Assembly: GCA_018623495.1 (NCBI GenBank)
Contig: JAAZVP010000001.1
Span: 1 to 55,990 of the forward strand
From: Halothiobacillus sp.
GTDB lineage: Bacteria > Pseudomonadota > Gammaproteobacteria > JAAZVP01
Direction: 5' to 3'
DNA: 55,990 nt
Below the pieces are notes generated by a model. It did no database searches. It was not told where the DNA came from and saw only the letters and a program-made list of their open reading frames with translations. This document shows positions 1 through 55,990 of the stretch, piece after piece. Numbering within the stretch: the first letter of the stretch is position 1; every line of letters starts with the position of its first letter. The position numbers and the translations under genes were made by a program.

Positions 1-563
1 GTTAGATGTAATTAACCGGAAAGTTGCGCACGAATAATTTTTTTCTTCAAGACTGCAATTTTAAGAGAAAAAGACACATACTCCCTTCGAATCATATTGG
101 AGGCGGATCATGAAAAGCTGGTTATTTCTTACTATTGCGATTCTTGGAGAGGTAGTTGCAACATCTGCATTAAAGTCCAGTGAAGGTTTTACGAAGCTCG
201 TACCATCTTTCATCGTAATTGTTGGCTATGGAATTGCATTTTATTTCCTTTCATTGGTCTTGAAGTCTATTCCTGTAGGGGTGGCCTATGCAGTTTGGTC
301 TGGCCTTGGCGTAGTATTAGTCACTGCTGTTGCATGGGGGCTTTACGGGCAAAAGATTGATGCATGGGGTTTCGTGGGTATTAGTTTAATAGTTTGCGGT
401 GTATTGGTTTTAAATTTGCTTTCTAAGGCAAGCGTTCATTAAGTGGCACTGGCATCTAACAATCGGCAGCAGGCGGACAGCCTACACTACGCGGTTTTGT
501 GTTACTCGCTGCGCTCAAACATTAACACAAAACCGCTCCGTTACGGCTGCCGCTGTGCCGGGC
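1..563 (+). mobile_element. Integron gene cassette (qac-type)
   Basis: The window opens with GTTAGAT, which fits the GTTRRRY core at the left end of an integron cassette, and the next core-like sequence, GTTATAC, lies at 564-570 at the end of an attC site. Bases 1-563 therefore make one complete cassette in its integrated form: 109 AT-rich leader bases, one gene, and the recombination site. The cassette is far more AT-rich than the rest of the window, which supports acquisition from elsewhere. No integrase gene or attI is visible; these would lie to the left of the window. Confidence 0.85.
110..442 (+). CDS. qacE: Small multidrug resistance efflux pump, QacE type
   Basis: This 110-residue protein is a four-helix inner-membrane drug/proton antiporter of the SMR family, which exports quaternary ammonium compounds and other lipophilic cations as a dimer. 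The essential membrane-embedded Glu14 is present, as are Tyr40, Tyr60 and Trp63, the aromatic residues of the substrate chamber, at the same numbers as in EmrE. From memory it closely resembles QacE/QacF/QacH proteins of integron cassettes, including the C-terminal LNLLSKAS segment. A GGAGG sequence lies about ten bases before the ATG. It is the only gene in its cassette, and its base composition is unlike the core genes. The exact qac subtype needs an alignment. Confidence 0.93.
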
Positions 564-570
564 GTTATAC
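454..570 (+). other. attC recombination site (117 bases)
   Basis: The site starts with ATCTAAC (454-460) and ends with GTTATAC (564-570), fitting R'' fully and R' approximately. The outer arms CGGCAGC (464-470) and GCTGCCG (546-552) are complementary, and an inner perfect 14-base inverted repeat (491-504 with 523-536) would fold into a long hairpin, as expected for single-strand recombination by an IntI integrase. The length is closer to the long VCR type than to the classical 59-base element. One base in the right core departs from GTTRRRY. Confidence 0.85.
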
Positions 571-662
571 GATTTAAGAGTGAGCAGTTCGCCAATGAAT
601 AAAAAACTGACGTAGATCCAGACGTGTCCGACTATACGAGAGCTCCGGAATTTTTCGAAAAG

Positions 663-800
663 ATGGCAGGCGGCATGGCCGCAATAATTTCTGCATACCT
701 GTTGGCTTTGTCAACCAAATTTGCCGAATTAAACGGATGTGCAATATTCGCAGCCTATTTAGGAGAAATTGGGGACAGACCCCATTTTCGTGTTCGGTGA
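663..800 (+). pseudogene. Possible gene fragment, 45 aa, function unknown
   Basis: The frame that includes 663-800 reads as protein-like sequence with a hydrophobic stretch (MAAIISAYLLALSTKF), and it continues upstream to a TAA at 600-602, with no start codon between that stop and 663. No ribosome binding site precedes the ATG at 663. The last residues are encoded by the repeated GGGGACAGACCCC motif, so the natural C-terminus seems lost. Most likely this is the remnant of a second cassette gene or of an inserted element; it may also be a chance reading frame. I do not recognise the family. Confidence 0.25.
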
Positions 801-876
801 GATTGGCCTCGGCGGTGGGCATGGGGCGTTCCCTAACCGCAGCCGAGCACCGCAAGGGAAATAGGGGACAGACCCC
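771..876. repeat. Two copies of GGGGACAGACCCC motif
   Basis: The 13-base motif occurs at 771-783 and 864-876 in the same orientation, each preceded by GAAAT and followed by CATTTTC. GGGG and CCCC can pair to form a short stem. Between the copies, CTCGGC and GCCGAG could pair across a longer loop. I associate this motif with dispersed intergenic repeats in proteobacterial genomes; no transposase gene accompanies it here. Confidence 0.6.
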
Positions 877-897
877 ATTTTCTGTTGTCGGCGGGCA

Positions 898-1135
898 GGG
901 CGGTTCGCGGCCGGGAGGCCGCTCCCACATTGGGCTTGGGCTAGGCGTGCAGGGCGTCCGGTCCCCGGTAGAACGCCTTGAGTTGGCGGTAGACCTCGGG
1001 AAAGACCGCCTCCAGGTGGTCGGGTCGCTCGAAGAAGCATTCGGTGGCCACGGCGAAGAATTCTTCCGGGGCCTCCAGGGCGTAGGGGTCGAGGGGGAGG
1101 TCTTCGTCGGGCACGCCGGTGTGTTCCAGCCGGTC
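898..1135. repeat. Direct repeat copy A (REP plus mtfA 3' end)
   Basis: This 238-base segment matches 1922-2158 with only about nine differences, in the same orientation. It begins with a REP-like element (902-928) and continues with a copy of the last ~190 coding bases of mtfA. The two copies lie about 1.02 kb apart and enclose the YefM-YoeB module. Confidence 0.85.
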
Positions 1136-1171
1136 ATGGATCCCCTCTCTGTCGTATTCAAGGTTTCCCAT
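941..1171 (-). pseudogene. Truncated mtfA copy (C-terminal fragment)
   Basis: The 76-residue frame ends in a sequence nearly identical to the last ~63 residues of the intact MtfA encoded at 1964-2737, with a few substitutions. The first dozen residues have no counterpart in MtfA, because the copied DNA ends at 1135. The HEIAH zinc-binding motif is missing, so the product could not be an active peptidase. It is best seen as a by-product of the segmental duplication. Confidence 0.75.
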
Positions 1172-1209
1172 TTCCCGCGGCGCCTGTTCGCCGAGGTGCC
1201 CCTTGTCGG

Positions 1210-1464
1210 TCAGTGGTGGTACCGAAGCTGGGCGATGAGCAAGGCGTCTTCCGTGACCTTGTAGACCATCCGGTGCTCTTCATTGATCCGGCGTGACCAG
1301 TATCCGGCGAGGCTGTGCTTGAGGGGCTCGGGTTTGCCGACGCCTTCAAAGGGTGCGCGCCGGGTTTCCTTGATCAGCTTGTTGATGCGGTTGAGCAGTT
1401 TCTTGTCTTTTTTCTGCCAGTACAGGTAATCCTCCCAGGCGTGCTCGGAGAATATGAGCTTCAT
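1210..1464 (-). CDS. yoeB: YoeB toxin, ribosome-dependent mRNA interferase
   Basis: This 84-residue protein has the full length of E. coli YoeB and a closely similar sequence (DYLYWQ, GKPEPLKH, WSRRI, EEHR, RYHH). The catalytic residues Glu46, Arg65 and His83 are all present at the same numbers as in E. coli YoeB, so the toxin is expected to cleave mRNA in the ribosomal A site. The gene overlaps the antitoxin gene yefM by four bases (ATGA), giving the usual antitoxin-first coupling. The module is flanked by direct repeats and sits next to an integron cassette, which suggests transfer. It looks intact and functional. Confidence 0.95.
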   Translation of the reverse strand: MKLIFSEHAWEDYLYWQKKDKKLLNRINKLIKETRRAPFEGVGKPEPLKHSLAGYWSRRINEEHRMVYKVTEDALLIAQLRYHH

Positions 1465-1712
1465 TCGAGGAGCTCCCTTTCCTGGCCTCCGCCTTGCTCC
1501 AGTTGGGCAACGGATTCCAGCAGGCGGCGGGCGTTCTTCGGTGCGCGCAGGAGGTAGGCGGTTTCCTGCAGCGCCTCGAAGTCCTCGAGGGAGATCATGA
1601 CCACGGACGGGGACTTGCTTCGGGTAATGATCACGGGGGCGTGGTCTTCGCAGACCCGCTCCATGGTTTTTGCCAATTGGCTTCTGGCGGCTGTGTAGCT
1701 GATGGCATCCAT
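1461..1712 (-). CDS. yefM: YefM antitoxin, Phd/YefM family
   Basis: The 83-residue protein beginning MDAISYTAARSQLAKTM is a Phd/YefM antitoxin: an N-terminal DNA-binding dimer domain and a C-terminal segment (after about residue 55) that wraps the YoeB toxin. The start at 1712 is chosen over an ATG 63 bases upstream because AGGAGGAG lies at the right distance and the family start (MxxISYT) matches. The upstream region holds TGTACA palindromes typical of the YefM operator. It would repress its own operon, alone and with YoeB as corepressor. Confidence 0.94.
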   Translation of the reverse strand: MDAISYTAARSQLAKTMERVCEDHAPVIITRSKSPSVVMISLEDFEALQETAYLLRAPKNARRLLESVAQLEQGGGQERELLE

Positions 1713-1722
1713 GATGCTCCTC

Positions 1723-1758
1723 CTGTACAGGAAAATGACTCTGTACAGAATAGTGTAC
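1723..1758 (-). promoter_or_regulatory. YefM-YoeB operator, TGTACA palindromes
   Basis: CTGTACAG occurs twice (1723-1730 and 1741-1748) and a third partial site, GTGTACG, lies at 1753-1759. In E. coli the yefM-yoeB operator contains palindromes with the core TGTACA bound by YefM. Here the centres are about 18 and 12 bases apart, just upstream of the yefM ribosome binding site, so bound repressor would block the promoter. Confidence 0.8.
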
Positions 1759-1921
1759 GGGCTGCCGCCTGGCAATCGCCGGGACAGGGAGCGGTTACCT
1801 GCCAGGTCCCGGCCGATTGACCCGTAAAAGGGGGCGGTGACAAGTGCAAATCAGCGTGATTCGCTCTCGTCACCAAGGCCTTTTTGCTCGGAAACCTCGG
1901 GTTCCAGCCGGTGATCGTGCG

Positions 1922-2158
1922 GGGCGGTTCGCGGCCGGGAGGCCGCTCCCACATGGGGTTGGGCTAGGCGTGCAGGGCGACCGGTCCCCGGTAGAACGCC
2001 TGGAGCTGGCGGTAGACCTCGGGAAAGACCGCCTGGAGGTGGTCGGGTCGCTCGAAGAAGCATTCGGTGGCCACGGCGAAGAATTCTTCCGGGGCCTCCA
2101 GGGCGTAGGGGTCGAGGGGGAGGTCTTCGTCGGGCACGCCGGTGCGTTCCAGCCGGTC
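1922..2158. repeat. Direct repeat copy B (REP plus mtfA 3' end)
   Basis: This is the partner of 898-1135. It contains a REP-like element (1926-1952), the mtfA stop codon and the last ~190 bases of the intact mtfA gene, so it is probably the parental copy. Differences are single substitutions plus one indel just after the REP element. Confidence 0.85.
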
Positions 2159-2737
2159 GAGGTGGTCCCAGGCGGCCTCGAAGTCCCGGGTCCACCGGGC
2201 TGAATCGATGCCTTGCGGCAGCGGCGGGAAGCCGTTGACGTGGCCGTTGCGGCCGTCGAGGACGTGGGCGATCTCGTGGACGACGGGGTTGTAGCCGTCC
2301 AGTGGGCCGGAGGCGGCGACGTCCTCCCAGGAGAGCACCATGGGGCCGCCGTGCCAGGCCTCGCCGCTGCGGGTCTCGCGGCGCACGTGTACCACGCCGG
2401 CCTCGTCCATTTCCTCGATCTCGGGGGTGAATTCGCCCGGGTAGACGATCACGGTGCGCAGGGCGTCGAGCCAGTCCAGTCCCAGGTGGAGCACCGGCAG
2501 GCAGGCGAGGGTGGCGATGGTCTCGCGGACGAGGTCGTCGATGACCATTTCGCCGCCGGGTTCGAAGAAGCGTTCCCGGGCGAAGACGGTGGCCATGTGC
2601 CGCAGGTGGTCGAGCTCGGTGTCGGCCAGGCGGTCGAGGAGAGGGTTGCGGTCGAGGATCGTCGCCCAGCGGTCGTCGGGGATGGGGTGGTCCTCCACCA
2701 GGCGCCGGCGGCGGCGCTCGCGCAGCCAGTCGAACAT
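1964..2737 (-). CDS. mtfA: Zinc-dependent peptidase, MtfA family
   Basis: The 257-residue protein belongs to the M90 (MtfA/YeeI) peptidase family. The zinc motif HEIAH is at residues 154-158, followed by DGRNG, and a conserved glutamate-rich stretch (APEEFFAVATECFF, 215-228) should supply the third ligand. E. coli MtfA is a cytosolic aminopeptidase that binds the glucose-PTS repressor Mlc; that role cannot be assumed here. The gene starts four bases after the holC stop codon, so the two are probably cotranscribed. A copy of its 3' end lies about 1 kb downstream beyond a toxin-antitoxin module. Confidence 0.9.
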   Translation of the reverse strand: MFDWLRERRRRRLVEDHPIPDDRWATILDRNPLLDRLADTELDHLRHMATVFARERFFEPGGEMVIDDLVRETIATLACLPVLHLGLDWLDALRTVIVYPGEFTPEIEEMDEAGVVHVRRETRSGEAWHGGPMVLSWEDVAASGPLDGYNPVVHEIAHVLDGRNGHVNGFPPLPQGIDSARWTRDFEAAWDHLDRLERTGVPDEDLPLDPYALEAPEEFFAVATECFFERPDHLQAVFPEVYRQLQAFYRGPVALHA

Positions 2738-2740
2738 GGT

Positions 2741-3184
2741 CTAGACCTTCTCGATCTCGTGGTGGTCCGGCTGGTAGCCGGCGTCGCGGTAGACCTTGAA
2801 GGCCTGGCGGGCGGCGGCGAGATCGGCCTGGTCGGAGCGGTTGAAGATCTCGGCGATGCGCTCGAAACGGCCGTGGAAGTCGGGCAGGGCGCCGGAGAGG
2901 TTGAGGAGCACGCCGTTCTCGCCGGCGGGGGGCGCGTGGTGGCCGATGAGCACCGGGTAGTCGGCGGGATCGGCGTCGGGGTCGCCGGCCAGGGCATGGG
3001 GCACGAAGCTCTCGGCGCGAAAGCGCCACAGCAGGTCGTCCAGTTCCCGCGCCTGCTGCTCCGAGCGCGCGTAGACGAACACCCGGCTGCCGGCGGTGTA
3101 CGCCCGGTTGATGTAGCGGCAGGCGAAGCGGTCGCGGTCGGCGGGGTCGTCGGTGTCGATGATGTAGAAATCGGCTCGGGGCAT
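2741..3184 (-). CDS. holC: DNA polymerase III chi subunit
   Basis: The 147-residue protein matches HolC: FYI at the start, a conserved central segment with the family's LDDLLW and SFVPH motifs, and the C-terminal IFNRSDQADLAAARQAFKVYRDAGY. In the clamp-loader complex chi binds psi and single-stranded DNA-binding protein, tying the replicase to the lagging strand. In many gammaproteobacteria holC follows pepA and precedes valS; here pepA is about 8 kb away on the same strand, and holC is instead followed by mtfA. A good sigma-70 -10 element lies upstream. Confidence 0.94.
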   Translation of the reverse strand: MPRADFYIIDTDDPADRDRFACRYINRAYTAGSRVFVYARSEQQARELDDLLWRFRAESFVPHALAGDPDADPADYPVLIGHHAPPAGENGVLLNLSGALPDFHGRFERIAEIFNRSDQADLAAARQAFKVYRDAGYQPDHHEIEKV

Positions 3185-3244
3185 GGCGTTCCGGCTTCGA
3201 ATCGCCGCACCGCGGGCTCGGGTGCGGGTGGGTGTCGGGCGCCC

Positions 3245-3275
3245 ATTATAGGTCCTGGCGGTGTGACCGGGGCAA
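3245..3275 (-). promoter_or_regulatory. Probable holC promoter
   Basis: On the minus strand a perfect TATAAT lies at 3250-3245, with TTGCCC (3275-3270) 19 bases upstream as a weaker -35 element. Transcription would start about 55 bases before the holC ATG. Confidence 0.5.
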
Positions 3276-3752
3276 TGCGCAACTCCCGGGCGCCTCGAAA
3301 AACGGTCGCGAGCGCGCGAAGGACGAGGCGGATGGAGCGCAGGTCAGGGCACGGCGCTGACGAGGCCGATCCAATCGCTCGGCGAGGAAGCGACAAAAGG
3401 GCAGGACAGCCATTCGGGTCGCCGGCGCTGCCGGCGCCCACGGGGCGAAGGGGCAGGGATGCCCCGAGACGACACCGCCCTTCGCGGTCATTGGTGCGCC
3501 ATCCTTGGCGCGCTGGCGATGGGTGTCCAGCGGATGCCCCGTTCTGCTCCCGGCAGTACGGTCGTGCGCGCAGCCGGTTTTCGAGGTGCCCTTTCGCCCG
3601 CTGGCACGGCTACGGGGAGGGCGGTCGGCAGGGGGGGGCGGGTTTCGCGCGGGAAGGGGGCGTTTTTCGGGCAGCCGGGGCCGATCGACACGTTCCCCGA
3701 CCGGTCCCCAGCCCCTATCATGAGGGGCCTGTCCAACCCGAGACGCGATGCC
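3276..3752. other. Long gene-free stretch between divergent genes
   Basis: About 475 bases separate the holC promoter from the next gene. Open frames exist here but they are long only because the DNA is GC-rich; none shows a ribosome binding site or family resemblance. A short stem (CCCCT/AGGGG, about 3712-3726) with TATCAT inside it lies just before the next gene and might include its -10 element. Nothing else is recognised. Confidence 0.4.
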
Positions 3753-4664
3753 ATGCGCCGATTCCTCCCCTGGCTGGCCCTGCTGGGCCTGGTCGTCCTC
3801 GTCCAGTGGCTCTGGGGCTGGGGGACGGTGCTCGCCCCCTGGGCCACGCTGTCCCCGGGGGCGCTGGCGCTGGCGGTGGTGCTGGTCTTCGCCAGCTACG
3901 CGGTGCGGGCCCTGCGGCTGTTCGACTACTTCCGCGCGGCCATGCGCGGGCGCTTTCTCGCCGCGTTCCGGCTGATGCTGCTGCACAACCTGTTCAACAA
4001 CCTGCTGCCCATGCGCGCCGGCGAGGTGAGTTTCCCGGTGCTCATGGCTCGGGAGTTCCGGGTGGCGGCGGTGCAGTCGATCCCGGCGCTGTTGTGGTTC
4101 CGGCTGCTGGACCTGCACACGGTGCTGGCCCTGGGCGGGGCGGCGGCCCTGGCGCTGGGGGCGCTGCCCGCGTGGCTGTGGGTCGGCTGGCTGGGCTGGA
4201 TGGGCCTGCCGTGGCTGGCCTTTCGCCTGCAGGCCGGGTGGCTGACGCGGCTGGCCCACGCGGGCGACGGCCGGGCGGGGGCGCTCGCGCAGAAGGCGCT
4301 CACCGGCCTGCCGGCGGATGCCCGGGGCTTCTGGCGTTCCTGGGCGTGGACCGGGCTCAACTGGGGGGTGAAGATCGGCGTGTTCGCCTGGGTGCTCCTC
4401 CAGTTCGCGCCGCTGCCGCCGTTGGCCGGGGTGGTGGGTGCCATCGGCGGTGACCTGACCTCGGTGCTGCCCATCCACGCGCCGGGGGGCTTCGGCACCT
4501 TCGAGGCCGGCGTGGCGGCGGGCGTGGCGGCCGCCGGGGTGGTCTCGGAGGCGGTGGTGCCGGCGGCTATCAACCTGCACCTGTTCGTGCTGGGCGCCTC
4601 GATGGCCAGCGGCGGGCTGGCGGTGGCGCTGTCGTCGGTGGCGCGAGCCCGGGGCACGGGTTAG
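3753..4664 (+). CDS. YbhN/AglD-like flippase-type integral membrane protein
   Basis: The start at 3753 (MRRFLPWLALLG) gives a 303-residue polytopic membrane protein; a longer frame upstream has no signal for translation. It resembles the UPF0104 / lysylphosphatidylglycerol synthase TM-domain family, with the characteristic LLHNLFNNLLPMRAGEVSFPVLM segment near residues 75-95 and a glycine-rich PIHAPGGFGTFEAG motif near residue 250. Members are often encoded with GT2 transferases and are proposed to act in moving or handling polyprenyl- or lipid-linked sugars; biochemical proof is limited. A GT2 gene follows after 31 bases and a PAP2 gene after that, which fits lipid-linked sugar metabolism. 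Confidence 0.8.
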   Translation: MRRFLPWLALLGLVVLVQWLWGWGTVLAPWATLSPGALALAVVLVFASYAVRALRLFDYFRAAMRGRFLAAFRLMLLHNLFNNLLPMRAGEVSFPVLMAREFRVAAVQSIPALLWFRLLDLHTVLALGGAAALALGALPAWLWVGWLGWMGLPWLAFRLQAGWLTRLAHAGDGRAGALAQKALTGLPADARGFWRSWAWTGLNWGVKIGVFAWVLLQFAPLPPLAGVVGAIGGDLTSVLPIHAPGGFGTFEAGVAAGVAAAGVVSEAVVPAAINLHLFVLGASMASGGLAVALSSVARARGTG

Positions 4665-4695
4665 CATGTCGGGCTTTCGACAGCCCGATGGTCCC

Positions 4696-5721
4696 ATGTC
4701 CGATTACGCCGAGCAGCCGCATCGCCTGTCGCTGGTGATCCCCATGTTCAACGAGCAGGACAACGTCCTGCCGATGCTGGAGCGGATCCAGGAGGCGCTG
4801 GCCGACTACCCCCACCCCTGGGAGGCGATCCTGGTCAACGACGGCAGCCGTGATGGCACCCAGCGGGCCATGCGCGAGGGGCGCGAGCGCTTCGGCGAGC
4901 ACGTGCGGGTGATCGAGCTGGCCCGCAACTTCGGCCAGACGGCGGCCATGCAGGCGGGGATCGACGCCGCCCGCGGCGACGTGCTGGCCACCCTGGACGG
5001 CGACCTGCAGAACGACCCGGCCGACATTCCCCGGCTGGCGCGCCGCCTGCTGGCCGAGGACCTGGACATGGTGGCCGGCTGGCGCAAGGACCGGAAGGAC
5101 CGGCTGATCATGCGCAAGATCCCCTCGCGCATCGCCAACCGCCTGATCCGCAAGATCACCGGCGTGCAGCTGCACGACTACGGCTGCAGCCTGAAGGTGT
5201 TTCGCACCGAGGTGATCAAGGGTGTGCGCCTCTACGGCGAGATGCACCGCTTCATCCCCGCCTGGATGGCCACCCACACCTCGCCGGACCGCATCGCCGA
5301 GGAGGTGGTCACCCACCACCCGCGCCAGTTCGGCGAGTCCAAGTACGGGATCTCGCGTACCTTCCGGGTGATCATCGACCTGATCATCGTCTTCTTCTTC
5401 ATGCGCTACAACGCCCGGCCCGGGCACTTCTTCGGCATGCTGGGCCTGGGCTTCGGCCTGCTGGGCGGGCTGATCCTGGCCTACCTGCTGGGGGTGAAGA
5501 TCGCCGGCCACGACATCGGCGGCCGGCCGCTCTTGCTGGTGGGGGTGCTGTTCGTGATGCTGGCGGTGCAGATCGCCACCACCGGGGTGCTCTCGGAAAT
5601 GCTCTCGCGGACCTACTTCGAGTCCGGCAACGGGCGTTCCTACCGCGTGCGCAACGCCAGCGAGCTCGAGGTGGAGGACGAGCAGGGCTGGAGCCGACCG
5701 GGCGGGGCCGACGATGGCTAG
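4696..5721 (+). CDS. Polyprenyl-phosphate glycosyltransferase (GT2, ArnC/DPM-like)
   Basis: The start at 4696 (MSDYAEQ) is preferred over an ATG ten codons upstream because it matches the family N-terminus closely before LSLVIPMFNEQDN. The 341-residue protein has a cytoplasmic GT2 domain with the nucleotide-binding VNDGSRDGT motif and the metal-binding DGDLQNDP motif, then two C-terminal membrane helices (FGLLGGLILAYLL and LLLVGVLFVMLAVQI). Such enzymes, like ArnC and GtrB, transfer a sugar from a nucleotide donor to undecaprenyl phosphate. It overlaps the next gene by eight bases. The sugar cannot be deduced from sequence. Confidence 0.88.
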   Translation: MSDYAEQPHRLSLVIPMFNEQDNVLPMLERIQEALADYPHPWEAILVNDGSRDGTQRAMREGRERFGEHVRVIELARNFGQTAAMQAGIDAARGDVLATLDGDLQNDPADIPRLARRLLAEDLDMVAGWRKDRKDRLIMRKIPSRIANRLIRKITGVQLHDYGCSLKVFRTEVIKGVRLYGEMHRFIPAWMATHTSPDRIAEEVVTHHPRQFGESKYGISRTFRVIIDLIIVFFFMRYNARPGHFFGMLGLGFGLLGGLILAYLLGVKIAGHDIGGRPLLLVGVLFVMLAVQIATTGVLSEMLSRTYFESGNGRSYRVRNASELEVEDEQGWSRPGGADDG

Positions 5722-6514
5722 CGTCGATGCCGCCGGGCACGGGGGCGGGCGCCCCGGGGTCGCCATCCCGCGGGTCCACTGGGCCGTGCTGGGCGTGCTC
5801 CTGGGCCTGGCGGGCCTGGCGCTGGTCGGCCCGCTCAACCAGTCGCTGTTCGAGGTGGTGAACGGCTGGGGCATGGTGAGCCCGGGGGCCTGGGCCTCGA
5901 TCACCGTGCTCGGTGACTCGCTGGTGGTCTTCTCGCTGATGCTGCCGGTGGTCCTGGTGCGCCCGGACATCGCCTGGGCCGTGGTGCCCACGGCATTGCT
6001 CGCCACCGTGCTCACCCACGTGCCCAAGAACCTCGTCGAGGCCGCCCGGCCGCTGGCCGAGCTGGGGCCGGAGCAGGTGACGGTGATCGGCCACAGCCTG
6101 CGCCAGTCCGCCTATCCCTCCGGCCACAGCGCCACGGTCTTCGCCACCGCGGCGGTGCTGGCGGTCACCCTCGGGCTGCGCGGCCGGCGGCTGGCGCTGC
6201 TGCTGGGCCTGGGAGCGCTGGTGGCCGTCTCGCGGGTGGTGGTGGGCGCCCACTGGCCCCGGGACATCGCCATGGGCGCGGCCGTCGGCTGGTTCTCGGG
6301 GCTGGCCGGGGCCTGGCTGGCCGCCCGGGCACCCTGGGGCACGGGACGCGTGGCCCGCTGGATCCTGGGCGCGATCTTCCTCGCCTGCACCCTCTACTTG
6401 CCCTTCCACGCCTCCGGCTACCCCGACGCCCGTCCCCTCCAGTGGACGGTCGCCGTCATCGCCCTGGGTTGCTTCTCGCTGCATGCCCGGCGCGCCGTGC
6501 GCTCCACCGGCTGA
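5714..6514 (+). CDS. PAP2-family membrane phosphatase
   Basis: The 266-residue protein has six hydrophobic segments and all three PAP2 signature motifs: Lys105...Arg112-Pro113 (KNLVEAARP), PSGH at 135-138, and Ser173-Arg...His180...Asp184 (SRVVVGAHWPRD). Such enzymes dephosphorylate lipid phosphates; relatives act on undecaprenyl pyrophosphate (PgpB, BacA-type function) or on lipid A (LpxE, LpxF). The start overlaps the end of the GT2 gene by eight bases, so the two are translationally coupled. Its place beside polyprenyl-sugar enzymes suggests carrier-lipid recycling or lipid A phosphate removal to make room for a sugar. Confidence 0.88.
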   Translation: MASVDAAGHGGGRPGVAIPRVHWAVLGVLLGLAGLALVGPLNQSLFEVVNGWGMVSPGAWASITVLGDSLVVFSLMLPVVLVRPDIAWAVVPTALLATVLTHVPKNLVEAARPLAELGPEQVTVIGHSLRQSAYPSGHSATVFATAAVLAVTLGLRGRRLALLLGLGALVAVSRVVVGAHWPRDIAMGAAVGWFSGLAGAWLAARAPWGTGRVARWILGAIFLACTLYLPFHASGYPDARPLQWTVAVIALGCFSLHARRAVRSTG

Positions 6515-6540
6515 GGCCGCGAGCAGCGCCGGGGGCGGTG

Positions 6541-7085
6541 GTTTCCCGGTGGCCGGTTCGCGGCGGGGACGCCGCTCCCACCGGGGGGCGCCCAGCCGTC
6601 GGTGCCGGTGGGAGCGGCCTCCCGGCCGCGAAGGCCGTTCCCGGTCGAGGTGGGCCGGGGGTGGTTTCCCGGTGGCCGGTTCCGCGGAGCGGGGGCGGCC
6701 GGTTCGCGGCGAGGACGCCGCTCCCACGGGGGTGCTCCCAGCCGTCGGTGTCGGTGGGAGCGGCCTCCCGGCCGCGAAGGTCGTTCCCGGTCGAGGTGAG
6801 TTGGGGTGGTTTCCCGGTGGCCGGTTCCGCGGAGCGGGGGCGGCCGGTTCGCGGCGGGGACGCCGCTCCCACGGGGGTGCTCCCAGCCGTCGGTGCCGGT
6901 GGGAGCGGCCTCCCGGCCGCGAAGGCCGTTCCCGGTCGAGGTGGGTTGGGGCGGTGGTTTCCCGGTGGCCGGTTCCGCGGAGCGGGGGCGGCCGGTTCGC
7001 GGCGGGGACGCCGCTCCCACGGGGGTGCGCCCAGCCGTCGGTGCCGGTGGGCCTTGATGGCGGCGGGGGCGCCGCTCCCACGGGG
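6541..7085. repeat. Tandem REP/BIME array (about 3.7 units of ~147 bases)
   Basis: The sequence GTTTCCCGGTGGCCGGTTC recurs at 6541, 6664, 6809 and 6957, giving units of 123, 145 and 148 bases. Each unit holds a forward REP (GGTTCGCGGCGGGGACGCCG followed by CTCCCAC) and an inverted copy (GTGGGAGCGGCCTCCCGGCC followed by GCGAA), a paired arrangement like the BIMEs of enterobacteria. The first unit lacks a ~22-base insert found in the others, and the last one is incomplete. It fills the gap between two convergent genes, where it could end transcription from both sides. Confidence 0.9.
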
Positions 7086-7089
7086 GTGC

Positions 7090-8649
7090 TCAGTCGTCGG
7101 TGTCGGCGAGCCTTGCCAGGACCACGCCGCGGCGGGCATAGAGGACCTCGGTGGGCACGTCCAGGTCGGCCAGGCGGTGGCGGTGGGTGAGAACCACCTC
7201 GCCGGGCTCGGGGCGGCGCTCGAGGAACACCCGGCGGGCGTAGACGCTGGCGCTGGGGGTGCGCATCTTCCACATCACCAGGGTCGTCTCGCCGGGGAGG
7301 TCCCGGGCGGTGAGACCGGCGGCGCGGATCGGTTCCTGCTGGATCTGGGCGATCGTCGGGACCAGCCAGAGGCCCACGGCCAGCGTGCCGGCGAGGCCCA
7401 CGGCGTAGAGGTGGGCGTCCAGCCGCGGGCGCTTCCAGGCCATCAGGGCCACCGTGAAGGCGGCCAGGGCCAGCATGGTCAGCAGGTAGGCGGTGGGGAA
7501 GTACTGGCCGTAGCCCGAGAGCAGGGCGACCACCTCGGGCTCGTCGATGGTGGGCAGGACGGCGCCGACGATCGAGGGCAGGGCCGCGAGCACGGTGAAC
7601 ATCAGCAGGCCCGGCAGCAGGAGCGCCAGCCGCGAGTGCATCTGCTGGACGGCCAGGGCCATGAGGACGAGGGCCCCGGTGAGCCCGTAGTTGAGGTAGT
7701 GGGGCAGCTTGGTGCCGGAAAAGGTGAAGAGCACCAGCACGAAGCCGAACCAGATGAGCGCGAAGCGGCCCAGGTCGCTGCGCCAGGCCGCGGGTACCCG
7801 GGCCACGGCCTTGAACAGCACGGCGGAGAAGGGCAGCACGGCCAGGGGGGCCACCACCAGGTAGTAGAGCCAGCCGCCGCCGTGGCCTTCCATGGAATCG
7901 CCGAAGCGGTCGACGTTGTGCTTGAGGAAGAAGCCGTCGATGAAGTCCTGGCCCTGGGCCAGGTACTGGGCGGTGTACCAGGGGAGGTTGATGGCCAGAA
8001 ACAGCGCGATCCCGCCGGGGTGGAACACGGCCCGCAGCCAGGCCCGCCACTCGCCCTGCGAGGCGTAGAAGAGAAAGCTCACCGCCAGCGGGATGACTAC
8101 CGCCACCGGCCCCTTGGTGAGAAAGCCCAGGCCGATGGCGGCGAAGGCGGCGTAGATCCAGCGCTGCCGGCGCTCGCGCCAGTGGAGGAAGACGGCGAAG
8201 AGGCTGGCGGCGAGAAAGAGGTTGAGCACGGCATCGGCGGTGGCGGCCTTGCCGATGATGCCGATCTGCACGCTGAAGGCGAGCATGATGGCGCCGAGAA
8301 AGCCGGTGCGCTCGTCGGCCACCCGGCGCAGGAAGGCGAAGGTGAGCAAAACCCAGGCGGTGGCCGCCAGCGCCGAGGGCAGGCGCAGGGCGAACTCGTT
8401 GAGACCGAACAGCGTGACCGACGCGGCCTGCAGCCAGTGGATCAGCACCGGCTTGTCGAAGCGCGGCTCGCCGTTGAGCCAGGGCGAGACCAGGTCGCCG
8501 CGCGCCAGCATTTCCCGCGTGGCCTCGGAGAAGGCGCCCTCGTCGAGGTCGAAAAGCGGGATGTTGCCCAGGTTGACGAAAAAGGCGGCGAACACGGCCA
8601 GCCCGAGCAGCAGCGGACGGTAGAGCGGTTGCGGGTGGACCAGGGCCAC
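7090..8649 (-). CDS. ArnT/PMT-type glycosyltransferase (GT83-like)
   Basis: The GTG at 8649 is chosen because GGAGG lies just upstream; further upstream starts lack this. The 519-residue protein has about twelve membrane helices and the acidic first periplasmic loop motif PLFDLDEGAFSEATREML typical of ArnT-like enzymes, followed by FDKPVLIHWLQ. ArnT-type enzymes take a sugar from undecaprenyl phosphate in the periplasm and add it to lipid A or another envelope acceptor. It ends beside the PAP2 gene in convergent orientation and probably uses the carrier-linked sugar made by the GT2 enzyme. The C-terminal ~100 residues form a soluble domain. Substrate and acceptor are unknown. Confidence 0.85.
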   Translation of the reverse strand: MALVHPQPLYRPLLLGLAVFAAFFVNLGNIPLFDLDEGAFSEATREMLARGDLVSPWLNGEPRFDKPVLIHWLQAASVTLFGLNEFALRLPSALAATAWVLLTFAFLRRVADERTGFLGAIMLAFSVQIGIIGKAATADAVLNLFLAASLFAVFLHWRERRQRWIYAAFAAIGLGFLTKGPVAVVIPLAVSFLFYASQGEWRAWLRAVFHPGGIALFLAINLPWYTAQYLAQGQDFIDGFFLKHNVDRFGDSMEGHGGGWLYYLVVAPLAVLPFSAVLFKAVARVPAAWRSDLGRFALIWFGFVLVLFTFSGTKLPHYLNYGLTGALVLMALAVQQMHSRLALLLPGLLMFTVLAALPSIVGAVLPTIDEPEVVALLSGYGQYFPTAYLLTMLALAAFTVALMAWKRPRLDAHLYAVGLAGTLAVGLWLVPTIAQIQQEPIRAAGLTARDLPGETTLVMWKMRTPSASVYARRVFLERRPEPGEVVLTHRHRLADLDVPTEVLYARRGVVLARLADTDD

Positions 8650-8701
8650 GATTCCTCCGGGTACGGGCGACGTCGGCCCGGCGGGCCGCCGGGCGGGTCG
8701 C

Positions 8702-8786
8702 ATTATACGCGCGTTTTCGGGGTCGGTCTCCCGGCCGCGCGGGCGGTTGTCGACGTTGCCGGATCGCCGGTCCGGTGGCGTATCAT
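8702..8786. promoter_or_regulatory. Divergent promoter region
   Basis: On the minus strand a perfect TATAAT (8707-8702) could drive the ArnT-like gene, with no good -35. On the plus strand TTGCCG (8756-8761) and TATCAT (8781-8786), 19 bases apart, could drive the DUF3108 gene. The two would share the 170-base region between divergent genes. Confidence 0.45.
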
Positions 8787-8818
8787 CGCGGCAATGCATT
8801 GAACCCGAGGATGTCTCC

Positions 8819-9544
8819 GTGAGCCAACGGAATGCCGGTTGGGCCCGCCTGGTGGCCGTGATCGTTCTCGCCTGCCTGGCGTTGCCCGCGTCGGCCGAGG
8901 GGCCGCGGCCCTTCGAGGCGGTCTACAAGCTCTCCGCCAAGGGCTTCACCATCGGCGAGGGGCGGGTGACGCTCGCGGTCGACGGGGATGGGTACGCCTA
9001 CCGGAGGACGGTGGAGCCCCGCGGCCTGGTGGCGCTGTTCCGCGACGATCGCATGGAGGAATCCAGCGCGGGTCGGCTGGTGGATGGACGCCCGCGCCCC
9101 GCGCGCTACCATTTCCTGCACGACAAGAAGGGCGAGGAAGACGACCGCGAGGAACGCATGCGCTTCGACGCGGGTGTCGCGACCGGTCGCTACAAGGACA
9201 AGCGCTACCGGCTGGAGCTGCCGGCGCCGCAGACCCAGGACCGCCTCTCCCAGGAGCTCTTGCTGATGGCCGCCGCGGCCGCCGGCGAGCGGTCGCTGGA
9301 CGTGCCCGTGGTGGAGCGGGGCAAGCTCAAGACCTATCGTTTCCGTTTTGATGGCAAGGCCACGGTGAAGGTCCCCGCCGGTACGTTCGAGACCCTGCGC
9401 ATGCGCGTCGACCGGCGCGAGAGCGACCGCAGAACGCGCCTGTGGCTGGCGCCGGCACTGGGTTACATCCCGGTCAAGATCACCCACCAGGAGCCCGGTG
9501 ACGACTTCACGGTGGTCTCGCGGCTGAAATCCATCCAGCGCTGA
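8819..9544 (+). CDS. Secreted DUF3108 protein
   Basis: The GTG at 8819 is chosen because GAGG lies upstream and a normal signal peptide follows (QRNAGWARLVAVIVLACLALPASA, cleaved after ASA near residue 24). The 241-residue product belongs to DUF3108, periplasmic proteins of unknown function predicted to be mostly beta. Recognisable features are the FEAVYKLSAKGFTIGEG start, the central DDREE/TQDRLSQELLLM region and the C-terminal RLWLAPALGYIPVKI. Seven bases separate it from the glycosyltransferase gene downstream, so the pair is probably one operon, which hints at an envelope role. Confidence 0.82.
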   Translation: MSQRNAGWARLVAVIVLACLALPASAEGPRPFEAVYKLSAKGFTIGEGRVTLAVDGDGYAYRRTVEPRGLVALFRDDRMEESSAGRLVDGRPRPARYHFLHDKKGEEDDREERMRFDAGVATGRYKDKRYRLELPAPQTQDRLSQELLLMAAAAAGERSLDVPVVERGKLKTYRFRFDGKATVKVPAGTFETLRMRVDRRESDRRTRLWLAPALGYIPVKITHQEPGDDFTVVSRLKSIQR

Positions 9545-9551
9545 ACCCGCC

Positions 9552-11018
9552 ATGTTCCATCCAGTGACGCGGGACCGACGCTATCTCCTCTGGCTGCTGG
9601 TGATCATCGCCGGCATCCTGCTCTACCGGCTGTGGGTGCTCGAACGCCTGGACGTCACCCTGTACGTGGACGAGGCCTATTACTGGGGCTGGGCCCAGGC
9701 GCCGGCCTGGGGCTATTTCTCCAAGCCGCCCATGATCGCCTGGCTGATCGCCGCTACCACCGCGGTGTTCGGCGACGGGCTGCTGGGGGTCAAGGCCGGG
9801 GCCTTCCTGGTCTACCCGCTGACCACGCTGCTGGTCTTCGCCATCGGCCGCCGGCTGTTCGACGTGCGGGTGGGGTTCGGGTCGGCGGTGGTATTCTTCA
9901 CCCTGCCCGCCGTGTCGCTCTCCGATCTGGTGATTTCCACCGACGTCCTGCTGTTCTTCTTCTGGGCGTTGGCGCTGTGGGCCTTCATCCGCGCGCTGGA
10001 GACCGACGCCTGGCGCCACTGGCTGCTGGGCGGGCTGGCCGGCGGGCTGGGGCTGCTGACCAAGTACACCATGATCCTCTTCCCGCTGGCGGCGTTGCTC
10101 GTGCTGGCGGTCACGCCCGCCTGGCGCAACCGGCTGCGCGAGCCCCGCCTGTACGCCGCCATGGGGCTGGCCCTGCTGGTCTTTTTGCCCAATCTCGCCT
10201 GGAACCTCCGCCACGGCTTCCCCACCTTCCGCCACACCGCCGACATCGCCAACCTCGACAGCGCGGGCTATCACTGGCTCTGGCTGGGCGAGTTCCTGGC
10301 CGCCCAGGCGGCGGTGTTCGGCCCGGTGCTGTTCGCCGTGCTCGCCGGGCTGGCCGTGCGCGGCCCGGCCTGGGCCGATCCCCGCCGGCGGCTGCTGCTG
10401 GTGTTCGCGCTGGTCTTTCTCGGCGTGATCGCCCTCCAGGCACTGCTGGGGGGCGCCAACGCCAACTGGGCGGCACCGGCCTTCGTCTCGGCGAGCGTGC
10501 TGGTGGTCGCCGCACTGGTGGAGCGGCCGCGCTGGCTGGCGGTGGCCCTGGGCGTGAACCTGGCGCTGATGGCCACGCTCTACCACTACACCGATGCCAT
10601 GGATGCCGCCGGGGTGGAGCTCACCGCCGACAACGATCCCTACAAGCGGGCCCGGGGCTGGCAACGGCTGGCCGAGGCCGCCCGCCCGCTGGTGCGCGCC
10701 CATCGCGGCCTGCCGCTCATGGGCGAGGAGCGCGCCCCCCTGGCCCATCTCCAGTACCACCTGCGCGACCTCGACGTGGAGCCGGTGGCCTGGAACCCGC
10801 AGGGGGCGCTGCGCCACCACTACCAGCTGGTCGCCGATGCCGGCGACGTGCTGGCGCCCGGGGCCGACGTGCTCTTTCTCACCACCCGCGAGTCGGTGGC
10901 GGATGTCCGCCGCCGGTTCGACGCCGTGGAGCGGCTGGCGGGCCTGCGGGTTCGCGTGCACGAGGACTGGGTGTACGACTACGCCCTCTACCGGCTGAAG
11001 GGGTTTCGCGGTTATTGA
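9552..11018 (+). CDS. PMT/ArnT-like polytopic glycosyltransferase
   Basis: The 488-residue protein has about ten or more membrane helices and the family's first-loop signature DEAYYWGWAQAPAWGYFSKP, where the acidic pair is the likely catalytic/metal site and the following PPMIAWL is typical of the PMT_2 group. Such enzymes use polyprenyl-phosphate sugars as donors on the periplasmic side. The C-terminal ~130 residues form a soluble domain ending in YDYALYRLKG. It is the second such enzyme within 4 kb, on the opposite strand from the first, and the two are only distantly alike, so they probably act on different sugars or acceptors. Confidence 0.85.
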   Translation: MFHPVTRDRRYLLWLLVIIAGILLYRLWVLERLDVTLYVDEAYYWGWAQAPAWGYFSKPPMIAWLIAATTAVFGDGLLGVKAGAFLVYPLTTLLVFAIGRRLFDVRVGFGSAVVFFTLPAVSLSDLVISTDVLLFFFWALALWAFIRALETDAWRHWLLGGLAGGLGLLTKYTMILFPLAALLVLAVTPAWRNRLREPRLYAAMGLALLVFLPNLAWNLRHGFPTFRHTADIANLDSAGYHWLWLGEFLAAQAAVFGPVLFAVLAGLAVRGPAWADPRRRLLLVFALVFLGVIALQALLGGANANWAAPAFVSASVLVVAALVERPRWLAVALGVNLALMATLYHYTDAMDAAGVELTADNDPYKRARGWQRLAEAARPLVRAHRGLPLMGEERAPLAHLQYHLRDLDVEPVAWNPQGALRHHYQLVADAGDVLAPGADVLFLTTRESVADVRRRFDAVERLAGLRVRVHEDWVYDYALYRLKGFRGY

Positions 11019-11150
11019 GGGGCGTGATCGATGCCGCGGGCTTTCTATTGGGGTGGGTCGAGGGGGCGTGCCCGTGCGTGCGGGCGGGTGCATCGGCGGG
11101 GTGGGGCGAGGGTGGGTTTTGCTCTTGCGAGGGGTTCTGGGCGCATCATT

Positions 11151-11177
11151 GATGCGGTTCGCTTGGCTCACCGCATC
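11151..11177. repeat. Intergenic hairpin repeat (GATGCGGT type)
   Basis: GATGCGGT (11151-11158) and ACCGCATC (11170-11177) form a perfect eight-base stem with an 11-base loop. I recognise this kind of sequence as a dispersed intergenic repeat in gammaproteobacterial genomes, though only one copy occurs in this window. It lies in the 231-base gap between convergent genes, which otherwise holds nothing I recognise. Confidence 0.5.
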
Positions 11178-11249
11178 CTACGGTCTTGGGGGCGTATCGG
11201 CGGGGTGGGCCGGGGAGCCGGGCCGCGGGGAGGCGGCCCGGGGCGGGGC

Positions 11250-12746
11250 TCAGCGCAGGCCGGCGCGCTTGAGCAGGTAGTGGGTGAGCATGGGCACGGG
11301 CTTGCCGGTGGCGCCCTTTTCCTTGCCGGTGACCCAGGCGGTGCCGGCGATGTCGATGTGGGCCCAGTCGTAGTCCTGGCAGAAGCGGGCCAGGAAGCAG
11401 CCGGCGGTGATGGTGCCGGCCTCCCGGCCGCCGATGTTGGCCATGTCGGCGAAGTTGGAGTCCAGCTGCTGCTGGTACTCGTCCCACAGCGGCAGTTGCC
11501 AGCCGCGGTCGCCGCCGTGCTCGCCGGCGTCGATCAGGGCGTCCACCAGTTCCTGGTCGTTGCCCATCACGCCGCAGGCCTTGCGACCCAGCGCGATCAG
11601 GCAGGCGCCGGTGAGGGTGGCGGTGTCGATGACCACCTCGGGGTCGAAGCGCCCCGCGTAGGTGAGCGCGTCGCAGAGGATCAGGCGGCCCTCGGCGTCG
11701 GTGTTGAGCACCTCGATGGTCTGGCCGGAGAGCGAGGTGACGATATCGCCCGGCTTGAGCGCCCGGTCGGAGGGCATGTTCTCCACGGTGGGCACCAGTA
11801 CCACCAGGTTGACGGGCAGCGCCATGGCCGCGCAGGCGGCCAGGGTGCCCAGCACGCCGGCGGCCCCGCCCATGTCGTACTTCATCTCGTCCATGCCCGC
11901 GCCGGGCTTGATGGAGATGCCGCCGGAATCGAAGGTCACGCCCTTGCCCACCAGGGCCACGGGCCTTTCGTCGTCGCCGGCGCCGCGGTATTCCAGGGCG
12001 ATCAGGTGGCCCGGCTGGGCGCTGCCCTGGGAGACGGCGAGCAGGGCGCCCATGCCTTCCTTCTCCATGGCGGCCTCGTCGAGGACCTCCACGGACACGG
12101 CGTCGAAGCGCTCGGCGAGCTCGCGGGCCTGCTCGGCAAGGTAGGCCGGCGTGCAGATGTTGCCCGGCAGGTTGCCCAGGTCGCGGGCGAGGTCCATGCC
12201 CTCGACGATGGCCCCGGCCTGGCGGGCGGCCGCCTCCAGGGCGCCGGTGTCGCGCGGTTCGGTGATCGCCAGCGTCAGGCGGTCGACCGGGTGCTCGGGC
12301 GGCTCGGCCTCGCTCTTGAGGCGGTCGAAGCGGTAGTGACGGTCACCGGCGGCGATGCCCGCCAGGCGGATGTTGTCGGCCAGCGAGCAGCCCTCGACCT
12401 CCACCTCGGGCAGGTAGACGACGCACTCGGTCGCGGCGGTGCGGTCGAGCTGGGCGATGGCCTGGCCGCAGGCGGCGATGTAGGCGCTGCGGTCGAATTT
12501 TTCCGGCTTGCCCAGGCCCACCAGCAGGATGCGCTCGGCGGCCACGCCCTCGATGCCGTGCAGCAGCAGCCAGGAGCCGGCGCTGCCGTCGATGTCGCCG
12601 GAGGCGATGATCTTCCCGAGCCGGCCGTCGCCGGCGGCGTCGAGCGCCTCGGCGGCCGGGGTCAGGCCGCCGCCCTGGAAGACGCCGGCGACCAGGCATT
12701 GGGTGCGTTGTTCCCGGGGGTTGCCGCTGGTGACTGTCAGTTCCAT
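11250..12746 (-). CDS. pepA: Leucyl aminopeptidase (M17)
   Basis: The 498-residue protein is a cytosolic M17 aminopeptidase working as a hexamer with two metal ions. The signature NTDAEGRL is at residues 348-355, and the metal and catalytic residues Lys268, Asp273, Lys280 and Asp291 are in place (VGKGVTFDSGG, IKPG, MKYDMGG). E. coli PepA also binds DNA in Xer recombination and carAB control; whether this one does cannot be told. It is divergent from lptF, the usual arrangement in gammaproteobacteria, but holC, usually just downstream, is elsewhere in this window. A GATAAT-type -10 lies at 12783-12778 on the minus strand. Confidence 0.96.
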   Translation of the reverse strand: MELTVTSGNPREQRTQCLVAGVFQGGGLTPAAEALDAAGDGRLGKIIASGDIDGSAGSWLLLHGIEGVAAERILLVGLGKPEKFDRSAYIAACGQAIAQLDRTAATECVVYLPEVEVEGCSLADNIRLAGIAAGDRHYRFDRLKSEAEPPEHPVDRLTLAITEPRDTGALEAAARQAGAIVEGMDLARDLGNLPGNICTPAYLAEQARELAERFDAVSVEVLDEAAMEKEGMGALLAVSQGSAQPGHLIALEYRGAGDDERPVALVGKGVTFDSGGISIKPGAGMDEMKYDMGGAAGVLGTLAACAAMALPVNLVVLVPTVENMPSDRALKPGDIVTSLSGQTIEVLNTDAEGRLILCDALTYAGRFDPEVVIDTATLTGACLIALGRKACGVMGNDQELVDALIDAGEHGGDRGWQLPLWDEYQQQLDSNFADMANIGGREAGTITAGCFLARFCQDYDWAHIDIAGTAWVTGKEKGATGKPVPMLTHYLLKRAGLR

Positions 12747-12868
12747 GCTGTCCTCTCGTTGGTCGACGCGATAGCGGGATTATCCTCGTGCCGCCAAGGC
12801 CGGGGCAAGGCCCGTCCCGTCATGTAGAATCGCGGGGTCATGGCCAATCCCGCAGAGACACGCCGCTG

Positions 12869-13960
12869 ATGCGCACCCTGGACCGCTACCTGGCCCGCGA
12901 GGTCGGCCTCAACTGGCTGGCGGTGGCCGTGGTGCTGATGCTGATCCTGGTGAGCGGCGGGCTGGCCCAGCTGCTGGCCCGCGCCGCCGAGGGCGACTTG
13001 CCCACCGACCTGGTGGGTCGGTTGCTGCTGGTGGACAGCCTGCGGTTCTTCTACTGGATCCTGCCGCTGGCGGCGTTTTTGGGGGTGATCCTGGCCCTCG
13101 GGCGGCTCTACCGCGACAGCGAGATGGCGGTGATGATCGCCAGCGGCGTCTCGCCCGTGGGTCTGCTGCGGGCGGTGATGGGGGTGGCGCTGCCGGTGGC
13201 GGCGCTCTCCGCGCTGCTGGCCTTCTGGCTGGTGCCCGCCGTGGAGGCGGAACGGGCCGCCCTGGAGGCCGATGCCGAGGCCCGCGCCGAGCTGGCCGTG
13301 ATCACCCCGGGACGCTTTCTCTCCGGCCGCGATGGCCGGGCGGTGCTCTACGTGGAGTCGGTGGGGCCGGAGGGGCTGGCCAACGTCTTCATCTACACGC
13401 GCACGGGCGACGGCGAGCCGGCGGTGGAGGTCGCCCGCCAGGGCCGGCTGGTGACCGACCCCGAGTCCGGCCAGCGGATGATCGAGCTGCTCGACGGCCA
13501 CCGCTACCAGGGCCTGCCGGGCGAGACCCGGTTCCGCATCTGGGACTTCGACGCCCACACCGTGGGCATTCCCGGCAGCGAGCCCCCGCCACCGGAGATC
13601 GAGGCCCGCGCCATGACCACGACCGAGCTGCTCGGCACCGGCGGGGATGCCGTGGAGGCCGAGCTCCACTGGCGCATCGCCCAGCCGCTTTCCGTGCTGC
13701 TGCTGGCGCTGCTGGCCGTTCCCCTGAGCCACACCGAGCCGCGCGGCGGCCGGGCCGGGCGGATGACCGCGGCGCTGCTGATCTATCTCACCTATTCCAA
13801 CCTGCTGGCGGCCGGGCGTGCCTGGGTGGAGGATGGCGTGGTGGATGCGTGGACGGGCATGTGGAGCCTGCATCTGGCGCTGCTGGTGCTGGGCGGGTTG
13901 CTGCTCTGGCGCCGCAGCGGCGGGCGCCTGCCGGCGCTGCCCCGGGGGCGGGCGGCATGA
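12869..13960 (+). CDS. lptF: LPS export permease LptF
   Basis: The start at 12869 (MRTLDRYLAREVGLNW) matches the family; the longer frame upstream has no support. The 363-residue protein has the LptF/LptG layout: three N-terminal helices, a periplasmic beta-jellyroll of about 150 residues, and three C-terminal helices. With LptG and the ATPase LptB it pulls LPS out of the inner membrane and passes it to LptC and LptA. A TAGAAT -10 element lies at 12825-12830. It overlaps lptG by four bases (ATGA), so the two partners are made in step. Confidence 0.95.
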   Translation: MRTLDRYLAREVGLNWLAVAVVLMLILVSGGLAQLLARAAEGDLPTDLVGRLLLVDSLRFFYWILPLAAFLGVILALGRLYRDSEMAVMIASGVSPVGLLRAVMGVALPVAALSALLAFWLVPAVEAERAALEADAEARAELAVITPGRFLSGRDGRAVLYVESVGPEGLANVFIYTRTGDGEPAVEVARQGRLVTDPESGQRMIELLDGHRYQGLPGETRFRIWDFDAHTVGIPGSEPPPPEIEARAMTTTELLGTGGDAVEAELHWRIAQPLSVLLLALLAVPLSHTEPRGGRAGRMTAALLIYLTYSNLLAAGRAWVEDGVVDAWTGMWSLHLALLVLGGLLLWRRSGGRLPALPRGRAA

Positions 13961-15018
13961 AGCGGGTGGACCGCTACATTGCCGGCGCGGTGCTCCGCTC
14001 GAGCCTGGCCGTGCTGGGCGTGATGGCCGCCCTGGCGATGTTCTTCACCTTCATCGGCGAGCTGGACAACCTCTCGGGGAACTACGACGCCGCGCGGGCG
14101 GCGCTGTTCGTGCTGCTCTCGCTGCCCAACTACCTCTACGAGTTCTTCCCCGCGCTGGTGCTGGTGGGCACCCTGGTGGGCCTCGGCGGGCTCGCCGCCA
14201 ACAGCGAGCTGACGGTGCTGCGCGCGGCGGGCCTCTCGCGCCTGCGGCTGTTCGGCGCCGTGCTGCTGGGCGGCAGCCTGCTGGTGGGACTGGCGGTGGT
14301 GGTGGGGGAGTACGTGGGGCCGGCCGGCTATCAGCAGGCCAAGTCCATGCGCGCGGCGGCGGAGGGTCGCGAGCTGGCCCACCACGACCGGGCCGGGCTC
14401 TGGGTCCGCGACGGCCGGCGGTTCGTGCGCGTGGGCTGGGTGATGGCCGACCGCCGGCTGCGCGACATCAGCGTGTTCGTCTTCGACGAGTCGCGCGAGC
14501 TCGAGACGATCGTCCACGCCCGCGAGGCGCGCCTGACCGACGCGGGCTGGCGGCTCACCGAGGTGTCCCGCCATGCCGTGGGCGAGGATTCCGTGGCGTC
14601 GCGGCGGGTGGCCGAGGAGACCTGGGAGCGCCTGATCCGCCCGGAACTGTTCGAGATCCTGGTGGTGGACCCGGTGGACATGCCGGCGCGCACGCTGCTC
14701 GACTACATCGGTTACCTGGAGGCCAACGGCCTGGACAGCGAGCGTTACCGGCTGGCCTTCTGGATCAAGGTGCTCACGCCGGTCTCCACCCTGGTGATGC
14801 TGGTGCTGGCGCTGCCCTTCGTTTTCGGCTCCCAGCGCAAGGCCGGCGCCGGCCAGCGGATCTTTGCCGGCATCGTCCTGGGGCTGGCCTTCTGGCTGGC
14901 CGGGCGGGTGCTCAATCACCTGGGCCCGGTCTATCATGTTCCGCCGTTTCTGAGCGCGGCACTGCCGCTGGTGCTTTTCCTGGTCATCGGGCTGCTGGTC
15001 CTGAGGCGGATCCCGTGA
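13957..15018 (+). CDS. lptG: LPS export permease LptG
   Basis: The 353-residue partner of LptF starts at 13957 within the lptF stop codon ([16 protein letters not shown]). It shows the same fold: helices near residues 12-35, 55-80 and 95-120, a periplasmic domain up to about residue 265, and three C-terminal helices. LptF, LptG and two LptB subunits form the inner-membrane LPS extractor. parC follows after 28 bases on the same strand and may be read from the same transcript. Confidence 0.95.
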
Positions 15019-15046
15019 CCCATTTGCCAATCGACCCGAGGCAACC

Positions 15047-17299
15047 ATGACCGACGAGTCCATCGACTTCGAGGGCATCGAGGAGCAATCCCTCAAGGCC
15101 TTCGCCGAGAAGGCCTACCTGGACTACTCCATGTACGTGATCCTGGACCGCGCCCTGCCGCACGTGGGTGACGGGCTCAAGCCCGTGCAGCGGCGTATCG
15201 TCTACGCCATGTCGGAGCTGGGGCTGTCGGCCACCGCCAAGCACAAGAAGTCGGCGCGCACGGTGGGCGACGTGATCGGCAAGTTCCACCCCCACGGCGA
15301 CTCGGCCTGCTACGAGGCGATGGTGATCATGGCCCAGCCCTTCACCTACCGCTACCCGCTGGTGGACGGGCAGGGCAACTGGGGCTCGGCGGACGATCCC
15401 AAGAGCTTCGCCGCCATGCGCTACACCGAGTCGCGCCTGACGCCCTACGCGAAGATCCTGCTGGCCGAGCTGGGGCAGGGCACGGCCGACTGGGTACCCA
15501 ACTTCGATGGCACGCTCAACGAGCCCGAGATCCTGCCGGCGCGCCTGCCCAACGTGCTGCTGAACGGGGGCACCGGGATCGCGGTGGGCATGTCCACCGA
15601 CATCCCGCCGCACAACCTGCGCGAGGTGGCCTCGGCCTGCGTGCGCCTGCTCGAGGACCCGGACGCCGACGTCGGCGACCTGCTCGAGCACATCCAGGGC
15701 CCGGATTTCCCCACCGAGGCCGAGATCATCACCCCGCGCGACGAGCTCGCCGAGATCTACCGCAAGGGCGGCGGGCCGGTGCGCATGCGGGCCCGTTACG
15801 CGGTCGAGGGCGGCGAGGTCGTGGTCCACGCGCTGCCCTACCAGGTCTCGGGCGCCAAGGTCCTCGAGCAGATCGCCGGGCAGATGCAGGCCCGGAAACT
15901 GCCCATGGTCACCGACCTGCGCGACGAGTCCGACCACGAGAGCCCGACGCGGCTGGTGATCACCCCGCGCAGCAACCGCGTGGACATCGAGCAGCTGATG
16001 GCGCACCTGTTCGCCACCACCGACCTGGAGAAGAGTTACCGCGTCAACTTCAACGTCATCGGCCTCGACGGCCGGCCGGGGGTGCGCGATCTCCGGACGC
16101 TGCTGTCCGACTGGCTGGAATTCCGTACCCGTACCGTGCGCCGGCGCCTGGCGCACCGCCTGGACAAGGTGGAGAAACGCCTGCACGTCCTCGAGGGCCT
16201 GCTGGTGGCCTACCTCAACGTCGACGAGGTGATCGCCATCATCCGCGAGGAGGACGAGCCCAAGCCGGTGCTGATGCAGCGTTTCGGCCTGACCGACACC
16301 CAGGCCGAGAGCATCCTCGAGCTCAAGCTGCGCCACCTGGCCCGCCTCGAGGAAATGAAGATCCGTGGCGAGCAGGACGAGCTGGAAGACGAGCGCAAGC
16401 GCCTCACCGACATCCTCGGCTCGAAGCATCGCCTGCGCGCCCTGATCCGCGACGAGCTGCTGGAGGACGCCGAGACCTACGGCGACGAGCGTCGTTCGCC
16501 GCTGGTGAGCCGCGCCCCGGCCCGGGCCCTGGAGGCGGCCGACCTGGTGCCCAGCGAGCCGGTCACCGTGGTGTTGTCGAACAAGGGCTGGGCACGCACC
16601 GCCAAGGGCCACGAGATCGACCCCGAGGGGCTCAACTACAAGGCCGGCGACGGCTACCGGGCCCACGCCCGGGGGCGCAGCAACCAGCCGGCGGTGTTCC
16701 TCGACAGCCAGGGGCGGGCCTACAACGTGCCCGCCCACACGCTGCCCTCGGCGCGCAGCCAGGGCGAGCCGCTCACCGGCCGCTTCAATCCGCCCGCGGG
16801 CGCGAGTTTCGAGCAGGTGCTGCTGGGCGAGGACCCGGAGCAGTACCAGGTACTGGCCACCAGCGCCGGCTTCGGTTTCATCACCCGGCTTGCCAACCTC
16901 CACACCCGCAACCGCTCGGGCAAGGCGGTGCTCACCGTGCCCGGCGGCGCCCGCATCCTGCCGCCGGTGGCGGTGACCGACCCGGAGACCCAGCGGCTGG
17001 CGGTGGCCACCAGCCAGGGCTACCTGCTGGTGCTGGAAGTGGCCGACCTGCCGGAACTGAACCGCGGCAAGGGCAACAAACTCATCGGCATCCCGCCGAA
17101 GGAATGGAAGGCGGGCAACGAGTCGGTGGTGGCCATGACGCTGCTCAACCCGGGTGAAACACTCACCGTCTACAGTGGTCGGCAGAAGATGAGCCTGGCC
17201 GGCGCCGACCTCGAGGCCTTCGCCGGCGAACGGGGCCGCCGTGGCAAGCCGCTGCCGCGCGGTTTCCGGCGAATCAAGCAACTGGTTGCGGGGGAATAG
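15047..17299 (+). CDS. parC: DNA topoisomerase IV subunit A
   Basis: The 750-residue protein is ParC, which with ParE decatenates sister chromosomes. The catalytic tyrosine is Tyr126 in AAMRYTESR. In the quinolone-determining region, [10 protein letters not shown], Ser86 and Glu90 correspond to E. coli Ser80 and Glu84 and are the susceptible forms. A breakage-reunion domain covers about residues 30-480, followed by a beta-propeller C-terminal domain. The length and the absence of a GyrA-box (QRRGGKG) favour ParC over GyrA. A GAGG sequence precedes the ATG. Confidence 0.96.
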
Positions 17300-17302
17300 G
17301 CG

Positions 17303-17331
17303 TTGCCTTTTGCCCGTGGCGGCCATAAATA
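17303..17331 (+). promoter_or_regulatory. htpX promoter
   Basis: TTGCCT (17303-17308) and TAAATA (17326-17331) are separated by exactly 17 bases, a reasonable sigma-70-type promoter starting just after parC. A GGTTCG/CGAACC hairpin (about 17340-17359) would lie in the 5' leader before the htpX ATG at 17383. Confidence 0.6.
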
Positions 17332-17382
17332 CAAGTAGCCGGTTCGTGCCGGCCCGAACCAACCCAGAGAGGTAGCACGAGG

Positions 17383-18276
17383 ATGAAGCGAATCCTGCTG
17401 TTTGTGGCCACCAACATCGCCGTGGTGGCGGTGCTGATGGTGGCCTGGTCGATCATTTCCAGCGTCTTCGGCCTGGACCCGACCATGGACGGCGCCGGCG
17501 GGCTGAACTACGGCAGCCTGTTCGTCTTTTCCATGGTCATCGGCTTCGGCGGTGCCTTCATCTCGCTGGCCATCTCCAAGTGGATGGCCAAGTTCACCAC
17601 CGGGGCCCGGGTGATCGAGAGCCCGGCCAACGAGACCGAGCGCTGGCTGGTGGAGACCGTGCGTCGCCAGGCCCGAACGGCCGGCATCGGCATGCCCGAC
17701 GTGGCCATCTACGATGCCCCCGAGATCAACGCCTTCGCCACCGGCGCCTCGCGCAACAACGCGCTGGTGGCCGTCTCCGCGGGCCTCTTGCAGAACATGA
17801 CCCGCGACGAGGCCGAGGCCGTGCTGGGCCACGAGATCGGCCACGTGGCCAACGGCGACATGATCACCATGACCCTGATCCAGGGCGTGGTGAACACCTT
17901 CGTGGTGTTCTTCGCCCGTATCGTCGGCCACTTCGTGGACCGGGTGATCCTCAAGAACGAGGAAGGCCACGGGATCGGCTTCTGGGTGGCCACCATCGTC
18001 GCCGAGATCATCTTCGGCATCCTCGCCAGCACCATCGTCATGTGGTTCTCGCGCAAGCGCGAGTTCCGTGCCGACGACGCCGGTGCCCGCCTGGCCAGCC
18101 GCGAGAAGATGATCGCCGCCCTCGAACGCCTGCGGGCCCAGTACGGCCAGCCGGCCCAGCTGCCCGACCAGATGGCCGCCTTCGGCATCTCCGGGGGCGT
18201 GGGCGAGGGCATCAAGCGCCTGTTCATGAGCCACCCGCCGCTCGAGGAGCGGATCGCCCACCTCAAGCGGATGTGA
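17383..18276 (+). CDS. htpX: Membrane zinc metalloprotease HtpX
   Basis: The 297-residue protein is HtpX, an M48 inner-membrane protease that helps remove misfolded membrane proteins alongside FtsH. The zinc motif HEIGH is at residues 150-154, and the third ligand lies in FRADDAGA near residue 228. Two helices sit at the N-terminus (about 4-25 and 45-66) and two in the middle (about 165-180 and 195-220). The C-terminal [16 protein letters not shown] is the family end. It has its own promoter after parC. In E. coli it is controlled by CpxR; no CpxR box was identified here. Confidence 0.96.
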
Positions 18277-18401
18277 ATCGCCGCGACCGCTCCGTGTCCC
18301 GAGGCCACCGAGAGGTGGCCTTTCTTGATGCTGGCGATCACTGGTCGGCCCGCCACGCGGGAGCGCCGTCCCCGGTGCGAAGCCTCCAGGGCCCGACCAC
18401 C

Positions 18402-18490
18402 GGTTCGCGGCCGGGAGGCCGCTCCCACGCGGGGAATGGGTTATGGGCCGGCTTCTGCGCGCCCTCGATGACCGGGAGGCCGCTCCCGCG
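18402..18490. repeat. Two REP-like elements
   Basis: A full REP copy, GGTTCGCGGCCGGGAGGCCG then CTCCCAC, lies at 18402-18428, and a partial one (ACCGGGAGGCCGCTCCCGCG) at about 18470-18490, in the same orientation. These belong to the family seen at 902, 1926 and in the 6541-7085 array. They sit in the 331-base gap between htpX and ilvD; GAGGCCACC and GGTGGCCTT-type sequences at about 18300-18320 could also form a terminator-like stem after htpX. Confidence 0.8.
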
Positions 18491-18549
18491 CGCGGAACGG
18501 GCCGGCAGGACAGGCCCTCGCGGCGCCCATGTCCCCATGGCGCCCGTGC

Positions 18550-18578
18550 TTGGGCCGCGGGGGTGGGGGCGTTAAGAT
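18550..18578 (+). promoter_or_regulatory. Probable ilvD promoter
   Basis: TTGGGC (18550-18555) and TAAGAT (18573-18578) are spaced by 17 bases and lie 30 bases before the ilvD start. No leader peptide rich in branched-chain residues, as in the E. coli ilv operon, is visible. Confidence 0.5.
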
Positions 18579-18607
18579 AACGGCTTTCTGGACACGGAGA
18601 GGAATCG

Positions 18608-20461
18608 ATGCCCGCCTATCGTTCCCGCACCACCACCCACGGACGCAACATGGCCGGCGCCCGCGCCCTCTGGCGCGCCACCGGCATGAAGGACACGGAT
18701 TTCGGCAAGCCCATCGTGGCGATCGCCAATTCCTTCACCGAGTTCGTGCCCGGCCACGTGCACCTGCGTGAACTGGGCCAGCTGGTGGCCCGCCAGGTGG
18801 AGGAGTCCGGCGGCGTGGCCAAGGAATTCAACACCATCGCGGTGGACGACGGCATCGCCATGGGTCACGGCGGCATGCTCTACAGCCTGCCGTCGCGGGA
18901 CCTGATCGCGGATTCCATCGAGTACATGGTCAATGCCCACTGCGCCGACGCGCTGGTGTGCATCTCCAACTGCGACAAGATCACGCCCGGGATGCTGATG
19001 GCCTCGCTGCGTCTCGACATCCCCACGATCTTCGTCTCCGGCGGGCCCATGGAGGCGGGCAAGACCGCGCTGGCCGATGGCGCCGAGCTCAAGCTCGACC
19101 TGGTGGACGCGATGATCAAGTCCGCCGACGATTCCGTGAGCGACGAGGACCTCGCCCGGATCGAGCGCTCGGCCTGTCCCACCTGCGGCTCCTGCTCGGG
19201 CATGTTCACCGCCAATTCCATGAACTGCCTGACCGAGGCCCTGGGCCTCTCGCTGCCGGGCAACGGCTCGCTGCTGGCCACCCACGCCGATCGCAAGGCG
19301 CTGTTCCTGGAGGCGGGCGACCGCATCGTGGACCTGGCGCGGCGCTACTACGAGCAGGAGGACGAGCGGGTCCTGCCGCGGACCATCGCCAGCTTCGAGG
19401 CCTTCGAGAACGCCATGGCCCTCGACATCGCCATGGGCGGGTCCTCCAACACCGTGCTGCACCTGATGGCGGCGGCCCACGAGGCCCGGGTGGATTTCTC
19501 CATGGCCGACATCGACCGCATGTCGCGTAACGTGCCCCACCTGTGCAAGGTGGCGCCGGCGACCAGCGAGTACCACATGGAGGACGTCCACCGCGCGGGC
19601 GGGGTCTTCGGCATCCTCGGCGAGCTGGAGCGCGGCGGGTTGCTGCACCCGGATGTGCACACGGTCCACAGCGCGACGCTGGCCGAGGCCCTGGAGCGAT
19701 GGGACGTGGCCCGGGACACGGCCCTGGAGGCCGCGCGCGAGCGATTCCTCGCCGGTCCCGGTGGCATCCCCACCCAGACCGCCTTCAGCCAGGACTGCCG
19801 CTGGCCGGCGCTGGACACCGACCGCGCCGCTGGCTGTATCCGCGACGTGGAGCACGCCTACAGCGAGGACGGCGGCCTGGCGGTGCTCTACGGCAACATC
19901 GCCCGCGACGGCTGCATCGTCAAGACGGCCGGCGTGGACGAGAGCATCCTCACCTTCTCCGGTCCGGCACGCATCTTCGAGTCGCAGGACGCCGCCGTGG
20001 AGGCCATCCTCGGCGACGAGATCCGCGCCGGCGACGTGGTGGTGATCCGCTACGAGGGGCCCAAGGGCGGGCCGGGCATGCAGGAGATGCTCTATCCCAC
20101 CAGCTACCTCAAGTCCAAGGGCCTGGGGGCGAAGTGCGCCCTGCTCACCGACGGGCGCTTCTCCGGCGGGACCTCGGGGCTCTCGATCGGCCATGCCTCG
20201 CCCGAGGCCGCGGCGGGCGGGGAAATCGCCCTGGTGGAGGAGGGCGACACCATCGAGATCGACATCCCCAACCGCCGCATCGACGTGGCGGTGAGCGCGT
20301 CCGAACTGGAGCGTCGCCGCGAGCGGATGGTGGACAAGGGCGTGCATGCCTGGCGACCGCAACACCGCGAGCGGCCGGTCTCCGCGGCGCTGCGTGCCTA
20401 CGCGGCGCTGACCACTTCCGCCGCCCACGGCGGCGTGCGGGATCTCTCCCAGGTGGAGTGA
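18608..20461 (+). CDS. ilvD: Dihydroxy-acid dehydratase
   Basis: The 617-residue enzyme dehydrates dihydroxy-isovalerate and dihydroxy-methylvalerate in valine, isoleucine and pantothenate synthesis. The start [20 protein letters not shown] is that of the E. coli type, and the iron-sulfur cysteines occur in [11 protein letters not shown] (Cys122) and [11 protein letters not shown] (about 192-198). [20 protein letters not shown] near residue 520 is the substrate-binding signature. GAGAGGA precedes the ATG. It stands alone with its own promoter rather than in an ilv operon. Confidence 0.97.
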
Positions 20462-20585
20462 CCGGCGACGGTTGCTCCGCCGGGGCGCGTCCCCGGCCCT
20501 GCTCGCGGTGCGGGGAGACGGCGGGCCGGCGCCGGGCGCGGCATCCCCGTCCCTGCCGGCGAAGCGGGGCCCCGGGCAGGGCGCC

Positions 20586-22418
20586 TCAGGACGGTGCCTT
20601 TTCCGTCCGGGTCGGTGGTTCCGGGGCGCGGCGGTCGGTGAACAGGGCGTTGCCGGGGATGGCCTTGGCCTGCTTTTTCACCTCGCTGGCGACGTCGGAG
20701 AGGGCCTGCTGGTCGGAGAAGCGGCCGGGGGTCACCGGCACCGCGCCGATGGACAGCGACATGATGGGAAAGAAGCGCCGCTCGCCGGCCCGGTCGGTCA
20801 TCTCGATGCCGCCCGCCGCGCGGTCCGCCTCGCGGTAGAACCCCTCCACCTGCCGACCGAACTGTTCCAGGATGGCGTAGGCGCGCCGGCGCCAGTCGGG
20901 GCTCTGGAAGAGCACCATGAAGTCGTCGCCGCCGATGTGGCCGATGAAGTCGAGGTCCTCGTCGACGTGCTCGCGGAGGATGTCGGCGAGCATCAGGATG
21001 ACGTTGTCCCCCTGCTTGTAGCCGTAGCCGTCGTTGTAGGCCTTGAAGTTGTCCAGGTCGACGTAGCAGGCGGTGAAGGGCTTGCCGGCGTCGAGCAGCG
21101 CCTGGGCGTTCTCGCTCAGCGGCACGTTGCCGGGCAGCAGGCTCAGGGGGTTGGCGTGGCGGGCGTTGCGCACCTGCATGTCGGTCATCGAGCGGAGCAG
21201 GTCGATCATCTGGCCCACCCCGAGGTAGGCGCCGCTCTCGGTGACCAGGAAGGCGTGGTGGTGGCGCGAGTGGGTGCGGTCGGTGAGGATGCGGCTCAGC
21301 GCCTCCAGCGGCAGGTCGGCGTCCACCACCACGGGGTCGCGGTCCATGAAGCGGGCGATGGGCTTGCGCCCGTAGAGGTCGCGACCGAAGCGGCTGGCGT
21401 AGAGGTTCATGAAGTCGTGTCGCCAGACCATGCCGCTGACCTTGCGCTCGTCCACCACCGGCACGTGGTCCAGGTCGGGATGGTGGAGGAAGAATTCCGC
21501 CACCTCGTTGACCCGGGTCGCGCTACCCACCGTGGGCAGCGGCGTGCACAGCGCGGCGCTGCGCATCTTGGTGCCGGTGGGCTGGGTGTCACGCTGGATC
21601 TTGAACAGCCGCGCCGAGAGCGAGCGCAGTGGCCGCGGGTGCGGCCGAGCGTAGTAGTAGCCCTGGGTGAGGGGCACGCCCATGTCCCGCAGGGTGGCGA
21701 ACTCCTCGGCGATCTCCACGCCCTCGCAGATCACCGTGCACTGCATGCGCGTGGCCAGTTCCTGCAGCGAGGAGACGAACTGGCGCTTGCTGGGGTCCTC
21801 GTGGATGCCCTGGATGAAGTGCTTGTCGATCTTGACGAAATCCGGGTGCAGTTCCGCCCACAGGCGCAGGTTGCTGTAGCCGCCGCCCAGGTCGTCCATG
21901 GCCACCGAGAAGCCCATCTCGCGGTAGTGGCGCACCGCCCGGGCGAGCGAGGCGTAGTCGGCCACGGGCTGGTGCTCGGTGAGCTCGATGATCACGTCGG
22001 TGGCATCCAGGCCGTTGTCGCGCAGGCAGTCCAGGGTCCGGCCGCTGCGGAAGTCGGCCTCGGTGAGGGTGGCGGGGGTGATGTTGATCGCCAGCCGCCC
22101 GGGCAGGCCCTGTTCCACGAAGGCCTCCACCGCCAGTTCGCGGCACAGCAGGTCGAGCTCGAACAGCCGGCCCTCGCGTTCGGCGACCTCGAACAGCTGC
22201 AGCGGCGAGTGCAGCGGGCTGTCCGAGGGGCCGCGGATAAGGGCCTCGAAGCCGAAGATCTCGCGCTTGGAGTGGTCGACGATGGGCTGGAACAGCGGCG
22301 TCAGCTGGCGCCGCCGCAGGATGCCGTCGAGCGCCTCGCCGAGCTCGGCCAGGCGGCTGTCGGCGGCCGGGTCGGTCGGGCGCTGGGGGTTGTTCTTGCC
22401 GACGAGCGATGCGGCCAT
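20586..22418 (-). CDS. Cyclic-di-GMP protein, EAL-CBS-GGDEF
   Basis: The 610-residue cytosolic protein has an N-terminal EAL domain (about 35-275), a tandem CBS pair (about 285-415) and a C-terminal GGDEF domain (about 420-595). The EAL residues needed for phosphodiesterase activity are present: Glu58 in EAL, Asn112, Glu145, Asp175-Asp176, Lys197 and Glu232. The GGDEF signature is GGDDF (496-500), a conservative change, and the RxxD inhibitory site is absent (EDLD at its place). It is probably a phosphodiesterase controlled by nucleotide binding at the CBS pair, with cyclase activity uncertain. It is convergent with ilvD and follows rdgC on the same strand. Confidence 0.9.
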   Translation of the reverse strand: MAASLVGKNNPQRPTDPAADSRLAELGEALDGILRRRQLTPLFQPIVDHSKREIFGFEALIRGPSDSPLHSPLQLFEVAEREGRLFELDLLCRELAVEAFVEQGLPGRLAINITPATLTEADFRSGRTLDCLRDNGLDATDVIIELTEHQPVADYASLARAVRHYREMGFSVAMDDLGGGYSNLRLWAELHPDFVKIDKHFIQGIHEDPSKRQFVSSLQELATRMQCTVICEGVEIAEEFATLRDMGVPLTQGYYYARPHPRPLRSLSARLFKIQRDTQPTGTKMRSAALCTPLPTVGSATRVNEVAEFFLHHPDLDHVPVVDERKVSGMVWRHDFMNLYASRFGRDLYGRKPIARFMDRDPVVVDADLPLEALSRILTDRTHSRHHHAFLVTESGAYLGVGQMIDLLRSMTDMQVRNARHANPLSLLPGNVPLSENAQALLDAGKPFTACYVDLDNFKAYNDGYGYKQGDNVILMLADILREHVDEDLDFIGHIGGDDFMVLFQSPDWRRRAYAILEQFGRQVEGFYREADRAAGGIEMTDRAGERRFFPIMSLSIGAVPVTPGRFSDQQALSDVASEVKKQAKAIPGNALFTDRRAPEPPTRTEKAPS

Positions 22419-22506
22419 GGGCGCAGGTCACCACGTGGGTATCCACGCCCAATGGCATCAGGCGGGCGTGAAACCTGCGTGACAGGCGCGGCGGGTCGGC
22501 GGCGCT

Positions 22507-23415
22507 TCAGCCCTCCGCCGGGCCGCCGAAGGCCGCCAGGAGGGCATCGTGGAGCCCGCGGAATTCCTCGCTCATCAAGTGGAAACGGGCGTCCATCTCC
22601 TGCTCGCGGGAATCCTGGGGCATATCATCGAGCTTTTCCTGGACGCTGTCGAGAAAGCGCACCCGGCGCACGCGCAGGTCGTCGCCCACCACCAGCCGCA
22701 GGCGGTCCTCCCAGTTGACCGCCAGCTGGGATACGCGCTTGCCCGCCGCCAGGTGGGCCTGGACCTCCTCGCCACCCAGGTCCTCCTGGCGCAGCCGGGC
22801 GACCACGCGGGTGTCGTCCGGGTCGCGCAGCACGCACTCGCCGTCGAGCTCGAAGCCGCCCGGGAGGTCCTGGTCGCGCAGCCACTCGGTCATGATCAGC
22901 CCGGGATCCTCGCGGCTGGCCACCGGCCGCACCGGCAGGCTGCCCAGGGCCTCGCGCAAGGCGGTGGTGAAGTCCTCGACACGCTTGTCGGTGGCGTTGT
23001 CCACGGCCAGCACGCCCCGTTCGGCGTCGATGTAGCCGAAGGTGGAGCGCTTGCGGGTGAAGGCGTCCGGCAGCAACGACTGCTCGAGATGCTCGCGCAG
23101 GTCCCGCTGTTCCTTGCGGCCCACCTTGCGGTGTTCGCGTTGCTCGATCTCCTCGACCTGCTCGGCGAGCTTCTCGCGCACCACGCTGGCCGGCAGCAGG
23201 CGCTCCTCGAGGGTCAGGCGCAGCAGGTGGGTGTCGCCGATCGAGTGCACCAGGGGACCGTCGGGCACGCCCAGCGGCGCGGACCAGCCGCGGGTGCTGG
23301 GCTCGTGGTCGGGACAGGGGCGGAAGCGCATGCCGGAAAGTGCCTCGGCCAGTTCAGCGGCCGGCTGCTCGAAGGGCTCCTGGAAGTCGAACAGGGTGAG
23401 ATTCTTGAACCACAT
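22507..23415 (-). CDS. rdgC: Recombination-associated protein RdgC
   Basis: The 302-residue protein has the length and start (MWFKNLTLFDF) of RdgC, a ring-shaped nonspecific DNA-binding dimer that restrains RecA and is needed when replication restart is impaired. The segment with LLPASVVREKLAEQ and the TFGYIDAERGVLAVD motif are typical. A TATAAT -10 lies at 23453-23448 on the minus strand. It is divergent from pepN. The long upstream fragment-free gap shows it is a single gene unit, possibly read into the c-di-GMP gene 88 bases downstream. Confidence 0.95.
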   Translation of the reverse strand: MWFKNLTLFDFQEPFEQPAAELAEALSGMRFRPCPDHEPSTRGWSAPLGVPDGPLVHSIGDTHLLRLTLEERLLPASVVREKLAEQVEEIEQREHRKVGRKEQRDLREHLEQSLLPDAFTRKRSTFGYIDAERGVLAVDNATDKRVEDFTTALREALGSLPVRPVASREDPGLIMTEWLRDQDLPGGFELDGECVLRDPDDTRVVARLRQEDLGGEEVQAHLAAGKRVSQLAVNWEDRLRLVVGDDLRVRRVRFLDSVQEKLDDMPQDSREQEMDARFHLMSEEFRGLHDALLAAFGGPAEG

Positions 23416-23447
23416 GGGAGGTCTCCCGCTCCGGTGAAAAGCGAGGG

Positions 23448-23505
23448 ATTATAACCGGCCCGTGCCCCGGTTTGGCTGAAGCCGGGGGCGGCTGGGGTTT
23501 ATACT
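23448..23505. promoter_or_regulatory. Divergent promoters for rdgC and pepN
   Basis: A perfect TATAAT on the minus strand (23453-23448) faces rdgC, and TATACT on the plus strand (23500-23505) faces pepN, 29 bases before its ATG. Both lack a convincing -35 element. Confidence 0.5.
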
Positions 23506-23533
23506 CGCGGTTTTTCGACTGCGAGGCGAGCCG

Positions 23534-26173
23534 ATGAGCGAGCACGAGGCACCCGAAGCGATCCACCTGAGCGACTACCGCCCGCCCGACTACACGGTGG
23601 ACCGCATCGACCTGCGCTTCGAGCTGGGCGAGCAGAGCACGCGCGTCCGGGCCCGCTCCCGGGTCCGTCGCCAGGCCGCGGCCGAGGCGGTGCCGCTGGT
23701 GCTCGACGGCCAGGAACTCGAGCTGCTGCGGGTCTGCGTCGATGGCCGCGAACGGGCGCCCACCGACTACCACGTGGAGGCCGGGAAGCTGGTCATCGAC
23801 GAGGTGCCCGACGCCTTCGAGCTGGAGGTCGAGACCCGGATCCGGCCGCAGGAGAACACCTCGCTCGAGGGGCTGTACCAGTCCAGCGGGACCTTCTGCA
23901 CCCAGTGCGAGGCCGAGGGCTTTCGCAAGATCACCTACTTCCCGGACCGCCCGGACGTGATGGCGGTCTACTCCACCACCATCGTCGCCGATCCCGGCAC
24001 CTGCCCGGTGATGCTCTCCAACGGCAACCCCGTGGACTCGGGCGAGCTGGCGGACGGGCGTCACTGGATCCGCTGGGAGGACCCCTTTCCCAAGCCGTCC
24101 TATCTCTTCGCCCTGGTGGCCGGGGACCTGGGCGTGGTGGAGGACCGTTTCCGCACCCGGTCGGGCCGGGAGGTCAAACTGCAGCTGTTCGTCGAGCACC
24201 ACAACCTCGACAAGTGCGACCACGCGATGGCCTCGCTCAAACGCGCCATGCGCTGGGACGAGGAGGTCTACGGTCGCGAGTACGACCTCGACATCTACAT
24301 GGTCGTGGCCGTCGACGACTTCAACATGGGGGCGATGGAGAACAAGGGGCTCAACATCTTCAACTCCAGGTTCGTCCTCGCCCGCCCCGACACGGCCACC
24401 GACGACGACTACGAGAACATCGAGAGCGTCATCGCCCACGAGTACTTCCACAACTGGTCGGGCAACCGGGTGACCTGCCGGGACTGGTTCCAGCTCTCGC
24501 TCAAGGAGGGCTTCACGGTCTTTCGCGACGAGCAGTTCACCGCCGACATGACCTCCGCGGCGGTCAAGCGCATCAAGGACGTCTCGGTCCTGCGAAACAT
24601 CCAGTTCCCCGAGGACGACGGGCCCATGGCCCACCCGGTGCGTCCCGAGCGTTACGTGGAGATCAACAACTTCTACACCCCCACGGTCTACAACAAGGGG
24701 GCCGAGGTGGTGCGCATGCAGCACACCCTGCTGGGGCCCGAGCGCTTCCGCCGGGGCACCGACCGCTTCTTCGAGCGTTTCGACGGCCAGGCGGTGACCG
24801 TGGAGGACTTCGTCGCCTGCATGGAGGAGGCCGGCGAGCGCGACCTCGGCCAATTCCGCCGCTGGTACTCCCAGGCGGGCACGCCCCGGCTTTCCGTCAG
24901 CGACGCCTTCGACCCCGAAACCGGGCGCTACACCCTCACCGTGCGCCAGGATTGCCCGCCCAGCCCCGGCCAGCCGGAGAAGGCCCCCTTCCACGTCCCG
25001 CTGCGCATGGGGCTGCTGGACGGCGACGGCCGCGAGCTGCCCACCCGCCTGGCGGGCGAGGGCGAGGCCGTCGAGGGCAGCCGGGTACTGGAGGTCACCG
25101 AGGCCGAGCAGTCTTTCGTCTTCGAGGGGCTGGAGTCCCGGCCGCTGCCCTCGCTGTTGCGCGGTTTCTCCGCGCCGGTGAAGCTGGACTACGCCTACAC
25201 GCCGGCCGACCTGGCCTTTCTCATGGCCCACGACAGCGACCCCTTCAACCAGTGGGACGCCGGCCAGCGGCTGGCCAGCCGGGTGCTCATGGAGGGGGTC
25301 GATGCCGTCGGCAAGGGCGAGGAGCCGCCGGTGGACCCCGCCTTCACCGAGGCCTTCGGCAAGCTGCTCGAGCAGACCGACGACCCCTCGCTGGTGGCCG
25401 AGGCCCTGCGCCTGCCCAGCGAGAACGTGCTCGCCGAGCAGATGGAGCGCATCGACGTGGACGGCATCCACGCCGCCCGCCGCGGGGTGCGCCGTGCCCT
25501 CGCCGAGGTGCACCAGTCCCGGCTGCTGGCGCTCTACCGCGGCCTGGGCGACGGCAGCATCGCCGGCGGCGCGCCGGCGGCGGCCCGGCGCAAGCTGCGC
25601 AACGTCTGCCTGGACTACCTCATGAGCCTGGAGGACCCGGTGGTGATCGCGCTGTGCGACGAGCAGTTCGCCGGCGCCGAGAACATGACCGATTCCATCG
25701 CCGCCCTGCGCCTGCTGGCCCACACCCCCTGCGACGAGGGCCCCGAGGCCCTGGAGGCCTTCCGCCGGCGCTGGCAGAACGATCCGCTGGTGATGGACAA
25801 GTGGCTGGCGGTGCAGGCCACCAGTCCGCTGGAAGACGCCCGCCAGCGGGTGCGCGAGCTGCTGGATCACCCGGCCTTCGACATCCGCAACCCCAACCGG
25901 GTACGGGCCCTCGTCGGCAGCTTCGCCCGGGGCAATCCCGTGCATTTCCATGCTGCCGACGGCGAGGGCTACGCCCTGGTGGCCGACCAGGTCCTGCGCC
26001 TGGACGCTCTCAACCCGCAGGTGGCCGCGCGGCTGGCCGGCGCCTTCAACCAGTACCGGCGCCTGGACGAGGGGCGGATGGGGGCGGCGCGCGAGCAGCT
26101 CGAGCGCATCGCCGCCACCCCGCAACTCTCCCGCGACGTGCGCGAGGTGGTCTCGCGCGCCCTCGAGCAATGA
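23534..26173 (+). CDS. pepN: Aminopeptidase N (M1 family)
   Basis: The 879-residue protein is a cytosolic M1 zinc aminopeptidase of the E. coli PepN type. The exopeptidase motif GAMEN is at residues 266-270, the zinc motif HEYFH at 302-306 and the third ligand Glu325 in LSLKEGFTVF. The layout is the usual beta saddle, thermolysin-like catalytic domain, small beta domain and C-terminal helical superhelix. It degrades peptides released by the ATP-dependent proteases. Its stop codon overlaps the next gene by four bases (ATGA). Confidence 0.97.
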   Translation: MSEHEAPEAIHLSDYRPPDYTVDRIDLRFELGEQSTRVRARSRVRRQAAAEAVPLVLDGQELELLRVCVDGRERAPTDYHVEAGKLVIDEVPDAFELEVETRIRPQENTSLEGLYQSSGTFCTQCEAEGFRKITYFPDRPDVMAVYSTTIVADPGTCPVMLSNGNPVDSGELADGRHWIRWEDPFPKPSYLFALVAGDLGVVEDRFRTRSGREVKLQLFVEHHNLDKCDHAMASLKRAMRWDEEVYGREYDLDIYMVVAVDDFNMGAMENKGLNIFNSRFVLARPDTATDDDYENIESVIAHEYFHNWSGNRVTCRDWFQLSLKEGFTVFRDEQFTADMTSAAVKRIKDVSVLRNIQFPEDDGPMAHPVRPERYVEINNFYTPTVYNKGAEVVRMQHTLLGPERFRRGTDRFFERFDGQAVTVEDFVACMEEAGERDLGQFRRWYSQAGTPRLSVSDAFDPETGRYTLTVRQDCPPSPGQPEKAPFHVPLRMGLLDGDGRELPTRLAGEGEAVEGSRVLEVTEAEQSFVFEGLESRPLPSLLRGFSAPVKLDYAYTPADLAFLMAHDSDPFNQWDAGQRLASRVLMEGVDAVGKGEEPPVDPAFTEAFGKLLEQTDDPSLVAEALRLPSENVLAEQMERIDVDGIHAARRGVRRALAEVHQSRLLALYRGLGDGSIAGGAPAAARRKLRNVCLDYLMSLEDPVVIALCDEQFAGAENMTDSIAALRLLAHTPCDEGPEALEAFRRRWQNDPLVMDKWLAVQATSPLEDARQRVRELLDHPAFDIRNPNRVRALVGSFARGNPVHFHAADGEGYALVADQVLRLDALNPQVAARLAGAFNQYRRLDEGRMGAAREQLERIAATPQLSRDVREVVSRALEQ

Positions 26174-26520
26174 GCGCGAAGGCCCAGGTCGGCATCCGCC
26201 CCCGGCAGGCCGGCGGGCAGATCTTCGAGGTGCGCATCCGCGAGGCGCTGCGCCCTTCCGCCGAGGCCCACCTGCAGACACTGTGGGCGACGCTCCAGGC
26301 CACCGGGCAGGCGGGCGGGGCGGCGCCCACCGATGCCGCCGGGCGGATCGTGGCGCTGCTGCGCTTCTACGAGTCCGAGGGGGCGTTTGCCGCCGATGCC
26401 GACGAGACCGCCCGCCGGCGGGTGCAGGACATGGCCACCATCGCCGCGCACCTGCTGGGGCCCGGCCACTGGCTGGTGGACCTGGACACCGGCCGGGTGA
26501 GCGCGGTGGACGATGCCTGA
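26170..26520 (+). CDS. Conserved-context small protein, unknown function
   Basis: This 116-residue protein starts at the ATG inside the pepN stop codon (ATGA) and its end overlaps truC by eight bases, so it is locked into a pepN-orf-truC operon. It is soluble and mostly helical by composition, begins SAKAQVGIRPRQAGG and ends LVDLDTGRVSAVDDA; there is no signal peptide, membrane helix, cysteine or recognisable motif. GC-rich codon use matches its neighbours, so it is native. I do not recognise the family; it is not YqcC, the truC neighbour in E. coli. Confidence 0.7.
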   Translation: MSAKAQVGIRPRQAGGQIFEVRIREALRPSAEAHLQTLWATLQATGQAGGAAPTDAAGRIVALLRFYESEGAFAADADETARRRVQDMATIAAHLLGPGHWLVDLDTGRVSAVDDA

Positions 26521-27262
26521 GACCCCCCGCCCGCTGTGCATCCTCTACCGCGACGACGCCCTGGTGGCCGTCGACAAGCCACCGGGCCTGCTGGTCCATC
26601 GCAGCGCGTACGGCCGGGGTGACGCGGCCTTCGCCCTGCAGATGACCCGCGACGCCATCGGCCGGCGGGTCTACCCCGTGCACCGGCTGGATCGGCCCAC
26701 GTCCGGGGTGCTGGTCTTCGGCCTGACATCGGCGGTCGCCGGGATGCTGGCCGAACAGTTCCGCGGGCGCTCGGTGGACAAGCGCTATCTCGCCGTGGTC
26801 CGCGGCCATGCCCCGGAGGGCGGGTGCATCGACTCCGAGCTGGTGGAGAAGGACGGCCGCGGCCAGAAGCTCGACCGCCCGCCGAGGCCCGCGGTCACCG
26901 ACTACCGCACCCTGGGGCGGGTGGAGTTGCCGCATCCCGTCTCGCGCTTTCCCACCGCGCGTTTCTCGCTGGTGGAGGCGCGCCCGCGCACCGGGCGGAT
27001 GCACCAGATCCGCCGGCACCTGCGCCGCATCGGCCATCCCGTCGTCGGCGACGTCCGCCACGGCGATCGCCACCAGAACCGCTTCTTCCGCGTGCATCTC
27101 GACTGCCACCGGCTTTTGCTGGCCGCCGTGGAGATCGCCTTCGAGCATCCCGGAACCGGCGAGCGGCTGGCGATCCGCGCGCCGCTGACCGGCGATTTCC
27201 GCCGGGTGGTCGAGGCGCTGGGGTGGGGGCAGGCCGCGGAATCGGCCCTCGCCGGGAGATAG
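26513..27262 (+). CDS. truC: tRNA pseudouridine(65) synthase
   Basis: The 249-residue protein belongs to the RluA family. It carries the catalytic aspartate in HRLDRPTSGVLVF and the start LCILYRDDALVAVDKPPGLLVHRS that is typical of TruC, which makes pseudouridine at position 65 of tRNA-Ile and tRNA-Asp. The later motif RPRTGRMHQIRRHLRRIGHP is the RluA substrate-binding segment. The gene overlaps the upstream small gene by eight bases. A GC-rich stem region follows (27285-27345) before the convergent nadB and may stop both transcripts. Confidence 0.92.
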   Translation: MPETPRPLCILYRDDALVAVDKPPGLLVHRSAYGRGDAAFALQMTRDAIGRRVYPVHRLDRPTSGVLVFGLTSAVAGMLAEQFRGRSVDKRYLAVVRGHAPEGGCIDSELVEKDGRGQKLDRPPRPAVTDYRTLGRVELPHPVSRFPTARFSLVEARPRTGRMHQIRRHLRRIGHPVVGDVRHGDRHQNRFFRVHLDCHRLLLAAVEIAFEHPGTGERLAIRAPLTGDFRRVVEALGWGQAAESALAGR

Positions 27263-27346
27263 GTCGGTTGCGATGCCATGAAGCCCGGCCCGGCCCCGGC
27301 CGATCCCGGGTGGACACGGCCCGGCCGGGACGCCACGCCCCGGGGG

Positions 27347-28975
27347 TCAGGCCGGGTCCGTGGGCGCGAGGATGGTCGGGCGGTGGTCGAGTTCGGGGTC
27401 GCGTTCGGGGTAGTCGATGACGTAGTGCAGCCCGCGGCTCTCGTGGCGGGCCATGGCCGAGCGGATGATCAGGTCGGCCACCAGGGCGAGGTTGCGCAAC
27501 TCGATGAGGTTGTTGGTCACCCGGAAGTGGCTGTAGTAGTCCTGGATCTCCTGGAGGAGCATGTCCACCCGCCGCTTGGCCCGTTCCAGCCGCTTGACCG
27601 AGCGCACGATGCCCACGTAGTCCCACATGAACTGGCGCAGCTCGTGCCAGTTGTGCGAGACCACCACCTCCTCGTCGGAGTCGGTCACCTGGCTCTCGTC
27701 CCAGTCGGGGATCGCCATCGCCTCGACCGCCGGCGCCGGGTTAACGCGGATGTGGGCGGCGGCGGCCTCGCCGAACACCAGGCATTCCAGCAGCGAGTTG
27801 CTGGCCAGGCGGTTGGCACCGTGCAGGCCGGTGTAGGTGGCCTCGCCCACGGCGTAGAGGCCGGGCAGGTCGGTCCGGCCGTGGCGGTCCACCACCACGC
27901 CACCGCAGGTGTAGTGCGCCGCGGGCACCACGGGCAACGGCTCGCGGGTCATGTCGTAGCCGAATTCCAGGCACCGCTGGTGGATGTTGGGGAAGTGGCT
28001 GCGGATGAAGTCGGCAGGCTTGTGGCTGATGTCGAGGAAGACGCAGTCCACGCCCAGGCGCTTGATCTCGTGGTCGATGGCACGGGCCACGATGTCGCGC
28101 GGGGCGAGCTCGCCGCGCTCGTCGAAGCGGTGCATGAAGGGCGTGCCGTCGGGCAGCAGCAGGCGGCCGCCTTCGCCGCGCACCGCCTCGCTGACCAGGA
28201 AGGACTTGGCGCGCGGCTCGAACAGGCAGGTGGGGTGGAACTGGATGAATTCCATGTTGCCCACCCGGCAGCCGGCGCGCCAGGCCATAGCGATGCCGTC
28301 GCCGGTGGCGGTGTCGGGGTTGCTGGTGTAGAGATAGACCTTGGCGGCCCCGCCGGTGGCCAGCACCGTGCGCCGGGCGCGGAAGACCCGCACCCGGCGG
28401 GCCCGGCGGTCGAGGACATAGGCCCCCAGGCAGCGGTCCTCGCCGGCCTCGGCGTGGCCGGTCATGCGCGCCACCCGGCGGCGGGTGATCAGCTCGACGG
28501 CGATGTGCTGATCGAAGAGCTCGATGTTGGGATGGCGCCGGGCCTGCTCGAGGAGGGTGTCTTCCAGGGCCCGCCCGGTGGCATCGGCGGCGTGGGCCAC
28601 GCGCCGCGCCTGGTGGCCGCCCTCGCGGGTCAGGTGCAGCGGCGCGGCGTCGGTCTCGCCCACGCGGGTGAAGTCCATGCCCAGCCTTTCCAGCCAGTGG
28701 ATGGCCCGCGGCCCGCGCTCGGCCACCCAGGCGACAGCCCCGGGGTCGCAGAGGTCGGCGCCGGCGTCCGTGGTGTCGGCCACGTGGTCGGCGACGCTGT
28801 CCGAGTCGTCCAGCACGGCGGCGATGCCGCCCTGGGCCCAGGGCGTGCTGCCGTCGTCGAAGCGGTTCTTTGCCAGGACCGCCACGCGGGCGTCGGCGGC
28901 CAGCTGCAGGGCCAGGGTCAGGCCGGCGGCGCCGCTGCCGAGAATCAGGACGTCATGGGGCGGGTTGCTGGGCAT
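27347..28975 (-). CDS. nadB: L-aspartate oxidase
   Basis: The start at 28975 ([15 protein letters not shown]) gives 542 residues, close to the 540 of E. coli NadB, and places the FAD-binding GSGAAGL motif at the N-terminus; a longer frame adds an unsupported 21 residues. NadB oxidises aspartate to iminoaspartate, the first step of NAD synthesis, with Nad[21 protein letters not shown] and [17 protein letters not shown] are family signatures. It is divergent from rpoE, the standard arrangement in gammaproteobacteria. The ribosome binding site is weak. Confidence 0.95.
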
Positions 28976-29142
28976 GCCAAGTTGTCGCTCGTGAGGCGTT
29001 TCGGTTATTTTGGGACCATGCGGCGGCCCGGCCGACAACCCTAAAGGATAAAGGCCGGGGAGGACAGCTTTGCCGGCCGTCCCCGACCCGTCGATTCCAT
29101 TCTTGTGACCCGCCGCCAGGCGAAGGTCCTCGCCGAGGCCTC

Positions 29143-29724
29143 ATGAGCACAGAAGCGACCGACAAGGAACTGGTTCAACGCGCCAAGCAGGGCGACAAGC
29201 GGGCCTTCGACCTGCTGGTTCTCAAGCACCAGCACAAGGTCCAGAAGCTGGTGTCCCGCTATGTCCGCGATCCCTCCGAGGCCCTGGACGTCACCCAGGA
29301 GGTCTTCATCAAGGCCTACCGGGGCCTGAAGAACTTCCGTGGCGAGAGTGCCTTCTACACCTGGATCTACCGGATCGCGGTGAATACCGCCAAGAATCAC
29401 CTCCAGTCCCGCAGTCGGCGAACACCGGATTACACGGTCGAAGCCGAGGAGGCGGAACAATTCGGGGGGGAGTCGGCTCTCAAGGAGTACGGAACGCCCG
29501 AGCACGAGATGCTGTCCGAGGAGATCAACCGGACGGTGAAGGCGTCCATCGACGAACTGCCCGACGACCTGCGCACCGCGATCACCCTTCGCGAACTCGA
29601 GGGGCTGAGCTACGAGGAGATCGCGCAGGTCATGGATTGCCCCATCGGCACGGTCCGCTCGCGGATCTTCCGTGCCCGCGAGGCGATCGACAGGCGACTC
29701 AAACCACTGCTGGAAAGGCACTGA
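29143..29724 (+). CDS. rpoE: Sigma factor E (RpoE/AlgU)
   Basis: The 193-residue ECF sigma factor has region 2 (LLVLKHQHKVQKLV to FIKAYRGLKNFRGESAFYTW) and region 4 (LPDDLRTAITLRELEGLSYEEIAQVM...GTVRSRIFRAREAI). It directs the response to misfolded outer-membrane proteins and is held inactive at the membrane by RseA. It is the first gene of rpoE-rseA-rseB-rseC-mucD, divergent from nadB. The start at 29143 gives MSTEATDKELVQRAKQGD, the typical N-terminus. I could not find a convincing sigma-E autoregulated promoter upstream. Confidence 0.96.
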   Translation: MSTEATDKELVQRAKQGDKRAFDLLVLKHQHKVQKLVSRYVRDPSEALDVTQEVFIKAYRGLKNFRGESAFYTWIYRIAVNTAKNHLQSRSRRTPDYTVEAEEAEQFGGESALKEYGTPEHEMLSEEINRTVKASIDELPDDLRTAITLRELEGLSYEEIAQVMDCPIGTVRSRIFRAREAIDRRLKPLLERH

Positions 29725-29752
29725 CCGCAAGACTTCGACAGGGGATGGGTGG

Positions 29753-30337
29753 ATGACCATGAGCAATGCCGACCGCGAACACCTCTCGGCGCTGGCCGAC
29801 GACGAGCCGGCCAGCGCCGCCGAGCTGGGAGACGCGCTCGACCGGCTGGCCGAGGACCCCGACTGGCAGGACCAGTTCGAGCGGTTCCAGCTGATCGGCG
29901 CGGCCATGCGCGACGAGCTTCCCGGGGTCGTCGACCCGGGTCTCTCGGGGCGCATCCGCGCGGCGCTCGCCGACGAACCGGCCCCCGGCAGGGTGACCGC
30001 GATGCCGGCCGCCCACCGGGCCGGCAGGCGAGGCTGGGGCCTGCGCCTGGCGCTGGCCGCGTCGGTGGTGATGGCCGTGGCGGTGGTGGCGGTGCAGACG
30101 CTGCCCGAGGTCGGTCCGGCCGCGCCCGATTCCGACTGGCTGCAGGCCGACGCCCAGCGCCCCGCCATCCCCGCCCAGCAATCCCCCGCAACCGACATCC
30201 CGCCCGCCCGCCTGACCCGCCAGGCCCCCGTCGGCGAACTCGACCCCTACCTGGTGACCCACGTTGAGCAGGCGTCGGCACGCGGCATGAGCTCCGTCTA
30301 TCCCTATGCCCGGATCACGGTCTATCGCGATGAGTGA
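29753..30337 (+). CDS. rseA: Anti-sigma-E factor RseA/MucA
   Basis: The 194-residue single-pass membrane protein has an N-terminal cytoplasmic sigma-binding domain (REHLSALADDEP, about residues 5-80), one membrane helix (LRLALAASVVMAVAVVAV, about 98-115) and a periplasmic tail ending VYPYARITVYRDE. Under stress DegS/AlgW and RseP cut it and free sigma-E. The C-terminus of a MucA-type anti-sigma factor carries the regulatory signal; here it does not end in the classical YQF-type residues. Two in-frame ATGs (29753, 29759) are both possible starts. It overlaps rseB by eight bases. Confidence 0.9.
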   Translation: MTMSNADREHLSALADDEPASAAELGDALDRLAEDPDWQDQFERFQLIGAAMRDELPGVVDPGLSGRIRAALADEPAPGRVTAMPAAHRAGRRGWGLRLALAASVVMAVAVVAVQTLPEVGPAAPDSDWLQADAQRPAIPAQQSPATDIPPARLTRQAPVGELDPYLVTHVEQASARGMSSVYPYARITVYRDE

Positions 30338-31307
30338 TCGCCGTTCGGGGCGGCTGGCGGCCGCGTTGCTGCTGGGGCTTTCGCCCGCGTGGGCGGCGGC
30401 TGCCGATCCACAGCACTGGCTCGACCGCATGTCCGAGAGCCTGCGGTCGGCCGACTATGCCGGCACCTTCGTTCACGTGAATGCCCGCGAGGGCCAGCTG
30501 CAGACCATGCAGGTCGTCCATGCGCACCAAGGCGGCGTGGAACGCGAGCGCCTGGTGGCACTGAGCGGGCCGCGGCGCGAGATCGTGCGCACCGGCGGGG
30601 AATGCCGCTGTGCCTGGCCGGACAGGGAACGGGTGATCGTCGGCCGCTATACCACTGGTGGTTTCGCGCCCCGGCGACTGGCGCGCTTCGGTGAACTGGG
30701 CGAGCACTACGCGCTGGGTATGGCCGGCAGTGGCCGGGTGGCCGGCCTGGCGGCGCGGATCGTCGAGATCCGGCCCAGGGATCGCTATCGCTACGGCTAC
30801 CGTCTGTGGCTGGAGGCCGAGCGGGCGATGCTGCTGCGCGCCGACATGCTCGATATCGACGGGCGTACCGTGGAACAGACGGCCTTCACCCGCTTCGAAT
30901 ACCTGGAGCGCGTCGACCCGGCGCGGCTGGAATCGGCCCATGCCGACGCCGACTTCCATGAATACCGGCGCATGGGCATCGAGGCCGAAAGCGACCCGGT
31001 CGGCGATTGGCAGGTGAATGAACTCCCGCCGGGGTACGTGCTCGAAGGAGAATACCTGCGGCGCAATCCCCGTACCGGCCGGCCGATGAAGCAGTGGGTG
31101 TATTCCGATGGCCTGTCGACGGTCTCGCTGTTCATCGAGCCCGCCGGCAAGGAGGCCCCGGCACCGGCCGAGCGTCACCGTCGCTACGGCTGCGTCAACA
31201 TCTTCCGGAGCGCGATCGACGATTTCCGGGTCACCGTGGTGGGCGAGGTACCCGCACCCACGGTGAGCCTGATCGGCGAGTCGGTCGGCCGGGGGGGGCG
31301 GCCTTGA
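30330..31307 (+). CDS. rseB: Periplasmic regulator RseB/MucB
   Basis: The 325-residue protein begins with a signal peptide (MSDRRSGRLAAALLLGLSPA, cleaved near AWAAA) and continues as the LolA-like and C-terminal domains of RseB. It binds RseA in the periplasm and shields it from proteolysis until lipopolysaccharide intermediates displace it. Typical parts are DYAGTFVHVNAREGQLQTMQ near the N-terminus and VYSDGLSTVSLFIEP near residue 265. The start overlaps the rseA end by eight bases, and its own stop overlaps rseC (TTGA). Confidence 0.94.
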   Translation: MSDRRSGRLAAALLLGLSPAWAAAADPQHWLDRMSESLRSADYAGTFVHVNAREGQLQTMQVVHAHQGGVERERLVALSGPRREIVRTGGECRCAWPDRERVIVGRYTTGGFAPRRLARFGELGEHYALGMAGSGRVAGLAARIVEIRPRDRYRYGYRLWLEAERAMLLRADMLDIDGRTVEQTAFTRFEYLERVDPARLESAHADADFHEYRRMGIEAESDPVGDWQVNELPPGYVLEGEYLRRNPRTGRPMKQWVYSDGLSTVSLFIEPAGKEAPAPAERHRRYGCVNIFRSAIDDFRVTVVGEVPAPTVSLIGESVGRGGRP

Positions 31308-31816
31308 TCGAGGAGCGGGCCACGGTGGTGCGCGCCGAGGAGGGCCATGCCTGGGTGGAGTCGCAGCGCCAGCACGCCTGCCAGGGCTGTTCCCTGCGCT
31401 CGGGTTGCGGCGGCGGGACCCTGGCGCGGGTCTTTCACCGGCGGCCGACCATCGTCCGGGTCCTCGACCCGCTGGGCGTGCGTCCCGGCGACCCGGTGGT
31501 GGTGGGGATCGACCCCGGCGCCATGGTCCGGGGCTCGGCGGCCGTCTATGCCGTCCCAATGCTGGCCATGATCGCCGGCAGCATCGGGCTCGACGCCGCG
31601 CTTGCCGGGGTCGCCGGGGCCAGCGAGTGGCCGGCGCTGGCCGGGGGGCTTGCGGGCCTGGCCGGCGGGCTGGCCTGGCTGCGCCGGTTCTCCGGCGCGA
31701 TTCGCGACGATCGACGCTACCAGCCGGTGGTGCTCCGCCGGGCGCTGGTGGAGGCGCCGCTGGTGGGGCCCGCCGGTCTGAATTCACCGATTTCAACGGG
31801 GCAGGACGGGAAATGA
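31304..31816 (+). CDS. rseC: RseC/MucC membrane protein
   Basis: The TTG start at 31304 overlaps the rseB stop and gives 170 residues. The N-terminus has the cysteine cluster of the SoxR-reducing/RseC family (ACQGCSLRSGCGGG, about 22-35), followed by two membrane helices (AVYAVPMLAMIAGSIGLDAAL and a later alanine-glycine-rich one). RseC is thought to modulate sigma-E positively and, with Rsx proteins, to link to redox repair of SoxR; its exact role is unsettled. It overlaps mucD by four bases (ATGA). Confidence 0.9.
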   Translation: MIEERATVVRAEEGHAWVESQRQHACQGCSLRSGCGGGTLARVFHRRPTIVRVLDPLGVRPGDPVVVGIDPGAMVRGSAAVYAVPMLAMIAGSIGLDAALAGVAGASEWPALAGGLAGLAGGLAWLRRFSGAIRDDRRYQPVVLRRALVEAPLVGPAGLNSPISTGQDGK

Positions 31817-33228
31817 CGATGCCGAAAGCGAACACGCTCTTGTTGATGCTGGTGGTCTGGCTGGTCATGGCGGCTTCCGCGCCGGCGGCCGACCGCCTGC
31901 CGGATTTCACCGAGCTCACCGAGCAGACCAGCCCGGCGGTGGTGAACATCTCCACCACCCGCAAGATGGAGCGCCAGTTCCAGATCCCCGAGGGCATGGA
32001 GATCCCCGAGGACGTGCCTTTCAAGGACTTCTTTCGCGATTTCTTCGAGCGCGGCGGCGGCCATCCCCAGTTCGAGACCACCTCGCTGGGATCGGGCTTC
32101 ATCATCTCCAGGGACGGCTACATCCTCACCAACCACCACGTGGTCGAGGATGCCGAGGAGGTGATCGTGCGGCTCAACGACCGCCGTGAGTTCACCGCCG
32201 AGGTGGTGGGTTCGGACCGGCGCAGTGACATTGCCCTGCTCAAGATCGAGGCCGACGACCTGCCGGTGGTCGAGTTGGGCGACTCGAGCGATCTCGCGGT
32301 GGGCGAGTGGGTGCTGGCCATCGGCTCGCCTTTCGGTTTCGATCACTCGGTGACCGCCGGCATCGTCAGCGCCAAGGGCCGTAGCCTGCCCACCGAGCGC
32401 AACGAGACCTACGTCCCCTTCATCCAGACCGACGTGGCCATCAACCCCGGCAACTCCGGCGGGCCGCTGTTCAACCTCGACGGCGAAGTGGTGGGCGTGA
32501 ACTCGCAGATCTACTCGCGCACCGGCGGCTTCATGGGGCTTTCCTTCGCCGTGCCCATCAACGTGGCCATGGACGTGGTGGAGCAGCTGAAGTCGAAGGG
32601 GCGCGTGGTGCGCGGCTACCTGGGCGTGATGATCCAGGAGGTCACCCGCGAGCTGGCCGAGCCCTTCGGCCTGGACAAGCCCACCGGGGCGCTGGTCTCC
32701 CGCGTGCTGCCGGACAGCCCGGCGGAGGCGGCCGGGCTGGAATCCGGCGACGTGATCCTGGCCCTCGACGGCCGGGCGGTGACCGCCTCGGATAAGCTCC
32801 CGGCCATGGTGGGTGCCCTCGAGCCGGGCCGGGAGGTCGACCTGCGGGTGTTGCGCAATGGTGAGCGCCGCACCGTCGAGGTGACCATCGGCGAGCTGCC
32901 GCAGATCAAGGATTCGCAGCGCACGCCTGCCGGGGGAGCAAGCAGCGAGCGCATCGGGCTCGAGGTGGAGGCCCCCACCGAGGCCCAGCGCAAGGCGGCC
33001 GGAGTGGAATCCGGCGGGGTCCGGGTGAGTTCGGTCAAGCCCGGCAGCGCGGCCTGGGATGCGGGCATCCGCAGCGGCGACATCATCGTGCGTTTCGGTA
33101 ACCAGCCGGTCGATGGTGTCGACGGGTTCATCGAGCGGCTCGAGGCGGCCCCGCGCGGCAAGCGCGTGGCGGTCCTGGTCCGCCGCGAGAGCGGCCCGCT
33201 GTTCGTGGCGCTGGCCATCCCCGAGTAA
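31813..33228 (+). CDS. mucD: Periplasmic serine protease DegP/MucD
   Basis: The 471-residue HtrA-type protease has a signal peptide cleaved after SAPAA (residue 26), a trypsin-like domain with His109 (TNHHVV), Asp139 (SDIALLK) and Ser215 (GNSGGPL), and two PDZ domains (about 250-345 and 370-465). It degrades misfolded periplasmic proteins and can also act as a chaperone. As the last gene of the sigma-E operon it is the MucD counterpart of Pseudomonas. Two ATGs (31813, 31819) are possible starts. A terminator-like hairpin follows at 33301. Confidence 0.96.
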   Translation: MTMPKANTLLLMLVVWLVMAASAPAADRLPDFTELTEQTSPAVVNISTTRKMERQFQIPEGMEIPEDVPFKDFFRDFFERGGGHPQFETTSLGSGFIISRDGYILTNHHVVEDAEEVIVRLNDRREFTAEVVGSDRRSDIALLKIEADDLPVVELGDSSDLAVGEWVLAIGSPFGFDHSVTAGIVSAKGRSLPTERNETYVPFIQTDVAINPGNSGGPLFNLDGEVVGVNSQIYSRTGGFMGLSFAVPINVAMDVVEQLKSKGRVVRGYLGVMIQEVTRELAEPFGLDKPTGALVSRVLPDSPAEAAGLESGDVILALDGRAVTASDKLPAMVGALEPGREVDLRVLRNGERRTVEVTIGELPQIKDSQRTPAGGASSERIGLEVEAPTEAQRKAAGVESGGVRVSSVKPGSAAWDAGIRSGDIIVRFGNQPVDGVDGFIERLEAAPRGKRVAVLVRRESGPLFVALAIPE

Positions 33229-33256
33229 CCCCGGGGAGGCCCGAGCCGGCTGACCT

Positions 33257-33265
33257 TGGTATACT
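33257..33265 (+). promoter_or_regulatory. Extended -10 promoter in mucD-lepA gap
   Basis: TGG followed by TATACT (33260-33265) fits an extended -10 element; no -35 is evident (GAGGCC at the expected place). It lies 28 bases after the mucD stop and upstream of a hairpin terminator and lepA. Confidence 0.5.
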
Positions 33266-33300
33266 CCGCGGTCCGGTCCCCGGGCCGCGAATCCCTCTGG

Positions 33301-33338
33301 GCCCCCGCGCAGGACAGGGCGCGGGGGCGTTTTGTTTT
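33301..33338 (+). terminator. Intrinsic terminator before lepA
   Basis: A perfect ten-base stem, GCCCCCGCGC (33301-33310) and GCGCGGGGGC (33319-33328), with an eight-base loop is followed by GTTTTGTTTT. It would stop transcription from the sigma-E operon and also from the promoter at 33260, unless read-through is allowed; lepA starts ~50 bases further on. Confidence 0.85.
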
Positions 33339-33388
33339 GCCGCCCGCAGCCGGATCCCCGCGAGTGAAAACCTTGATGGCAGGTGTCT

Positions 33389-35200
<1,812 letters not shown>

Positions 35201-35250
35201 ATGCACGCGCCCGGCACCTGGAGGCCGGGCCGGACGAAGAGGATCGACGA

Positions 35251-36021
35251 GTGGATTTCGAACTTTTCCTGGTGGTCGCCGTCCTGGTGACCGGGGTGGT
35301 CTGGGGTGGCCATGCCTGGCTGATCGCCCCGCGCCGGCGAGCGGCGAAGGGCGAGGCGGTGGCCGAACCCACCGTCGTCGAGTATGCCCGGGCGTTCTTC
35401 CCGGTGCTGCTGGTGGTGCTCTTGCTGCGCTCGTTCGTGGCCGAACCGTTCCGCATCCCTTCGGGCTCGATGATGCCGTCGCTGGAGGTGGGCGATTTCA
35501 TCCTGGTGAACAAGTTCGACTACGGCCTGCGGCTGCCGGTCGTGCACACCGAGTTCGTCGACCTGGGCGAGCCCGAGCGTGGCGACGTGGTGGTCTTCCG
35601 GTATCCGAAGGAGCCGACGGTCGACTATATTAAGCGGGTAGTGGGCCTGCCCGGTGATCGCGTGCGCTACGCCGACAAGCAGCTGTTCATCAACGGTGAG
35701 GCCGTGGAGCAGGAATCGCTGGGCATCTATCCCGGCGACGGTGGCAATCGCATGGCAGGCGCACGCATGTTCCTCGAGCAGCTCGGCGACGTGGAGCACC
35801 GCATCCTCAAGCGGCCTGTGGCGGGTCCCGAGGGCGAGTGGGTGGTGCCGGAAGGGCACTACTTCATGATGGGCGACAACCGCGACAACAGCAACGACAG
35901 CCGTTACTGGGGCTTCGTCCCCGAGGAAAACCTCGTGGGCAAGGCCTTTTTGATCTGGATGCACTGGGACGTGAACGGTGGCGGCCTGGAATTCGACCGC
36001 ATGGGCAAAGTGATTGACTGA
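35251..36021 (+). CDS. lepB: Signal peptidase I
   Basis: The 256-residue protein, starting at a GTG (VDFELFLVVAVLV), has two N-terminal helices (about 3-24 and 48-64) and a periplasmic domain. The catalytic serine is Ser73 (RIPSGSMMPSLEVGD) and the general-base lysine Lys128 (DYIKRVVGLPGDR). It cleaves signal peptides at the outer face of the inner membrane. The later MGDNRDNSNDSRYWGFV is the family box E. It is shorter than the 324 residues of E. coli, missing some periplasmic insertions. It follows lepA by 50 bases. Confidence 0.95.
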   Translation: MDFELFLVVAVLVTGVVWGGHAWLIAPRRRAAKGEAVAEPTVVEYARAFFPVLLVVLLLRSFVAEPFRIPSGSMMPSLEVGDFILVNKFDYGLRLPVVHTEFVDLGEPERGDVVVFRYPKEPTVDYIKRVVGLPGDRVRYADKQLFINGEAVEQESLGIYPGDGGNRMAGARMFLEQLGDVEHRILKRPVAGPEGEWVVPEGHYFMMGDNRDNSNDSRYWGFVPEENLVGKAFLIWMHWDVNGGGLEFDRMGKVID

Positions 36022-36034
36022 GGGGGACGCACCG

Positions 36035-36409
36035 ATGAGCGCACAAGGACAACGGGGACTGACCCTGATCGGCTTTCTTTTCGTGGTGCTGGTGATCGGC
36101 CTGGTCGCCTATACCGGCCTGCGGATCGTGCCCATGTATTTGCAGTACTCCAAGGTGGTCTCCAGCCTCGAGGCGGTGCGGAACCAGCTCGAGGAAGAGG
36201 GCGGGCGCACCTCGGCGCGCGAGATTCGCAACATGCTCTCCAAGCGCTTCGACGTGAACTACATCAATCACCTCGACGTGGACGACGTGGAGATCAAGCG
36301 CGACCGCGAGAAGGTCGTGATCCGGGCCGCCTACGAGGCGCGCGTACCCCTCTTCTACAACCTGTTCGTGGTCGGCGACTTCGACAAGACCGTGGAGGTC
36401 GGGCGTTGA
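36035..36409 (+). CDS. DUF4845 membrane protein
   Basis: The 124-residue protein starts with MSAQGQRGLTLIGFLFVVLV, a pilin-like hydrophobic N-terminal helix, then a small periplasmic domain. DUF4845 proteins lie between lepB and rnc in many gammaproteobacteria and have no assigned function. AGGGGGAC is a strong ribosome binding site. Its stop overlaps rnc (TTGA). The N-terminus has the GLTLIGFL arrangement of type IV pilin-like proteins, but the canonical glutamate at position 5 of the mature pilin is replaced by isoleucine-glycine. Confidence 0.85.
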   Translation: MSAQGQRGLTLIGFLFVVLVIGLVAYTGLRIVPMYLQYSKVVSSLEAVRNQLEEEGGRTSAREIRNMLSKRFDVNYINHLDVDDVEIKRDREKVVIRAAYEARVPLFYNLFVVGDFDKTVEVGR

Positions 36410-37089
36410 ATCCATCGATCGACTCCCTGATGGACAAGCTGGACTACCGCTTCGCCGAGCCGCGCCTGCTCGAGCAGGCACTGCGCCACCGCAGCGCCGG
36501 CGGGGAGCACAACGAGCGGCTGGAGTTTCTCGGCGACGGCCTGCTCAACTTCGTCATCGCCGAGGCGCTCTTCGATCGGCGGCCGAAGGCCCCCGAGGGC
36601 GAGCTCAGCCGCCTGCGCGCGGTCCTCGTCCGCCGCGAGACCCTCGCCGAGCTGGCCCGGAACCTGGGGCTGGGGGAGTACCTCATCCTCGGCAGCGGCG
36701 AGAAGAAGAGCGGCGGCTTTCGCCGCGACTCGATCCTCGCCGACGCCATGGAGGCGGTGATGGGCGCGGTACTGCGCGACGGGGGCTTTGCGCCGGCCCG
36801 CCGGCTGATCCGGGCGCTCTACGTCGACTACCTCGACAACCTGCCTTCCAAGGAAGAGCTCAAGGACCCCAAGACCCGCCTGCAGGAGTTTCTTCAGTCG
36901 CGGGCGCTGCCGCTGCCCGAGTACGCCGTGGTCGAGGTCTCGGGCAAGGCCCACGAGCAGGAGTTCGTGGTCGAGTGCCGGGTCCGGGGCCTGCCCGAGG
37001 CGGTGACCAGCGAGGGCGTGAGCCGGCGCAAGGCCGAGCAGGCCGCCGCCCGCAAGGCCCTCGCCGCCCTCCGCGAGGGGGAGGCGTGA
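36406..37089 (+). CDS. rnc: Ribonuclease III
   Basis: The 227-residue protein starts at TTG 36406 in the stop codon of the DUF4845 gene. The nuclease signature ERLEFLGDGLLNFVIAEAL has Glu40 and Asp44, and DSILADAMEAVMGAV carries the second metal-binding pair. The C-terminal third is a double-stranded RNA-binding domain (KTRLQEFLQSR to AEQAAARKALAAL). It processes rRNA precursors and many mRNAs. GGAGG precedes the start. Confidence 0.96.
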   Translation: MNPSIDSLMDKLDYRFAEPRLLEQALRHRSAGGEHNERLEFLGDGLLNFVIAEALFDRRPKAPEGELSRLRAVLVRRETLAELARNLGLGEYLILGSGEKKSGGFRRDSILADAMEAVMGAVLRDGGFAPARRLIRALYVDYLDNLPSKEELKDPKTRLQEFLQSRALPLPEYAVVEVSGKAHEQEFVVECRVRGLPEAVTSEGVSRRKAEQAAARKALAALREGEA

Positions 37090-37091
37090 GC

Positions 37092-37985
37092 ATGGCCGAG
37101 GGATTCCGCTGCGGCTATGTCGCCATCGTCGGTCGGCCCAACGTGGGCAAGTCCACCCTGATGAACCGGGCCGTGGGCCAGAAGGTGAGCATCACCGCGC
37201 CCAAGCCCCAGACCACGCGGCACCAGATCATCGGCATCCACAGCCGGGACGATGCCCAGATCCTCTACCTCGACACCCCCGGCCTGCACATCAAGGAGCC
37301 CAGGGCGCTCAACCGCTACCTCAACCGGGCGGCCTCCTCGGTCCTCCAGGACGCCGACGTGGTGCTGTTCGTGGTCCAGGCCCTGCAGTGGACCGCCGAG
37401 GACGAGGCGGTGCTCGAGCGCCTGTCGGGACTCGCCGGCCGCGTGATCCTGGTGATCAACCAGGTGGATCGCGTCCGGGATCGCGTCGAGTTGCTGCCCT
37501 ACATCGAGCAGTTGTCGGCCAAGGCCGAGTTTGCCGAGGTGGTCCCGGTATCGGCCCGCTCGGGGGACAATCTCGAGGCGCTCGAGGACTGCATCGTGCG
37601 CTACCTGCCCGAGTCCGAGCCGTTCTATCCCGAGGACATGGTCACCACCCGCAGCGAGCGGTTCGTCGCCGCCGAGGCGGTGCGCGAGCACATCACCCGG
37701 CTGCTGCACGCCGAGGTGCCGTACTCGGTGACCGTGGAGATCGAGCAGTTCAAGGACGAGCCGCGCATCACCCGCATCTCCGCGGTCATCTGGGTGGAGC
37801 GCGAAGGCCAGAAGAAGATCCTCATCGGCCGTGGCGGGTCGCAGCTCAAGCGCATCGGCGAACGCGCCCGCAAGGAGCTCGAGGAGATCCTCGACCGCAA
37901 GGTCTTCCTGCAGCTGTGGGTCAAGGTCAAGGCCGGCTGGGCCGACGACGAGCGGGCCCTGCGCAGCCTCGGCTTCGAGGACTGA
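37092..37985 (+). CDS. era: GTPase Era
   Basis: The 297-residue protein has GTP-binding motifs GRPNVGKST, DTPGLH and NQVD, and a C-terminal KH domain (IGRGGSQLKRIGERARKELE). Era binds 16S rRNA near the 3' end and couples ribosome assembly to growth. ATG 37092 is preferred to the GTG at 37086 because GGGGGAGG is better spaced from it; the other start would overlap rnc by four bases. Confidence 0.95.
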   Translation: MAEGFRCGYVAIVGRPNVGKSTLMNRAVGQKVSITAPKPQTTRHQIIGIHSRDDAQILYLDTPGLHIKEPRALNRYLNRAASSVLQDADVVLFVVQALQWTAEDEAVLERLSGLAGRVILVINQVDRVRDRVELLPYIEQLSAKAEFAEVVPVSARSGDNLEALEDCIVRYLPESEPFYPEDMVTTRSERFVAAEAVREHITRLLHAEVPYSVTVEIEQFKDEPRITRISAVIWVEREGQKKILIGRGGSQLKRIGERARKELEEILDRKVFLQLWVKVKAGWADDERALRSLGFED

Positions 37986-38001
37986 CCGCCGCCACCCCGC
38001 C

Positions 38002-38733
38002 GTGACCCGTGTCAGCGACCAACCCGCCTACGTGCTCCATCGCCGCGCCTACCGCGACAGCAGCCAGATCGTCGAGGTCCTTACCCGCGATGCCGGGCGC
38101 ATCGGCCTGATCGCGCGCGGGGCCCGCAAGGGTCGCCGGGCCGGCCGGCTGGAACCCTTCCGGCCCCTGACGATCGGCTGGAGCCGGCGCGGGGAGCTGG
38201 GCACGCTCACCGACATCGAGACCCCCGTGACCGTGCCCCCGCTTTCCGGTCGGGCGCTGGCCTGCGGCTTCTACCTCAACGAACTGGTCACGCGGCTGGT
38301 GGACCGCGACGAGCCGCTCCCGGAGCTGTTCGCCGCCTACGCCGAGGGGCTCCACGGGCTGCTGGCCGGCCAGGCGCAGGCCCCGTTGCTGCGCCGCTTC
38401 GAGCTGCGCCTGCTGGAAGTGCTCGGCTACGGGCTGCTGCTCGATCGCGACGCGCGCCACGGCGAACCGGTGCAGGCCGGCAGGGACTACCTCTACCGCT
38501 TCGAGGAAGGGCCGGTGCCCTGGGACGGCAGCGAAACCGGGGGCCTGCGGGTGCGCGGGGAGACCCTGCTGGAGCTGGCCGCCGGCCGGCCGGGCAGCAC
38601 CGGGACGCTGCGCGAGGCGCGGCGCTTGCTGGAGTGGGTGCTGGCCCAGTACCTCGGGCCCCGGCCGCTCAAGAGCCGGGAACTCCTGGAGCCCTATCGA
38701 CGGGGTCCGGGAAGCGCCATTTCAAGCACTTGA
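38002..38733 (+). CDS. recO: DNA repair protein RecO
   Basis: The 243-residue protein has the OB-fold N-terminus of RecO (AYVLHRRAYRDSSQIVEVLTRDAGRIG) and a helical C-terminal half. With RecR it loads RecA on SSB-coated DNA in the RecF pathway. No zinc-binding cysteine cluster is present, as in E. coli. GTG 38002 is the only start near the N-terminus; its ribosome binding site is weak, so its translation may depend on coupling to era 17 bases upstream. Confidence 0.93.
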   Translation: MTRVSDQPAYVLHRRAYRDSSQIVEVLTRDAGRIGLIARGARKGRRAGRLEPFRPLTIGWSRRGELGTLTDIETPVTVPPLSGRALACGFYLNELVTRLVDRDEPLPELFAAYAEGLHGLLAGQAQAPLLRRFELRLLEVLGYGLLLDRDARHGEPVQAGRDYLYRFEEGPVPWDGSETGGLRVRGETLLELAAGRPGSTGTLREARRLLEWVLAQYLGPRPLKSRELLEPYRRGPGSAISST

Positions 38734-38745
38734 AGGAGCTGATTC

Positions 38746-39486
38746 ATGTCGATCCACGAAGATATCCTGCTGGGCGTGAACATCGACCACGTGGCCACCC
38801 TGCGCCAGGCCCGGGGAACCCGCTACCCGGACCCGGTGGAGGCGGCGATCCGCGCCGAGAAGTCCGGGGCCGACCTGGTCACGCTCCACCTGCGCGAGGA
38901 TCGCCGGCACATCCAGGAGCGGGACGTGCGCATGCTGCGCGAGATCCTGGAAACCCGGATGAACCTGGAGATGGCGGTCACCGAGGAAATGCTCGCCATC
39001 GCCACCGATATCCGGCCCCAGGACTGCTGCCTGGTGCCCGAGCGCCGCGAGGAACTCACCACCGAGGGCGGCCTGGACGTGGTCGGACAGGAGGCCCGCA
39101 TCCGCGAGGCCTGCGAGCGCCTCGGGGAGGCGGGTGTGCGCGTGTCCCTGTTCGTCGACGCGGAAAGCGCGCAGCTGGAGGCGGCGGCGCGCACCGGGGC
39201 GCCGGTGGTGGAGCTCCACACCGGACCGTACGCGGATGCCGAGAGCGCCGCGGACCGGACCGCCGAGTACAACAAGGTGGCCGCGGCGGCGCGGGAGGCC
39301 CACGGGCTCGGCCTGCAGGTGAACGCCGGGCACGGCCTGCACTACCACAACGTCGAGCCGGTGGCCGAGCTGCCCGAGCTGCGCGAACTCAACATCGGCC
39401 ACGCCATCGTCGCCCGGGCGGTCTTTACCGGCATGGAGGAGGCGGTGGCGGAGATGAAGCGGCTGATGCGCGAGGCACGCCGTTGA
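38746..39486 (+). CDS. pdxJ: Pyridoxine 5'-phosphate synthase
   Basis: The 246-residue protein is PdxJ, which joins 1-deoxyxylulose 5-phosphate and 3-amino-2-oxopropyl phosphate to form pyridoxine 5'-phosphate. [16 protein letters not shown] near the N-terminus and [12 protein letters not shown] near residue 190 are family motifs. GGAG lies at the proper distance before the ATG. The stop codon overlaps acpS (TTGA). Confidence 0.96.
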
Positions 39487-39860
39487 TCCTCGGCGTGGGC
39501 ACCGACATCGTCCAGGTGGAGCGCATCGATGCCCTGCACCGGCGGTTCGGCGAGCGCCTGGAGCGGCGGATACTCGATCCCGCGGAACTCGAGGAGTTGG
39601 CCGAGAGCCGCGAGCCGGGACGGTTCCTCGCCAAGCGCTTCGCGGCCAAGGAGGCGGCCGCCAAGGCCCTGGGGACGGGTTTCGCCGGTGGCGTGGCCTT
39701 CCACCAGATCCGCGTCACCCACGAGCCCAGCGGTCGGCCGGGACTGGCGCTCCGGGGGCGTGCGGGGGAGGTCGCCCGGGGCCTGGGCGTGGGCGCCAGC
39801 TTCCTTTCCATCAGCGACGAGCGGGCCTATGCCGTCGCCTTCGTCACCCTGACCCGCTGA
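39483..39860 (+). CDS. acpS: Holo-ACP synthase
   Basis: The 125-residue protein, starting at TTG 39483, attaches the phosphopantetheine arm of CoA to acyl carrier protein. [12 protein letters not shown] (metal-binding Asp near residue 8) and [18 protein letters not shown] (catalytic Glu) are the signatures. It is coupled to pdxJ by a four-base overlap. It is convergent with the BarA-like kinase gene, which ends one base later, so transcripts from both sides may meet here. Confidence 0.94.
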
Positions 39861-39861
39861 A

Positions 39862-42554
<2,693 letters not shown>

Positions 42555-42558
<4 letters not shown>

Positions 42559-43517
42559 GGAAGGGTCTCCTCGCGTTCGTCGAGCCGGCCCCGCAGCCGG
42601 GACTCCGGCGGGACCGGCAGGCCCAGGGCATCGGCCACGCGGTGATTGACGTCGACCTCGAAGTAGGCCGGGTACTGGCAGGTGTCGGCGGCCAGCCCGT
42701 GGTCGATGGCGTCGAGCAGCTCGGCCCCCTGGCGGCCGATCTGCGCCGGGGTGCTGTAGACCCCCGCCATCACCCCGGCGCGCACGTAGCTGCGGGAGAA
42801 GCCGCCCACCACCGGCTTGCGGGCGCGGATGGCCGTGAGCAGGATCGGCTTGATCGTGCGCGGGTTGAACACCTGCGGGTCGGGCAGGGCGAGCAGGGCA
42901 TCGGAGACCGCCAGGAGCGATTCCATGGCGGCGACGATCTCGTGCTCGTCCTCCACCGCGAGGTCCATGGTCTCCAGGCCCGTCCGGGCGGCCGCCTCGC
43001 GAACGCTCTGCGCCCCGATGCGGCTGGCGGGCGAATGGAGAAAACCGATGGTGTCCATCTCCGGCAACAGCAGCCGGGCCAGCGCCAGCTGTCGCTCCAC
43101 GGGCTGGTCGAGGAACACGCCGGCCACGGGGGGCGAATCCGGCTGGCGGTAGTCGTCCACCAGTTCCCGGAAGGTCTGGCTGGGGATCATCAGGGCCAGC
43201 ACCGGCGCCTCCGGGTGCTCGCGCAGCGCCTCGAGCAGGGCGCGCGTGCCGATGGTGACGATGCGCCGCCAATCACGGCGGTGCGGCGTCGCGCTGTCGA
43301 CCAGTCGGATGACCGTGTCGTCCCGTCGGTCGGAGCGGCTCTGCTGGAAGCTGGCCTGGAGCTCACGGTAGGGGGCACTGTCATCGGCGAGCAGCATCAG
43401 GGTGTCGGCACGCGCCGGGGTGACGGGCGAGCAGAGCCAGGCGGCCAGCAGCAGCCACGCGAGGATGGCCGGGCGCTGGCTGACGCCGAGGGGCTTTTTT
43501 GGCGGGTGCAGTGCCAT
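42555..43517 (-). CDS. Orphan periplasmic binding protein (ABC_sub_bind/TrpX-like)
   Basis: The 320-residue protein has a signal peptide (cleaved near ARADT, residue 38) and the two-lobed fold of the ABC_sub_bind family, shown by [18 protein letters not shown], the [15 protein letters not shown] segment and the end [16 protein letters not shown]. Family members bind small molecules such as tryptophan or other substrates for ABC transporters. No permease or ATPase gene is near; the gene overlaps the hybrid kinase by four bases, so a sensory partner role is more likely. Its ligand is unknown. Confidence 0.85.
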
Positions 43518-43683
43518 CCTTCACCGGGTCCCTGTGAGCCTGCGGTTCCGTGGCCGGGGTGGGCGCTTCACGCCGTGGTTTGGCTCGTCGAGTGTGAAAT
43601 CGCTATCGTATCAGCTTGCCCGGCGAAGTTCTGAACCCATCGGGGCCATCCCCGACGCGCCATCGCCCGACCCGGAGGACGTC

Positions 43684-44583
43684 ATGCAGCTCTACTATCC
43701 CACCCTGGCCGCCTGTGTCGGCAATACGCCCATGGTGCGCATCCAGCGCCTCCACGATGGCGCGCGCAACAACCGCATCCTGGCCAAGCTGGAGGGCAAC
43801 AACCCCGCCGGTTCGGTCAAGGACCGGCCGGCGCTGTCGATGATCCGCCGGGCCGCCGAGCGCGGCGAGATCGCCCCGGGGGACACCCTGATCGAGGCCA
43901 CCAGCGGCAACACCGGCATCGCCCTGGCGATGGTGGCCGCCACCGAAGGCTACCGGATGCGCCTGGTGATGCCCGAGAACATGAGCGTGGAGCGACTGCG
44001 CTCGATGAAGGCCTTCGGCGCGGAGATCGTAGGCGTGAGCGAGGACGAGGGCATGGAAGGCGCCCGCGACCTGGCGATGGCCATGGCCGAGCGCGGCGAG
44101 GGCAAGTTGCTCAACCAGTTCGCCAACCCCGACAACCCGCTGGCCCATTACCACGGCACGGGCCCCGAGATCTGGCGCGACACCGCGGGCACGGTCACCC
44201 ATTTCGTCAGCGCCATGGGCACCACCGGCACCATCATGGGGACCTCGCGCTATCTCAAGGAGCAGGGCCCCGGGGTGGAGATCGTCGGCGTGCAGCCCGC
44301 CGAGGGCGCCCAGATCCCCGGCATCCGTCGCTGGCCACAGGCCTACCTGCCCGAGATCTTCGAGCCGGCCCGGGTGGACCGCACCCTGGACGTCGCCCAG
44401 GACGACGCCGAGGAGACCATGCGGGCCATGGCCGCGCGCGAGGGGATCTTTGCCGGGGTTTCCTCGGGCGGTGCCATGCACGCCGCGCTCCGGCTCGCCG
44501 AGGAAGTGGAGAACGCCACCATCGTCACCATCGTCTGCGACCGTGGCGACCGTTACCTGTCCACCGGGGTGTTCCCGGCCTGA
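43684..44583 (+). CDS. cysM: Cysteine synthase B
   Basis: The 299-residue PLP enzyme makes cysteine from O-acetylserine and sulfide or thiosulfate. The PLP lysine is in GNNPAGSVKDRPA and the phosphate loop in SGNTGIALAM; SGGAMHAAL closes the site. The length and RPALSMI pattern favour CysM over CysK. GGAGG precedes the ATG at 43684. A possible TTGGCT / TATCGT promoter (43580-43609, spacing 18) lies in the 166-base divergent gap with the binding-protein gene. A cysM-rlmD pair beside gacS is conserved in pseudomonads. Confidence 0.93.
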   Translation: MQLYYPTLAACVGNTPMVRIQRLHDGARNNRILAKLEGNNPAGSVKDRPALSMIRRAAERGEIAPGDTLIEATSGNTGIALAMVAATEGYRMRLVMPENMSVERLRSMKAFGAEIVGVSEDEGMEGARDLAMAMAERGEGKLLNQFANPDNPLAHYHGTGPEIWRDTAGTVTHFVSAMGTTGTIMGTSRYLKEQGPGVEIVGVQPAEGAQIPGIRRWPQAYLPEIFEPARVDRTLDVAQDDAEETMRAMAAREGIFAGVSSGGAMHAALRLAEEVENATIVTIVCDRGDRYLSTGVFPA

Positions 44584-44592
44584 GCCGGGACC

Positions 44593-44598
44593 TATAAT
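44593..44598 (+). promoter_or_regulatory. rlmD promoter -10
   Basis: A perfect TATAAT lies ten bases after the cysM stop; the -35 region (TGTTCC) is poor. Transcription would start about 25 bases before the rlmD ATG. Confidence 0.5.
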
Positions 44599-44630
44599 CG
44601 CCGGTTTTTCCGCAGCAGGGCAGATTCCCG

Positions 44631-45953
44631 ATGGGCCGACGCAGGCGCAACAAGCTTCCCCCGGATCCGGTCGAGACGCGCATCGAGGGCCTGGCCCACG
44701 ACGGTCGCGGCATCGCCCACGTCGACGACCGCACGGTCTTCATCCACGGGGCCCTGGCCGGCGAGCGGGTGCGCTTCGTCTACACCCGGCGCACGCGCAA
44801 GCTCACCGAGGGTCGCGTGGTGGAGGTGCTGGAACCGGCCCCCGAGCGGGTGGCGCCGCGTTGTGCCCACTACGGGGTCTGCGGCGGCTGCTCGCTGCAG
44901 CACATGGACCCGGCCGCGCAGATCGAGAGCAAGCAGGCGGTGCTGCTGGAAAACCTCGACCGGATCGGCGGGGTGCGTCCCGAGCGGGTGCTCGAGCCGC
45001 TGACCGGGCCGCTGTGGGGCTACCGGCGCAAGGCCCGGCTGGGGGTCAAGTATGTCGCCAGGAAGGGCAGGGTCCTGGTCGGATTCCGCGAGCGCGGCAG
45101 CCCGCTGGTGGCCGACCTGGCCCATTGCGACGTGCTGCACCCGAGCGTCGGCGGGCGGCTGGAGATGCTCGCCGAGCTGGTCGACGGCCTGGAGGCCCGC
45201 GAGCGCCTGCCGCAGATCGAGGTGGCGGTGGGTGACGCGGCCACCAGCCTGGTGTTTCGCCATCTCGACCCGTTGAGCACCGCCGACCGCGATCGCCTGG
45301 AGGCCTTCGCCCGCCGCGAGGGGTTGCAGGTCCTGCTCCAGCCGGGCGGTCCCGAGAGCGTCGAGCCGCTCTGGCCGGCCGAGCCGGAGCTCTTCTATCG
45401 CCTGCCGGAGTTCGAGGTGACCATCCACTTCCGGCCCACCGACTTCACCCAGGTCAATGCCGAGATCAACCGCGCGATGGTCAGCCGGGCGGTGGCCATG
45501 CTCGACCCGCGGCCCGACGAGCGGGTGCTCGACCTGTTCGCCGGCCTGGGCAATTTCAGCCTGCCGCTGGCCCGCAGCGCCCGCGAGGTGATCGCCGTGG
45601 AAGGGGATGCGGCGATGGTGGCCCGGGGCGAGGCGAGCGCCGCGCGCAACGGCATCCGCAACACCCGTCACTTCGCCGCCGACCTGTTCGGCGATCACGC
45701 CGACGCGCCGTGGCTGCGCGCCATCGACAAGGTCCTGCTCGATCCCCCGCGCGCCGGTGCCGCGGAGATCCTCCCCTCGGTGGCGGCCCAGCGACCGGGG
45801 CGGATCGTCTACGTCTCCTGCCACCCGGCCACGCTGGCCCGCGATGCCGGCCAGCTGGTCAACGCGCATGGCTACCGGCTGGTGGAGGCCGGGGTGATGG
45901 ACATGTTCCCCCAGACCTCGCACGTCGAGTCGATCGCGCTCTTCGAGCGCTGA
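44631..45953 (+). CDS. rlmD: 23S rRNA (uracil-1939-C5) methyltransferase RlmD
   Basis: The 440-residue protein has an N-terminal TRAM domain (VETRIEGLAHDGRGIAHVDDR), an iron-sulfur cluster bound by Cys78, Cys84, Cys87 (CAHYGVCGGCSLQHM) and Cys166, and an SAM methyltransferase domain (LDLFAGLGNFSLPLA). The catalytic cysteine is in VYVSCHPATLARD near residue 390. It methylates U1939 of 23S rRNA. It ends eight bases before a convergent rhodanese gene. Confidence 0.96.
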   Translation: MGRRRRNKLPPDPVETRIEGLAHDGRGIAHVDDRTVFIHGALAGERVRFVYTRRTRKLTEGRVVEVLEPAPERVAPRCAHYGVCGGCSLQHMDPAAQIESKQAVLLENLDRIGGVRPERVLEPLTGPLWGYRRKARLGVKYVARKGRVLVGFRERGSPLVADLAHCDVLHPSVGGRLEMLAELVDGLEARERLPQIEVAVGDAATSLVFRHLDPLSTADRDRLEAFARREGLQVLLQPGGPESVEPLWPAEPELFYRLPEFEVTIHFRPTDFTQVNAEINRAMVSRAVAMLDPRPDERVLDLFAGLGNFSLPLARSAREVIAVEGDAAMVARGEASAARNGIRNTRHFAADLFGDHADAPWLRAIDKVLLDPPRAGAAEILPSVAAQRPGRIVYVSCHPATLARDAGQLVNAHGYRLVEAGVMDMFPQTSHVESIALFER

Positions 45954-45960
45954 TCACCCG

Positions 45961-46386
45961 CTAGTCGATGCCCGCCTCGCCGTGTTCCGCCCGCCAGGCC
46001 TCCAGCCCGCCCTGGAGGATGCGGACGTTGTCCATGCCCGCCACCCGCAGGGCGAATCCGGCCTGGGCCGACAGCGAGCCGGTGTTGCAGTAGACGATCA
46101 CCGGCCGGTCGGCCGGGATCGCGTCGCGCCGGGAGAGGACCTCGCGCCACTCGACGTGGCGGGCGCCGGTGATGTGGCCGGCCTCGAACTGGCCGGCATC
46201 GCGGGTGTCGATGAAGGTGACGTTGTCCCATTCTTCCGGCGGCAGCTGGGCCGGGAGGATGATGCCGGCGTGGGCGCCGGCGAACATCAGGTATTCTTCC
46301 ATCGCCTCCACCGCCGGCGACTCGGCGAGCACGGGGGCGGAGGCGGTCAGGCCGGCAAGGGCCAGGGCGGTCAGGGTATGTTTCAT
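45961..46386 (-). CDS. Periplasmic rhodanese-domain protein
   Basis: The start at 46386 (MKHTLTALALAGLTASAPVLA) gives a clear signal peptide, cleaved after VLA (residue 21); a longer frame would hide it. The mature part is one rhodanese domain with the active-site cysteine in VIVYCNTGSLSA, where the loop length resembles single-domain sulfurtransferases. It may carry sulfane sulfur or act in cyanide/thiosulfate metabolism in the periplasm. It is convergent with rlmD and follows yceF by 10 bases, with which it is probably cotranscribed. Confidence 0.9.
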   Translation of the reverse strand: MKHTLTALALAGLTASAPVLAESPAVEAMEEYLMFAGAHAGIILPAQLPPEEWDNVTFIDTRDAGQFEAGHITGARHVEWREVLSRRDAIPADRPVIVYCNTGSLSAQAGFALRVAGMDNVRILQGGLEAWRAEHGEAGID

Positions 46387-46396
46387 GGGTATTGTC

Positions 46397-46981
46397 CTAC
46401 GGCAGTGACAGACCATGAGGCCGGAGCATTCGGCAAAGCGCGATCAGGGGCAACCCGATCAGTGCCGTGGGATCCTCGCCCTCGAGTCGCTCGAACAGGG
46501 TGATGCCCAGTCCCTCGGACTTGAAGCTGCCGGCGCAGCCGTAGGGGCGTTCCCTTTCCAGGTAGCGGTCGATCTCGGCCTCGGCGAGTTCGCGGAAATG
46601 CACGTCGAAGGGGATCGCCTCGACGCGGGCGGTGCCGTCGCGGGTGTCGAGCACGCACAGGCCGGTATGGAAGCGCACCCGCCGGCCACTGGCATCGGCG
46701 AGCTGGCGGCGGGCCGCGTCGAAGCCGCCCGGCTTGCCCAGGACGCGGCCGTCGAGGTCGGCGCACTGGTCGGAGCCGATCACCAGCGCGCCGGGGTGGG
46801 TGCCGGCCACCGCCTCGGCCTTGGCCCGTGCCAGGCGCTGGACCATCGCCGACGGTGTCTCCGCGGCCCGCGGGGTCTCGTCGCAGTCGGGGCTGGCCGT
46901 GGTGAAGGGCAGGGCGAGCCGCTCGAGCAGTTCCCGGCGGAAGGGCGAGGTGGAGGCGAGTACCAGCTCTCGATCACTCAT
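46397..46981 (-). CDS. yceF: 7-methyl-GTP pyrophosphatase (YceF, Maf family)
   Basis: The 194-residue protein is a Maf house-cleaning nucleotidase of the YceF subgroup, which hydrolyses 7-methyl-GTP and related modified nucleotides. SPFRRELL near the start and the catalytic GSDQCADLDG (Asp near 70) are present, and GCAGSFKSEGLGITLFERLEGEDP is close to the E. coli YceF sequence from memory. It is divergent from yceD, the standard layout. Confidence 0.93.
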   Translation of the reverse strand: MSDRELVLASTSPFRRELLERLALPFTTASPDCDETPRAAETPSAMVQRLARAKAEAVAGTHPGALVIGSDQCADLDGRVLGKPGGFDAARRQLADASGRRVRFHTGLCVLDTRDGTARVEAIPFDVHFRELAEAEIDRYLERERPYGCAGSFKSEGLGITLFERLEGEDPTALIGLPLIALCRMLRPHGLSLP

Positions 46982-47050
46982 GGTTCGGCACGGGCTTGGA
47001 TGGGGCGCCGATTATGCCATTTTCCCGGCGCTGCTGCGCCCGCCCGCGCT

Positions 47051-47079
47051 TTGACAGTTTCCGGCCCGCGGCATACAAT
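47051..47079 (+). promoter_or_regulatory. Strong sigma-70 promoter of yceD operon
   Basis: TTGACA (47051-47056) and TACAAT (47074-47079) are separated by 17 bases, near consensus. The yceD ATG begins at 47089, ten bases after the -10 element, so the transcript would start about 2-4 bases before the ATG. On the minus strand CATAAT (47016-47011) may serve yceF. Confidence 0.85.
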
Positions 47080-47088
47080 CCCGCGCTT

Positions 47089-47610
47089 ATGTCACGTCCC
47101 TTGAGCAAGTCGGCCGACCCCTTCGAGCTCGCGCGCCAGGGCAGTCTCCTGGAGGGGTCGCCGGCCCCGGCGGACATGGCGCGCCTGGCGCCCTCGCTGG
47201 CCGCGGATGGCGGCGAGGTGGAGGCGCGGCTCGCCTGCAACCGCGACGCGGCGGGGCAGGCCTTCGTCGCCGGGCATGTCGCGGCGCGCCTGCCGCTGGT
47301 CTGCCAGCGCTGCCTCGAGCCGGTGGCGGTGGACGTCGAGGCGGACTTTCGCCTGGCGCTGGTGGAGTCGGAGAGCGAGATCGCGCGGCTGGGCGAGGAA
47401 TACGAGCCGCTGATGGTCGAGGGGCGCTCGGTCCGGCCGCTGGACATCGTCGAGGACGAGCTGATCCTGGCGCTGCCCCTGGCGCCCATGCACGCGGAGC
47501 CCTGCGGCACCCGGGTGCGCGAGCACGAGGGGGAAAAGGCGTCCGGCGAAGCGGAGACACGCAAGCCGTTCGCCGACCTGGCGGACCTGATGAAATCGAA
47601 GCATTCCTGA
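47089..47610 (+). CDS. yceD: DUF177 protein YceD
   Basis: The 173-residue protein is the YceD/DUF177 family member found before rpmF in most bacteria. It has the paired cysteines of [12 protein letters not shown] and the central acidic region; its plant and bacterial relatives are linked to 23S rRNA accumulation. The promoter is so close to the ATG that the mRNA would be leaderless; the start matches the E. coli N-terminus in position, so it is unlikely to be misplaced. Confidence 0.93.
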
Positions 47611-47624
47611 ACCTGGAGGCACCC

Positions 47625-47810
47625 ATGGCCGTTCAAAAGAATCGCAAGACCCGTTCCAAGCGTGGCATGCGCCGCGCCCACGACTCGCTGGGCAAGCCCA
47701 CCCTGTCCGTCGACGCCACCACCGGCGAGACCCATCGTCGCCATCACGTGAGCCCGGACGGCTTCTACCGTGGCCGCAAGGTGGTCGAGGACCGCGAAGA
47801 ACTCGAGTGA
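47625..47810 (+). CDS. rpmF: Ribosomal protein L32
   Basis: The 61-residue basic protein ([20 protein letters not shown]) is L32 of the large subunit. The CxxC zinc motifs seen in some bacteria are absent, which is normal for the gammaproteobacterial form. It follows yceD by 14 bases; CTGGAGGC forms the ribosome binding site. A terminator follows before plsX. Confidence 0.98.
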
Positions 47811-47854
47811 TTCGCGCTTTCGGCCGCGGCCACGGGCCGCGGCAGGCAGGGTGG

Positions 47855-47881
47855 AAACGGACGGTTCAGGCCGTCCGTTTT
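47855..47881 (+). terminator. Terminator between rpmF and plsX
   Basis: A perfect ten-base stem (AAACGGACGG, 47855-47864, with CCGTCCGTTT, 47871-47880), six-base loop and a short T run ending TTTTC lie 45 bases after rpmF. It may attenuate rather than fully separate rpmF from plsX, whose products are usually coregulated. Confidence 0.75.
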
Positions 47882-47958
47882 CGTAGGGCCGGTCAGCGGT
47901 TCCGGCCGGGGAGCCCGGCCCGGGACCCGCTTGCGGTCGCCGGGCCTCGAGGTGGAGC

Positions 47959-48984
47959 ATGAAGCGGACGATTGCGCTTGACGCGATGGGTGGGGACCAC
48001 GGCCCCGGGGTGGTGGTCCCGGCGGCGCTGGAGGTCCTGAGGGACGCACGCGAGCTGACGCTGATCCTGGTGGGCCGGCGCGAGGCACTGGCCGCCGAGC
48101 TCGCGCGCCACGGCGCGGCCGAGAGCGAGGCCCTGCAGATCCACGAGGCCAGCGAGGTGGTGGCCATGGACGAGCCGCCGTCCCAGGCCCTGCGCTCCAA
48201 GAAGGACTCCTCGATGCGCGTGGCCATCGACCTCGTCAAGCAGGGCGGGGCGGATGCCGCGGTGAGCGCCGGCAATACCGGCGCGTTGATGGCCACCGCC
48301 AAGTTCGTGCTCAAGACCCTCCCGGGGATTTCCCGCCCCGCCATCTGCACCCTGCTGCCCGGCCTCCGCTCCCACACCCACGTGCTCGACCTGGGTGCCA
48401 ACGTCGAGTGTTCCCCGGAGCACCTGTTCCAGTTCGCCCTGATGGGCAGCGAGCTGACCGCGGCGGTGGACGACAATCCCCGGCCGCGGGTGGGGCTGCT
48501 CAACGTGGGCGCGGAGGCGATCAAGGGCAACGAGGCGGTCAAGGCCGCCGACGCGCTGCTGCGCAACGACGACCTCAATTACGTCGGCTTCGTCGAGGGG
48601 GACGACATCTACACCGGCGACGTGGACGTGGTGGTCTGCGACGGCTTCGTGGGCAACGTCGCCCTCAAGGCCAGCGAGGGCGTGGCCAGGATGATCAGCG
48701 AGCTGCTCCGCCGACAGTTCCGGGCCTCCTTCTTCGGCCGGGTCGCCGGGCTGGTCGCCCTGCCGGTGATGCGGGCCTTCAAGCGCCAGATCGACCCCCG
48801 CCACTACAACGGCGCGAGCCTGCTGGGTCTGCAGGGCATCGTGGTCAAGAGCCACGGTGGGGCGGATCAGCTGGCCTTCGCCAACGCCATCCGCGAGGCT
48901 GTCCTGGAGGTGGACAAGGCCGTGCCCCGGCGGATCGCCGAGCACCTCGAAACCGTCCTGACGCGACGCAAGGAGTCCGCGTGA
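47959..48984 (+). CDS. plsX: Phosphate acyltransferase PlsX
   Basis: The 341-residue protein makes acyl-phosphate from acyl-ACP, the first step in phospholipid synthesis by the PlsX/PlsY route. The start [19 protein letters not shown] and [18 protein letters not shown] are family motifs. It ends in a four-base overlap with fabH (GTGA). GTGGAGC precedes the ATG. Confidence 0.96.
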
Positions 48985-49949
48985 TCAACGCGAGAATCAC
49001 CGGCACCGGCAGCTACCTGCCGGAGCGGGTCCTGACCAACCAGGACCTGGAAAAGATGGTGGATACCACCGACGAGTGGATCCGGGAGCGCACCGGGATC
49101 CGCAAGCGTCACCTGGTGGCCGACGACCAGACCACCTCGGACCTGGCCGAACGGGCGGCGCGGCGGGCGCTGGAGGCAGCCGGTCGCGAGGCCGACGAGA
49201 TCGACCTGATCGTGGTGGCCACCACCACCGCCGACCGGGTGTTTCCCAGTACCGCCTGCCTGGTGCAGCAGCGCCTCGGGGCGTTCGGTTGCCCGGCCTT
49301 CGACGTCCAGGCCGTGTGCACCGGCTTCGTCTATGCCCTGGGCGTGGCGGAGAAGTTCATCCGTACCGGCGGCGCGCGCCGGGCACTGGTGATCGGTGCC
49401 GAGAGCTTTTCGCACATCGTCGACTGGAGCGACCGCTCCACCTGCGTGCTGTTCGGCGACGGGGCCGGCGCGGTGGTGCTCGAGGCCAGCGAGGAGGCCG
49501 GCGTGCTCTCCACCCACCTGCACGCGGACGGTCGTTTCGACGAGCTGCTGCAGGTACCGGCCGGCATCTCGGAGCACCCCGAGCGCCTGCGCGAGGGTCG
49601 GGCCTTCGTCGAGATGCGCGGCAACGAGGTGTTCAAGGTGGCGGTGCGCACCCTGGGTCGCATCGTCGACGAGACCCTGGCGGCCAACGGCCTGGAAAAG
49701 AGCGACGTGGACTGGCTGGTGCCCCACCAGGCCAACACCCGCATCATCGCCGCCACCGCCGCGCGCCTGGAGTTGCCCATGGAACGCGTGGTGGTCACCG
49801 TCGGCGAGCACGGCAACACCTCGGCGGCGTCGATCCCGCTGGCGCTGGACACCGCGGTGCGCGACGGCCGCATCCAGCGCGGGGACATGCTGCTGATGGA
49901 GGCCTTCGGCGGCGGCTTCACCTGGGGCTCGGCGCTGGTACGATACTGA
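48981..49949 (+). CDS. fabH: 3-oxoacyl-ACP synthase III
   Basis: The 322-residue enzyme condenses acetyl-CoA with malonyl-ACP to start fatty acid synthesis. The catalytic triad is in [13 protein letters not shown] (Cys, near residue 113), VPHQANTRI (His) and [10 protein letters not shown] (Asn). It starts at GTG 48981 with AGGAG upstream, overlapping plsX. In most relatives fabD, fabG and acpP follow; here they are replaced by a CYTH gene and gacA. Confidence 0.96.
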
Positions 49950-50015
49950 GCGACGGTCGTGCATGGCAGCCCGCGGGCCGCTGCCGGCCGGCTCCGGTCA
50001 AAGGGGAGTCCGAAC

Positions 50016-50522
50016 ATGGGCGTCGAGATCGAGCGCAAGTTCCTGGTCACCGGTGATGGTTTCCTGCGCGAGGCACGGGGCTCGCTGCGCCTGCGCCAGG
50101 GCTATCTCGCCAACACCGAGCGCGCCTCGGTGCGCATCCGCACCCAGGGCGATCGCGCCGACATCAACATCAAGAGCCTCACCCTCGGCGTGCACCGCCA
50201 GGAATACGAGTACGAGATCCCGGTCGACCAGGCCGAGGCCATGCTCGACGAGCTGTGCATGCGTCCCCTGATCGAGAAGACTCGCCATCTCGTCGACCAC
50301 GGCGACCACGTCTGGGAGGTGGACGTCTTCGAGGGCGACAACGCCGGCCTGGTCGTCGCCGAGGTGGAGCTCGACGATCCCGACGAGGCCTTCGAGCGGC
50401 CGGCGTGGATCGGCGAGGAGGTCTCCCACGATCCCCGCTACTACAACGTCTGCCTGGTGGACCATCCGTTCGCCGAATGGGACGACCGCCATCGCCACCC
50501 GGAGGTCCGGTTGCCGTCATGA
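50016..50522 (+). CDS. CYTH-domain protein, probable inorganic triphosphatase
   Basis: The 168-residue protein opens with MGVEIERKFLV, giving the ExExK motif (residues 4-8) of CYTH/TTM enzymes that bind triphosphate through a metal-lined tunnel. Later charged motifs (RIRTQG, INIKS, EYEYEIP, EKTRH, WEVDVFEG, AEVELDD) complete the barrel. Bacterial members of this size hydrolyse inorganic triphosphate; adenylate cyclase activity also occurs in the family. GGGGAG precedes the ATG at 50016. It overlaps gacA by four bases (ATGA). Confidence 0.92.
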   Translation: MGVEIERKFLVTGDGFLREARGSLRLRQGYLANTERASVRIRTQGDRADINIKSLTLGVHRQEYEYEIPVDQAEAMLDELCMRPLIEKTRHLVDHGDHVWEVDVFEGDNAGLVVAEVELDDPDEAFERPAWIGEEVSHDPRYYNVCLVDHPFAEWDDRHRHPEVRLPS

Positions 50523-51154
50523 TCCGCGTGCTGCTCGCCGATGATCATGCCCTGATGCGCGAAGGGCTCAAGCGGATGCTCGCCGAGCAGCCGGACCTGG
50601 AGATGGTGGGCGAGGCCGGCACCGGCGAGCAGGCCCTGGACGCGGCACGCGAGCTCGACCCCGACGTGGTGCTGATGGATCTCAACATGCCGGGCATGGG
50701 TGGCATGGAGGCCATCAAGCGCCTGCGGGCCTCGTCGCCGGAGACGGCGATCGTGGCCATCACCGCCCATTCCGACCAGATCGTTCCCCGCCGGGTGCTC
50801 GACAGCGGCGTGCGGGCCTTCGTCACCAAGGACGCCCCCATCGACGAGCTGCTCATGGCCCTGCGCCGGGCGGCGGACGGCGGGCGCTACGTGAGCGCCT
50901 CCATCGCCCAGAAGATGACCCTGGAGAGCTTCGAGGAGAACGATCCCTTCCGGGTGCTCTCCGGGCGCGAGATGCAGGTGCTGATGATGGTGCTCGAGGG
51001 TCGGCCCAACCAGGTCATCTCCGATCACCTGTGCCTGAGCCCCAAGACCGTCAGCACCTACCGCACGCGGTTGCTCTCCAAGCTCGAGGTCAGCAACGAC
51101 ATCGAGCTGATGCACCTGGCGATCAAGCACGGCCTGGTCGATTCCTTCAAGTGA
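50519..51154 (+). CDS. uvrY: Response regulator UvrY/GacA
   Basis: The 211-residue regulator has a receiver domain with Asp8-Asp9, phospho-acceptor Asp54 (VLMDLNMPGM) and the switch Thr and Lys (AITAHSD, VTKDAP), and a LuxR/FixJ-type HTH near the C-terminus (LSGREMQVLMM to KLEVSNDIELM). GacA/UvrY activates small RNAs that sequester CsrA/RsmA. The gene order uvrY-uvrC-pgsA is conserved in gammaproteobacteria and is the main evidence for this identity. Its likely kinase lies about 8 kb away at 39862-42558. Confidence 0.96.
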   Translation: MIRVLLADDHALMREGLKRMLAEQPDLEMVGEAGTGEQALDAARELDPDVVLMDLNMPGMGGMEAIKRLRASSPETAIVAITAHSDQIVPRRVLDSGVRAFVTKDAPIDELLMALRRAADGGRYVSASIAQKMTLESFEENDPFRVLSGREMQVLMMVLEGRPNQVISDHLCLSPKTVSTYRTRLLSKLEVSNDIELMHLAIKHGLVDSFK

Positions 51155-51801
51155 CCCCGGCGCGACCCTTCGACCCCGCCTGTCGGCGCTGCCCGCGGCT
51201 GGTGGACTACCGCGAGCGCCTGCAGGCCGAGCATCCCGACTGGCATTGCGCGCCGGTGCCGCCCTTCGGCGAGGCGGGCGCGCCGCTGCTGATCGTGGGC
51301 CTGGCCCCGGGGCGGCTGGGGGCCAACCGCACCGGCCGCGTGTTCACCGGCGATGCCTCCGGTGACGTGCTCTTCGCCGGCCTGCACCGCCACGGGCTGG
51401 CCAGCCTGCCGCGGGCCCGCGCGGTGGACGACGGCCTGGTGCTGAGCGGTTGCCGCATCACCAACGCGGTCAAGTGCCTGCCGCCGGGGAACCGGGCGCG
51501 GGGGGCGGAGGTCCATGCCTGCAACGACTACCTGCGCGGCGAGATCGACGCGATGCCGGCGACCGGCCTGGTGCTGGCCCTGGGCACGGTGGCCCACGGC
51601 GCGGTGCTGCGCGCCCTGGGGGCCACTATCGCCCGCCATCCCTTCGGCCACGGTCGCCTGCACCGGCCCGCCGAGGACCGGCCGGCGCTGCTGGATTCCT
51701 ACCATTGCAGCCGCTACAACCTGCAGACCCGCCGGCTGACCCCGGCGATGCTGGACGCCGTGATCGCCCGCGCCCGCGAATGGATCGCCGACCGACCATG
51801 A
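51151..51801 (+). CDS. Uracil-DNA glycosylase, iron-sulfur type (family 4/5)
   Basis: The 216-residue protein, starting at GTG 51151 in the uvrY stop, has motifs of UDGb (family 5): GLAPGRLGANRTGRVFTGDA near residue 50 and SYHCSRYN near 185. Four cysteines, Cys11, Cys14, Cys109 and Cys124, are placed to bind a 4Fe-4S cluster. Such enzymes remove uracil and other deaminated bases from DNA. It lies between uvrY and uvrC with four-base overlaps on both sides (GTGA, ATGA), an unusual insertion in a conserved pair. UDGb-like sequences lack the classical motif-1 Asp/Asn, as here. Confidence 0.85.
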   Translation: MTPARPFDPACRRCPRLVDYRERLQAEHPDWHCAPVPPFGEAGAPLLIVGLAPGRLGANRTGRVFTGDASGDVLFAGLHRHGLASLPRARAVDDGLVLSGCRITNAVKCLPPGNRARGAEVHACNDYLRGEIDAMPATGLVLALGTVAHGAVLRALGATIARHPFGHGRLHRPAEDRPALLDSYHCSRYNLQTRRLTPAMLDAVIARAREWIADRP

Positions 51802-53612
51802 CCGACACCGCCTTCGACGCCCGCGACTTCCTGCGCAACCTCACCGAGAGCCCCGGCGTGTACCGCATGCTCGATGCCGCCGGCGAGGTCATCTACGTGG
51901 GCAAGGCGCGCAACCTGAAAAACCGGGTGTCGAGCTACTTCCGCAAGAGCGGCCAGACCATCAAGACCCGGGCGATGGTCGCCCAGATCGCCGACATCCA
52001 GGTCACCGCCACGCATACCGAGACCGAGGCGCTGCTGCTCGAGGACAGCCTGATCAAGCGCCACCGGCCGCGCTACAACATCCTGTTGCGCGACGACAAG
52101 TCCTATCCCTACATCTTCGCCTCCACCGAGCAACAATACCCGCGGCTCGCCTTCCACCGCGGTGCGCGCCGGGAGAAGGGCCGCTACTTCGGCCCCTACC
52201 CGAGCTCCGGTGCGGTACGCGAAACCCTCAACCTGTTGCAGAAGATCTTTCGCGTGCGCCAGTGCGAGGACAGCTTCTTCCGCAACCGCAGCCGGCCCTG
52301 CCTGCAGTACCAGATCGACCGCTGCACGGGGCCCTGCGTGGGCCTGGTGGACCCGGAGCGCTACCGGCGCGACGTGGAACACACCATCGCCTTTCTCGAG
52401 GGCCGCAGCCAGGAGGTCATCGGCCACCTGGTGGAGGAGATGGAAGCCGCCTCGGCAGACCTCGAGTTCGAACAGGCGGCCGTCTACCGCGACCAGATCG
52501 CCCAGCTGCGCGCGGTGGGCGAGCGCCAGTACGTGGCCGGGGAGGGGGGCAGCGTGGACGTGGTGGCCGCCGCGGCCGAGGCCGGTACGGCCTGCGTGCA
52601 AGTGTTCTTCATCCGCGACGGGCGCAACCTCGGCAACCGCAACTACTTCCTGCAGATCCCCAGCGACGAGGGCACCGCCGAGGTCCTGGAGGCGTTTCTC
52701 AGCCAGTACTACCTGGGCCGCGAGATCCCCGGCGAGATCATCGTCAGCGAGCGGCTCGACGGCCGCGAGGCCATCGAGGGGGCGCTGGCCGCCAAGGCCG
52801 GGCGGACGGTGAAGATCCGCGATGCCGTGCGCGGCGACCGGGCCCGCTGGCTGGGCATGGCAAAGGACAACGCCCGCCAGGCCCTGGCGGCCCGGTTGGC
52901 CTCGCGCGGGGGCATGCTGGCGCGGGTGCAGGCCCTGCAGGAGGCCCTGGGCCTCGACGAGCCGCCGGCGCGTATCGAGTGCTTCGACATCAGCCACACC
53001 CGCGGCGAGGCCACCGTGGCCTCCTGCGTCGTCTTCGACGGCGAGGGCCCGCGCAAGTCCGACTACCGGCGCTTCAACATCCGCGGGATCGAGCCGGGCG
53101 ACGACTACGCCGCCATGCACCAGGCCCTCGAGCGGCGCTTCACCCGCCTCAAGCGGGGCGAGGGCCGGATCCCCGACGTGCTGCTGATCGACGGCGGCAA
53201 GGGGCAGGTGGCCCAGGCCGAGGCCGTGATCGGGGAACTGCAGGTGCCGGGGGTGATGATCGTGGGGGTCGCCAAGGGGCCGGCGCGCAAGCCCGGCCAG
53301 GAAAAGCTCGTGTTGAGTGCGACCGGGGCAGAGATTATGCTTGACCCCAATTCGCCGGCCCTGCACCTGATCCAGCAGGTCCGTGACGAGGCCCATCGCT
53401 TCGCCATCACCGGCCACCGCCAGCGGCGCGGCAAGGCGCGGCGCTCCTCCACGCTCGAGGGCATTCCGGGCGTGGGTGCCAAGCGTCGGCAGCAGCTGCT
53501 CAAGCACTTCGGCGGGCTGCAGCAGCTGCGCCGGGCCGGTGTCGAGGATCTCACCAGCGTGCCGGGCATCAGCCGGCGGCTGGCACAGACCATCTACGAC
53601 CACTTCCACTGA
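51798..53612 (+). CDS. uvrC: Excinuclease ABC subunit C
   Basis: The 604-residue protein makes the dual incisions in nucleotide excision repair. The GIY-YIG domain (GVYRMLDAAGEVIYVGKARN) cuts on the 3' side, the central UvrB-binding UVR motif lies near residues 200-235 (EEMEAASADLEFEQAAVYRDQI), then an RNase H-like domain (ECFDISHTRGE) and two helix-hairpin-helix units (GIPGVGAKRRQQLLKHFGGL). It overlaps the udg gene by four bases. Confidence 0.97.
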   Translation: MTDTAFDARDFLRNLTESPGVYRMLDAAGEVIYVGKARNLKNRVSSYFRKSGQTIKTRAMVAQIADIQVTATHTETEALLLEDSLIKRHRPRYNILLRDDKSYPYIFASTEQQYPRLAFHRGARREKGRYFGPYPSSGAVRETLNLLQKIFRVRQCEDSFFRNRSRPCLQYQIDRCTGPCVGLVDPERYRRDVEHTIAFLEGRSQEVIGHLVEEMEAASADLEFEQAAVYRDQIAQLRAVGERQYVAGEGGSVDVVAAAAEAGTACVQVFFIRDGRNLGNRNYFLQIPSDEGTAEVLEAFLSQYYLGREIPGEIIVSERLDGREAIEGALAAKAGRTVKIRDAVRGDRARWLGMAKDNARQALAARLASRGGMLARVQALQEALGLDEPPARIECFDISHTRGEATVASCVVFDGEGPRKSDYRRFNIRGIEPGDDYAAMHQALERRFTRLKRGEGRIPDVLLIDGGKGQVAQAEAVIGELQVPGVMIVGVAKGPARKPGQEKLVLSATGAEIMLDPNSPALHLIQQVRDEAHRFAITGHRQRRGKARRSSTLEGIPGVGAKRRQQLLKHFGGLQQLRRAGVEDLTSVPGISRRLAQTIYDHFH

Positions 53613-53623
53613 GTTGCCGGGCC

Positions 53624-54184
53624 ATGCGTCTCACGCTTCCCAACATCCTTACCCTGGTCCGCGTGGCCATGATCCCGCTGCTGGCGGTGGTCTTCTACCT
53701 GCCGGTGGACTGGGCCGGGCCGGTGGCCGCGGCGATCTTCGCCATCGCCGGCCTCACCGACTGGCTGGACGGCTACCTCGCTCGCCGGCTGGGCCAGGAA
53801 TCGCCCTTCGGCGCCTTCCTCGACCCGGTGGCCGACAAGCTGATGGTGGCCGTGGCCCTGGTGCTGATCCTGGAGAGCCACCCGAGCATCTCCGTGGCGC
53901 TGGCCACCGCGGTGATCATCAGCCGCGAGATCACCATCTCGGCGCTGCGGGAATGGATGGCCGAGATCGGCCAGCGGGCGGTGGTCAAGGTCTCCATGGT
54001 GGGCAAGGTCAAGACCACCGCGCAGATCGTCGCCCTGATCCTGCTGCTCTACGGCCAGCCCCTGGCCGGCGTGCCGGTCTACCAGGTGGGGCTGGTGCTG
54101 CTGTGGGTCGCCGCGGGGCTGACCCTGTATTCCATGGTGCTCTACCTGCGGGCCGCGTTCCGCGCCATCGGCGAAAGCCCTTGA
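53624..54184 (+). CDS. pgsA: CDP-diacylglycerol-glycerol-3-phosphate phosphatidyltransferase
   Basis: The 186-residue membrane enzyme makes phosphatidylglycerol phosphate. The CDP-alcohol phosphotransferase motif DWLDGYLARRL followed by GAFLDPVADK is intact, and about five membrane segments are visible. It follows uvrC by 11 bases. Its stop codon lies inside the -35 element of the tRNA promoter that follows. Confidence 0.96.
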   Translation: MRLTLPNILTLVRVAMIPLLAVVFYLPVDWAGPVAAAIFAIAGLTDWLDGYLARRLGQESPFGAFLDPVADKLMVAVALVLILESHPSISVALATAVIISREITISALREWMAEIGQRAVVKVSMVGKVKTTAQIVALILLLYGQPLAGVPVYQVGLVLLWVAAGLTLYSMVLYLRAAFRAIGESP

Positions 54185-54209
54185 CAGCGCGGCGGGGTGC
54201 CAATATTAT
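54181..54209 (+). promoter_or_regulatory. Stable-RNA promoter for tRNA genes
   Basis: A perfect TTGACA (54181-54186) and TATTAT (54204-54209) are 17 bases apart. They are followed by a GC-rich discriminator (GGCGCCC), typical of promoters under stringent control. The tRNA-Gly begins about eight bases after the likely start. The -35 overlaps the pgsA stop codon. Confidence 0.85.
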
Positions 54210-54223
54210 GGCGCCCATCTCGA

Positions 54224-54299
54224 GCGGGAATAGCTCAGCTGGTAGAGCGCAACCTTGCCAAGGTTGAGGTCGCCGGTTCGAACCCGGTTTCCCGCTCCA
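54224..54299 (+). tRNA. glyW: tRNA-Gly (GCC)
   Basis: The 76-base cloverleaf has the acceptor stem GCGGGAA / TTCCCGC, the D-arm TAGCTCAGCTGGTAGAGC, anticodon stem CAACC / GGTTG with loop TTGCCAA (anticodon GCC), a TTCGAA T-loop and the encoded CCA end. It follows pgsA, as glyW does in E. coli. Confidence 0.98.
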
Positions 54300-54315
54300 G
54301 ATTCTTTCCCTGCCC

Positions 54316-54390
54316 GGCTGGGTGGCAGAGTGGCTATGCACCGGATTGCAAATCCGCGTCACGTCGGTTCGACTCCGGCCCCAGCCTCCA
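54316..54390 (+). tRNA. cysT: tRNA-Cys (GCA)
   Basis: The 75-base tRNA has acceptor stem GGCTGGG / CCCAGCC, anticodon arm CGGATTGCAAATCCG with anticodon GCA, T-arm GGTTCGACTCC and encoded CCA. It follows tRNA-Gly by 16 bases, as cysT follows glyW in E. coli. The third gene of that cluster, leuZ, is not present in the next 140 bases, which hold no clear terminator. Confidence 0.98.
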
Positions 54391-54526
54391 TGTTTCCTCC
54401 TCCTGCTTTCCCGGTTCCCGACGATTGCGCCGACCGCCTTGCGCACTGGTGCGTCCGGGCCGAGGCGGTTAGGATTGGGCTCGCCCCCGGTTTCCGCCCC
54501 GAGCGCCCTGCCGCGGGGCCGACGCA

Positions 54527-55189
54527 ATGCACACCGAGTTCCCCCGCATGGCGAGGCGCCTGATTTCCAAGGACCTGCAACGGCGACTGGCCGTGGCCGT
54601 CGCACCGCCGCTGGCGAGCCTGCTGATCCGCCTGCTGCATCGCACCTGCCGAAAGCGCCTCCACCTGCCGGAGGGCCTGCCGGAGGGGCCGGTGATCGTG
54701 GTGTTCTGGCACGGCGAACTGCTGATGCAGCCCTACGTCTATCGTCACCTGCGCAGCCGGCCGAGGATCGCGGTGATGATCAGCGAGCACCTCGACGGCG
54801 AGATCATCGCCCGCACGATCGCCCGCTTCGGGCTGGATGCCATCCGCGGATCGAGCCGGCGGGGCGCGCTGCGTGCCCTGCGCAACGCCATCGAGCGCGT
54901 GCGCGACGGCTGGGACATCGCCATCACCCCGGACGGCCCGCGAGGGCCGCGCCACTCGGTGGCCGAGGGTGTGGCGGCCGTGGCGCGCAAGACCGGCGTG
55001 CCGGTGGTGGCCTTCAATGTCCACCCCGAGCGGTACTGGCAGCTGGGCAGCTGGGACCGTTTCGTCATCCCGCGGCCGTTCACCACGCTGCACCTTCATG
55101 CCTCCGAGCCGTTCTCCCTGGAAGGGCTCTCGGCCGAAGAGGCGAGGGCCGCGGTGCATGGCCGGCTGATGCGTCACGCGGTACCCTGA
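54527..55189 (+). CDS. DUF374 lysophospholipid acyltransferase-like protein
   Basis: The ATG at 54527 gives 220 residues (another ATG is at 54548). It resembles DUF374 proteins, related to LpxL-type acyltransferases: [10 protein letters not shown] holds the histidine-containing motif, [10 protein letters not shown] the second, [13 protein letters not shown] the third and [11 protein letters not shown] the fourth. Such proteins are proposed to acylate lipid A or phospholipids. It lies between the tRNA genes and lpxD, which fits a lipid A role. The ribosome binding site is GC-rich and weak. Confidence 0.8.
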
Positions 55190-55256
55190 GGCGTGCAGAG
55201 CCGGGAGAACGGCCGGGGTGGCACCCCGAGCGACAAGAACAACGAGAGAATCCCTG

Positions 55257-55990
55257 ATGAGACTGAGCAGCATCCTCGAGCAGATCGGGATCGACGCGCG
55301 GCCCGGTCGTGACGTCGAGATCAGCGGGGTCGGCGGGCTGGCCACGGCCGGGGCCGACCGGCTTTCCTACGCGGTGGGGGACAAGTACGCCGATACCCTG
55401 GCCCGGACCGAGGCGGGCGCCGTGTTCGTCACCGCCTCGCTGGCCGAGTCGGTGCCCGCGGCCAGCGAGGCCGTGGTGGTGGACGACCCCGAGCTCGCCC
55501 TGGCGCGTGCCAGCCACCTGTTCGCCCGGCCTTTCGAACCGGCGACCGGCGAGGGCGGGGGCGTGCATCCCGAGGCGGTGGTCTTTCCCGGGGCCCACCT
55601 GGGAGCGGGCGTGCGCATCGGGCGCAACACCCGGGTGATGCCGGGCGCCTACATCGGCGACGGCGTCGAGATCGGCGCCGACGGCCTGGTCCACCCCAAT
55701 GCCGTGGTCTGCCACGACACCCGCATCGGCGACCGCTGCATCCTCCACCCGGGCGCGGTGATCGGCAGCGACGGCTTCGGATTCGCCCACACCGAGGAGG
55801 GCGAGCATGTGCGGATCGAGCACTCGGGCCGGGTGGTCATCGAGGACGACGTGGAGATCGGTGCCAACACCACGGTGGACCGGGCGGTGTTCGACGAGAC
55901 CGTGATCCGCCGGGGCAGCAAGATCGACAACCTGGTGCAGATCGCCCACAACGTCGAGGTGGGCGAGCACAGCCTGATCGCCAGCCAGGC
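55257..55990 (+). CDS. lpxD: UDP-3-O-acylglucosamine N-acyltransferase (partial)
   Basis: The reading frame from ATG 55257 stays open to the window end (244 codons). The first ~100 residues form the LpxD uridine-binding domain, then hexapeptide repeats of a left-handed beta helix ([38 protein letters not shown]). LpxD adds the N-linked acyl chain in lipid A synthesis; [17 protein letters not shown] is the family segment containing the catalytic histidine. GAGAG precedes the ATG. The usual lpxD neighbours bamA, skp, fabZ and lpxA are not visible on the left side. Confidence 0.92.

Follow-up and report, generated by a model that had tools for sequence, protein, structure and literature searches.

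Six genes lie together at positions 3,753 to 11,018 of a 55,990-nucleotide stretch of Halothiobacillus sp. DNA (the window), and a profile search of the window bore out the clustering given in the preliminary description, all six being open frames that belong to their named families above the Pfam cut-offs. A YbhN-like (PF03706) membrane protein (3753..4664, forward strand), a candidate flippase judging by its Pfam match, fold model and neighbourhood, is followed after a single base by a GT2 glycosyltransferase (PF00535; 4666..5721, forward), and this gene in turn overlaps by 8 bases that of a PAP2 phosphatase (5714..6514, forward). An ArnT/RgtF-like GT-C transferase (PMT_2, assigned from Pfam and tree; 7090..8649, reverse) lies on the strand opposite to the other five genes; its frame extends to 8799, and reading of the sequence places the likely start at a GTG at 8649, preceded by GGAGG. 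A DUF3108 exported protein (8819..9544, forward) and, 7 bases further on, a second GT-C transferase (PMT_2, 118 bits, supported by tree placement; 9552..11018, forward) complete the set.

The DUF3108 protein is probably a neighbour and not part of the core. Its membership in the pathway, initially suggested, had to be abandoned, and a core role is rejected on its distribution: it accompanies GT2 in 3 of 88 loci, whereas in 25 of 30 loci its gene adjoins a PurN-like gene (purN). Its AlphaFold2 model shares the beta-spiral fold of Brucella EipB (DUF1849), matching entry 6ntr with a Foldseek E of 8.4e-8, a Z of 17.5 and an rmsd of 3.3 over 207 residues, above the Z of 10.4 obtained for 3fzx, a YmcC-like entry; an excerpt of PMC4364669 labels the DUF3108 fold YmcC-like. 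Unlike EipB, to which it is 12% identical, it belongs to another Pfam family and is found in another genome setting.

The grouping of the remaining genes is more than chance, because a GT2-anchored module recurs in alpha-, beta- and gammaproteobacteria. YbhN is found near GT2 in 62 of the 88 GT2 loci, including all 17 of the Rhizobium group, an ArnT-like gene in 42 and PAP2 in 38, with the ArnT/RgtF-like and PAP2 genes paired in 33, and these partner counts are lower bounds since many of the loci have short flanks. The lptF/lptG/pepA/holC region appears near GT2 in 8/88 loci, as against about 0.45 expected per single-copy locus, a Poisson expectation that assumes 3.5 Mb genomes and independent loci, although related genomes are not independent. 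Among neighbouring ORFs (232 listed from 27 chosen loci; 112 from 17 loci analysed, a set that excluded the longest ORFs, a number of short ones and the epimerase of locus L054) the most frequent family was heptosyltransferase, with 5 of the 112, indicating little of an LPS theme. A literature search covering few subscription journals found no description of this module or of a polyprenyl-phosphate GalA flippase.

Family placement of the enzymes

The GT2 is 58–59% identical to the GT2s of Rhizobium loci and about 31% to those of arn clusters. In FastTree trees, in which a few genes are present twice via overlapping loci, rhizobial GT2s nest among the module GT2s while arn-cluster GT2s fall outside. 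These rhizobial proteins are called RgtE by their length and rgt-like setting and neighbours, not by the sequence of RL1470, the 338-residue bactoprenyl-phosphate GalA transferase identified as RgtE in part of PMC7795004. In view of its identities and its grouping with the rhizobial GT2s and not with ArnC, we propose that the enzyme is an RgtE-like polyprenyl-phosphate uronic acid synthase.

Of the two GT-C proteins, whose identities to Rgt proteins are near 30%, the ArnT-like one shows nearly the same identity to RgtF (30%) as to ArnT (31%), and shares a clade with Mesorhizobium RgtF-type proteins on a short branch (support 1.0), with arn-cluster ArnT outside. The second branches beside rhizobial RgtA/B/C-like proteins as their sister group, and the clade uniting them has a support of 0.999 (both FastTree). 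The GT2 and the ArnT-like protein do match the ArnC and ArnT models, far under their cut-offs (180 bits against 529, and 133 against 567, respectively), as would be compatible with an abridged aminoarabinose pathway that has its remaining genes at another place in the genome. Such an arrangement is highly improbable, since a genome-wide model search of this 98.97% complete genome found no ArnA, ArnB or ArnT over the curated cut-off and no match to ArnD. By curated cut-offs, then, arnA, arnB and arnD, the Arn sugar genes reported earlier as missing, are lacking from the genome as a whole, and the Arn pathway is ruled out as far as the models reach.

In the PAP2 protein the motifs KX6RP, PSGH and RX5HX3D are intact, and they are invariant or nearly so across 19 aligned sequences. 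Its best PDB match is Aquifex LpxE (6ebu, E 1.2e-8), followed by PgpB (E 6.7e-7), a difference of less than two orders in E, and the protein is proposed to be an LpxE-like lipid A phosphatase. An excerpt of PMC3557214 names LpxE and LpxF but no rgt gene, and according to part of PMC6581854 LpxE also dephosphorylates undecaprenyl pyrophosphate. This additional activity, together with the many acceptors of PMT_2 enzymes and the scarcity of LPS genes in the neighbour scan, speaks for a different acceptor, with O-antigen, exported proteins or some other lipid of the envelope glycosylated by the GT-C pair, and with PAP2 recycling undecaprenyl pyrophosphate. However, a carrier bearing a single phosphate leaves the reaction as Und-P and therefore requires no pyrophosphatase, and the recurrent ArnT/RgtF-like and PAP2 pairing, the placement of the ArnT-like protein with RgtF and the linkage to the lptFG region argue for lipid A, making an acceptor of another kind rather unlikely.

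The candidate flippase and the sugar

The YbhN-like protein scores 79.2 bits against PF03706 (cut-off 33.4), and its AlphaFold2 model adopts the two-repeat membrane fold of the MprF N-terminal domain, matching the MprF flippase domain with a Z of 15.2–17.5 in six MprF entries, the next row reaching 5.9. MprF flips lysyl-phosphatidylglycerol, a different lipid, and another member of the same family, GpgF of the gpgSDF operon, is described in part of PMC12713373 as a predicted, unproven flippase of GlcN-PG. The protein may accordingly move some other lipid, such as a glycosylated phosphatidylglycerol, or another carrier may transport the sugar lipid, and for 26 of the 88 GT2 loci YbhN is not found nearby. 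We give this alternative considerable weight, while judging it the less probable, in light of the association between YbhN and GT2 across the module loci and throughout the Rhizobium group, its reappearance on annotated Azospirillum and Sinorhizobium plasmids, and the finding of no other flippase family among the 25 commonest neighbour families. While the family and fold are those of MprF and GpgF, the present protein differs from both in standing alone, without a synthase domain, beside a polyprenyl-type GT2. Excerpts of PMC5644692, PMC7663294 and PMC7795004 mention no flippase in their accounts of the GalA pathway.

Genes predicted to supply UDP-GalA, Ugd and a UDP-GlcA 4-epimerase, are present in the genome. 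Ugd (G000:C29) is 67% identical to the Ugd adjoining the GT2 of locus L033, and the epimerase-like gene (G000:C31), whose substrate is assigned by similarity, is 56% identical to its counterpart in L047; because it adjoins a TviB-like dehydrogenase, it may serve another glycan. Close to GT2 itself the epimerase occurs in only 7/88 loci (a first clustering gave 15, of which those with at least 39.5% identity to the UDP-GlcA 4-epimerase query were kept, leaving out L073 at 33.5% and weaker candidates) and Ugd in 2/88, and no NCBIfam model matched these epimerases over its cut-off. Genome-wide, with the genome of L055 left out, the epimerase is present in 42 of 49 module genomes versus 28 of 48 others (7/8 versus 28/48 in the class sample), a co-occurrence too weak to serve as stand-alone evidence.

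Since specificity is not revealed by GT2 sequence alone, the enzyme could load a different sugar (mannose, glucose or an N-acetylhexosamine, for instance), leaving machinery and acceptor unchanged. The rarity of a nearby epimerase would fit this, as would the lipid A of R. vannielii, in which, according to part of PMC7795004, the 4' position bears mannose and C-1 bears GalA. The nesting of rhizobial RgtE-like GT2s inside the module clade and the loci in which epimerase and Ugd are linked to GT2 nonetheless point to a uronic acid, and an amino sugar is disfavored by a genome devoid of a YdjC deacetylase, so that we consider another sugar unlikely, though well worth bearing in mind.

Proposed pathway and comparison with known systems

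Taken as a whole, the locus probably specifies modification of lipopolysaccharide by an Rgt/LpxE-like uronic-acid pathway, with GalA as first choice and YbhN as the flippase, a reading to which we assign a probability of roughly 0.55; its sugar, acceptor, positions and flipping step are what we infer. At the cytoplasmic side of the inner membrane the GT2 would load a uronic acid (GalA being the likeliest, with UDP-GalA as donor) onto polyprenyl phosphate, and the YbhN-like protein would flip the charged lipid. In the periplasm PAP2 would strip lipid A of a phosphate, with position 1 as the likeliest site, the ArnT/RgtF-like transferase would put the uronic acid in its place, and the second GT-C enzyme may add the same sugar elsewhere, at 4' of lipid A or in the inner core. 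The preliminary description had suggested an uncharacterised lipid-linked sugar pathway; its outline of loading, flipping and transfer, with PAP2 clearing a phosphate, remains the best reading, but the pathway is not of an uncharacterised kind, because all its enzymes have likely counterparts in the RgtE-RgtF-LpxE GalA pathway of rhizobia and mesorhizobia, and these counterparts suggest the sugar.

A bolder extension, which we advance tentatively and at somewhat less than even odds, is that YbhN beside RgtE-type GT2s is the polyprenyl-phosphate GalA flippase in alpha-, beta- and gammaproteobacteria, and that uronic acid replacing lipid A phosphates occurs broadly among environmental beta- and gammaproteobacteria instead of being confined to rhizobia, Caulobacter and Aquifex. 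Such a replacement alters outer membrane charge and metal binding, as well as lipid A recognition by cationic peptides and immune receptors. The module would then allow such lipid A to be recognised from genome sequence beyond the groups already known, and the YbhN-like protein is a candidate flippase that can be put to the test.

Among known systems, Lgm of Bordetella and Flm/Nax of Francisella modify lipid A with amino sugars by a similar logic, a GT2 and an ArnT-like enzyme without the full Arn set, and a YdjC-family deacetylase is expected in them. Here no PF04794 match was found in the genome, while an E. coli control matched, and a route of this type is rejected. The Arn (L-Ara4N) pathway likewise combines a GT2 (ArnC) and a GT-C transferase (ArnT) on a polyprenyl phosphate carrier, but in the present case ArnA, ArnB and ArnD are lacking, and both enzymes score below equivalog cut-offs and fall outside the arn-cluster clades.

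The closest relatives are RgtE-RgtF-LpxE of Mesorhizobium loti, whose rgtE-rgtF-lpxE cluster makes 1-GalA lipid A according to excerpts of PMC5644692 and PMC7663294, and RgtE-RgtA/B/C/D with LpxE/LpxF of Rhizobium leguminosarum. Differences are found in the clustering with YbhN in beta- and gammaproteobacteria, in GT-C identities of only about 30%, and in the shorter M. loti RgtE, a GT2 of 244 residues (PMC7795004, in part). Yet an RgtE-clade GT2, a putative LpxE-type PAP2, GT-C enzymes related to RgtF and to RgtA/B/C, and donor genes in the genome are shared, and judged by its sequences the module is a variant of the known rhizobial/mesorhizobial GalA system.

Layout and recurrence of the gene group

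With a probability of roughly 0.55 for the explanation as a whole, we read this locus as a variant form, in beta- and gammaproteobacteria, of the Rgt/LpxE uronic-acid pathway, the rhizobial route to galacturonic acid (GalA) modification, together with a flippase candidate; the lipid-linked sugar scheme as such is very probable. The preliminary description had proposed an uncharacterised pathway of this kind; the finding is real, and the epithet falls away to the extent that the locus is mostly explained as an Rgt/LpxE variant. Its six genes were correctly positioned, as judged by open frames and families. The YbhN-like (PF03706, 3753–4664), GT2 (4666–5721) and PAP2 (5714–6514) genes form a near-contiguous forward-strand run, followed by an ArnT-like gene on the reverse strand (frame 7090–8799, likely start 8649), a DUF3108 gene (8819–9544) and a second PMT_2 transferase gene (GT39, 9552–11018).

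Upstream of the cluster lie holC and an M90 peptidase gene, and downstream are what we take, by their sequences, to be pepA, lptF, lptG and a parC-like gene. The cluster is placed between holC and pepA-lptF-lptG (flanks 2741–3753 and 11250–15018), and module genes adjoin the same region in two other loci (L041 and L050), which may be a shared insertion point. Between the PAP2 and ArnT-like genes stands an array of four 145-base direct repeats (6512–7095), built of paired inverted GTGGGAGCGGCCTCCCGGCCGCGAA-like units, of which the window holds 12 matches against 0.06 expected. Single repeat copies occur near 911, 1935, 18357 and 18411, and the repeats presumably resemble REP/BIME elements.

The GT2 was sought in 56 genomes, 55 of them representing one family each of the class to which the Halothiobacillus genome belongs, and was matched at 48–70% identity in seven besides its own. 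Scanning an alignment of seven GT2s (A1) against named genomes returned at least 593 matching stretches, at least 590 of them encoding a relative; the 88 loci compared are the best 80 of these relatives, the seven earlier loci and the window. Partners were counted within 7 kb of the GT2 using profiles from the window proteins, each open frame being labelled by its best profile and the window included. Across these 88 best-matching loci YbhN was found in 62, the ArnT-like protein in 42, GT39 in 39 and PAP2 in 38, with an ArnT-like/PAP2 pair in 33, YbhN, ArnT-like and PAP2 all present in 25, and a GT2 without any nearby partner in 11. Carriers include Dechloromonas, Azoarcus, Hydrogenophilus, Limnohabitans, Thalassolituus, Marinobacterium, Thiocystis, Guyparkeria, Mesorhizobium and Rhizobium, and a Competibacteraceae locus (L057) holds DUF3108, ArnT-like, PAP2, YbhN, GT2 and GT39 genes in that order, on a single strand throughout.

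DUF3108 had been grouped with the transferases; the adjacency stands, the pathway membership probably does not, as only three of the 88 best-matching loci, the window among them, have it within 7 kb. Because it is widespread (a match in 53 of 67 genomes, above cut-off in 51) and usually lies by a PurN-like gene (adjoining in 25 of 30 loci, L195–L223 in this set), it is a guest at this cluster. Its model (mean pLDDT 92.4) matches Brucella EipB/DUF1849 (6ntr; Z 17.5, 207 residues aligned) more closely than it does YmcC-like and LolA-like folds, so that an EipB-type beta-spiral fold is predicted, and the protein is a possible gamma/betaproteobacterial counterpart of EipB.

Proposed sugar, flippase and acceptor

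An epimerase gene, which by its family we assign to UDP-GlcA 4-epimerase, lies at most 3.8 kb from the GT2 in seven of the 88 best-matching loci (L047, L054, L061, L067, L075, L084 and L114), spanning alpha-, beta- and gammaproteobacteria. This is far above the chance expectation of ~0.45 matches per single-copy gene in this amount of sequence, although related loci are not independent. NCBIfam held no model scoring above cut-off for these epimerases. A UDP-glucose dehydrogenase gene adjoins the GT2 in L033 and is 4 kb off in L075. The Halothiobacillus genome itself holds both enzymes, and the epimerase is also common without the module (28 of 48 genomes). Its own epimerase gene adjoins one for a TviB-like nucleotide-sugar dehydrogenase near a contig end (G000:C31:7067-9523, L154), a pair possibly belonging to a separate surface-glycan locus. 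The module's sugar is probably a uronic acid, for which galacturonic acid would be the first choice.

The YbhN model (mean pLDDT 94.3) matches six MprF entries at Z 15.2–17.5, the next row scoring 5.9. YbhN stands beside the GT2 in 17/17 Rhizobium-group loci among the best-matching set, and likewise on annotated plasmids of A. lipoferum 4B and S. meliloti Ak57. On the former (AZO_p6, L240, 3860–5969) a PF03706-type gene adjoins an RgtE-like GT2 with 43% identity to that of the window; GalA is reported in A. lipoferum lipid A (PMC5644692). A same-family protein is described as the predicted flippase of another glycolipid (PMC12713373). These features fit a candidate flippase of polyprenyl-P-GalA, a role somewhat favoured for YbhN in this pathway.

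Genes of the lptF/lptG/pepA/holC region occur near the GT2 in eight of the 88 best-matching loci (7/87 without the window), again in alpha-, beta- and gammaproteobacteria, and a wider neighbour scan gave five heptosyltransferases among 112 open frames and little else. Lipid A or the LPS core is the best acceptor, and a rather likely one.

Probable kinship with the Rgt/LpxE pathway

The reported absence of arnA, arnB and arnD holds genome-wide: model searches across the genome, which is 98.97% complete at 2.46 Mb in 110 contigs, gave no ArnA, ArnB or ArnT above cut-off and no ArnD match. Arn-like clusters of two compared genomes (G055 and G004), in which ArnA-like, GT2 and ArnT-like matches occur together, served as outgroups for the trees.

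In a tree of 123 GT2s the 17 Rhizobium-group sequences form one clade within a group of 36 (support 0.987) that also includes gammaproteobacterial module GT2s; the window GT2 belongs to the 16-member group next to it (0.908). Support for the two groups together (52 sequences) is 0.717, and the GT2s of both arn-like clusters lie outside. RgtE of R. leguminosarum (RL1470) is listed as a 338-residue bactoprenyl-phosphate GalA transferase (PMC7795004; PMC7663294). A Rhizobium GT2 (L078) that shares this length and is surrounded by three GT-C genes is, as judged by length and neighbours, most probably RgtE. Residues 194–195 are His-Arg in all 88 best-matching module GT2s and Ala/Ser-Thr in the two arn-cluster GT2s; we propose the His-Arg pair as a putative carboxylate contact.

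In a tree of 118 GT-C sequences, 60 proteins form a clade (support 1.0, branch length 0.1) that unites the module ArnT-like proteins with Mesorhizobium RgtF-type proteins and leaves ArnT of the arn-like clusters outside. The RgtF-type proteins were recognised by their 547-residue length and the adjacent PAP2 gene (L122), features that fit the description of M. loti rgtF and lpxE (PMC5644692, PMC7795004). Because the window protein is about equally identical to ArnT (31%) and RgtF (30%), confidence in this placement is moderate. The window GT39 falls into a 23-member group drawn almost wholly from module loci, whose sister group of 25 members contains the rhizobial GT39s (joint support 0.999). 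Two gammaproteobacterial loci (L014, G024:C139; L017, G041:C13) have RgtF-like and LpxE-like frames beside a short GT2, in G024 with an epimerase gene ~300 bases beyond, and would represent a second form of the pathway, resembling that of M. loti.

The best solved relative of the window PAP2 is Aquifex LpxE (E 1.2e-8), followed by PgpB (6.7e-7), and its phosphatase motifs are intact (consensus KX6RP, PSGH, SRX5HX3D; PMC6581854). In Aquifex lipid A, GalA is described as replacing both phosphates (PMC6581854). The rgtF and lpxE genes of the known pathway are mirrored by the ArnT-like and PAP2 pairing of the module.
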